Shown here: positions 1-39,978 of the stretch, piece after piece
Numbering within the stretch: position 1 is the first letter of the stretch
Layout: every line of letters begins with the position of its first letter
NCBI GenBank assembly: GCA_016794805.1
Contig: JAEUJI010000282.1
Location: 1-39,978 of the forward strand
Length of the DNA stretch: 39,978 bases
From: Gemmatimonadota bacterium
GTDB taxonomy: Bacteria; Gemmatimonadota; Gemmatimonadetes; Gemmatimonadales; GWC2-71-9
Reading direction: 5' to 3'
The notes under the pieces: generated by a model
Databases searched by the model: none
What the model was told of the DNA's origin: nothing
Seen by the model: only the letters and a program-made list of their open reading frames with translations
Program-made: the position numbers and the translations under genes

Positions 1-24
1 CGGCGGCCCCCCCGCGCCCACCCC

Positions 25-1011
25 ATGATCGGGAAGTCCGGGGAGTCGCTGCCGTCCGGTCTCTCCTCGGACGTCAAGGCCGAGGCGCAGCGACTCGGGT
101 TCCTCGCCTGCGGTATCACCACCCTCGAGCCGCTGCCCCACGCCGAGGCCCTGGACCGCTGGCTGAAGGACGGTCTGGGCGGGAACATGCGTTACCTGCA
201 CCGGCAGGCGAAGAAGCGAAAGAGCCCGCAGCTGGCTGACCGCGATGCCCGGCGAGCTGTTGTTGTTCTTGATAGCTACTACTACCCAGATCCCGGCCAA
301 CACATGCCGGATTCAGAACAGCCTGATGACAGTTCAGGGCCAGAAATAGCCAGATACGCGCGGGGAGAGGACTATCACCGCGTGACCCTGCGGCGGCTGG
401 ATGTCTTGGCGGCGTTTCTGCGCCAGAATGGCGCGCAAGCCGCGCGACCCTACGTGGATACCGGTCCGGTGGCCGAGCGGGAGCTGGCCCAGCGCGCCGG
501 TCTGGGGTGGATCGGGAAGAACACGATGCTGCTGCGCCCCGGGACCGGCTCCTGGTTCTTCATCGGGGTTGTCCTCACCGACCTGTTGCTCGAGCCGGAT
601 CAGCCCTTCGTCACCGATCACTGCGGCTCCTGTACCCGCTGCCTCGATGCCTGCCCCACGACGGCGTTCGTGGAGCCCCGCGTGCTCGACGCCCGCCGCT
701 GCATCTCATATGTCACCATCGAGCAGAAGGGCGGCATTGCGGACGAGATCGCGTCCGCGATGCGCGGCTGGGCATTCGGCTGCGACATCTGCAATGAGGT
801 TTGCCCCTGGAACGAGCGATTCGCCGCCCCCTCAGCGGTGCCGGAGTTCGCCCCGCGCGATGCCGTGGACCGGACCGATCCGACGTTCTTCGACGCCATG
901 GACGAGGCGGAGTTCGCCCGGCGCTTCGGGGACACGCCCCTTGCGCGTCCCGGGCTCGAACGGATGCGCCGCAACTGGCGGGCGGCGTGGGGGAGCCTCG
1001 GCCAGGCATGA
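25..1011 (+). CDS. queG: Epoxyqueuosine reductase QueG
   Basis: The family carries out the last step of queuosine synthesis, reducing epoxyqueuosine to queuosine in tRNA with cobalamin and two [4Fe-4S] clusters. The 328-aa product has both cysteine groups: C200, C203, C206 and C210 in CGSCTRCLDACP, then C253, C256 and C260 in CDICNEVCPW, with C226 between them. The VDTGP motif around D145 matches the catalytic aspartate region, and GLGWIGKNT follows as in the family. E. coli QueG has an extra C-terminal repeat domain that is missing here, giving the common short form. No Shine-Dalgarno is visible before the ATG, only C-rich sequence, and the window begins 24 nt upstream, so a slightly earlier start cannot be excluded. 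A VOC gene follows after 61 nt. Confidence 0.95.
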   Translation: MIGKSGESLPSGLSSDVKAEAQRLGFLACGITTLEPLPHAEALDRWLKDGLGGNMRYLHRQAKKRKSPQLADRDARRAVVVLDSYYYPDPGQHMPDSEQPDDSSGPEIARYARGEDYHRVTLRRLDVLAAFLRQNGAQAARPYVDTGPVAERELAQRAGLGWIGKNTMLLRPGTGSWFFIGVVLTDLLLEPDQPFVTDHCGSCTRCLDACPTTAFVEPRVLDARRCISYVTIEQKGGIADEIASAMRGWAFGCDICNEVCPWNERFAAPSAVPEFAPRDAVDRTDPTFFDAMDEAEFARRFGDTPLARPGLERMRRNWRAAWGSLGQA

Positions 1012-1072
1012 AGCCCCGGCTTCACACGCCGGTCCTCTTCCGCACTCTTCGGCGGCCGTTACCTTCCGCCCC

Positions 1073-1438
1073 ATGCCGACCCTGCATTCGATCGCCATCT
1101 TTGTCTCCGACCTCGAGCGGGCCAAGCGGTTCTACCGCGACGACCTGGAGCTGCCGCTCCTGCGGGAGGGCTCCTTCGGGGCCGAGTTTCTCGAGGGACC
1201 CACGCATCTCGGCGTGCACCCAGCGGTCCATCCCGACGCGCGCGCGATGGTCGGCCGGCACACCGGCATCACCCTCCACGTCTCCGGCCTGCTGGGCTTC
1301 TGTGAGCGCCTGCACGAGCGCGGGGTCCGCTTCATCAATGAGCCGACGCGGCAGGCGTTCGGCGTGATGGCGATGATCGCGGACCCGGACGGCAACGTCT
1401 TCGCCCTCTGGGACGACCACATCCCCGACGCCCACTGA
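1073..1438 (+). CDS. VOC-superfamily (glyoxalase/bleomycin-resistance type) protein
   Basis: A 121-aa protein with the vicinal oxygen chelate fold. It opens with HSIAIFVSDLERAKRFYRD and closes with the typical second-half strand MIADPDGNVFALWD. Members bind a divalent metal and act as lyases, dioxygenases, isomerases or antibiotic-binding proteins; the substrate cannot be read from sequence. The open frame runs far upstream inside queG, but the family N-terminus fixes the start at the ATG at 1073. No clear ribosome binding site precedes it. Its stop overlaps the plsC start by one base (TGATG), so translation of the two is probably coupled. Confidence 0.85.
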   Translation: MPTLHSIAIFVSDLERAKRFYRDDLELPLLREGSFGAEFLEGPTHLGVHPAVHPDARAMVGRHTGITLHVSGLLGFCERLHERGVRFINEPTRQAFGVMAMIADPDGNVFALWDDHIPDAH

Positions 1439-2205
1439 TGGCCCGACTCTACATCACCATCGTCTCGGTCTGGGTCTGGTTCGTGCTCGGAGCCTGCCTG
1501 CTGCTCTGGCTGCCGGTGCTCGCCGTCCTGCGAGTGGTGACCGCGCCATTCGACCGCGGCCGCTACTGGATCGGGCTCCTGTTCCGGCAGGTCGCGGTCG
1601 TCACCTCCACGCTCAATCCGCTCTGGCGCTTCCGGGTGACGGGGATCCTCCCGGAGAATCCGCGGCACCCGTACGTGGCTGTCTCCAACCATGAGTCGTT
1701 CGTGGACATCCTGCTCATGTCCCATCTCCCCTGGGAGATGAAATGGCTCTCCAAGGTGGAGATTCTGCGGATCCCGGTGCTGGGCTGGGACATGTGGCTG
1801 GCGGGAGACGTGCCGGTGCAGCGCGGGACCGCGAAGAGCGCGGTCAAGGCCATGCGGCGCTGCCGCGAGATCCTGCAGCAGGAAAAGGTCTCGGTCATGA
1901 TCTTCCCCGAGGGTACCAGGTCGCCCACAGCCGACCTCCTGCCCTTCAAGGACGGGGCGTTCCGGCTGGCCATCGAGGCCGGGGTGCCCATCCTCCCCAT
2001 GGTCGTCCACGGCACCGGGACCGCCCTCCCCAAACATGGCTGGCGCTTTGGCCGCTCCAACGCCGAAGTCCGGGTCCTCGAGCCCATCGAGACGACCGGA
2101 ATGACCGTCGCCGACGTCCCGGCGCTCCGGGAACGGGTGCGCACCCTGATCGCCCAGATCCGGGATGAGATGCGAAGCTGCGATCCCGCAGGCTCTGTGT
2201 CGTAG
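1438..2205 (+). CDS. plsC: 1-acyl-sn-glycerol-3-phosphate acyltransferase (PlsC family)
   Basis: The family acylates lysophosphatidic acid to phosphatidic acid at the inner membrane in phospholipid synthesis. The 255-aa product has an N-terminal hydrophobic segment (about residues 5-35), the catalytic NHESFVD block (H85 and D90 of the HX4D motif) and FPEGTRS at 156-162, which binds the acceptor phosphate. Length is normal for the family. The start overlaps the stop of the VOC gene by one base. A short inverted repeat (2200-2220) covers the stop codon. Assignment to the AGPAT family is firm. A related role, such as a lyso-ornithine lipid acyltransferase, is possible but less likely. Confidence 0.92.
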   Translation: MARLYITIVSVWVWFVLGACLLLWLPVLAVLRVVTAPFDRGRYWIGLLFRQVAVVTSTLNPLWRFRVTGILPENPRHPYVAVSNHESFVDILLMSHLPWEMKWLSKVEILRIPVLGWDMWLAGDVPVQRGTAKSAVKAMRRCREILQQEKVSVMIFPEGTRSPTADLLPFKDGAFRLAIEAGVPILPMVVHGTGTALPKHGWRFGRSNAEVRVLEPIETTGMTVADVPALRERVRTLIAQIRDEMRSCDPAGSVS

Positions 2206-2220
2206 TTGCAATTGCTACGA
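2200..2220. repeat. Short inverted repeat over the plsC stop codon
   Basis: TCGTA at 2200-2204 and TACGA at 2216-2220 are inverted copies, and the 8-nt palindrome GCAATTGC lies between them (2208-2215). It contains the plsC TAG. The stem is short with no T-run after it, so a terminator role is doubtful and an operator is equally possible. Confidence 0.3.
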
Positions 2221-2395
2221 ATCACTACAAAGACCTGATATCGGTCACCGCCCAGGCAGGCTCCGGCCTGTCGGAAGCTGCTCCCCCCGCGTCCCGGTGC
2301 AACCCGGGCCCGACACCGGCGTCCACCCTGACAGCGCGATCGCGTATATTTTCCTTGATCGTCGCCGAGCCGCCGAGCCACGAAGGAGCGTGAAG

Positions 2396-2572
2396 ATGTC
2401 GAAGCGAGAAGAGCAGAAGCTGGCCGCCCTGCTGAAGAAGCACGCTGGAAAGACCCAACCGGCGAAGAAGAACCTCTCGACCCAGTACGACAGCACGCTG
2501 CGCATCCGCCCCGAGGACCAGGACGAGACCGCCAAGGACCTGTTCAAGGAGATGAAGCGGCGGGAGTTCTAG
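2396..2572 (+). CDS. Small charged protein of unknown function (58 aa)
   Basis: I do not recognise this family. The 58-aa product is highly charged, with a lysine-rich N-terminal half (KREEQKLAALLKKHAGK), a middle that looks flexible (residues 25-40) and an acidic-to-basic tail ending KEMKRREF. It has no signal peptide or membrane segment. The start is supported by AAGGAG 8-9 nt upstream of the ATG. About 45 nt upstream is TATATT (2345-2350), a candidate -10 element, so it may have its own promoter in the 190-nt gap after plsC. Its stop interlocks with the stop of the convergent permease in a single CTAG. Codon use and the ribosome binding site argue for a real gene. Confidence 0.65.
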   Translation: MSKREEQKLAALLKKHAGKTQPAKKNLSTQYDSTLRIRPEDQDETAKDLFKEMKRREF

Positions 2573-3471
2573 GAGCGTCCGAGATCTCCCGGGGCCCGGG
2601 TCCTTCCCCAGGCCCCGGCGAGGACGAGCAGGGTCAGCAGGTAGGGCAGCATCAGGAAGAGCTGGTACGGCACCCCTAGCAGGAAGCTCTGGAAGAGGAA
2701 CTGCAGCGCCATCGCGGCGCCGAAGAAGAGCGCCGCCAGCGCCACCCGGACCGGGTGCCACCCCCCCAGCACCACGATCGCGATGGCGATGAACCCCCGC
2801 CCCGCGGTCATCTTCTCGGCAAAGGTCCCTACCTGCGCCAGGACCAGGCTCGCCCCCGCGAGCCCGGCCAGCGCGCCGCCGATCAGCACCGCGATCATCC
2901 GCACCCGCGCCACCGCGACTCCCGAGGCGCGTGCGTGCTCCGCCGCTTCGCCCGCCGCCCGGAGCCCCAGCCCCCAGGATGTCCGGTAGAGCAGCCACCA
3001 GCAGCAGGCGACGAGCAGGTAGGCCGCGTAAGTGAGGGCACTCTGGGCAAAGAGCGCCTCCCCGAGCACGGGGATGCGTGAGAGACCCGGCACGGGCAGG
3101 ATCCCGAGGGTGGGCAGCGAGAGACCCACGCCCTCCGCGCCGTACGCGTCACGGTAGATGGCGCCCGTCAGCCCCACGGCCGCGAGCGTGACGGCGGTGC
3201 CCGTGATGATCTGGTTGGCCCGGAATCGGACCGCCACCACGGCGAACAGCAGGCTGATGCACAAACCCGCCGCGGTCGCCGCGGCCACGCCCAGCAGCGG
3301 TCCTCCGGCGGTCGCGCCCAGCGCCGCGCCCAGGGCGCCAGCCAGCATCGCCCCCTCGATGCCGAGGTTGATCACCCCGGCTCGCTCGGCAATCGTCTCC
3401 CCCAACGCGGCGAGCAGCAACGGGGTGGCGACCCGGACCGCGGCGGTGAGAAACGTCTCGAGGAGGTCCAT
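2569..3471 (-). CDS. ABC transporter permease, nucleoside-type (BPD_transp_2, NupQ/YufQ-like)
   Basis: Second membrane subunit of a BMP-type importer. The 300-aa product is almost entirely hydrophobic and carries the family motif VINLGIEGAML near residue 40. The motif AIVVLGGWHPVRVA lies near residue 220, where these permeases have the loop that meets the ATPase. Relatives (NupQ, YufQ, RnsD) form a heterodimer with the longer permease encoded 6 nt upstream and import purine nucleosides. It is the last gene of a five-gene run and converges on the 58-aa gene with a shared CTAG stop, leaving no room for a separate terminator. Confidence 0.9.
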   Translation of the reverse strand: MDLLETFLTAAVRVATPLLLAALGETIAERAGVINLGIEGAMLAGALGAALGATAGGPLLGVAAATAAGLCISLLFAVVAVRFRANQIITGTAVTLAAVGLTGAIYRDAYGAEGVGLSLPTLGILPVPGLSRIPVLGEALFAQSALTYAAYLLVACCWWLLYRTSWGLGLRAAGEAAEHARASGVAVARVRMIAVLIGGALAGLAGASLVLAQVGTFAEKMTAGRGFIAIAIVVLGGWHPVRVALAALFFGAAMALQFLFQSFLLGVPYQLFLMLPYLLTLLVLAGAWGRTRAPGDLGRS

Positions 3472-3477
3472 GGTGAG

Positions 3478-4545
3478 CTAGCGGCTCGCCGGGTCCGTCG
3501 CTGCGGCGCCCGCCCGCCGCGCGGCCGGGTCCGCGAGGACGATCGTCAGGATCACCACCGCTTCCACGACGTAGACCGCCACGGCGGGAACGCCGGCGTC
3601 CCGCTGCATCGCGCCGGCGCCCGCCTCGAGGCCGGCGAACAGCAGGCCGGTGGCGACGATCCCCAGCGGGTGGAGTCGCGCGAGGAGCGCCACCGCGATG
3701 CCGGTGAACCCGAACCCGGGAGAGAGGTTCTGGAACAGGGCGAAGGTCGTCCCGGAGACTTCGCTGGCGCCGGCCAGCCCGGCGAACGCCCCCGAGACCA
3801 GGAGCGCAGCCGCGAAGAATCGCTCCGGCCGCACCCCGCCCATCACGCGCGCGGCCGCGGGGCTGAGTCCGACGGCACGGAGCTGGAACCCGGCAAGTGT
3901 GCGGCGGCCGAAGAGCCAGAGCGCCAGCGCGAGGCACAGGGCCACCAGCAGCCCGAGGTGCAGCCGGGAGCCGGGGAACTGGGGCAGGCGGGCCGCCCAC
4001 GGGAGGGGATCGCTCTGCGGGTAGGTGTGCTTCGATTCCTGGAGCGGACCGAGCACCATCCAGCTCACCAGCGCCTCGGCTACGAAGTTGAGCAGCAGGG
4101 TGCTGATGACCTCGAGCACGCCGAACCGCACCCGGAGGAGGGCGGGGACCGCGGCCCAGGCCAGCCCGGCGGCGAACCCGGCGAGCAGGACGGTCGGCAC
4201 CGCGACCAGGCGGGGCCATGTCCCCAGCGCCAGTCCGACCCAGGTTGCCGCGATGGCCCCGGCGTAGAACTGCCCCTCCGCCCCGATGTTGAAGGCGCCG
4301 GCGCGGAAGGCAAGTCCGATCCCGAGCCCGATCAGGATCAGCGGAATGGCCCGTGGAAGCAGGGCCGACAGGATGGCGTCCGGGGACCCCAGGGCCCCGC
4401 GCCAGAGCGCGGCGAGCGCGGGAAGCGGGGGATACCCTGCAGTGGCCAGCCCCAGGACCAGGACCGCCAGCCCGATCCCGAGCGCCAGGAGCGGTGTGCG
4501 CAGCGCATGGCCGTGCGACCGTAGCTGCGGGTCTTGGGGCATCAA
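3478..4545 (-). CDS. ABC transporter permease, nucleoside-type (NupP/YufP-like)
   Basis: First membrane subunit of the BMP-type importer, 355 aa with about ten hydrophobic segments. The diagnostic motif AFNIGAEGQFYAGA is near residue 85, the counterpart of the NLGIEG motif in the partner permease. A PGFGFTGIAVALLARLHP block near residue 280 matches the ATPase-contact loop. The start overlaps the end of the ATPase gene by 4 nt (ATGA), and the partner permease follows after 6 nt, so the three should be made together. Family knowledge points to nucleosides as substrate; the sequence alone does not prove it. Confidence 0.9.
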   Translation of the reverse strand: MMPQDPQLRSHGHALRTPLLALGIGLAVLVLGLATAGYPPLPALAALWRGALGSPDAILSALLPRAIPLILIGLGIGLAFRAGAFNIGAEGQFYAGAIAATWVGLALGTWPRLVAVPTVLLAGFAAGLAWAAVPALLRVRFGVLEVISTLLLNFVAEALVSWMVLGPLQESKHTYPQSDPLPWAARLPQFPGSRLHLGLLVALCLALALWLFGRRTLAGFQLRAVGLSPAAARVMGGVRPERFFAAALLVSGAFAGLAGASEVSGTTFALFQNLSPGFGFTGIAVALLARLHPLGIVATGLLFAGLEAGAGAMQRDAGVPAVAVYVVEAVVILTIVLADPAARRAGAAATDPASR

Positions 4546-6011
4546 CCGGCAGCCGCCTGCCCGCGGGTGCCGAGCATGGTGCGGCCGATCAGGTCCCGGC
4601 CCGCGCCTTCGGGCATCGGAATCAGCTCTCCCGCGGCCAGGACCAGGATCCGGTCGGCGACGTCGAGGAGATCATCGAGATCGGGGAGGTGCACCAGGAC
4701 CGCCGCTCCCTCCGCGGCCGCACGCCGCAGCCGGTCGTACACCTCCGCCGTCGCCCGCAGGTCGAGTCCCCGGACCGGGTTTTCCGCCAGCAGCACCCGC
4801 GGCCGGCGTTCCATCGCGTTGGCGATGATCTGCCGCTGCTGGTTGCCGCCGCTCAGGCGTTCGGCCGCGACGTCGGGGCCCGGCGCCCGGATGTCAAAGC
4901 GCTCGAGCAGCTCTCCCGCACGGCGCCCCGCCGCCGGCCAGTCGAGCCACCCGTGTTGCGCCCAGGGGGCGGCGCGTCCCTGGCTCAGCACCAGGTTCTC
5001 CGTCAGCGAGAGCTCCCCGATCTGGCCCTCGCTGGTACGGTCCTCAGGGATGAAGCTGACGGGACCAGTGACCTGGATGGTACCCCGGGCCGGCCGGGCC
5101 AATCCGGCGAGTGCCCGAAGCAGTTCCCGCTGGCCGTTGCCCTCGACGGCTGCCAGCCCGACCACCTCGCCGGCGCGCACCTGGAAGCTGGCGTTCCGGA
5201 TCCCGGTGCCGCCGCCGGCCGCGCCCGGGATCGCCAGGTCGCGGGCGTTGATCACGACCTCCCCCACCGCCGCGCGGATCCTGGGGGCAGGGCGCGCCGG
5301 AGCGGTCCCCAGCATGGCCGTGGCCAGCGTCTCCGGGCGCTCGGACTGGGCGGCCCCCGTTTGAATGACCTCCCCCGCCCGGAGCACCGTGATCCGGTCG
5401 GCGACGGCGAGGGCTTCCTGCAGCTTGTGCGTGATCAGGACCGTCGCCACGCCCCGGTCCCGGAGGCGCTGCACCAGTCCTAAGAAGGTGTCCGCCTCCG
5501 ACGGAGGCAGCACCGAGGTCGGCTCGTCCAGCAGCAGGATGCGGGCGTGGCCCGCGAGCGCCTTGAGCACCTCGAGCCGCTGCCGGAGGCCGGCGGAGAG
5601 TTCCCCCGCCAGCGCGTCGGGGTCGAGCGGCAGCCCGGCCTCCTCCGCCAGCCGGCGCACCCGGTCCCGCAGCCCGCGCCCACTGGGCGGCCAGCCGGCC
5701 GCGAGCGCGATGTTCTCCGCCACGGTGAAGACCGGAATGTCCGTGAAGTGCTGGTGGACCATCCCGATGCCGAGCCGTCGCGCCGCGAGCGGATTCCGGA
5801 TGATCACCTCGGCGCCGTCCACCAGGATGCGGCCGCCGTCCGGCTGCACCAGACCGAAGGCGATCTTCATGAGCGTGGACTTGCCCGCGCCATTCTCGCC
5901 CAGGAGGGCGTGGATCTCCCCTCGGGCCAGGGAGAAGTCCGCGCCCTTGAGCGCCTCCGTGCTGCCGTAGCGCTTCCGGATGGCAGTGAGGGTGAGGAGC
6001 GCGGCGGGCAT
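4542..6011 (-). CDS. Tandem-domain ABC ATPase of a nucleoside-type importer (NupO/YufO-like)
   Basis: Energises the importer. The 489-aa protein has two ABC domains in one chain. The first (about 5-235) has Walker A GENGAGKST at 38-46, signature LSAGLRQR and Walker B LLLDEPTSVL. The second (about 250-480) has a degenerate Walker A (EGNGQRELLRALAG) but an intact signature LSGGNQQRQ and NPVRGLD. This asymmetry is normal for the RbsA/YufO type, in which the second P-loop is weak. The gene overlaps the next permease by 4 nt and lies 54 nt after the Nif3-family gene. The short-chain permease pair downstream favours the BMP/nucleoside group over sugar importers. Confidence 0.92.
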   Translation of the reverse strand: MPAALLTLTAIRKRYGSTEALKGADFSLARGEIHALLGENGAGKSTLMKIAFGLVQPDGGRILVDGAEVIIRNPLAARRLGIGMVHQHFTDIPVFTVAENIALAAGWPPSGRGLRDRVRRLAEEAGLPLDPDALAGELSAGLRQRLEVLKALAGHARILLLDEPTSVLPPSEADTFLGLVQRLRDRGVATVLITHKLQEALAVADRITVLRAGEVIQTGAAQSERPETLATAMLGTAPARPAPRIRAAVGEVVINARDLAIPGAAGGGTGIRNASFQVRAGEVVGLAAVEGNGQRELLRALAGLARPARGTIQVTGPVSFIPEDRTSEGQIGELSLTENLVLSQGRAAPWAQHGWLDWPAAGRRAGELLERFDIRAPGPDVAAERLSGGNQQRQIIANAMERRPRVLLAENPVRGLDLRATAEVYDRLRRAAAEGAAVLVHLPDLDDLLDVADRILVLAAGELIPMPEGAGRDLIGRTMLGTRGQAAAG

Positions 6012-6065
6012 CAGGAACCCGGGTGCCTCAGCTGGCGGGCGGGCAGGCAGGCGCGGCGCCCCGCA

Positions 6066-6866
6066 TCACATCCCGGTGGGGTGATCGTGGAACTCCCAGG
6101 GAAGCCCGAACCGGGTCGCGAGGTGCTCGGCGAGGAGCCGGACGCCGATGGTTTCGGTGGCGTAGTGCCCCGCATACAGGACGTTGACGCCGAACTCCAT
6201 CGCGTCGAAGTAGGTGTGCGCGGCACCTTCTCCCGTGACGAAGGTGTCGCACCCCGCCTCCCGGGCCTGCAGGATGGCGCTCCCCGCCCCGCCGGTAATG
6301 ACTCCGATCGTGGAGACCACCGCCGGTCCGCCGGGAATCAGGCGCACTTCCGGCGCCACGATCCCCACGACCTCCGCCAGCCGTGCCGCGAGCGCGCCCC
6401 GATCACGGAGCAGCGCCGGAGCCCGGCCGGCGACTCCGATCAGGACTCCCTTGTGCTGGCCGAACGGCCGTTGCTCCTCGAGTGCCAGCAGTCGCGCCAG
6501 TCCGGCGTTGTTGCCCACTTCGGGATGGAGGTCAAGGGGGATGTGCGCCGCGTAGAGCGCGGCGTCGCGTTCCAGCAGGGCCCGGAGCCGACGGTAGCGT
6601 CGGCCGGTCACCGGCTGCGTCCCATCCCAGAACAGGCCGTGATGGACGAGGAGCAGTGCGGGCGCGGCGGTCGAGGGCGCGGGCGCACCGAGTCCCTCGA
6701 TGGTCGCCAGCGAGGCATCCACCGCCGCCACTACCCGGCCGACGACGCCCCGGTTCTCCACCTGCAGCCCGTTGTGGGCATTTCCATCATCGGGGATGTC
6801 CCGGATGCGCAGGTACTGATCCAGGTAGGCAACAATGTCGGCGAGGGGGACGGGCGTCGCGCTCAC
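6066..6866 (-). CDS. Nif3-like dinuclear metal centre protein (NIF3/DUF34 family)
   Basis: A 266-aa member of the NIF3/DUF34 family, whose toroidal hexamers bind two metals per subunit. The cellular role is unsettled; the family is often annotated as GTP cyclohydrolase 1 type 2. Seen here are HNGLQVE (31-37), LLLVHHGLFWDG (H75, H76, metal ligands) and the C-terminal AGHYATETIGV block carrying the second ligand set. The start is GTG at 6866, overlapping the lipoprotein stop by 4 nt (GTGA). It sits between the binding-protein gene and the ATPase gene of the nucleoside importer, which is not the usual neighbourhood. Confidence 0.88.
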   Translation of the reverse strand: MSATPVPLADIVAYLDQYLRIRDIPDDGNAHNGLQVENRGVVGRVVAAVDASLATIEGLGAPAPSTAAPALLLVHHGLFWDGTQPVTGRRYRRLRALLERDAALYAAHIPLDLHPEVGNNAGLARLLALEEQRPFGQHKGVLIGVAGRAPALLRDRGALAARLAEVVGIVAPEVRLIPGGPAVVSTIGVITGGAGSAILQAREAGCDTFVTGEGAAHTYFDAMEFGVNVLYAGHYATETIGVRLLAEHLATRFGLPWEFHDHPTGM

Positions 6867-7843
6867 TGGGCCGGACGTGCCGCGGTGGCGCCGGTGTCGG
6901 CGGCGATGATGGAATCACGCGCGGCGCTGACTGCCGCCTGCAGGGGCGCGGGGACGGTGGCAAGGAGCGCGGGGTTCGGGTCGTAGCGGATGACGCCGCT
7001 CCTGAGCCCGAACGACTCCACCTTCGGCACGAATCCTCCCGCCTTCGCTTCCCGGGCCACGGTCAGGAAGGCCCGGGGCAGGTCGATCACGGCCGAACCA
7101 AGCACTCGCTCGGGCGCCAGGGAGCTCTGGTCGAGGTTGGCGCCGAAGATGAAGGCCGCTGGCGATTCCTTCACCGCCTGGAAGGTGCCGAGCGCCGCCT
7201 GATCCGCGTTGTGGTGGAACATGTCGGCGCCGGCCTGGAGCAGCGCCAGCGCCGCCTCGCGCCCGGCCGCCACGTCGTCAAAGGTATTGAGATAGGTGGA
7301 ACGAGGTACGATGGCGGGGTTCATGCGTCGCGCGCCGGCCACCCAGGCGTCTTCGGCCAGCTTGATCGGCGGCAACTCGATGCCACCAACGAACGCGATG
7401 GTCCCGGTCCGGGACATGCCCCCGGCAACCATGCCGGCCAGGTAACTGGCCTCGTGCAGGCGGAAGATGAGCGGTGAAACGTTCCGGGCGACACGTTCCC
7501 CGGAGGTCACGACAAAGATCGTGGCGGGAAACTGCTGGGAGACCCGTTCCGCCGAACCCTGGAATTCGAAGCCGTGGCCGAAGACCAGGCTGTAGCCCTG
7601 GGCGGCGTAGGTCCTGAGGGCCTCCTCCTGTTCGGCCGGGGTCCGGGCCTCCACGTGACTCACGGCAACGCCGAGCGAGTCCCGGATCTGCTGCAGCCCG
7701 GCAAAGGCACCCGAATTCCAGGCCGCATCCGCGATCGACCCCGGGGTGACCAGTCCAACGCGGAATTCGCTGGTTTGGTTGTCCTTTGTACAACTACCAA
7801 GCACCAGGGCGGCGCAAATCGTCGTGGCAAGGAGGCGCATCAT
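6863..7843 (-). CDS. BMP-family substrate-binding lipoprotein of a nucleoside-type ABC importer
   Basis: The periplasmic receptor of the importer encoded downstream. I take the start at 7843 because AAGGTG lies just upstream and the protein then begins MMRLLATTICAALVLGSC, a lipoprotein signal with lipobox LGSC and lipidated C18. An upstream extension of the frame lacks this logic. The mature part (326 aa in total) has the PBP1-like BMP fold, with GLVTPGSIADAAWN at the start, FGHGFEFQGS and FVGGIELPP. PnrA and Med-type relatives bind purine nucleosides. It heads the run receptor, Nif3, ATPase, permease, permease. An inverted repeat about 50 nt upstream may be its operator. Confidence 0.9.
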   Translation of the reverse strand: MMRLLATTICAALVLGSCTKDNQTSEFRVGLVTPGSIADAAWNSGAFAGLQQIRDSLGVAVSHVEARTPAEQEEALRTYAAQGYSLVFGHGFEFQGSAERVSQQFPATIFVVTSGERVARNVSPLIFRLHEASYLAGMVAGGMSRTGTIAFVGGIELPPIKLAEDAWVAGARRMNPAIVPRSTYLNTFDDVAAGREAALALLQAGADMFHHNADQAALGTFQAVKESPAAFIFGANLDQSSLAPERVLGSAVIDLPRAFLTVAREAKAGGFVPKVESFGLRSGVIRYDPNPALLATVPAPLQAAVSAARDSIIAADTGATAARPAQ

Positions 7844-7889
7844 GTGATCACCTTGGCGACACCGACGGTTCACCTGAGATATCGAATCG

Positions 7890-7923
7890 GTGCGAAAATC
7901 GCCGCTTTCCACAACTTTCGCAC
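7890..7923. promoter_or_regulatory. Inverted repeat upstream of the nucleoside-binding lipoprotein gene
   Basis: GTGCGAAA at 7890-7897 and TTTCGCAC at 7916-7923 are perfect 8-bp inverted copies with an 18-nt spacer. They lie in the 120-nt gap between the bactofilin stop and the lipoprotein start, in a locally AT-richer stretch. The position suits an operator for the importer. No factor can be named from sequence. Confidence 0.35.
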
Positions 7924-7963
7924 ACTTATCAACGAATGTGGGAAGCCGCAGGTCGTTATTCCA

Positions 7964-8386
7964 CTAAACTTTGGACATCTGACCCGATTGTTCCTGCCCC
8001 GAGTATTGACCCCTCTCTCCGGGACCGAGTTCCATGGTGATCTGGCCGTTGACCCGACCCCCATCGGCGATGTGCAGGCGCTGGGTCCGGATATCGCCGG
8101 CCACCAGGGCGCCGGCCTGAATCTCGACCCGCTCCCCCGCGTGGATGCCCCCGTGAATCTCACCGCCCGCAACCACCTCGGCGGCGAAGATGTCCCCGCG
8201 GATGAGGGCTCCGGCCGCGATCAGGAGCTGGGTACCGGCCCGGACGGTGCCCTCCACCGTACCCTCGACCTTGACCACCCCTTCGCTCGAGATGTCGCCA
8301 GCGACCGTGGTGCCCACGGCGATGATGGTGAGCCCGGCGGCTTCGCCGGGGCGGCTGGAACCCTGGGGACGGGAGAAGATCGCCAT
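7964..8386 (-). CDS. Bactofilin
   Basis: Bactofilins are nucleotide-free polymer-forming cytoskeletal proteins with a right-handed beta-helix, used to localise cell-wall enzymes and, in myxobacteria, the ParABS machinery. The 140-aa product has a short N-terminal tail and then a core (about 20-125) of repeating short strands with regular Gly/Val/Ile spacing: VAGDISSEGVVKVEGTVEGTV, IRGDIFA, IHAGERVEIQ, VAGDIRTQRL. The C-terminus is a polar tail. Its ATG overlaps the stop of the M23 peptidase gene by one base, and it ends the mnmG-parA-parB-peptidase series. The bactofilin-M23 pairing is a known, recurring arrangement. Confidence 0.92.
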   Translation of the reverse strand: MAIFSRPQGSSRPGEAAGLTIIAVGTTVAGDISSEGVVKVEGTVEGTVRAGTQLLIAAGALIRGDIFAAEVVAGGEIHGGIHAGERVEIQAGALVAGDIRTQRLHIADGGRVNGQITMELGPGERGQYSGQEQSGQMSKV

Positions 8387-9192
8387 CAGCTTTGCTCCTT
8401 GACGAGTGTCCGGGGGTCTATCGGTTCCCCCGCGCGTCTGATCTCAAAATGCAGGTGAGGGGCGCTGGAGCGCCCGGTGTTGCCGGAAAGCCCGATGACT
8501 TCCCGCGCCACGATGCGCTGTCCTGGGGCCACGGTGATCCGGCTCAGGTGGCCGTACATGCTCTGGTATCCGCCGGGGTGCTCCAGCAGGACGAACCGGC
8601 CGTACTCGGCCTCCTCGCCCGCCTGGAGCACGGTGCCACCACCGGAGGCGCGCACCGGGCTGCCGATTGGCACGGCGATGTCGAGCCCCGGGTGCGCCTC
8701 ACCCCGAGCATCGCCGTCGCCGCCAGCCGCCGCCTGGCCGCGCGTCACATACCCAGGATCGGTGAGTGGCCACTGATTCGGTTCGGTCGGCCCGCTGATG
8801 CCGGCTATCCGGCTCCCGGGGGACCTGGCCTGGATGGCCGGCGCCACGGGAAGCTCGGCGGCGAACCGGACCGGGTCGGGCACCATGTCCGCGCCGAGCA
8901 GCTCGCGAATCCGGTCGTACCGGCGCGCGGCGCTGGACAGCGCCGCGACCAGCTCGCCGATCTTCCGGTTCTCGCGCTCGAGCCGTTCCACTTCCCGTTC
9001 GAGCCCCGGCACCCGGGCCGCGGCAGTCAGGACCGGCAGGTAGGTCGCGACCGCGAGCAGCAGCGCCACGCCCGCGGTGATCGCCAGGCCGATGCCAGCC
9101 CGCGCCACCCACTGCGGTGTCCGGAAGGTACGGGAGGCCACCTCGCCATCCGACTGGATGACGACCCTCACGTACCGGCGGGGCCGGCTCAT
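8386..9192 (-). CDS. M23-family (LytM) cell-wall metallopeptidase, membrane anchored
   Basis: Predicted zinc endopeptidase of peptidoglycan. The 268-aa protein has a cytoplasmic N-terminus, one membrane helix (about 30-55), a short coiled-coil region (about 62-98), a linker and a C-terminal LytM domain (about 160-262). Zinc ligands are H167 and D171 in HPGLD and H248 in HLHFE. Catalytic histidines are H215 (YGHL) and H246. All key residues are present, so it should be active. This design resembles LmdC-type peptidases paired with bactofilins. The start overlaps the parB stop by 4 nt and the stop overlaps the bactofilin start by 1 nt, implying translational coupling. Confidence 0.93.
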   Translation of the reverse strand: MSRPRRYVRVVIQSDGEVASRTFRTPQWVARAGIGLAITAGVALLLAVATYLPVLTAAARVPGLEREVERLERENRKIGELVAALSSAARRYDRIRELLGADMVPDPVRFAAELPVAPAIQARSPGSRIAGISGPTEPNQWPLTDPGYVTRGQAAAGGDGDARGEAHPGLDIAVPIGSPVRASGGGTVLQAGEEAEYGRFVLLEHPGGYQSMYGHLSRITVAPGQRIVAREVIGLSGNTGRSSAPHLHFEIRRAGEPIDPRTLVKEQS

Positions 9193-10058
9193 CCGCCGTA
9201 GGGCTCGCCGAGGATCAGCTCGAGCACACGGGCGAGGTCATCCTCGTTGTAGTAGCTGACGGCGATGGTGCCCCGGCCGCGCCGGCGGGCGGTCACCCGC
9301 ACGTCCGTCCCCAGTCGCTTGCGCAGCGCCTCCTCCACCCGACGGTGCGCCGGCGCCAGCTCGCGCACCGGTTCCTTGCGGGCGACGGCAGGACGGCTGC
9401 CCCGGACCTTTGCCTCGAGCTCCCGGACCGACCAGCCCTGGTCGGCGGCGAGCTGCGCCAGCCGGGTGATCTGGCCCCGGTCCGAGAGCGCGAGCAGGGC
9501 GCGCGCGTGACCCTCGCTCAGGCGGCCGCGGTCGACCATTTCGGTGACGTCCGGCGGCAGCTTGAGCAGGCGAATGGCGTTCGCGACGGTGGACCGGTCA
9601 CGCCCCACCAGCCGGGCCACGTCCGCCTGGGTGAGCTGGAACTCCTCGATAAGGCGCTGGTAGCTGGTGGCCTCCTCGATGGCGGAGAGGTTGTCGCGCT
9701 GGAGGTTCTCGACCAGCGCCAGCGTGAGCAGCGTCCGGTCGTCCGCCTCCTTGATGACCGCGGCGATCTTCTGCCATCCCAGCTTCTGCGCGGCGCGCCA
9801 CCGGCGCTCGCCGGCGATCAGCTGGTACCCATCCAGGTGCTTCCGGACCACGATCGGCTGCAGCAGGCCCGCCGTCCCGAGCGAGGCGACCAGCTCCGAG
9901 AACTGCGGCTCATCGAGCCGGGCGCGCGGCTGGTAGGGGTTGGGCCGGATGCTCTGCACCGGTAACTCCAGCAGCGCGCCGCTCGCCTCCGCATCCTGGC
10001 GCGAGATCGGGCCGAGCAGGGCCTCGAGCCCGCGGCCGAGACGCTTGGTCTCGCTCAT
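9189..10058 (-). CDS. parB: Chromosome-partitioning protein ParB
   Basis: ParB binds parS, spreads as a CTP-dependent clamp and stimulates ParA. The 289-aa product has an N-terminal KRLGRGLEALLG peptide, the usual ParA-stimulating motif. The ParB/CTPase domain follows with GERRWRAAQ and ENLQRDNLS (CTP-binding boxes), then a helix-turn-helix core (about 150-180, TQADVARLVGRDRSTVANAI). A C-terminal dimerisation segment follows a basic linker. Length is typical of chromosomal ParB. It overlaps parA by 4 nt (ATGA) and the M23 gene by 4 nt. Two parS sites lie about 1 kb upstream, before parA. Confidence 0.96.
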   Translation of the reverse strand: MSETKRLGRGLEALLGPISRQDAEASGALLELPVQSIRPNPYQPRARLDEPQFSELVASLGTAGLLQPIVVRKHLDGYQLIAGERRWRAAQKLGWQKIAAVIKEADDRTLLTLALVENLQRDNLSAIEEATSYQRLIEEFQLTQADVARLVGRDRSTVANAIRLLKLPPDVTEMVDRGRLSEGHARALLALSDRGQITRLAQLAADQGWSVRELEAKVRGSRPAVARKEPVRELAPAHRRVEEALRKRLGTDVRVTARRRGRGTIAVSYYNEDDLARVLELILGEPYGG

Positions 10059-10897
10059 GCGTCGGCCTCCCCCATCTCAGCGGGTGTTCCGGTGAGGGCG
10101 CGATCCCCGGGTACGCGAGCGGCGGCCGGGCCGTCGGCCCGGCGGACCAGCTCCTGCGCCACCGCGAGGTAGCTCTTCGCACCGATGGACTGGATGTCGT
10201 ACAGGAGGATCGGCTTCCCGAAGCTCGGCGCCTCCGCCAGGCGCACGTTGCGGGGAATGACCGTCGAAAACATCCGGGCGCCGAAGTACTCCTTGGCGTC
10301 GGCGGCGACCTGACGACAGAGGTTCACCCGGCTGTCGTACATGGTGAGGAGCACGCCGTCGATCGCGAGCCCGCTGTTGAAGTTCTGCTGCACCAGCTTG
10401 ATGGTGTTGAGCAGCTGGGAGATGCCCTCGAGGGCGTAGTACTCGCACTGGATCGGGATGATCACGCCATCCGCGGCGGCGAGGACGTTGAGCGTGATGA
10501 GGCCCAGCGACGGGGGACAGTCGATGAGGATGAACTCGTAGGAGTCGCGCGCGCCTTCGAGCGCGCGCCGCATCACGCTCTCGCGTCCATTGCGCTCGAC
10601 CAGTTCCAGCTCCGCCCCGACGAGGTCCTGCGTGGCCGGGAGGATGTCGAGGTAGGGCAGGGCGGTGTCATTGAGCACCACATCAGCGAGGGGACGACCC
10701 TCGATCAGGACATCGTAGAGGGCGTACCGCAGCTGGTCGCGCCGGACCCCCACCCCGCTGGTGGCATTCCCCTGCGGGTCCGCGTCCACCAGGAGCGTCT
10801 TCCGCTCTGCGATGGCCAGGGACGCGGCGAGGTTCACGGCCGTCGTAGTCTTGCCGACGCCGCCCTTCTGGTTTGCAATGGCGATGATTCGTGCCAT
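10055..10897 (-). CDS. parA: Chromosome-partitioning ATPase ParA (Soj type)
   Basis: ParA/Soj binds ATP and non-specific DNA and moves ParB-parS complexes. The 280-aa product begins with the deviant Walker A KGGVGKTT (K11 and K16) and has the switch DADPQGNATSG and Walker B ILIDCPPSLGLITLN. It has no N-terminal helix-turn-helix, which marks the chromosomal form rather than the P1-plasmid form. The last 20-25 residues look like a poorly conserved tail. It is the first gene after the parS-bearing gap downstream of mnmG and is coupled to parB by a 4-nt overlap. RsmG, often encoded between mnmG and parA, is absent. Confidence 0.96.
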   Translation of the reverse strand: MARIIAIANQKGGVGKTTTAVNLAASLAIAERKTLLVDADPQGNATSGVGVRRDQLRYALYDVLIEGRPLADVVLNDTALPYLDILPATQDLVGAELELVERNGRESVMRRALEGARDSYEFILIDCPPSLGLITLNVLAAADGVIIPIQCEYYALEGISQLLNTIKLVQQNFNSGLAIDGVLLTMYDSRVNLCRQVAADAKEYFGARMFSTVIPRNVRLAEAPSFGKPILLYDIQSIGAKSYLAVAQELVRRADGPAAARVPGDRALTGTPAEMGEADA

Positions 10898-10980
10898 CTC
10901 AACTCTTTATTTTGCAAGTAGATACAACTGAAAACTGTGGCAAGAAGAGCTCCCCGCCGCACTACGGCGGCGGGTAAGCG

Positions 10981-11009
10981 AATATAGCTGGAAGTGGTTG
11001 GTCGCGAAA
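10981..11009 (-). promoter_or_regulatory. Candidate promoter for the parA operon
   Basis: On the minus strand TATATT (10986-10981) lies 17 nt downstream of TTTCGC (11009-11004). The -10 is good and the -35 is poor. It sits between the parS sites and parA, about 85 nt before the start codon. A weaker alternative could lie in the AT-rich stretch just before the ATG. Confidence 0.3.
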
Positions 11010-11045
11010 TGCTGAGTTTGGGTCGGATGGGAGGCCGGTGAGCCA

Positions 11046-11061
11046 TGTTTCACGTGAAACG
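11046..11061. promoter_or_regulatory. parS centromere site 1
   Basis: TGTTTCACGTGAAACG matches the widely conserved chromosomal parS palindrome TGTTTCACGTGAAACA at 15 of 16 positions; only the last base differs. It lies in the mnmG-parA gap about 150 nt upstream of the parA start, a normal place for parS. ParB should nucleate here. Confidence 0.93.
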
Positions 11062-11083
11062 CGGCGGACTCGGCTGGCTGGAG

Positions 11084-11099
11084 CGTTTCACGTGCAACA
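11084..11099. promoter_or_regulatory. parS centromere site 2
   Basis: CGTTTCACGTGCAACA matches the parS consensus at 14 of 16 positions, keeping the central CACGTG and both GTTTC and CAAC shoulders. It starts 38 bp after the first site and ends 2 nt from the mnmG stop codon. The two mismatches may make it a weaker site. Confidence 0.75.
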
Positions 11100-11101
11100 C
11101 C

Positions 11102-12982
11102 TTAACCTTGGGCCAGACAGTGCTCCAGATTCCTGCGCCACTTGGTGACTTCGATGACCAGGTTTTGAATGTCCGCAGGAGAGATGCCGGGGACCCTGCC
11201 GGCAGCTCCGAGAGTTCCTGGTGGGTTCGCGGCGAGCTTCTGCCGAGCTTCCATCGAGAGGGTGTGAAAGGTGGTGTAAGGGAGCTGAGGATCCAGATGG
11301 AAGTCCTCCAGTGTCTCGAGCCGACCGGCAGCAGCCCGCTCGCGCTCGAGGTATCCCTCGTACTTGAGCTCGATGTCAGCCCACTCCGCCGACTCGTCCG
11401 GGCCGGACCAGCCGGTGGCTTGGAGCAGCGTCGCCAGGGAAACCCCGGACCGTCGAGCCAGCTCTCGGACGCGGGTTGGGTGGGCAACCCCGCGGCCCGC
11501 GGCGGCTTCAAGAATGGGGTTCGCCGCGATCGGGGCGATGCTGACCGTTCCGGCGAGGTTGAGGACAGCCTCCTCGCTCCGCAGGCGCGCGCCCGCTGCG
11601 ATCAGCTCCTCGCCGCCCAGGAGGCCCGTCGTTTCCGCCAGCGGGAGTAGGCGGCGCAAGGCATTGTCCTGCCTGAGGAGAAGGCGGTACTCCGCGCGAG
11701 AGGTGAACAGCCGGTACGGCTCGTCGACCCCCCGAGTCACGAGATCGTCGATCAGGACACCGATCATCGCCTGGTCGCGCCGGAGGACGATGGGCTCTAG
11801 GGCGCGAGTGGCGCGGGCGGCGTTGAGTCCCGCCATCAGCCCCTGACCCGCAGCTTCTTCGTATCCAGTGGTCCCGTTCACCTGCCCGGCAAAGTAGAGC
11901 CTGCGGATCGCCCGCGACTCGAGCGAGTGATGGAGCTGGGTCGGGGGAAGGTAGTCGTACTCAATCGCGTAGCCTGGCCGGGTGATCCGCGCCGACTCCA
12001 GTCCGGGAACCGCGTGGACCATCCGCTCCTGAACCGTGAGCGGCAGCGAGGTGGACAGCCCGTTTACATAGAGCTCGGTCGTCTCGAGCCCCTCTGGCTC
12101 CAGGAAGAGCTGGTGCCGCTCCGCGTCCCGGAACTTGACGATCTTGTCCTCGATGGACGGGCAGTAGCGGGGACCACGACCACTGATCTCCCCGCCGTAG
12201 AGCGCAGACTCTCCCAGGCTCGCGGCCACGACCTCTTTCACCGCCCCCTCAGCCCAGGCGAGGTAGCAGGGAAGTTGGGGCAGCGGGGCCGACCGCTCGT
12301 GATGCGAGAACCGGTAGCCGCCGGGATCACCATCCTGACGCGGGAACCGGCTCAGGTCGACGCTCCTCCCGTCGATCCTCGGCGGAGTGCCTGTCTTGAA
12401 GCGTTCTATGGTAAGTCCATATTTTGCAATAGCTTGTGAAAGCTCGACTGACGGGGGATCACCGGCCCGTCCGGCACCAACACCGCTGTCGAGACCCAGG
12501 TGGATCCTGCCGCGCAGGAAGGTCCCAGCGGTGACCACAATGGCCCGCGCGGCGAAGGTGTGGCCTTCGCGGGTTCGCGCCCCCACGATCGCGCCGGCGT
12601 CGAGGAGCAGCTCGACCGCGGTGCCCTGCGCAAACGAGAGTCGAGCCTCCCGCTCCAGCAGGTGCCGCACGGCCCGCCGGTAGAGCCCGCGATCGCACTG
12701 GGCACGCGGCGACCAGACCGCGGGACCCTTGGACCGATTGAGCATCCGGAACTGGATCATGGCCCGGTCGGTGGCCCGACCCATGATCCCGCCAAGGGCA
12801 TCGACCTCCCGCACCACGGTGCCCTTGGCGATCCCGCCGATGGCGGGATTGCAGGACATCTGGCCGATGGTCTCGAGGTTCTGGGTGAGGAGCAGCGTGC
12901 GGACACCGGTGGCGGCCGCGGCGCGAGCGGCTTCCGCCCCGGCGTGCCCCCCGCCGATCACGATCACGTCATACTGGTCCAT
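11102..12982 (-). CDS. mnmG: tRNA uridine-5-carboxymethylaminomethyl modification protein MnmG (GidA)
   Basis: With MnmE, MnmG installs the carboxymethylaminomethyl group on wobble uridine 34 of certain tRNAs, using FAD and methylene-tetrahydrofolate. The 626-aa product is full length. It opens with the Rossmann FAD motif VIVIGGGHAGAEAA and then has SCNPAIGGIAKG, CPSIEDK and the family block YFAGQVNGTTGYEEAAGQG. The C-terminal MnmE-binding helical domain (RELARRSGVSLATLL onward) is present. It lies upstream of parA on the same strand, the classical origin-proximal order, but mnmE is not adjacent in this window. Confidence 0.97.
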   Translation of the reverse strand: MDQYDVIVIGGGHAGAEAARAAAATGVRTLLLTQNLETIGQMSCNPAIGGIAKGTVVREVDALGGIMGRATDRAMIQFRMLNRSKGPAVWSPRAQCDRGLYRRAVRHLLEREARLSFAQGTAVELLLDAGAIVGARTREGHTFAARAIVVTAGTFLRGRIHLGLDSGVGAGRAGDPPSVELSQAIAKYGLTIERFKTGTPPRIDGRSVDLSRFPRQDGDPGGYRFSHHERSAPLPQLPCYLAWAEGAVKEVVAASLGESALYGGEISGRGPRYCPSIEDKIVKFRDAERHQLFLEPEGLETTELYVNGLSTSLPLTVQERMVHAVPGLESARITRPGYAIEYDYLPPTQLHHSLESRAIRRLYFAGQVNGTTGYEEAAGQGLMAGLNAARATRALEPIVLRRDQAMIGVLIDDLVTRGVDEPYRLFTSRAEYRLLLRQDNALRRLLPLAETTGLLGGEELIAAGARLRSEEAVLNLAGTVSIAPIAANPILEAAAGRGVAHPTRVRELARRSGVSLATLLQATGWSGPDESAEWADIELKYEGYLERERAAAGRLETLEDFHLDPQLPYTTFHTLSMEARQKLAANPPGTLGAAGRVPGISPADIQNLVIEVTKWRRNLEHCLAQG

Positions 12983-13037
12983 GCAGGCGAAGCTACAGGG
13001 GGGGAGGCCGTGTGGGGAGGGTTGCAGGTCTTTGTGA

Positions 13038-13113
13038 CGATTGGGCGATTAGGCGATTAGGCGATTGAAACCTTCGACTCGAATCGCCCAATCGCCCAAT
13101 CGCCCAATCGCCG
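13038..13113. repeat. Two opposed arrays of an 8-bp repeat between mnmG and the ABC permease gene
   Basis: Four head-to-tail copies of CGATTRGG (13038-13069, the last ending in AA) are followed, after 12 nt, by four copies of AATCGCCC (13082-13113), the same 8-mer on the other strand. The two arrays are inverted and could fold into one long hairpin. The position is just past the ABC permease stop and upstream of mnmG, so a terminator role is possible. The same 8-mer forms a longer array at 36941-36996. Confidence 0.85.
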
Positions 13114-13123
13114 AAGCCGCTCC

Positions 13124-14449
13124 CTACGCCGTCCGCATCCAGCGCCACAGCTCCTTCATGCTGGGCTTCTTGCCGTAGGACAGGATGCCCACCCGGTAGA
13201 TCCGGGCCGCGATCCAGACCACGCCGACAATCCCGACCACCATCGCCGCGACCGAGAGCAGGACTTCGGCCAGGGGCAGGGGCGAGATGGCGTAGCGGAC
13301 CGGCACCACGATCGGAGCGAACAGGGGGATCAGGCTGAACACCTTGGCCAGGCTGCTCGAGGGATCGTTCATCAGGGCGAAGACCGCGACCATGGCGATG
13401 CCGATGCACATGGTCACGGGGGTGTTGGCCTGCTGCGCCTCCTGCTGGGTATTGCACATGGCGCCGATCGCCGCGTACAACCCCGCGTAGAGGAAGAAGC
13501 CGAGCAGGAAGAAGACCAGGATCACGGCGACCAGCTCGGGTGAGATCACCGGCACGGAAAAGGAAGCCGCCGTGCCGTCCGCGGCGACGCCCGCCTCCCC
13601 GGAGCCCGTGCCGCCCGAGGCAAGGGTCGCGGTGATGTAGAAGCCCGTGACCCCCCAGATCCCCAGCTGCACCAGGCCACTCGCGCCGACCCCTATGACC
13701 TTCCCCATCAGGAGCTGGAAGGGCGACATGCTCGAGACCAGCACCTCGACGATCCGGTTGCTCTTCTCCTCGATCACCGCGCTCATCACCTGGATGCCAT
13801 AGAGCAGGAGCACCATGTACATCAGCAGGTTCACGATATAGGCCAGCCAGAAGGTCTGTTCCCCGCTCTGGCCGGTCGCCTTGCCATTGGTCACCTTGGT
13901 ACTGTTGAGATCCAGCCGCACGTTGGCGGCAGCGATGATGGCCGCGTCCGCCTGCTTCCGCTGCAGCCGCTCCTCCCGCAGCGCCGGGCCAATCAGCCGC
14001 TCCAGCGCCCCCATGTCCCGGAAGCTCCCCGCGTTGTCTCCCAGGTAGGAGATCCGCCCCCCTTCCACCGCCTCCTCGGTCAGGAGCAGCACACCGTCGG
14101 CGGCGTCTGCCGGCCCCTCCTGCAGGCCGATCGTGGCCACCACCGAGTCTCGCAGTTGCTCCAGCCGCCCCTCAGCCGGGAGCCGGACCACCAGGAAGCG
14201 CGGCTTGCGCCCCTCCCCCTCCCCGATCGAGTCGGCCCCGAGCCGGCTGGTGACCACCTGCCCGATGGGGCCGCTTGCGGCATCCAGCACCACGATCGTC
14301 TTGCTGCCGGTGTCCCGCCGGGCCAGCAGCTGCGGCAGGTAGCCGAACGCCCCCACCAGGAGCGGGACAAGGAAGGTGCCGATCAGGAAAGACTTGGTCC
14401 GGACCCGCTCGATGAATTCCCGCCGGATGACCGCGAAAACCTTGTTCAC
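13124..14449 (-). CDS. ABC-2 type transporter permease (NatB-like)
   Basis: Membrane part of an export-type ABC system. The 441-aa product has one membrane segment near the N-terminus (about 20-40), a large extracytoplasmic region (about 41-200), and then five or six membrane helices. IEEKSNRIVEVLVSSMSPFQLLMGK lies just after the first helix of this set; this is the conserved coupling region of NatB/YhaP proteins. The start is GTG at 14449, directly after the TAG of the ATPase gene. The NatAB family exports sodium or unidentified substrates, and the substrate here is unknown. Confidence 0.9.
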   Translation of the reverse strand: MNKVFAVIRREFIERVRTKSFLIGTFLVPLLVGAFGYLPQLLARRDTGSKTIVVLDAASGPIGQVVTSRLGADSIGEGEGRKPRFLVVRLPAEGRLEQLRDSVVATIGLQEGPADAADGVLLLTEEAVEGGRISYLGDNAGSFRDMGALERLIGPALREERLQRKQADAAIIAAANVRLDLNSTKVTNGKATGQSGEQTFWLAYIVNLLMYMVLLLYGIQVMSAVIEEKSNRIVEVLVSSMSPFQLLMGKVIGVGASGLVQLGIWGVTGFYITATLASGGTGSGEAGVAADGTAASFSVPVISPELVAVILVFFLLGFFLYAGLYAAIGAMCNTQQEAQQANTPVTMCIGIAMVAVFALMNDPSSSLAKVFSLIPLFAPIVVPVRYAISPLPLAEVLLSVAAMVVGIVGVVWIAARIYRVGILSYGKKPSMKELWRWMRTA

Positions 14450-15400
14450 CTAGGCCTCCTGCCGGGCGGTGGGGTGAGCGGCGTCGGCGCCCACCCGGGC
14501 AATGAAGATGGACTGCAGGGAGGGCTCGACCACCTCGAACCGGGAGAGCCCGACGTCCACGGCCAGCAGCGCCTTGAGCAGCGCCTCGGGGTCGGCCCCG
14601 GCGGCCAGCTGGACCTCGGCGCTGGCGCCGTAGTCGTCCACCCGGGCCACGAGGGCGCGATCGGCCAGGGGGCCGGCGGCCGCGCCGGCGTTCCGGGTGA
14701 AGGTGAGCGCCACGTGGCTCTTCCCGAACTGCCCCTTCACTTCCGCCAGGTTGCCGTCCAGGACCTTTTCCCCGCGCGCAATGATCGCGATCCGGCTGCA
14801 CATCTTCTCCGCGTGCTCCATGATGTGGGTGGAGAAGAGCACGGTGCGCCCGCTCCGGGCGACGTCCACCACGACATCCCGCATGACCTGGCTGTTCACC
14901 GGGTCGAGCCCGCTGAAGGGTTCGTCCAGGACCACCAGTTCCGGATCGTGCTGCAGGGCGCCGGCGAACTGGACCTTCTGCTGCATGCCCTTGGAGAGGT
15001 CCGAGACCTTCCGCGTGGTCCAGTCCTCGAGGCCGAGGCGCTCGAGCCACACCTTGGCGCGCTTCCGGGCGTCCCACCGGCTCATTCCCTTGGCCTCGCC
15101 CAGGAACGCGAGCTGGTCCAGCACCCGCATCTTGGGGTAGAGCCCCCGCTCTTCCGGCAGGTAGCCGATCCGGGCGGAGAGCTCCCGGCCGCTGCCGGCC
15201 CCGCCAAACAGGACGACCCGCCCTTCGTCCGGGGTGATGATGCTGAGCAGCATCCGGATGGTCGTGGTCTTCCCCGCCCCGTTCGGGCCCAGAAGGCCGA
15301 AGATCCCGCCTGCCGGCACCTCAAGGGAGAGGGCGCTCACTGCGGTGTGACCGGCGTACCGCTTGGTCACTCCCTGCACCGAAATCACACTGCTGGCCAT
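14450..15400 (-). CDS. ABC transporter ATPase (NatA-like)
   Basis: Energises the ABC-2 permease encoded immediately downstream. The 316-aa product has Walker A GPNGAGKTTT, Q-loop region IGYLPEERGLYP, signature LSKGMQQKVQFAGA and Walker B LVVLDEPFSGLDP. PEERGLYPKM and the extra C-terminal domain (about 215-300) match the NatA/YhaQ group. I place the start at the ATG at 15400, preceded by AGGA. A GTG 33 nt upstream is also in frame but has poorer context. Substrate is unknown. Confidence 0.9.
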   Translation of the reverse strand: MASSVISVQGVTKRYAGHTAVSALSLEVPAGGIFGLLGPNGAGKTTTIRMLLSIITPDEGRVVLFGGAGSGRELSARIGYLPEERGLYPKMRVLDQLAFLGEAKGMSRWDARKRAKVWLERLGLEDWTTRKVSDLSKGMQQKVQFAGALQHDPELVVLDEPFSGLDPVNSQVMRDVVVDVARSGRTVLFSTHIMEHAEKMCSRIAIIARGEKVLDGNLAEVKGQFGKSHVALTFTRNAGAAAGPLADRALVARVDDYGASAEVQLAAGADPEALLKALLAVDVGLSRFEVVEPSLQSIFIARVGADAAHPTARQEA

Positions 15401-15612
15401 GGCATTCCTGGGGTTGGAGTTCCGGGTGGCCACCTACGCCCGGAGTCCCGCGGGTGTTTCGGGGGGGGATCGGTGGGGCCCGCGAGAAGATCTCCTCCGG
15501 GTGCCCTCCGGACAACCTCCGGGGGGGCCGCGGCAGGGGGAGGCTCTTGCCCTCCGGCGGCTCTTTGTCGAAAATGGGGTCGGTCACGACCCTCACCCCC
15601 GCCCAATCGCCG

Positions 15613-15828
15613 ATGCCCTACAAGATCCTCGTGAACCGGGAGCTGTGCGCGAGCAACGCCGAGTGCGTGTCACTGGCGCCGGAGGTATTCGGGCTGGATG
15701 ACGAGGAGCTGTGCATCGTGCTGGACCCGGAAGGCGCGAAGGACAAGCGGATCCTGCTCGCCGCCCGCGGCTGCCCGGTGGATGCGATCACGCTGATCGC
15801 GGATCACGGCGAGCAGGTCTGGCCGTAG
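15613..15828 (+). CDS. Small one-cluster ferredoxin (P450-redox-partner type)
   Basis: A 71-aa soluble ferredoxin with C12 and C18 in CASNAEC and C54 in CPV. The C-x2-N-x2-C arrangement, with asparagine where four-cysteine members have Cys, predicts a [3Fe-4S] cluster like those serving some cytochromes P450. C34 is present but lies outside the canonical ligand spacing. APEVFGLDDEE is typical of this family. The ATG at 15613 follows CCCAATCGCCG, with no Shine-Dalgarno. No P450 or reductase gene lies nearby, so the partner is unknown. The gene stands alone between the divergent ABC ATPase gene and a convergent gene, with a perfect palindrome at its stop. Confidence 0.85.
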   Translation: MPYKILVNRELCASNAECVSLAPEVFGLDDEELCIVLDPEGAKDKRILLAARGCPVDAITLIADHGEQVWP

Positions 15829-15849
15829 GCGCGCGCGGCCGCGCGCGCC
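15828..15849. terminator. Perfect 22-nt GC palindrome after the ferredoxin stop
   Basis: The arm GGCGCGCGCGG and its exact reverse complement CCGCGCGCGCC make an 11-bp perfect stem with no loop, starting at the last base of the ferredoxin TAG. It lies between two convergent genes (the minus-strand gene stops at 15862), where a bidirectional terminator is expected. There is no T-run, so classical intrinsic termination is unproven. Confidence 0.5.
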
Positions 15850-15861
15850 AGTCGCCGGCAA

Positions 15862-16155
15862 CTACGACTGTCCCGACTCCCATTCCACCAGCCGGGAGAT
15901 CCGCCGCACCTGGGCGGTGGGAATCACCAGGTGCTTGTGGGTGGCGCGGACGCCGAACTTGAGGGTCTTCCGCAGGAACTCTTCCCGGGTGACGCCGGCG
16001 CCCGCCGGCTGATGTTCCGCCACATCGTGCAGCAGGATCCCCGCCGGGGTCTCCTCGTGGTACCGCCCCACATACAGCCCCTCACCCGCCATCTCCAGCA
16101 CGACGGTGACCCCGTGCAGCTCGGCGTGCCCGGGGTGGAAGACGTGTCCGGACAT
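15862..16155 (-). CDS. Conserved-looking small protein of unknown function (97 aa)
   Basis: I do not recognise this family. The 97-aa product is soluble and starts MSGHVFHPGHAELHGVTVVL, followed by LYVGRYHEETPAGILLHDV and a C-terminal RATHKHLVIPTAQVRRISRL. There are many histidines (8 by eye) but no cysteine and no membrane segment. Its ATG overlaps the stop of the bacilliredoxin gene by one base (TGATG), so the two are very likely co-translated. The context suggests a role with the bacilliredoxin or the Suf system, but that is inference. Confidence 0.7.
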   Translation of the reverse strand: MSGHVFHPGHAELHGVTVVLEMAGEGLYVGRYHEETPAGILLHDVAEHQPAGAGVTREEFLRKTLKFGVRATHKHLVIPTAQVRRISRLVEWESGQS

Positions 16156-16586
16156 CAGACGGCGGTCGTGGCGCAGTACTTGTCGAAGGCGGCCGTGAGC
16201 CCCTTCGCGATGTCCTGCGGGCTGTGGCCCTCGATCATGTGCCGGTGGACGAAGTGCACCACTTCCCCGTCGCGGAACAGCGCCATCGAGGGGCTGCTGG
16301 GCGCGTAGTCGGCGAAGAACTGCCGGGCCCGGGCGGTGGCGTCGGTATCCTGGCCGGCAAAGACGGTCACCACCTGCTGCGGCCGGGTCGGGTGGGTGAG
16401 GGCCAGCGCCAAGGCGGGCCGCGCCGCGCCCGCGGCGCAGCCGCAGACGGAATTCACCACCACCAGCATGGTGCCCTTGGGGTCGCCCATGGCGGCGTCC
16501 ACCTCCGCCACGGTGGTCAGCTCCCGGGCGCCCATGCGGACCATTTCATCGCGCATCGGCTGGACCAGGCGAGGATCGTAAGGCAT
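16155..16586 (-). CDS. Bacilliredoxin, BrxA/BrxB (YphP/YqiW) family
   Basis: Bacilliredoxins are thioredoxin-like proteins that remove bacillithiol from S-thiolated proteins. The 143-aa product has the diagnostic C-G-C motif (C48 and C50 in NSVCGCAAGAARP) and family blocks MPYDPRLVQPMRDEM, QVVTVFAGQDTDATARAR and PSSPSMALFRDGEVVHFVHRH. Length is typical. It lies 53 nt downstream of sufU on the same strand, so it may share the suf transcript. Presence of a bacilliredoxin implies, but does not prove, that the organism makes bacillithiol. No bacillithiol-synthesis gene is in this window. Confidence 0.93.
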   Translation of the reverse strand: MPYDPRLVQPMRDEMVRMGARELTTVAEVDAAMGDPKGTMLVVVNSVCGCAAGAARPALALALTHPTRPQQVVTVFAGQDTDATARARQFFADYAPSSPSMALFRDGEVVHFVHRHMIEGHSPQDIAKGLTAAFDKYCATTAV

Positions 16587-16639
16587 GCGTCAGGCTCCTG
16601 TGAAGTAGTGCAGGCCAGGCCGGAGGCCTTGCCGCGGTG

Positions 16640-17095
16640 CTAAGAACTGGTGGCCCCCGGGGAGGCGGTGTCCGGGGCGTGCATCGCGCTGCTGAGGGCG
16701 TGCCAGGCCAGGCTGGCGCACTTCACCCGGGCGGGAAACTCCCGCACCCCGGCGAAGACGGCCAGCTTGCTCGGCAGGTCATCCGCCGGCCCGCCCGCGC
16801 CCGTCACCATGCGGTGAAAGCTGTCGAACATCTTCCCCGCCTCGGCGAGGGTCTTCCCCTTGACCGCGGTGGTCATGAGGGAGGCGGAAGCCTTGGAGAT
16901 GGCGCAGCCCGACCCCTGAAAGCTCACGTCCGCGATGCGGTCGCCGTCCAGCTTGAGCCATACCTTGAGCTGGTCGCCACAGAGCGGGTTGTAGCCCTCC
17001 GCCGACCGATCAGGCTGTTCCATGGCGCGGAAGTTCCTCGGCGCCCGGTTGTGGTCCAGGATCAGGCTCTGGTACAGCTCGCTGGCGTCGGTCAC
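16640..17095 (-). CDS. sufU: Fe-S cluster assembly protein / sulfur-transfer partner SufU
   Basis: SufU accepts sulfur from SufS through a zinc-bound cysteine in SUF systems that lack SufE. The 151-aa product has the three ligands C40 (NPLCGD), C64 (GSGCAIS) and C126 (VKCASLAW). The loop between about 95 and 115 (VTGAGGPADDLPSK) is the insertion that separates SufU from IscU. The start is GTG at 17095, overlapping the sufS stop as GTGA. The last 14 residues are a poorly conserved Ala/Ser/Pro tail. It is the last of the core suf genes. Confidence 0.95.
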   Translation of the reverse strand: MTDASELYQSLILDHNRAPRNFRAMEQPDRSAEGYNPLCGDQLKVWLKLDGDRIADVSFQGSGCAISKASASLMTTAVKGKTLAEAGKMFDSFHRMVTGAGGPADDLPSKLAVFAGVREFPARVKCASLAWHALSSAMHAPDTASPGATSS

Positions 17096-18348
17096 GAGCC
17101 GAACACCTTTCGCGCCTCGCGCAGGCCCCCCACCAGCTGGTCCACCTCCGCCCGGGTGTTGTAAAGGGCAAAGGAAGCCCGCACCGTCCCGCTCACGCCG
17201 AAACGCCGCATCAGCGGCTGGGCGCAGTGGTGGCTGGCCCGGACCGCCACGCCGTGCAGGTCGAGAACGGTGCCGACGTCGTGCGGATGAATGCCCTCCA
17301 GCACGAACGAGAGCACTCCGACCTGCTCCCGGGCGGTGCCGATGAACCGCACCCCCGGCACCGTGCCCACCCGCTCGATGGCGTAGCCCAGGAGCTCGGC
17401 CTCGTGGCGCTGGACGGCGGCCCAGTCCAGCTGGCCCAGGTAGTCGATCGCCGCGCCGAGCCCCATCACCTGGCAGACCGGCGGGGTGCCGGCCTCGAAC
17501 CGGGCGGGGACCGGCGCATAGGTGGTCCCCTCGAAGCTGACCGTCTGGATCATCCCCCCGCCGCCCTGCCACGGCGGCATCGCCTCCAGCAGGGCCAGCC
17601 TCCCGTACAGGAAGCCGACGCCGGTGGGGCCGTACATCTTGTGCGCGCTGGCCACGTAGAAGTCGGCTCCGAGCGCCTGCACGTCCACCGGCAGGTGGGG
17701 CACCCCCTGGGCGCCATCCACCAGCACCACCGCGCCGGCGGCGTGGGCCAGGTCGGCAATCCGCCGGACCGGGTTCACCGTGCCGAGGACGTTGGAGACG
17801 TGGGTGATCGCGACGATGCGGGTGCGGTCCGTCAGCAGCGCCGGCACCGCGTCCAGGTCCAGCTCTCCCGTCCCGGTGACGGGGATGGCCCGGATGCGGG
17901 CACCCACCGCCTCGGCCACCAGCTGCCAGGGGACGATGTTGGAGTGATGCTCCATCTCGGAGAGCAGGATCTCGTCGCCGGGACGGAGCACCGAACGTCC
18001 GTAGCTCTGGGCCACCAGGTTGATCGCGGCGGTGGTGCCGGAGGTGAAGACGATCTCGTCGGCCACCGCCGCGTTCAGGAAGCGGCGCAGCTGCTCCCGC
18101 ACCGCGTCGTAGCGGGCCGTGGCCCGCTGGCTCAGGGTGTGGACCCCGCGGTGGACGTTGGCGTTTTCCAGCAGGGCGAAGTCGGACTCCGCCTCCACCA
18201 CCGCGCGGGGCTTCTGGCTGGTGGCGCCGTTGTCCAGGTAGGCCAGCGGCCGGCCGTTGACGACGGCGCGGAGGACGGGGAAGTCGTGCCGCAGGCGGGC
18301 CACGTCGAGCCCGCCCGCCACCACCGCGCCGGGGTGCGTCGCCGTCAC
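17092..18348 (-). CDS. sufS: Cysteine desulfurase SufS
   Basis: PLP enzyme that takes sulfur from cysteine for Fe-S assembly. The 418-aa product is a group II desulfurase. It has the PLP lysine K237 in SAHKMYGPTGVG, the cofactor-stacking EMEHHSNIVPW (H134, H135), D211 in VLVDGAQ, and the persulfide cysteine C375 in RASHHCAQP on a short loop. Length and motifs are standard. The stop overlaps the sufU start by 4 nt. It lies 6 nt after sufD. Confidence 0.97.
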   Translation of the reverse strand: MTATHPGAVVAGGLDVARLRHDFPVLRAVVNGRPLAYLDNGATSQKPRAVVEAESDFALLENANVHRGVHTLSQRATARYDAVREQLRRFLNAAVADEIVFTSGTTAAINLVAQSYGRSVLRPGDEILLSEMEHHSNIVPWQLVAEAVGARIRAIPVTGTGELDLDAVPALLTDRTRIVAITHVSNVLGTVNPVRRIADLAHAAGAVVLVDGAQGVPHLPVDVQALGADFYVASAHKMYGPTGVGFLYGRLALLEAMPPWQGGGGMIQTVSFEGTTYAPVPARFEAGTPPVCQVMGLGAAIDYLGQLDWAAVQRHEAELLGYAIERVGTVPGVRFIGTAREQVGVLSFVLEGIHPHDVGTVLDLHGVAVRASHHCAQPLMRRFGVSGTVRASFALYNTRAEVDQLVGGLREARKVFGS

Positions 18349-18354
18349 GGCGCC

Positions 18355-19665
18355 CTACCCCTCCGTCCGCGCCTCGAGCCGGCTCATGACCACCGCCTCG
18401 AGGGCGGCGCGGACCGGCTCGTAGGGAATCTCCTCCAGCACCTCCGCCGCAAAGGCGTAGGTCAGGATCTTCCGGGCAAGCGCGCCGCCGATGCCGCGGC
18501 TCTTGAGGTAGAAGGCCGAGGCCTGGTCCAGGGCGCCCACCGTGGCGCCGTGGGTGCACTTCACGTCGTCGGCGAAGATCTCGAGCTGCGGCTTGGTGTC
18601 GATCCGGGCGGCATCCGAGAGAAGCAGCGCCCGGTTGGTCTGCTTGGCGTCGGTCTTCTGCGCCTCGGGGGTGACGTAGATCTTCCCGTTGAACACGCCG
18701 TGCGAGCGGTCGTCGAGGATCCCCTTGTACACCTCGCGGGTGCCGCAGTTGGGGTGCGCGTGGAGCAGGCTGGTGTGGTTGTCCACCTCCTGCCGGTCGC
18801 GCCCCATGTAGAGGCCGAGCATCTGGGCCTCGATGCCGGGGCCGTCGAGCACCACGTCCAGGTTGTTGCGGCAGATCGCGGCCCCGAAGCTCACCGAGAA
18901 GGACAGTCCCCGGCTGTCGCGCCCCTGCCGGATGTGGGTGGTGCCGACATGAAAGGCCCGCTCACTCTCCCGCTGGATCTTGGTGTGCTCGAGGTAGGCG
19001 CCATCCTCCACCACCGCCTCGGTGACCGCGTTGGTGAGGTAGGCGGACTGGCCCAGGCTGACGTAGCTCTCGATGACCGCGGCGCGGGCGCCGCGCTCCA
19101 CCAGGATCAGGTTGCGGGGGTGCGTGGCCACGCCGTCGGCGCCGGAGTGGGTCACGAAGACCGCGTGCACCGGGGCGTCGAGCACGGTATCCCGGCTTAC
19201 ACGAAGGAACAGCCCGTCGGCCACGAAGGCGGTGTTGAGGGCGGTGAAGCCGCTCTGCACCGGCGTCGCGTACTGCCCGAGGTGCCGGCGCACCAGCTCC
19301 CCCTCGGCCGCGAGCGCGGCGGCCAGCGGCTGCAGCGTGATGCCGCGGGGGAGCGCGTGCCGGTCGGAGAGGGCGGGCGCGAACCGTCCGTTCACGAACA
19401 CGAGGGTGATGACCCCCGGGATCGGGTACAGGAACGGCGCCAGCGCGGCGCGCGTCACCCCCGCCGCGTCAGTGTCGGCGACGCGGAAGCTGGTGCCGGT
19501 GATCGGCGCCAGGTTGAGGAAGCGCCAGTCCTCGTCCCGGGTAGAGGGGAAGCCCGCGGCCTGGAACCGGTCAAGCCCCGCCTGCCGGAGGGCGCCGAGC
19601 CAGGGGGCGCCGGCGCCGGCGTCCCGGCTGGTGGCCACGTAGTCCTGCAGGATGGCGCCGCTCAC
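18355..19665 (-). CDS. sufD: Fe-S scaffold subunit SufD
   Basis: SufD pairs with SufB in the SufBC2D scaffold. The 436-aa product has the SufBD fold: a helical N-terminal part with FPSTRDEDWRFLNL, a long beta-helix core, and the C-terminal block CTHGATVGALDQASAFYLKSRG typical of SufD. I choose the GTG at 19665, which overlaps the sufC stop as GTGA, the same junction seen at sufS-sufU. An ATG 27 nt upstream is possible but would overlap sufC by 31 nt. Confidence 0.94.
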   Translation of the reverse strand: MSGAILQDYVATSRDAGAGAPWLGALRQAGLDRFQAAGFPSTRDEDWRFLNLAPITGTSFRVADTDAAGVTRAALAPFLYPIPGVITLVFVNGRFAPALSDRHALPRGITLQPLAAALAAEGELVRRHLGQYATPVQSGFTALNTAFVADGLFLRVSRDTVLDAPVHAVFVTHSGADGVATHPRNLILVERGARAAVIESYVSLGQSAYLTNAVTEAVVEDGAYLEHTKIQRESERAFHVGTTHIRQGRDSRGLSFSVSFGAAICRNNLDVVLDGPGIEAQMLGLYMGRDRQEVDNHTSLLHAHPNCGTREVYKGILDDRSHGVFNGKIYVTPEAQKTDAKQTNRALLLSDAARIDTKPQLEIFADDVKCTHGATVGALDQASAFYLKSRGIGGALARKILTYAFAAEVLEEIPYEPVRAALEAVVMSRLEARTEG

Positions 19666-20417
19666 GCCGACCCCACCGCTTCGGTCAGCCATTCGTAGCC
19701 CTTGGCCTCGAGCTCGAGGGCCAGTTCCTTGCCGCCGGACTTGATGATCCGGCCCCCCGCCAGCACGTGCACGAAGTCCGGCACGATGTAGTTGAGCAGC
19801 CGCTGGTAGTGGGTCACCACGATCGTGGACCGGTCGGGGCGGCGGAGCTTGTTGACCCCGTTGGCCACGATGCGCAGGGCGTCGATGTCGAGCCCGGAGT
19901 CGGTCTCATCGAGGATGGCGAGCTTCGGCTCGAGCACCGCCATCTGGAGGATCTCGTTCCGCTTCTTCTCGCCGCCCGAGAAGCCGTGGTTCACCGCCCG
20001 CGACATGATCTCGGGGCCCCACTCCACCAGCTTCAGCTTCTCCTCGACCAGGTCCATGAAGTCCACCGGGTCGATCTCCTCCTCGCCCCGCGCCTTGCGG
20101 ATCTCGTTGAGCGCCGCGCGCAGGAAGTAGGCGTTGGACACGCCGGGGATCTCGACCGGGTACTGGAAGGCGAGGAACACGCCCGCCTGGGCCCGCAGCT
20201 CGGGGTCCATGTCCAGGAGGTCCTGGCCCTCGTAGCGGACCTCGCCGCCGGTGACCTCGTAGGCCGGGTGGCCGGCGAGGACCTGGGCCAGCGTGCTCTT
20301 GCCGGAGCCGTTGGGGCCCATGATGGCATGCACCTCGCCGGGGTTGACCGTCAGGGTGATGCCGTTGAGGATCTGCTTGTCGCCAGCCCTGGCGTGCAGG
20401 TTCACGATCTCGAGCAC
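19662..20417 (-). CDS. sufC: Fe-S assembly ATPase SufC
   Basis: ABC-type ATPase of the SufBC2D complex. The 251-aa product has Walker A GPNGSGKST, the Q-loop region AFQYPVEIPGV, signature FSGGEKKRNEILQM and Walker B LAILDETDSGLDIDAL, all diagnostic for SufC. The start is a GTG (MLEIVNLHARAG) with GGAG 6 nt upstream; a TTG two to three codons earlier is a weaker option. It is separated from sufB by a 56-nt gap holding a strong GC hairpin, the largest gap inside the sufR-U series. Confidence 0.95.
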   Translation of the reverse strand: MLEIVNLHARAGDKQILNGITLTVNPGEVHAIMGPNGSGKSTLAQVLAGHPAYEVTGGEVRYEGQDLLDMDPELRAQAGVFLAFQYPVEIPGVSNAYFLRAALNEIRKARGEEEIDPVDFMDLVEEKLKLVEWGPEIMSRAVNHGFSGGEKKRNEILQMAVLEPKLAILDETDSGLDIDALRIVANGVNKLRRPDRSTIVVTHYQRLLNYIVPDFVHVLAGGRIIKSGGKELALELEAKGYEWLTEAVGSA

Positions 20418-20441
20418 GTCGTTCTCCAATCCCAGTTGAGC

Positions 20442-20468
20442 GTCGGCGCGCCGGCGGGGCGCGCCGGC
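20442..20468. other. GC-rich hairpin in the sufB-sufC gap
   Basis: Two copies of the 8-nt palindrome GGCGCGCC (20445-20452 and 20458-20465) flank a 5-nt loop. Three more pairs outside them, one a G-U, extend the stem to about 11 bp. It begins about 5 nt after the sufB stop codon. It could protect the 3' end of sufB mRNA or attenuate downstream expression. There is no T-run. Confidence 0.5.
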
Positions 20469-20473
20469 CGGAC

Positions 20474-21921
<1,448 letters not shown>

Positions 21922-21925
<4 letters not shown>

Positions 21926-22647
21926 GCCTGCTCCTCGCGGGCCGGATGGGCCGGCCCTTCCAGTACCGTGAGCGTCGGCTCCCCACCGGGGAACCGGACG
22001 CGGTATTCGCAGGCGGGACAACCTTCCAGCATGTGGGACTCGCGCTGGACCGCCGCCGCCAGGACTTCCTCCAGGAACTTCCGCTCCGCCACGCAGATCT
22101 CCGGAAACCGCTCCGCCAGGGCGCGGATGGCGCAATTGTGCTCGGTCAGGGTGAAGCCCTCCGCCCCGGCCCGCCACTCCGCCATGTACCCGCCCTCGCC
22201 CAGCGCCCGCATCACCGCCTCGATCCGGCGTTCGGGCGTGGCGCCGGTGAGTTCGCCCTGGAGCTTCCGCGCCAGGTCGGTGAACCGGGTCTCGAGCGCC
22301 GTCACGACCGCCTGCCGGCCGGCCTGCGCCGCGACCCGGTCCAGCACCTCCGTGAGGAGTTCCTTGTACCGCTGCGGGAAGAGCCCCTCGCCGGCGGGAC
22401 TGAGGTGCCAGGCATAGGTGGGGGCGCCGACCCCGCGCTGCTCCCGCCGATACGCGATGACCCCCTCGGCCTCGAGCTCGCGCAGGTGGTGGCGAATGGC
22501 GTTGGCCGAGAGCCCGAGCTGCTCCGAGAGTTCGCGGGTGGTGAGGGCGCCGGCTCGCTTGAGCGCGAGCAGGATGACCCCACGGGGCCCCTTGTAGGCG
22601 GCGGGGAGCTGCTGCTCGTGCAGGTGTTCGGAGAGTGAGGCACCCAT
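21922..22647 (-). CDS. sufR: SufR-like Fe-S-sensing transcriptional regulator
   Basis: A 241-aa regulator with an N-terminal winged helix (about 22-85; [30 protein letters not shown]). The C-terminal part carries four cysteines: C172 (EHNCAI), C185, C210 and C213 (GCPAC). The C-x12-C, then C-x2-C spacing matches SufR proteins of cyanobacteria and actinobacteria, which bind an Fe-S cluster and repress the suf operon when cluster supply is sufficient. It is the first gene of the operon. An in-frame TAG five codons upstream fixes the start at 22647. There is no Shine-Dalgarno, and the promoter lies so close that the mRNA may be leaderless. Confidence 0.92.
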
Positions 22648-22662
22648 AGGGGGGTAACCCTA
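22647..22662. promoter_or_regulatory. Inverted repeat over the sufR start and -10 (candidate SufR operator)
   Basis: TAGGG at 22647-22651 and CCCTA at 22658-22662 are inverted copies with a 6-nt spacer, enclosing GGGTAACCC. The repeat covers the sufR -10 element and touches the start codon. A repressor bound here would block its own operon, as known SufR proteins do. The sequence differs from the published actinobacterial SufR box, so assignment rests on position. Confidence 0.45.
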
Positions 22663-22685
22663 AGGTCCGGCACGGGATTTGTCAA
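22657..22685 (-). promoter_or_regulatory. Strong predicted promoter of the suf operon
   Basis: On the minus strand a perfect -35 TTGACA (22685-22680) is followed by 17 nt and then TAGGGT (22662-22657), a -10 with the key T, A and final T. Transcription would start near 22650, only about 3 nt before the sufR ATG at 22647. This is the clearest sigma-70-type promoter in the window. Confidence 0.65.
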
Positions 22686-22727
22686 CTAAACGCCAAATCA
22701 ATGGGGCGAATCCATAATCTGTTGTTC

Positions 22728-22853
22728 ATGAAGGAGTTGCGTGGCCGGCTGAGGGGTTTCTTCTATCGGATGATCGAGCTTGGTACTGGCGCGAAGCGGA
22801 GGGCGGTGCCGGCTAGGTCCGGCCTGGAATTCCTTCAGGACCTGCCGTGGTAG
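22728..22853 (+). CDS. Possible small ORF (41 aa), doubtful
   Basis: An ATG at 22728 opens a 41-aa frame rich in arginine and aromatic residues (MKELRGRLRGFFYRMIELG, ending LEFLQDLPW). It lies in the 362-nt gap between sufR and the deformylase gene and runs divergently from sufR. There is no ribosome binding site upstream. CATAAT at 22713-22718 is a possible -10 element, but it lacks a good -35. I recognise no family. Apart from the sufR promoter region, I see nothing else in this gap. Confidence 0.2.
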   Translation: MKELRGRLRGFFYRMIELGTGAKRRAVPARSGLEFLQDLPW

Positions 22854-23009
22854 TACTGTCCAGAACTACCCATTAACCCCTTTCAGTTCAGTCATTTGGC
22901 TATCAATCGCGGCCCGGCGATCGGGGCGGAAGCCTCCCCCGCCCCACCCACGGCTATTGTGGCCGGCGCCTTCCGGCACAAGATTGGGCTGCCCTCAACC
23001 GGATGGACG

Positions 23010-23582
23010 ATGACCATTCACCGCATCCGCATGCTCGGGGACCCCGTCCTCCGCACCCGCTGCGAGCCGATCGCCCGGCCGCAGTCGGCCGCGGTCCGGG
23101 TCATCGTGGATGACCTGCGGGAGACGCTCCGGGACTTCCAGTCACGCTTCGGCTATGGCCGCGCCATTGCCGCGCCCCAGATCGGCGCGCCGGTCCGCAT
23201 CGTCTTCGTCGAGATGGACAAACCCTGGCCGCTGATCAACCCCGAGATCGTGGACGTGGGCAACGAGGATTTCTCGGTCTGGGATGACTGCTTCTCCTTC
23301 CCCAACCTGCTGGTCCGGGTCACCCGCGCCTATCGCATCAAGGTCCGCTATCAGGACCTCAAGGCCGAGTGGCACACCGTGGAGCTGGAGGGGGACCGGG
23401 CGGAGCTGCTGCAGCACGAGATCGACCACCTGGATGGGGTGCTCGCGGTGGACCGGCCCCACGGACTCGATCCCTTCTGCCTGCGGGAGGAATGGAACCG
23501 CCAGCATGCGCACGAGGGGCGCTATTCCGAGCCGGAGCCCCGCTCGGAAAGCTACGCCACGCCACTGACGGGACTGCTGTAG
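23010..23582 (+). CDS. def: Peptide deformylase
   Basis: Removes the N-formyl group from new proteins. The 190-aa product has motif 1 GYGRAIAAPQIG (48-59), motif 3 HEIDHLDG (H136, E137, H140) and the metal cysteine C94 in motif 2. Motif 2 reads DDCFS instead of the usual EGCLS, keeping the ligand cysteine but not its neighbours. A C-terminal extension of about 40 residues follows motif 3. The open frame extends upstream from a TTG, but the ATG at 23010 begins with the family-like MTIHRIRMLGDPVLR. An 18-bp inverted repeat lies 11 nt after the stop. Confidence 0.9.
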   Translation: MTIHRIRMLGDPVLRTRCEPIARPQSAAVRVIVDDLRETLRDFQSRFGYGRAIAAPQIGAPVRIVFVEMDKPWPLINPEIVDVGNEDFSVWDDCFSFPNLLVRVTRAYRIKVRYQDLKAEWHTVELEGDRAELLQHEIDHLDGVLAVDRPHGLDPFCLREEWNRQHAHEGRYSEPEPRSESYATPLTGLL

Positions 23583-23593
23583 CCTGACCTGTG

Positions 23594-23649
23594 GAGAACG
23601 GGGAACGGGGAACGGGCCTCCATCTTCACCGTCCCCGTTCCCCGTTCTC
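23594..23649. terminator. 18-bp perfect inverted repeat after the deformylase gene
   Basis: GAGAACGGGGAACGGGGA (23594-23611) is exactly complementary to 23632-23649, with a 20-nt spacer. The left arm is built of AACGGGG units in tandem. It lies between two co-directional genes and just before the next start, so it may terminate deformylase transcription. There is no T-run. Confidence 0.45.
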
Positions 23650-23674
23650 TGTTCTCCCGTTCCCCCGCTTCCCC

Positions 23675-24115
23675 ATGCCCCCTCGCCCCGGCTACTCCGT
23701 CCACCCCGGCCTCCTCCGCATGGGTGGCTCGGCCGCCGACGCTGCGGCCTACCTGCGCGACGCCCCCCGATACGTCGAGGCGATGTACGCCAAGCGCCCG
23801 GCACTCCGCCCGCTGCACGACGCCCTCGAGGCCCTGGCTTTCTCCCTGGGCGACGACATCCGGCTCTGTCCCGGCCAGACCATCGTCCCGGTGTACCGGC
23901 GCCACGTGATCGCGCAGATCAAGCCGGCCACGAAGACGCGGATCGACTTCGGGCTCGCGCTCGGCGGGCTCAAGGGGAAGGGACGGCTGCAGGAGACGGG
24001 CGGCTTCGCCAAGAAAGACCGGATCACCCACCGGATCGCGGTCACCTCGCCCGCCGACATCGACCAGGCGCTCCGCGACTGGCTGCGCCGGGCCTACGAG
24101 GGGGATGCCGGCTAG
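23675..24115 (+). CDS. DUF5655-domain protein
   Basis: A 146-aa soluble protein whose C-terminal half matches the DUF5655 pattern: LHDALEALAFSLGDDIRL, then PVYRRHVIAQIKPATKTRI and LALGG, ending with ADIDQALRDWLRRAY. The family has no established function. The start at 23675 follows a C-rich run without a Shine-Dalgarno; the ATG at 23720 is an equally possible start and would drop 15 residues that do not look conserved. Its stop interlocks with the stop of the convergent transglycosylase gene in one CTAG. Confidence 0.7.
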   Translation: MPPRPGYSVHPGLLRMGGSAADAAAYLRDAPRYVEAMYAKRPALRPLHDALEALAFSLGDDIRLCPGQTIVPVYRRHVIAQIKPATKTRIDFGLALGGLKGKGRLQETGGFAKKDRITHRIAVTSPADIDQALRDWLRRAYEGDAG

Positions 24116-24783
24116 CGCGCCCGGCGGAGGGCCAGGACGGAATCCGGCGCCTCCACCAGCACCGTGTCGATCAGGACGTAGGGGCGCACCGCCTTCCCGT
24201 CCTGGTCCAGCCGAGCCAGGTTCCCCTCGATCCGGATCACGTAGTCAAGCGTCTCCCGATGCCGCCACCTGGGCACCACCGGCGCGACGCTGACGACGCT
24301 ATGCCAGTCCCGGTGATCGAGGAACTGCCGCCGGGCGATGGCCTGGGCGCGGAGCAGGGGCACCCGGCCCGCGTTGTAGCTCGCGAGCATGAAGTCGTGG
24401 TGGTCGTGATCGTGCACCGAGTCCTCGGCCCAGAGCAGCCAGAGCCGGCGGTCGTACAGGATCCCGGCGGCGATATTCCACTCGGGATCGTCGAGGGAGG
24501 CGAGCGCCGGGTTCCGGGACTGGATTTCCCGGAAGGTCGAAGGCATCAACTGCATCAGGCCCCGTGCCCCCACCCAGCTGCGGGCGTTGGGATTGAGATT
24601 GCTCTCGGTCATCCCCTGGGCCTTGAACAGCCGCCAGTCGAACCCCACCCCGAAGAACCGCTTGCTGTACTTCCGGAAGGTGGCGTCATAGCGGCCGGTC
24701 ACCGCCTGGGCGCCCAGCGGCGCCGCCAGCGAGGCGAGCAGGAGCAGCAGGGCGGGGAAGCCCAGCGTCCGCCGGGCGGTCAA
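24112..24783 (-). CDS. Secreted lytic transglycosylase (SLT family)
   Basis: Cleaves peptidoglycan glycan strands. The product (223 aa) has a signal peptide (to about residue 27, GAQA) and a single SLT domain. The catalytic glutamate is E60 in GMTESNLNPNARS, followed by GARGLMQLMPST (73-83), NIAAGILYDRRLWLLW and FMLASYNAG. I choose a TTG start at 24783 because it overlaps the stop of the DUF350 gene by 4 nt (TTGA) and has GGGGGAG upstream. The open frame continues further, but into the neighbouring gene. An HDHDHHDF stretch sits before FMLASYNAG. Confidence 0.88.
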   Translation of the reverse strand: MTARRTLGFPALLLLLASLAAPLGAQAVTGRYDATFRKYSKRFFGVGFDWRLFKAQGMTESNLNPNARSWVGARGLMQLMPSTFREIQSRNPALASLDDPEWNIAAGILYDRRLWLLWAEDSVHDHDHHDFMLASYNAGRVPLLRAQAIARRQFLDHRDWHSVVSVAPVVPRWRHRETLDYVIRIEGNLARLDQDGKAVRPYVLIDTVLVEAPDSVLALRRAR

Positions 24784-24983
24784 TTCAGCGCTCCCCCGAT
24801 GATCACCGCGATGGCCAGGAAGATCGCCGCGATGAAGATCGCCACCGCGACGTTTCCCTTCCGCAGCTCCTCCGCGAAATTCATCTCCGGCGTAAGCCGA
24901 TCTATCGCCCGGTACGAGAGATACATGAGGATGACGCCCAGCACGGCATAGAGAAAGTTGAGCCCGATGATCGTCAATTCCAT
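24780..24983 (-). CDS. DUF350 (UPF0719) small membrane protein
   Basis: A 67-aa protein with two membrane helices: NFLYAVLGVILMYLSYRAID (about 9-28) and VAVAIFIAAIFLAIAVIIGGAL (about 45-66). Between them is the polar loop TPEMNFAEELRKGN, which fits DUF350. Function is unknown; members often lie beside envelope genes. The ATG at 24983 has GGAGG 4-5 nt upstream, which settles the start over an earlier in-frame codon. The stop overlaps the transglycosylase start by 4 nt. Confidence 0.85.
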   Translation of the reverse strand: MELTIIGLNFLYAVLGVILMYLSYRAIDRLTPEMNFAEELRKGNVAVAIFIAAIFLAIAVIIGGALN

Positions 24984-25070
24984 CGTCCCTCCGGGACCGG
25001 TGGTGCGGGGTAGATGAAGTATGGCGTCCAATATGCAGTAGGAGGGAAGAATGGGAATAACTGGAGTGAT

Positions 25071-25658
25071 ATGCGCCCTTTCCTGATCCTGGCGTCGCTG
25101 CTCGTGGCGGCGCCGCTTGCCGCCCAGACCAGTGCGCCGCCCGCCGGCCGGCCCATCTCAAACGCGGGCGTGCCGCGCGCCGCGGCGCTGGTGGACTCGG
25201 TCTATCTCGACAAGCTGCTGCCGCGCGCGGTGGTAGACGGTGGCGACTTCACCGCCTACCTCATGGCGCGGCTCGGCGTCGGGGCGCTGCCGCCGGACTT
25301 TGCCTTCACCGTCCAGATGGACAGCCTGCTGATCCGCATGGGCGGCCGTATCGCGGACCTGCCCGCCGAGGCCCGGCGGTCGCTCTCGCAGCTGGTCATG
25401 ATGCTGCCGGCGGACAGCCGGCTCGAGGCCCAGATCTCGCTGCACCGCGCGGGCCCGGAGGCGGTGCGGTTCCACCTCCAGGGGGCGACCATCCGCGGGA
25501 TCCCGGTGCCCGATGCCTTCCTCGGTCCGGTCATGGCCTCCATCGGCAAGCAGTACCCCGCGCTCACCGAGACCGGACGGGACCTCTTCGTTCGGATTCC
25601 GCCCGGCGCGGGCATGGCGCTCTCCCCGCTGGGAGTCGCGCTGATCGGGCCCCCCTGA
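25071..25658 (+). CDS. Exported protein of unknown function (195 aa)
   Basis: I do not recognise the family. A signal peptide is clear (MRPFLILASLLVAAPLAAQ), so the protein is exported. The mature part begins with a polar stretch, then a region rich in short strands (FAFTVQMDSLLIRMGGRIADLP, LEAQISLHRAGPEAVRFHLQGATIRGIPV) and an Ala/Gly-rich end. This pattern suggests a beta-rich lipid-binding or periplasmic fold, but that is a guess. I take the ATG at 25071, preceded by GGAG at close spacing, over an upstream in-frame ATG that lacks a signal peptide logic. The next gene starts 82 nt downstream. Confidence 0.7.
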   Translation: MRPFLILASLLVAAPLAAQTSAPPAGRPISNAGVPRAAALVDSVYLDKLLPRAVVDGGDFTAYLMARLGVGALPPDFAFTVQMDSLLIRMGGRIADLPAEARRSLSQLVMMLPADSRLEAQISLHRAGPEAVRFHLQGATIRGIPVPDAFLGPVMASIGKQYPALTETGRDLFVRIPPGAGMALSPLGVALIGPP

Positions 25659-25740
25659 CGGGTTGCGGAACCGCGAAGATCGCTCCAACTTGGCCGGCGG
25701 ATGGCGCCGGTCTTTCACCCTGCCTCACGAGGCTGATGTC

Positions 25741-26310
25741 ATGCTGCTCCTCCTTGCGTCCCTGCTGACGGCCCCGGCCGTCGCCCTGCCCGCGGCCGAT
25801 ACCGGCCAGACCATGAACGGCGTCACGATGCCCGCGACGATCGACGTGGCGGGCCACAGCCTCACGCTCAACGGCATGGCGCTGCGGAAGAAGTTCATCG
25901 TGAAGGTCTATGTGGCCGGGCTCTACCTCGCCTCCACCTCCGACGATGGCCCGGGGATCCTCGCGGCCGACGCGCCGCGGCAGATGGTCATGCACTTCAT
26001 CTCCGGCCACGGGACCAAGGACAAGATCTGCGGGGCCTGGAACGACGGCCTCAAGGACAACACCCCCAACGCCTCGGCCGAGCTCAAGCAGCAGTTCGTG
26101 GAGCTGTGCGGGATGATGCAGGACATCAAGAAGGACGAGCGCCTCACCATCACCTACCTCCCCGGCACCGGCACCACGATCAACATCGCGGGCACCGACA
26201 AGGGAACGATCGCGGGCAAGGAATTCGCCGACGCCCTGCTGGCCTGCTGGATCGGGCCCAAGCCCGGTCCGGGCGACGGATTCAAGAAGAACCTCCTCGG
26301 CAAGTCCTGA
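25741..26310 (+). CDS. Exported chalcone isomerase-like protein
   Basis: A 189-aa protein with a short signal peptide (MLLLLASLLTAPAVA). The core resembles the chalcone-isomerase-like lipid-binding domain: GVTMPATIDVAGHSLTLNGMALRKK, then KVYVAGLYLAST, MHFISGHGTKDKICGAW and IAGKEFADALLACWIG. Bacterial members are periplasmic proteins without demonstrated isomerase activity. Two cysteines late in the protein could pair. The ATG at 25741 has GAGG upstream and follows 82 nt after the previous exported protein. The stop is directly followed by the GTG of the DUF485 gene. Confidence 0.8.
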   Translation: MLLLLASLLTAPAVALPAADTGQTMNGVTMPATIDVAGHSLTLNGMALRKKFIVKVYVAGLYLASTSDDGPGILAADAPRQMVMHFISGHGTKDKICGAWNDGLKDNTPNASAELKQQFVELCGMMQDIKKDERLTITYLPGTGTTINIAGTDKGTIAGKEFADALLACWIGPKPGPGDGFKKNLLGKS

Positions 26311-26592
26311 GTGGCCGCCGAGCACGAAGCCGAGCTCCGGGCCCTCGCGGGGGCCCGGCGCCGTCTCGCCCTCCTGCTCACCGCCGCGATGGTGCTGATC
26401 TACTTCGGCTTCCTCGGCCTGATCGCGTGGCAGAAGCCGCTGCTGGGCCGGCTCGTCGTTCCCGGGCTCTCCCTCGGCATCCTGCTGGGTGCGCTGGTGA
26501 TCGTCTCCTGCTGGATCCTCACCTGGATCTACGTCCGCTGGGCCAATACCCGCTACGATCCCGAGATCGAGCGGCTGCGCGGCCACCTCTGA
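26311..26592 (+). CDS. DUF485 membrane protein, usual partner of ActP-type symporters
   Basis: A 93-aa protein with two membrane helices (about 18-42 and 50-75), flanked by a charged N-terminus and the C-terminal [23 protein letters not shown]485 proteins are commonly encoded directly upstream of acetate-permease-type sodium:solute symporters, as here. The start is GTG at 26311, immediately after the TGA of the previous gene. Its own role is not established. A symporter gene follows after 13 nt. Confidence 0.88.
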
Positions 26593-26605
26593 CGCCATCG
26601 CCCCC

Positions 26606-28162
<1,557 letters not shown>

Positions 28163-28168
28163 CCGGCG

Positions 28169-29671
28169 ATGCTGGCCCAGGTCCTGTTCTTCGCCTTCCT
28201 CGGCAGCACCCTCGGCATCACCTGGTGGGCGGCGCGCCGCACCCGGACGGCGGACCACTTCTATTCCGCCGGCCGGAGCATCACCGCGGCGCAGAACGGC
28301 TTCGCCCTCGCCGGGGATTACATGAGCGCGTCTTCCTTCCTCGGGATCTCGGGGCTGGTGGCGCTCTCCGGATTCGACGGGCTGATCTACGCCGCCGGCG
28401 GGCTGGTGGGGTGGCCCATCGTGCTGTTCCTGATCGCGGAACCGCTCCGGAACCTGGGGAAGTACACCTTCGCGGACGTGCTGGCCGCGCGGCTGGCGCA
28501 GGTGCCGATCCGGGTCTCCGCCGCGGTGGGGACGCTCGCGACGGTGAGTCTCTACCTCATTGCGCAGATGGTCGGGGCAGGGGGGCTGATCCGGCTGCTC
28601 TTCGGCATCTCCTACGAGGCCGCGGTCGGGATCGTGGGGGCGGCGATGATCGCCTACGTCCTGTTCGGCGGCATGCTCGCGACCACGTGGGTGCAGATCG
28701 TGAAGGCGGCGCTGCTGCTGGCGGGGGCCGTCCTGCTCACCCTGCTGGTGCTGGCGGAGGTCGGGTTCTCGCCCCTCCGGCTGTTCGCGGCCGCCGCCGC
28801 GGTCAATGGTGACGCGGTCCTGGCCCCGGGGCGGCTGGTGGCCAATCCGCTGGATGCCGTCTCCCTTGGCCTGGCGCTCATGTTCGGCACCGCCGGGCTG
28901 CCGCACATCCTGATGCGCTTTTACACCGTCCCCGACGCCCGCGCCGCGCGCCGCTCGGTGTTCTACGCCACCGGCCTCATCGGCGGGTTCTTCCTGCTCA
29001 CCTTCGTCATCGGGTTCGGGGCCATGCACCTGGTCGGCCCCGACGCCATCCGCGCCGCCGACCCGGGTGGCAACATGGCCGCGCCACTCCTGGCCGTGCG
29101 GCTGGGAGGGACGGCACTGCTGGGCTTCGTGGGCGCGGTGGCGTTCGCCACCATCCTCGCGGTGGTGGCCGGGCTCACCCTCTCCGGGGCGGCGGCGCTG
29201 TCGCACGATCTCTGGGTCAACGTGGTGCGGGGCGGCACCGCGGATCCGGCGGAGGAGCTGCGGGTGGCGCGGGCCGCGACGTTCGTCCTGGGGCTGCTGG
29301 CGGTGGGGCTTGGCGTCCTGTTCAAGGGACAGAACGTGGCGTTCATGGTGGGGCTGGCGTTCGCGATCGCGGCCAGCGGCAACTTCCCGGCGCTGATGCT
29401 GGCGCTCTTCTGGCGGGGCACCACGACGGCGGGCGCGGTCGCGGCGATGCTCACCGGCACCCTCTCCACCGTGCTGCTGATCTACCTCTCACCCACGGTC
29501 CAGGTGGACCTCCTGCATCATCCGGCGGCCATCTTCCCGCTGCGCAATCCGGCGATCGTCTCGCTGCCGCTCGGGTTCCTGGCCGGCGTGCTGGTCTCGC
29601 TGGCCCGGCCCGACGCTGCCGAGGCGGGGCGGTACGAGGCGATGCAGCGCAAGGCCAGCCTGGGGGCCTAG
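28169..29671 (+). CDS. Sodium:solute symporter, ActP-like (copy 2)
   Basis: A 500-aa paralogue of the gene immediately upstream, sharing the same blocks in order: [56 protein letters not shown], and later [15 protein letters not shown]. Long stretches match copy 1 even at the DNA level, for example around 27047 and 28563, so this is a tandem duplication. It lacks its own DUF485 partner. Its stop interlocks with the convergent patatin gene in a single CTAG. Confidence 0.92.
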   Translation: MLAQVLFFAFLGSTLGITWWAARRTRTADHFYSAGRSITAAQNGFALAGDYMSASSFLGISGLVALSGFDGLIYAAGGLVGWPIVLFLIAEPLRNLGKYTFADVLAARLAQVPIRVSAAVGTLATVSLYLIAQMVGAGGLIRLLFGISYEAAVGIVGAAMIAYVLFGGMLATTWVQIVKAALLLAGAVLLTLLVLAEVGFSPLRLFAAAAAVNGDAVLAPGRLVANPLDAVSLGLALMFGTAGLPHILMRFYTVPDARAARRSVFYATGLIGGFFLLTFVIGFGAMHLVGPDAIRAADPGGNMAAPLLAVRLGGTALLGFVGAVAFATILAVVAGLTLSGAAALSHDLWVNVVRGGTADPAEELRVARAATFVLGLLAVGLGVLFKGQNVAFMVGLAFAIAASGNFPALMLALFWRGTTTAGAVAAMLTGTLSTVLLIYLSPTVQVDLLHHPAAIFPLRNPAIVSLPLGFLAGVLVSLARPDAAEAGRYEAMQRKASLGA

Positions 29672-31737
29672 AACCACTCTCCCACCCTGACGAGCACGCC
29701 GTTGCGCCCGTCGCGGGTGATACCGTACTCCACCCGGATCGGGCCGATCGGGGTGGCGGCGATCACGCCAAGGCGGCCGCCGGTGTGCCAGCGGCCCCGC
29801 GGGACCGTGCGCCCGCCGCTCGCGACCTGGCCGGAGACCAGCGACACCCGGGAGGACAGCGGCCCGAAGAGCGGCCGCTCCACCACCAGCGCTCCGGAGA
29901 GTTCCCGGTCACCGCGCAGCTCGCCGATGTTGAGCCCGGGAAAGCCGTCCACGCCGCCGAGTGGGAAGGTGCGCTGAAGCGGGAGGTCGCGACCCCAGCC
30001 GAACCTGAGGATCGGCGTGAGCCGGACTCCCCCGACCGCAAAGACCCGCCGGGCATCCACCTCCACCCGGCGATAGCGGTCGAGCAGCATCCCCTGGGCC
30101 CAGATGCCGCTGGGCCGGTAGCGCGGTCCGCTGGAGAGCTGCAGCATGCCGCCCCATGCGGTGCCGTCGGGGGGGGCGCCGTCGGTGGCCCAGCTGTGCA
30201 GCACGCCGGCCGCCTCCAGCAGCCACTCCCGCCCGAAGCGCCGTTCGGCGCCAACGGCGGCCATCAGCTCCCGGGTGTCCACCGAGGGCTGGTTGCCGCC
30301 ATCCTTGTCGAACCGCCGCACCTCTTCCCGCCCCACGGTGCCGCCCAGCAACGGGCGCTGCAGCAACCGGCCGACGCCCGCGGTGCGGAAGGTGACGGTC
30401 AGCTCCTGCCGCAGCTCCCCCAGGACGAGGGTGCCGGAGGTCTCGATGCGAGGGATGGTGGCGCCGCGGTCCACGGCGCCGAGCCACATCTGGCCGCCGA
30501 GATCGTTGTCGTAGGCCAGGCCGGCGACGCCCACCCGGGGCGCGGCGGGCCGTATCAGCACGTCGAGTCGCAGCGAATCCGGCGGACCGGTGGGCCGGAG
30601 CCAGACCTCGCGGAACTCGTCCAGCTGGGTCAGGGTGGCGAGGTAGTCCCGAAGGCTGGGGACGTCGAGCGTGCCTCCCTCCGTCAGGCGGAGCTGGCGC
30701 CGGATCAGGGTGGCATCACCGCCGGTGCGTCCGCCGGTGACGGAGATATCCCGGACGCGGTACTCCTGCCGCGGCCGCTCCGCGGGGGCGGGAGGGATAC
30801 AGAACTCGCGCCCCTCGAGCGCGGCCTGTGCCGCCTCGTGGCCGGCCCGCCGGATGGTGTGCTGACGGTCGGCCCGGAAGTCGAGCGGCTGGAACGAATC
30901 CACCATCGGCCGGATGAGGAGATCATCGGGGGAGAGGGAGTCGAGCGGCTGGGTGAAGAGATAGGAGACCAGCAGGTCGGCAACGACCAGCGGATTCTCC
31001 CCCTGGACCGAGTCCGGCGGCCGCCAGCTCACATCGGAGACGATGAGCCGGGTGGCCCCCTGCAGCCGCGCCACCGCGATCGGCACGTTGGCGGCGAGGC
31101 CGCCGTCCACCAGCTGGCGGCCGTCCACCCGCACCGGATCGAACACCAGCGGGATCGCCATGCTGGCCCGCACCGCGCGGGCGAGGTCGCCGCTGGCGAG
31201 GATCACGGTGCCCCGGGTGCGCAGGTCGGTCGCGACCGCGCGGAAGGGGATGGGGAGGGAATCGAAGTCCCCCCGCGCAAGCAGGTTACCCCGCACCAGG
31301 GCGCGATTGAGGGCCGCGTTGACGCCGGCCTCCCGCGCGATGGCCTGCGCCACCCGGAAGCCGCCGGTGCCCTGTTCCCAGACCACGAGGGGGCGACGAT
31401 CGCCGAGGGCGCGCGGCGTGCGCTGGTCGGCGCCGCCGAAGAGGTCGGCCAGGCCGAGCGAATCGGCCATCGCGCCGATCTGCTCCGCCGAGAGACCGCT
31501 GGCGTACATGGCGCCGACGATGGAGCCCATGCTGGTGCCGACCACTACGTCGGGGCGGATGCCCAGGCTGTCGAGCACCTGGAGGACCCCGATGTGGGCC
31601 AGTCCCTTGGCGCCGCCGCCGGAGAGCACCAGCGCCAGGGGGCCCTGGGTGGTGCAGGCCTGCGCCGCCGCCGGGCGTGCCGGAAGGCCGGTGAGCAGGG
31701 TCACCGTGAGGAACAGCAGGGCTCGACTGTGCGGCAT
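29668..31737 (-). CDS. Outer-membrane patatin-like phospholipase with beta-barrel (type Vd-like)
   Basis: A 689-aa protein. After a signal peptide (to about residue 27) come a patatin domain (about 30-330), a POTRA-like region (about 350-430) and a C-terminal beta-barrel of the bacterial surface antigen type (about 435-689; FPLGGVDGFPGLNIGELRGD). The catalytic dyad is S69 in GTSMG and D211 in DGGLAANVP, with oxyanion motif GGGAKG at 40-45. This is the PlpD arrangement, in which the barrel exports or anchors the lipase. All active residues are present. The start at 31737 follows CCCC with no Shine-Dalgarno. Confidence 0.92.
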   Translation of the reverse strand: MPHSRALLFLTVTLLTGLPARPAAAQACTTQGPLALVLSGGGAKGLAHIGVLQVLDSLGIRPDVVVGTSMGSIVGAMYASGLSAEQIGAMADSLGLADLFGGADQRTPRALGDRRPLVVWEQGTGGFRVAQAIAREAGVNAALNRALVRGNLLARGDFDSLPIPFRAVATDLRTRGTVILASGDLARAVRASMAIPLVFDPVRVDGRQLVDGGLAANVPIAVARLQGATRLIVSDVSWRPPDSVQGENPLVVADLLVSYLFTQPLDSLSPDDLLIRPMVDSFQPLDFRADRQHTIRRAGHEAAQAALEGREFCIPPAPAERPRQEYRVRDISVTGGRTGGDATLIRRQLRLTEGGTLDVPSLRDYLATLTQLDEFREVWLRPTGPPDSLRLDVLIRPAAPRVGVAGLAYDNDLGGQMWLGAVDRGATIPRIETSGTLVLGELRQELTVTFRTAGVGRLLQRPLLGGTVGREEVRRFDKDGGNQPSVDTRELMAAVGAERRFGREWLLEAAGVLHSWATDGAPPDGTAWGGMLQLSSGPRYRPSGIWAQGMLLDRYRRVEVDARRVFAVGGVRLTPILRFGWGRDLPLQRTFPLGGVDGFPGLNIGELRGDRELSGALVVERPLFGPLSSRVSLVSGQVASGGRTVPRGRWHTGGRLGVIAATPIGPIRVEYGITRDGRNGVLVRVGEWF

Positions 31738-31758
31738 GGGGCAAACATAATCGCCCCC

Positions 31759-31787
31759 TTGCGCCCGGCCTCGGGGGGTCATAATAC
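31759..31787 (+). promoter_or_regulatory. Candidate promoter for the seven-iron ferredoxin gene
   Basis: TTGCGC (31759-31764) lies 15 nt before CATAAT (31780-31785), or 17 nt before TAATAC (31782-31787). The -10 region is good and the -35 only partial. It is in the 120-nt gap between divergent genes; on the other strand TATTAT (31786-31781) could serve the patatin gene. Confidence 0.4.
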
Positions 31788-31861
31788 TTGGCCGTTGCAG
31801 TCGCCCCCATACAGCGCGCACGACCCGACCGCCGGTGCCCACCGGATTGAGGAGCAGCAGA

Positions 31862-32125
31862 ATGACCTACGTGATCACTGAAGCCTGCATCGGCGTCAAG
31901 GATCGCGCCTGCGTGGATGTCTGCCCGGTGGACTGCATTTACGAGGGCGAGGACCAGCTCTACATCCAGCCGGACGAGTGCATCGACTGCGGCGCCTGCG
32001 AGCCGGAGTGCCCGGTGAACGCGATCTTCCCGGAAGAGGACGTCCCCACCAACCAGCAGGCGTTCATCGCCAAGAATAAGGACATCTTCAACAGCGACAC
32101 CCCGCCGGGAAAGCCGAAGAAGTAG
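31862..32125 (+). CDS. Seven-iron-type ferredoxin (FdxA/FdxC-like)
   Basis: An 87-aa ferredoxin with two cluster sites. C9, C17 and C21 ([17 protein letters not shown]) suit a [3Fe-4S] cluster with a late cysteine. C40, C43, C46 and C50 ([12 protein letters not shown]), with C25, complete a [4Fe-4S] site. IGVKDRAC, where the extra second cysteine is missing, matches the type found in mycobacteria and Thermus. The ATG has GGAG 10 nt upstream. It stands alone, with a hairpin terminator about 50 nt after its stop. Its electron partner is unknown. Confidence 0.93.
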
Positions 32126-32171
32126 CTGATAGACGGCCGCCATCGGCCGATAGCCAATCGCCGCGTGACCA

Positions 32172-32202
32172 AACGACCCTCCGGTTCCTCCGGGGGGTCG
32201 TT
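32172..32202 (+). terminator. Intrinsic-type terminator after the ferredoxin gene
   Basis: AACGACCCTCCGG (32172-32184) pairs with CCGGGGGGTCGTT (32190-32202) over 13 positions with one G-U, enclosing a 5-nt loop. The downstream TTCTGCT is only weakly T-rich. It lies 46 nt after the ferredoxin stop. Confidence 0.65.
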
Positions 32203-32242
32203 CTGCTAGCTGGAACGTGCAGGAAAGTACCGAAAAGGAGAG

Positions 32243-32283
32243 ACGCCCCTTTGCCGTACTGCTTGGCCGCGGCAAAGGGGCGT
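32243..32283. repeat. 14-bp perfect inverted repeat in a convergent gap
   Basis: ACGCCCCTTTGCCG (32243-32256) and CGGCAAAGGGGCGT (32270-32283) are exact inverted copies with a 13-nt loop. No T-run follows on either strand. A second small hairpin GTTACC-GCGGG-GGTAAC is at 32306-32322. The gap is 242 nt between two convergent genes and holds no gene I can see. Confidence 0.6.
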
Positions 32284-32367
32284 GGAGGGAAGGAATGCAG
32301 ACGTTGTTACCGCGGGGGTAACCCCGTCATGCATATAGACGCTCGGTCCCTGAGAAAAGTTGCAGCC

Positions 32368-33582
32368 CTATCCAGGGCGGCCCAGACTGGTCAGGAACTC
32401 GGCCAGGAGGGCGGTGGCCGCCTCGGGCCTTTCCATGGGGGTGAGGTGACCGGCCGCTGGCACCACGGCCAGCCGTGACCCAGGGATCGCGTCGGCCATC
32501 TGCTGGGCGCCCTGCCGGGGGGTGATCTGGTCTTCCTCGCCGACCACGACGAGGGTGGGGATGTCCCCCAGGGCACTGAGGAGGGGGGTGCTGTCGGGAC
32601 GATCCCGCAGGGCGGTGATGGCGCCCAGGATGCCCGCGACGGGGGTGGCTTCCATCATCCGCCGGACCCGGTCCACCAGTGCCGGGTTGTCGGCGGCGAC
32701 ACCCGCGGCCAGCATCTTGGGAAGCATCGCCGCGGCGATGGCAGCCGAGCCGCCCTCCCGGGCCTGCGCCGCCGAGGCATCCCGCGCCCGGCGCAGGTCC
32801 GCGGTGTCCGCCTCGGAACGGGTATCCATCAGGACCAGCCCGCGCACCCGCTCCCGCGCCCGGCGCAGCATCTCGAACGCCACGTACCCGCCCATCGAAA
32901 GCCCGCACAGCACCGCCCGCTCCACCCCAAGGGTGTTGAGCAGGGCGAGGAGGTCGTCGGCGTAGGTGGCCATGCTGTAGCCGAGGTCGGGAGCGTCCGA
33001 CTGGCCCATCCCGCGCAGGTCCGGCGCGATCCGCATCCACCCCTCCAGATGCGCCATCGGGTAGTCCCAGATGGAATGATCCAGCGGATAGCCGTGGATG
33101 AAGAGCACCGCCGGTCCCTGGCCGCGCACGTCCACGGCGAGGTTGACGCCGTTTACCGCGACCCGGCGGAGGTTTCCGGGGAGCGGCTTGTCCGCCATGA
33201 CCTGGGGGAGGGCCTCGGGCACCGGGATCGGGCGTCCCTGCGCGTCCACGCAAACGAAGACCAGCTCCGCGGTGGCGAGCAGCGAATCATCCCGCAGGCG
33301 CCGGGCAGTCTGGCGCAGGGTGAAGCTGGTACGGCCGAGGTGCACCAGCACCTGCGCGAAGCGGAGGATATCGCCGGGGAAGGCGGGGGCGTGGTATTCG
33401 ACGGTGGACTTCCGGACGGCGGGCCAGGCCCCCTGACGGGTGAAGAAGTCCATCCCCGGGCCGCGGGCGAGCATCTCCCACCGGGCCCGTTCGAACAGCG
33501 CGACGAACGAGGCCTGGTTCAGGTGCCCGTAGGCGTCGCACTCGTCGGGATAGACCGTCAGATCGATTTCGGCGGGGGCCAC
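32368..33582 (-). CDS. Hotdog thioesterase fused to an alpha/beta hydrolase
   Basis: A 404-aa two-domain protein. Residues about 5-135 are a 4HBT hotdog domain with D16, AYGHLN (17-22) and VEYHAPAFPGD, the pattern of acyl-CoA thioesterases. Residues about 140-400 are an alpha/beta hydrolase with HGYPLD (163-168), nucleophile S229 in GLSMGG, acid D351 in GEEDQITP and H379 in AAGHLTP. All catalytic residues are present in both parts, so both should be active. The junction has no frameshift sign. The fusion could process an acyl thioester in two steps, but the substrate is unknown. The start overlaps the end of the next gene upstream by 25 nt. Confidence 0.9.
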   Translation of the reverse strand: MAPAEIDLTVYPDECDAYGHLNQASFVALFERARWEMLARGPGMDFFTRQGAWPAVRKSTVEYHAPAFPGDILRFAQVLVHLGRTSFTLRQTARRLRDDSLLATAELVFVCVDAQGRPIPVPEALPQVMADKPLPGNLRRVAVNGVNLAVDVRGQGPAVLFIHGYPLDHSIWDYPMAHLEGWMRIAPDLRGMGQSDAPDLGYSMATYADDLLALLNTLGVERAVLCGLSMGGYVAFEMLRRARERVRGLVLMDTRSEADTADLRRARDASAAQAREGGSAAIAAAMLPKMLAAGVAADNPALVDRVRRMMEATPVAGILGAITALRDRPDSTPLLSALGDIPTLVVVGEEDQITPRQGAQQMADAIPGSRLAVVPAAGHLTPMERPEAATALLAEFLTSLGRPG

Positions 33583-34592
33583 AGCGACTCCGCGTAACGG
33601 TGCGCGTCCGCCATCACCGGGTGATCCGACGACGAAGCGACGAGCCTCGGGTCAAAAGTATGCCAGAACCAGAGATGCCGGTAGGAACCGGCGAGTGACC
33701 GGAGCGCGGCACAGGCCTTGGCGCTGTAGGTCACATCGAGGGTGATGCCCGACGCCGCGAACCGCTCCATCGCCTCGCGGCAGGCCGGAGTGGCGTGGCC
33801 ATAGCCAGCGCCCAGCTGGTCGCCCCGCAGCAGCAGCGAGGCGCGCGCGGCGGGCGCGGAGGCGCCATGCCGCGTGAGCAGGGCAAGGGTCTGCTCCGCG
33901 AGACGGAGCAGCCGGCGCCGGGTGGTGAACCAGGGATCGGTCACCCGCACCGCGACGATCGTCGTGTCCCAGCCCAGCAGCCATGCCCCCACCAGCAGCC
34001 CCGCGGCGGTACCGCCGGAGCCGTAGGGCACCACGATGGCATCGGGGCGCGGCGCACCGGCCGCTTCCTGTTGCCGCGCCGACTCGAGCAGGGCATTGAC
34101 GCTGCCGAAGGACGCGAGCGGGGTGGCGCCGCCGGCCGGGAGCCAGGTCACCGGGCCGCCAGCCCGCGCCGCGCGCCACGCCCGTGCCACCACCAGGGGC
34201 AGGTGCCAGCGGCGTGCGGCCAGGTGCACCCCGGCGCCGGCCAGGGTGGCGGCGAGCGCGCCGGCCACCGCCGGGGTCCACGGCTGGGGGAAGAGCGCCA
34301 CTTCGGCCCGCTGACCAGTGCCTCGAGTCACCGTCGCGAGCGCGGCGCACCAGGTGGAGCCGTAACCGCCCATGGTCACGATCCGCGGCCCGGCGGCGGG
34401 GAGCAGCCATTCCAGCGCCCGCAGCTTGTTGCCGCCGAACGCCGCGCCGTTCCGGTCGTCCCGCTTGACCAGCAGCGTCTCCAGGCCGAGCGTGCCTGCC
34501 AGCGCCGGATGCGACTCGAGCGGCGCGGGAAACACGCCGAGGGGGCGGCGCGGCGGCGGGTCGCGGAGCAGCTCGAGCAGCGGCAGGGTCAT
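33558..34592 (-). CDS. PLP-dependent ACC-deaminase / D-cysteine desulfhydrase family enzyme
   Basis: A 344-aa fold-type II PLP enzyme. The lysine K56 in FGGNKLRALEWLL is the cofactor site. GGYGSTWCAALATVTR (substrate loop) and VPYGSGGTAAGLLVGAWL (phosphate-binding loop) follow in the usual order. The family includes D-cysteine desulfhydrase and 1-aminocyclopropane-1-carboxylate deaminase, which sequence alone cannot separate here. The start ATG at 34592 is chosen over an upstream in-frame ATG because the longer N-terminus is not conserved-looking. It overlaps the hotdog-hydrolase gene by 25 nt. Confidence 0.88.
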   Translation of the reverse strand: MTLPLLELLRDPPPRRPLGVFPAPLESHPALAGTLGLETLLVKRDDRNGAAFGGNKLRALEWLLPAAGPRIVTMGGYGSTWCAALATVTRGTGQRAEVALFPQPWTPAVAGALAATLAGAGVHLAARRWHLPLVVARAWRAARAGGPVTWLPAGGATPLASFGSVNALLESARQQEAAGAPRPDAIVVPYGSGGTAAGLLVGAWLLGWDTTIVAVRVTDPWFTTRRRLLRLAEQTLALLTRHGASAPAARASLLLRGDQLGAGYGHATPACREAMERFAASGITLDVTYSAKACAALRSLAGSYRHLWFWHTFDPRLVASSSDHPVMADAHRYAESLWPPPKSI

Positions 34593-34676
34593 GGGATCGT
34601 GAGCCCGGGAGCGGGTTGGGGATCGTGGATGATAGACTAGATTCCCGCTCACCCGGAACCCGGTATGAGGAGTCCC

Positions 34677-34847
34677 ATGAAGCCCGCGACCGATTACATC
34701 CGCCATGCCGCCCGGCTGGCGCGCAAGATCCAGCTGGATGCCGCCATGGGCGGCAAGCCCGAGCCCGACGCCGAGTTCTACAAGACCCTCTCCAAGGCGC
34801 TGGACGAGATCGCCGCGGGCCTGGAACTGGTGAGCGCCCGTGAGTGA
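34677..34847 (+). CDS. Small protein of unknown function (56 aa)
   Basis: A 56-aa soluble, helical-looking protein (MKPATDYIRHAARLARKI, then FYKTLSKALDEIAAGLELV). I do not recognise the family. The ATG at 34677 has GGAG about 5 nt upstream, better than an ATG 12 nt earlier. Its stop overlaps the RNase D start by 8 nt, so it is probably co-translated with rnd. Its divergent neighbour is the PLP enzyme. Confidence 0.7.
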   Translation: MKPATDYIRHAARLARKIQLDAAMGGKPEPDAEFYKTLSKALDEIAAGLELVSARE

Positions 34848-35994
34848 ACGGGCACTCGAGGGGCACCTCTATCTCGACTCGCAGGACGCGTTCGACCGCT
34901 TTGCCGCCGGCCTCGAGGGCGAGCCGCTGCTCGCGGTGGACACCGAGGCGGCCAGCTTCCATCGGTACCGCGACCGGATCTACCTGATCCAGCTCTCCAC
35001 CCGGGACACGACGGCGATCATCGATCCGCTGGCGGTCCCCGAGCTCGGCGCACTGGGCCGGCTGCTGGCCGACCCGGCGGTGGAGACGCTGTTCCACGAC
35101 GCCGACTACGACCTCCGCATCCTGCACCGGGACTATGGCTTCACCGCCAGTCACCTGTTCGATACCCGGATCGCGGCCCAGCTGCTCAACGAGCCCGGCA
35201 TCGGGCTCGCCGCGCTGCTGGAGAAGTATCTCGGCGTCACCCTGGACAAGAAGTACCAGCGCGCCGACTGGTCGGTGCGCCCGCTCATCCCCGAGATGCT
35301 GGCCTACGCCGCCGGCGACACCCGCCACCTGCCGCAGCTGCGGGACATCCTCAAGGAGCAGCTGACGGCGGCGGGGCGGTGGCACTGGGCGGAGGAGGAG
35401 TTTGCCCTGCTGAACCAGGTGCGCTGGAGCGTCAGCGGCCCGCCGGAAGAGGCGTACCTCCGGCTCAAGGGGGCGCGCACCCTCCGCGGCCATCAGTACG
35501 CGGTGCTCAGGGAGCTGTACGCCTGGCGGGAAAATGCGGCCAGCCAGCTGGACCGGGCGCCGTTCCGGGTGCTGATGAACGAGGCGATGGTGACGATCGC
35601 CAAGGCGATGCCGGCGGACGAGACGGCGCTCAAGGAGCTCAAGACGCTCTCGCCCGATCAGCTGCGCCGCCGCGGCGCGGAGCTGCTGGCGGCGGTGAAG
35701 CGCGGTGTGGAGGCCCCGGCGGAGAGCCTGCCGGTGTTCGAACGGACCCGCCGGCCGCCGCCGGACCTGGCCTACGAGGCCCGGCTGGAGCGGCTCAAGG
35801 CGGTGCGCAACAAGGTGGCGGAGCAGATTCCGCTGGCGCCGGGAGTGCTCTGCGCCAACGGGATGCTGGAGGCGATCAGCCGGCTGGAACCGAAGAGCGT
35901 CGCCGACCTGGCGCAGGTGGAGGGGATGCGCCGGTGGCAGATCGAGGTGTTAGGCGAGGCGCTGGTGCAGGCGGTGGCGGTCAAGGCCCCGTAG
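34840..35994 (+). CDS. rnd: Ribonuclease D
   Basis: 3'-5' exoribonuclease that matures tRNA and other stable RNAs. The 384-aa product has a DEDDy exonuclease domain (about 10-180): D34 and E36 in VDTEA, D91 in HDADYDL, Y156 and D160 in YAAGDTRHL. Two HRDC-like helical regions follow (about 205-290 and 300-384). Length and motifs are standard. The start is GTG at 34840, overlapping the 56-aa gene. A near-perfect palindrome begins at its stop codon. Confidence 0.95.
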   Translation: MSERALEGHLYLDSQDAFDRFAAGLEGEPLLAVDTEAASFHRYRDRIYLIQLSTRDTTAIIDPLAVPELGALGRLLADPAVETLFHDADYDLRILHRDYGFTASHLFDTRIAAQLLNEPGIGLAALLEKYLGVTLDKKYQRADWSVRPLIPEMLAYAAGDTRHLPQLRDILKEQLTAAGRWHWAEEEFALLNQVRWSVSGPPEEAYLRLKGARTLRGHQYAVLRELYAWRENAASQLDRAPFRVLMNEAMVTIAKAMPADETALKELKTLSPDQLRRRGAELLAAVKRGVEAPAESLPVFERTRRPPPDLAYEARLERLKAVRNKVAEQIPLAPGVLCANGMLEAISRLEPKSVADLAQVEGMRRWQIEVLGEALVQAVAVKAP

Positions 35995-36018
35995 GGGCGA
36001 CCGGCCGGTCTCCCCTAC
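35991..36018. terminator. Palindrome between convergent rnd and SufT-like genes
   Basis: GTAGGGGCGACCGG (35991-36004) and CCGGTCTCCCCTAC (36005-36018) form a 14-bp inverted repeat with one mismatch and no loop, starting at the rnd TAG. It ends 7 nt before the stop of the convergent gene. The GTAGGGGCGACC core resembles a REP-like element that is widespread in bacterial genomes. Confidence 0.6.
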
Positions 36019-36025
36019 CCGCGAT

Positions 36026-36325
36026 TCATCCCCCCAGAAACGCCCGGATCCGCGGGTCCATCCGTTCGGGCGTCCAGTAGGGTTCCCAGACAATCTCGAC
36101 TTCGACAGAGTTCACGCCTTCGAGATCCTCGATGGCGCGCTTGGCGTCCCCAACGATCTCGGCGCCGGAGGGGCAGCCGGGGCTGGTAAGGGTCATGTTG
36201 ACGTGCACGTCGCCGGCCTCGCTCACGGTGATGTCATACACCAGGCCGATGTCCACGATGTTCAGGTTGAGCTCGGGATCCTTGACCCCGCGGAGCGCCT
36301 TACGGACCGAATCGGGTGTTTGCAT
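36026..36325 (-). CDS. sufT: Fe-S cluster assembly factor, SufT/MIP18 (DUF59) family
   Basis: A 99-aa MIP18/DUF59 protein with DPELNLNIVDIGLVYDI (16-32) and the conserved cysteine C51 in TSPGCPSGAEIVGD. Members such as SufT and PaaD help mature Fe-S proteins. I choose the ATG at 36325, which has GGAGG upstream; the longer frame runs through repeats. It lies far from the suf operon here, which already lacks a sufT after sufU. Some family members serve other metal-sulfur pathways, so the gene symbol is tentative. Confidence 0.85.
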   Translation of the reverse strand: MQTPDSVRKALRGVKDPELNLNIVDIGLVYDITVSEAGDVHVNMTLTSPGCPSGAEIVGDAKRAIEDLEGVNSVEVEIVWEPYWTPERMDPRIRAFLGG

Positions 36326-36380
36326 GGGGACTACCTCCTGCTGAATGGTAGCGGGAGGGCGGGTGGGCGGACAGGCTGAC

Positions 36381-36412
36381 CGACGGGCCGACGGGCCGAC
36401 GGGCCGACGGGC
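36381..36412 (+). repeat. Tandem array, 8-bp unit CGACGGGC x4
   Basis: Four perfect head-to-tail copies of CGACGGGC lie 56 nt upstream of the SufT-like start codon. A reading frame passes through it, but the encoded peptide is low-complexity and gives no reason to call it coding. Confidence 0.9.
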
Positions 36413-36432
36413 GCGACAAAGGTAGCCCTGGC

Positions 36433-36470
36433 TGTCATCGCGAGGAGCCCGCAGCAAGACGAAGCGATGG
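36433..36470. repeat. REP-like palindromic element
   Basis: The segment begins CTGTCATCGCGAGGAGC and ends GACGAAGCGATGG, with ATCGC and GCGAT as inverted ends (36437-36441 and 36464-36468). It resembles a very common intergenic bacterial repeat of the form GTCATCGCGAGGAGC...GACGAAGCGAT. Further GAAGCGATGGCA copies follow directly. I see no RAYT-type transposase in the window. Confidence 0.55.
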
Positions 36471-36623
36471 CAGAAGCGATGGCAATGGTAGCCCGTGACC
36501 ATTCCCCACTCCACCCCGACGCCTCAAGAACCTTCAGGCGAGATACCGGTGAGGGCCGCAGCCGGCCCAAGGTGATCGAGCGGCGCGTCGGCGTACACCG
36601 CGCGACCAAGCGTGCGCCGCAAG

Positions 36624-36767
36624 TCATTTCGACACAGTCTGATCTCCAATGGCGGCCCCGAACCTCCCCAGCTGCACCCGCATCTCCGGAAGAGTGAACC
36701 GCACGCGTGTCAGGTGCGCCCGCAGCGCCGTCGGAAGCGTCCGCAGTGCCGTCAGAAGCGTCTGCAC
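36624..36767 (-). CDS. Possible small ORF or gene remnant (47 aa), doubtful
   Basis: From a GTG at 36767 a frame of 47 aa reads VQTLLTALRTLPTALRAHL and ends GAAIGDQTVSK. It begins with a 7-aa repeat (T-L-x-T-A-L-R) caused by the 21-bp DNA repeat. The composition looks protein-like, but there is no ribosome binding site and no recognisable family. It may be a decayed gene end. Confidence 0.15.
   Translation of the reverse strand: MQTLLTALRTLPTALRAHLTRVRFTLPEMRVQLGRFGAAIGDQTVSK
36722..36763. repeat. 21-bp imperfect direct repeat, two copies
   Basis: Two adjacent 21-nt units of the form GCAG-Y-GCCGTC-R-GAAGCGTC-Y differ at three positions. On the minus strand they encode a repeated heptapeptide in the doubtful frame above. 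Confidence 0.7.
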
Positions 36768-36940
36768 AGCGATCGTTACAATGATCTCCGGTATTTCCTC
36801 GGCTCGGCGGCTCGCAGCTTACCCCGCGGACGGACAGCGGTGGGGGCGGAGCGCGCGTCAGTGAGCGGTCGGACAGATTGCGCCCCGCCCCGGAGAGCGA
36901 ACTGCAGCGCGCGGAGTCCCCGCCGCGACCGGACGCGGTG

Positions 36941-36996
36941 CGATTGGGCGATTGGGCGATTGGGCGATTGGGCGATTGGGCGATTGGGCGATTGGG
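36941..36996 (+). repeat. Tandem array, 8-bp unit CGATTGGG x7
   Basis: Seven perfect head-to-tail copies of CGATTGGG end 14 nt before the stop codon of the serine hydrolase gene. The same unit occurs in the opposed arrays at 13038-13113. Confidence 0.95.
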
Positions 36997-37010
36997 CCGA
37001 GGGTAATGGT

Positions 37011-38201
37011 CTATTGGCCCCCTGCAATAGCATCCGCCAGCGCGCCGCGGATCCCGCGCAGCGCCCGCAGTGAATTCCCGCCCCGCGGCGCGTAGCTCCG
37101 GTTGGTGAGCAGCACCAGGAAGAGGTCCCGCCCCGGATCGGCCCAGATCAGGGTCCCGGTCCATCCGGTATGCCCGAACGCCGCGTCCGAGAGGCGCGAT
37201 CCATACGCCGAATCGCAGGGGCCACCCTTGTGGTCGCCCGTGCCTCTGCCCGCGCCCGTCCCCCCGCAGTCACCATTCCGGTGCGGCGGCCGCTCCCAGC
37301 CCAGCAGCCGGGTGGCATCAGGAGAGCCGGGGAGGAGAAAGGCGCGCACCGTCTCAGGTGCGAGCAGCCGGCGCCCGTCGAGGCTCCCCTGATTCAGCCA
37401 GAAGCGGAGGTACCGCGCCAGGTCGGCGCCGGTGCCGAAGAGCCCCGCATGCCCCGCCGCGCCGCCCATGCGCGCGGCGTTCTGATCGTTCACCACGCAA
37501 CAAATGGGCGTGCCGCGCCACTGCCCGCTGGGCGCGGTGCGCGGCTTCATCGCGGCAGTGACGCCGTACCGCGTCTGGCTGAAGCCCGCGGGCTCGAGCA
37601 CCAGGCGGGTGACCGCGCGGTCGAGCGGCTCGCCGGTGACGGCCTCAATGACCAGGCCGAGCAGCAGGAAGTTGAGATCGCTGTATTCGGCCGAGGCGCC
37701 GGGAGAACGGCGGAGCGGGGTGCGGTAGAGGAGCGCGATGGCGCTGTCGCGCGTCTTGGTGAGCTTGAAGAATTCGATGTAGGCCGGCAGGCCGCTGGTG
37801 TGATCGAGCAGCATCCGGATGGTGACCGCGTCCTTCTTGCCGCCGCTGAACCGGGGGAGGTAGCGGGAGACTGGGGCGGCGAGGTCCACCCGCTTCTCCT
37901 CCACCAGCCGAGCGATGGCCGGCATGGTGCCGACGACCTTGGTGAGGCTGGCGAGGTCGTAGAGGGTGGAGTCGGGGGAGGGAACGGGGGAGCGGGCGTT
38001 CCAGGTGAGGTGGCCGTAGCCGCGCTGGTAGGTGACGCCGGCCCGGGTCCCGATGACGAGCACGGCGCCGGGGTAGACGCCCCTGCGGATGCCGCTCTCG
38101 ATGATGGAATCGAGCTGCGCGGTGTTCTGGGCGGGGAGTGCGGTACTCGTCGGGACCAGGGCCAACGCGAGGCACAGAGACCTCAAGGACACCGAGCGCA
38201 T
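37011..38201 (-). CDS. Exported serine hydrolase of the beta-lactamase/EstB family
   Basis: A 396-aa protein with a signal peptide (to about 24, TALPAQ) and the penicillin-binding-protein/beta-lactamase class C fold. Active-site motifs are S85-x-x-K88 in ASLTK, Y173 in EYSDLN (the Tyr of YxN, with D in place of N) and HTG at 344-346. Such proteins act as esterases, D-aminopeptidases or peptidoglycan hydrolases, and true antibiotic hydrolysis is uncommon. Residues 307-331 form a Gly-rich, two-cysteine insertion before the HTG motif that looks foreign and carries a REP-like DNA element. The start has GAGG upstream. Confidence 0.88.
   Translation of the reverse strand: MRSVSLRSLCLALALVPTSTALPAQNTAQLDSIIESGIRRGVYPGAVLVIGTRAGVTYQRGYGHLTWNARSPVPSPDSTLYDLASLTKVVGTMPAIARLVEEKRVDLAAPVSRYLPRFSGGKKDAVTIRMLLDHTSGLPAYIEFFKLTKTRDSAIALLYRTPLRRSPGASAEYSDLNFLLLGLVIEAVTGEPLDRAVTRLVLEPAGFSQTRYGVTAAMKPRTAPSGQWRGTPICCVVNDQNAARMGGAAGHAGLFGTGADLARYLRFWLNQGSLDGRRLLAPETVRAFLLPGSPDATRLLGWERPPHRNGDCGGTGAGRGTGDHKGGPCDSAYGSRLSDAAFGHTGWTGTLIWADPGRDLFLVLLTNRSYAPRGGNSLRALRGIRGALADAIAGGQ
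37217..37244. repeat. REP-like element inside the serine hydrolase coding region
   Basis: The segment begins AGGGGCCACCCTTG and continues TGGTCGCCCGTGCC. It resembles the widespread GGGCGACC-ACAAGG-GTCGCCC type repeat, related in core to the palindrome at 35991-36018. It is read in frame as GTGDHKGGPC and so adds residues to the protein. Confidence 0.45.
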
Positions 38202-38347
38202 TCATCCGCCTCTGAGATTGACCGATCAGGCCCTCGCGGCGCCGTCCGCTCCGCCGGGTCCGGCTCGGCGGTTTGAGTGCGGTCACCGCGATTCTGGCCG
38301 CGCCGGACCCTTGGAGCGGACCGTCGCCGCTCGGGCAGAGCTTCGCT

Positions 38348-38387
38348 CGTCCCGTCGTCCCGTCGTCCCGTCGTCCCGTCGTCCCGC
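38348..38387 (+). repeat. Tandem array, 8-bp unit CGTCCCGT x5
   Basis: Four perfect copies of CGTCCCGT and a fifth ending in C lie in the 191-nt gap between the serine hydrolase and protease genes, 5 nt before the protease stop codon. The rest of the gap holds GC-rich partial hairpins and no gene. Confidence 0.9.
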
Positions 38388-38392
38388 CCGTC

Positions 38393-39178
38393 CTACCGCG
38401 CCACCGCCCCGATATACCCCGTGGGCAGCTCGTACAGGAGCCGCAGCGAGAACCGGTCCCGGTCCGACAGCTCCGTCGCGGTCGCAATCGGATACATCAC
38501 ATCTTCCGCGCGGCTCGAGTGTGGCAGCCCCAGCGCATGTCCCACCTCGTGCAGCGCCACCGCCCGGCGGCTCTCGGTCGGCAGCGGCCGCCCGGTGGAA
38601 GGAGACCGTGTGCCCAGCACCAGCAGGGCGCGGCGGATCCGGCCGCCGCGATCCCAGGTGACGTCCGTCACCCCCGCGCGGTCCGCCTCCAGGGTGTCGG
38701 CCCAGCGGATGATGAAATCGGCGCGGCTCGAGTCGGGCTCCTCCAGCCAGCGGAGCCCGACCGACGCGGGACTCCAGACGTCGAGCGCCCACCGGACATC
38801 AGAGACCATCTCCTCGGTGAACCCATCCGCCCCGCCGGGCACGATAGTCACCCGGATCGCCGCCTGCCCCGAGGGCCAGTGGCGCACGATCGAATCGGTC
38901 TCGGCGAAGAGCGAGTCGAGGTAATGCCGGTCCACCTCGGCGCCGAGCCGAGTGCGGACTCCCTGGCGCGCGAAGGAATCGAGGGGCGGGGGCGCCGGAG
39001 GGGAGGAGTTACCGGCGGCGGGATCCTCCGAGGCACCGGCCCGGAGGGTGAGGTCCGCCGACGCGGCGGAATCGGCGACCAGGTCGCTGGAGCCGGGCTG
39101 CGCCGCCTCCCGCACCTGGCCCACGATGACGAGGGCCAGGAGGGCAACCAGCAGCAGGTAGAGCAGGTGGCGGACCAT
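38393..39178 (-). CDS. Matrixin-like zinc metalloprotease, membrane anchored or exported
   Basis: A 261-aa protein with an N-terminal hydrophobic segment (about 4-20), a Pro/Ala/Ser-rich linker (30-65) and a metzincin domain (about 105-255). The zinc site is HEVGHALGLPH (H210, E211, H214, H220) and the Met-turn is DVMYP (M228). These define the matrixin/astacin-like clan. The hydrophobic segment lacks a clear cleavage site, so it may remain membrane-tethered facing the periplasm. Substrate is unknown. The divergent transporter starts 126 nt upstream. Confidence 0.88.
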   Translation of the reverse strand: MVRHLLYLLLVALLALVIVGQVREAAQPGSSDLVADSAASADLTLRAGASEDPAAGNSSPPAPPPLDSFARQGVRTRLGAEVDRHYLDSLFAETDSIVRHWPSGQAAIRVTIVPGGADGFTEEMVSDVRWALDVWSPASVGLRWLEEPDSSRADFIIRWADTLEADRAGVTDVTWDRGGRIRRALLVLGTRSPSTGRPLPTESRRAVALHEVGHALGLPHSSRAEDVMYPIATATELSDRDRFSLRLLYELPTGYIGAVAR

Positions 39179-39304
39179 GGTGGCAGGAATATCGGGGGCG
39201 GGGCGGGGGCGGCGCTACCGCTGGCGCCCAACTGCTTGTCCCCCTAGAATTTCGCCGACCTCGCACCACGCCCGTATCTCCCGTCGTCCGGAGCTCCTCC
39301 GCTC

Positions 39305-39978
39305 GTGGCATCCGTGATCTCGCGCGCCCTGATCCGCTGGCGCTGGGCCATCATCGTCTTCTGGACGGTGGTCGGCTACCTCGCCGCGGCGAAGTCCCCC
39401 CAGGTCGTGCAGGTGCTCAACGTGCGAGGCGGCACCCGGGAGCCCACCGAGGCGGGCGCCGCGGACATCCTGCTGCGCCAGCGCTTCCCCAAGCCACTCA
39501 ACGACTTCTTTGCCGTCACCCTGGAGGCGCCCGCCGCGGTGGACGGCGGCCCCGCCGCCCGCCTGCTGGACAGCCTCATCGCCAAGTTCGAGCGCCAGCC
39601 GTACCTCGGCACCGTCGCCTCCTTCCGGAGCACCGGGGACTCCACGTTCATCAGCGCCGATGGCCGCACCACCTTCCTGGTGCTCGCGGTCAACGCGGAC
39701 CGGGGGGACAGCGTCGCGAAGCTGGTGACGCCGGTCCGCGCCCTGGTGCGGGAATCCTTCCTCCAGACTGGGGTGGATACCGCCACCCACCGGGTGCGGG
39801 TCACCGGCCGCTCACCGCTCGACCTCGACATCCGCAACGTGGTGGCCGCCGACAGCAAGCAGGGGGAGATCCGGCTGCTGCCGCTCACCGCCGGGATCCT
39901 CCTCCTCGCCTTCGGGGCGCTGGTGGCGGCGCTGCTGCCGCTGATCGTGGGGTTCCTCGCGATCTGGGTGACGCTCGC
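39305..39978 (+). CDS. MMPL/RND-family transporter, N-terminal part (cut by window end)
   Basis: Partial gene; 224 codons are visible. It starts with one membrane helix (about 12-30), continues with a long extracytoplasmic domain (about 31-185) containing GRTTFLVLAVNADRGDSVAKLV, and then enters a second membrane block (about 190 onward, LLPLTAGILLLAFGALVAALLP). This order fits MMPL-type exporters, which move lipids or hydrophobic compounds. The start is taken as the GTG at 39305 with GGAG about 10 nt upstream; a GTG three codons later is possible. The substrate cannot be judged from this fragment. Confidence 0.88.
   Translation, partial: MASVISRALIRWRWAIIVFWTVVGYLAAAKSPQVVQVLNVRGGTREPTEAGAADILLRQRFPKPLNDFFAVTLEAPAAVDGGPAARLLDSLIAKFERQPYLGTVASFRSTGDSTFISADGRTTFLVLAVNADRGDSVAKLVTPVRALVRESFLQTGVDTATHRVRVTGRSPLDLDIRNVVAADSKQGEIRLLPLTAGILLLAFGALVAALLPLIVGFLAIWVTL

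Follow-up and report, generated by a model that had tools for sequence, protein, structure and literature searches.

The window analysed here, a 39,978-nt stretch of DNA from a member of the Gemmatimonadota, includes a gene for a protein in which, judged by its sequence, a hotdog domain of the YbgC type is fused to an alpha/beta hydrolase resembling esterases and enol-lactonases. The explanation that fits best overall, and which we regard as probable though well short of assured, is that the fusion arose once and that its product is a two-site hydrolase predicted to act on a thioester and on an ester or lactone, in an oligomer set by the hotdog domain. The single origin would lie in the ancestor of two families (f1 and f3) of one order, the Gemmatimonadales, by merger of two tightly packed neighbouring genes.

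Domain architecture and chromosomal context

The features of the fused gene and its surroundings are listed in Table 1. The initial annotation placed a hotdog domain and an alpha/beta hydrolase in one 404-aa protein; its coordinates were right and both Pfam domains lie above their cut-offs, though it gave no strand. The gene runs along the minus strand from a GTG start codon. Membership of 4HBT_2 (PF13279; residues 12-125) is supported by 71.4 bits against a gathering cut-off of 25.5, and that of Abhydrolase_1 (PF00561; residues 157-386) by 109.3 bits against a cut-off of 25.8, together with a Ser-Asp-His triad. An AlphaFold2 model made with a 13-sequence alignment (mean pLDDT 89.4, pTM 0.71) has both folds well formed. 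The best PDB matches of the model are to the hydrolase half, and none of the 50 PDB rows shown is a genuine match to the full-length protein, the three long alignments among them being to HaloTag-GFP chimeras with an rmsd near 22.

Table 1. Features of the fused gene and of the slot that it occupies in the window
Feature	Position	Strand	Basis
Fusion gene, hotdog thioesterase (4HBT_2) + alpha/beta hydrolase (Abhydrolase_1)	32368..33582	-	ORF, Pfam
Hotdog half, residues 6-125, catalytic Asp16 in DECDAYGHLNQ	33208..33567	-	Pfam, alignments, model strand/helix pattern
Linker, residues 126-140	33163..33207	-	Low conservation
Alpha/beta hydrolase half, residues 141-400, triad Ser229/Asp351/His379	32383..33162	-	Pfam, alignments, structure match
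PLP-dependent enzyme gene (PALP; D-cysteine desulfhydrase / ACC deaminase-like)	33558..34706	-	Pfam, NCBIfam
Presumed RNase D-like gene, divergent flank of slot	34840..35994	+	ORF, recurrence beside slot
Ferredoxin-like gene, convergent flank of slot	31889..32125	+	Cys motifs; start approximate

Counts of locus rows given in the text leave out repeat genome copies (L014, L016, L025, L027-L029, L037, L046-L048, L136, L157, L158 and L161), the presumed repeats L041, L043 and L045 (L041 is a near copy of L042 from another genome), own-genome paralogues (L002-L005), weak or cut loci (L032-L034, L113 and L153) and most loci from outside the phylum, 12 of L049-L114 being kept.

The gene lies in a slot bounded by the ferredoxin-like gene and by a gene whose product we take, from its sequence, to be RNase D-like. 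Both flanks are found beside 39 of the 51 rows with the fused form, 7 of the 8 with the two halves as a separate pair, 14 of the 16 with the hotdog alone and 21 of the 41 with the hydrolase alone, the last group including loci from other phyla and some of the loci being short. Elsewhere in the window, two closely similar symporter-like ORFs lie in tandem 6 nt apart on the plus strand (26606-28162 and 28169-29671) and, from their translations, are likely to be a tandem duplication.

Origin of the fusion and loss of either half

At eight loci of family f2, which belongs to the same order (L132, L163 and L176-L181), hotdog and hydrolase are encoded by separate neighbouring genes, which makes the protein in the window a Rosetta-stone fusion whose two hydrolase parts are linked genes elsewhere. 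In five of the eight pairs (L163, L176, L177, L178 and L179) the hotdog stop and hydrolase start overlap by 4 nt (ATGA or GTGA), in L132 they are separated by a single in-frame stop and 15 nt or so, and the gaps in L180 and L181 are longer. The tight pairing of the unfused genes in this slot gives good support to a functional link between the two halves.

Quick trees, made without bootstraps and with L171 and L129 left out, placed the fused sequences in one clade for each half. For the hydrolase half the clade has 62 rows, 49 fused and 13 hydrolase-only (SH-aLRT 98), and for the hotdog half it has 51 rows, 49 fused and two hotdog-only (SH-aLRT 100). L026, one of these 13 rows without the hotdog, is truncated at the end of its contig, and its hotdog part is likely to be on another contig (L134). 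Another, L049, is on a 3.2-kb contig labelled Nonomuraea (NZ_JABCPZ010000448.1) with its hydrolase inside the Gemmatimonadales clade, suggesting contamination or transfer. To account for the other 11 (L050, L137-L141 and L148-L152), the hydrolase tree requires the hotdog half to have been lost about seven times separately, and a constraint setting the fused sequences (with L026) apart from the hydrolase-only rows was rejected (p-AU 8.9e-5), the group having been picked after the tree was seen. The reciprocal loss is represented by a hotdog gene alone in the slot (L133:6016-6384, minus strand), approximately 60% identical to the hotdog half in the window, with no match to the hydrolase. The trees favour a single fusion, after which the hotdog half would have been lost repeatedly and the hydrolase half once; repeated fusion in place of loss is less simple, because of the hotdog tree. 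The slot, fixed in the chromosome of one order, offers a natural series from overlapping genes to a fused gene to later losses of either half, and the fused, split and single-half versions make the function of the fusion directly testable by comparison.

Two further arrangements were seen. At L182-L184 and L175 the PLP gene and the hotdog are adjacent with no hydrolase, and every pairing of the three genes is thus present in the slot; at L195 (1715-2441, minus strand) the hydrolase match is in two pieces, possibly a frameshifted or decaying copy.

The persistence of hydrolase-only forms in many genomes and of hotdog-only forms in others counts against the two-site explanation, and is what the strongest rival would predict, namely that these are two independent clean-up hydrolases with unrelated substrates which came to share an operon and then a polypeptide for co-expression or stability only. 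The nesting of losses within the fused clade also speaks for this rival, which we consider a serious contender though a good deal less probable than not. Against it, both halves recur next to the same PLP gene in members of two families, and at tight spacing, which suggests more than chance co-expression. The idea put forward in the initial annotation, that the two sites act in sequence on one substrate derived from an acyl-CoA, is affected by both kinds of evidence. A functional link between the halves is well supported by the tight unfused pair, and the two sites may act in sequence on a shared substrate. An obligatory two-step route is argued against, because either half has been lost in relatives and several of these losses are nested in the fused clade.

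Conservation of the two catalytic sites

The motifs of both folds had been described as complete, and the catalytic residues are indeed conserved almost without exception. Asp16 aligns with the second Asp of the EDTDAGGVVYH motif in solved YbgC proteins, and so supplies the catalytic Asp in an N-terminal D-x-x-G motif by which YbgC/FadM-like thioesterases are recognised. Ser229 (in GLSMGG), Asp351 (in EEDQITP) and His379 (in AGHLTP) are in register with the triad of the Thermogutta esterase 4uhc/4uhh. Among the 30 distinct fused relatives, Asp16, Ser229 and Asp351 are each present in all 30, and His379 is invariant in the 13-row alignment. When unfused forms are included, Asp16 is kept in all 75 rows and Ser229 in all 100, Asp351 is found in 99 of 100 (one gap) and His379 in 98 of 100 (one Glu, one gap). 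Mean pairwise identity over the 30 distinct fused sequences is 58% for the hotdog half and 56% for the hydrolase half, compared with 26% for the linker. Comparison of the window with a relative in the same genus (G001) gives dN/dS values of 0.13 (hotdog) and 0.20 (hydrolase), which are rough and of which only the low level is meaningful as dS is near 1. Both sites most likely work.

We take Asp18 of Haemophilus influenzae YbgC to be the second Asp of the EDTDAGG-type motif, and hence the residue aligned with Asp16. The D18N variant of that enzyme was reported to be unable to hydrolyse short acyl-CoAs (PMC2698920). By analogy, the hotdog half would most likely hydrolyse a short acyl-CoA thioester as YbgC does, and the esterase half, through Ser229-Asp351-His379, would cleave a small ester or lactone. 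The same source states that the oligomeric form is set by the hotdog domains and that YbgC-like ones are probably tetramers (PMC2698920); the hotdog half should make the fused protein a dimer or tetramer and bring the two kinds of site close together.

That last property raises the question of whether the hotdog half serves mainly as a CoA-binding or oligomerisation scaffold, with the esterase half alone catalytic. H20 and N22, which adjoin Asp16, each vary in 8 of the 51 fused rows. Some members may thus have an altered hotdog site, and a scaffold would fit this variation as it would the role of hotdog domains in oligomer formation. Asp16, however, does not vary in any row, fused or not, and the rate of evolution is no higher in the hotdog half than in its partner; we therefore think it unlikely that the hotdog half is mainly a scaffold.

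The neighbouring PLP enzyme gene

The overlap of 25 nt with a PLP enzyme gene reported in the initial annotation is exact (33558-33582). The product of this gene belongs to the PALP family (82.4 against a cut-off of 35) and falls far below the cut-off for TIGR01275, D-cysteine desulfhydrase / ACC deaminase (93 against 289.4); profile scans reached no named subfamily, just general PALP. A PLP match adjoins the gene in 15 of the 51 rows with the fused form, where one match is a remnant, and in 6 of the 8 separate-pair rows, 12 of the 41 hydrolase-only rows and 4 of the 16 hotdog-only rows. In 36 of these 37 it lies <60 nt from the next match, and the order shows the linkage in both of its families. 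In the same-genus relative G001 (L006:1014-1530), the PLP gene has been cut down to its two ends by a large internal deletion. The copy in the window is intact and has GSTW at a site where GSTH is found in at least 80% of the 37 aligned PLP rows from the slot, and the PLP gene of this genus may be losing or changing its function. The counts, the G001 remnant and the GSTW motif together indicate that the link is old and yet is being lost in the genus to which the window belongs.

This linkage of two hydrolases with a PLP enzyme, in a poorly studied phylum, invites the proposal that PLP enzyme, thioesterase and esterase act in turn on one sulfur- or amino-acid-derived metabolite. The recurrence and close spacing of the PLP gene beside all four arrangements are in keeping with such a three-enzyme pathway; most fused loci, however, have no PLP gene, and in the genus of the window it is a deletion remnant in one member and departs from a conserved motif in the other, so that the proposal is doubtful. 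More speculative, and in our view improbable, is an undescribed Gemmatimonadales pathway in which the product of a PLP enzyme of a new subfamily is processed by way of a CoA thioester and of an ester or lactone; the two hydrolytic steps, those of thioesterase and esterase, would have been coupled first by overlapping genes and then by fusion. If that were so, genomes missing one part would be those of organisms running part of the route.

Distribution of the fused form

A full-length fused match was found in 20 of 41 close genomes; the remaining 21 comprise one without a match, one in which the halves lie at two contig ends, and otherwise genomes that match a single half or a paralogue. Across the phylum, 36 of 298 sampled Gemmatimonadota genomes have a full-length fused match, counted as rows spanning about residues 6-397 or more. 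This figure does not include G218, where the fused match is interrupted by a contig end, or G251, where the match spans both halves with a stop between them. Both halves are in one open frame in 51 locus rows, 47 of them distinct after repeats were removed. The proviso in the initial annotation, that the fusion might occur in no other genome or be frameshifted at the join, therefore falls away. An assembly or frameshift artefact joining two genes can be set aside with near certainty, as the identical join in one open frame is present in genomes of many genera, one of them in only 5 contigs (G019), and nothing was found in favour of an artefact, fragmented as the window's own assembly is (377 contigs).

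The search for fused forms outside the phylum used this one sequence against 84,980 species, so that distant or independent fusions would escape it. Of 469 confirmed places the best 80 were kept, and the fused form is present in 12 of these, all labelled Gemmatimonad-. The other 68 of these 80 have no hotdog match; one of them, L048, is apparently a fused gene cut at a contig end, as L134 from the same genome suggests. A possible planctomycete fusion (L099, matched from residue 54) was rejected, having no hotdog match. Among plasmids, none of 1536 matched records covers 80% of the query in one place.

Relation to known proteins

Both halves belong to well-known superfamilies, and fusions of each kind have precedents. 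Hotdog domains occur in Rosetta-stone fusions (FabZ-LpxC, HAD-hotdog and 3HCDH-hotdog) whose parts are separate adjacent genes or fused, depending on the genome; in contrast to the protein described here, none of those in the available part of the text has an alpha/beta hydrolase partner, and abhydrolase, PF00561 and lipase do not appear in it (PMC516016). PcaD-like hydrolases are also known from two-enzyme fusions (PcaCD / PcaDC in NCBIfam), with carboxymuconolactone decarboxylase, rather than a hotdog domain, as the partner. For the pairing of hotdog and alpha/beta hydrolase itself, no described family or paper was found in the open-access literature searched, in agreement with the earlier view that no standard family has this architecture.

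Neither half reaches a named NCBIfam function, which also counts against the two-site explanation. The hotdog half resembles YbgC, the tol-pal-associated acyl-CoA thioesterase (PDB 1s5u and 5kl9), in its fold, in a catalytic Asp at the same place and in a FERAR/YERAR-type helix. It differs in being below the cut-offs for both YbgC/FadM (TIGR00051; 48.1 against 68.7) and YbgC (TIGR02799; 55.3 against 141.35), in being fused and in lying in the slot between the RNase D-like and ferredoxin genes. The genome of the window has a separate paralogue that exceeds the YbgC/FadM cut-off (L153), and with this paralogue kept and the fused hotdog below the cut-offs, the possibility that the latter is a YbgC moved out of the tol-pal cluster is unsupported.

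The best NCBIfam match of the hydrolase half is PcaD, 3-oxoadipate enol-lactonase (TIGR02427), at 167.5 against an equivalog cut-off of 255.85. TtEst2 (PMC4655241), a different enzyme, was set aside as a source for residue mapping. The closest solved relative of the hydrolase half, which aligns with it from end to end, is the Thermogutta terrifontis esterase (E 6e-55; in the match to the model, rmsd 1.6 and 38% identity), which, unlike the fused protein, is a stand-alone chain of 282 residues with no hotdog domain.
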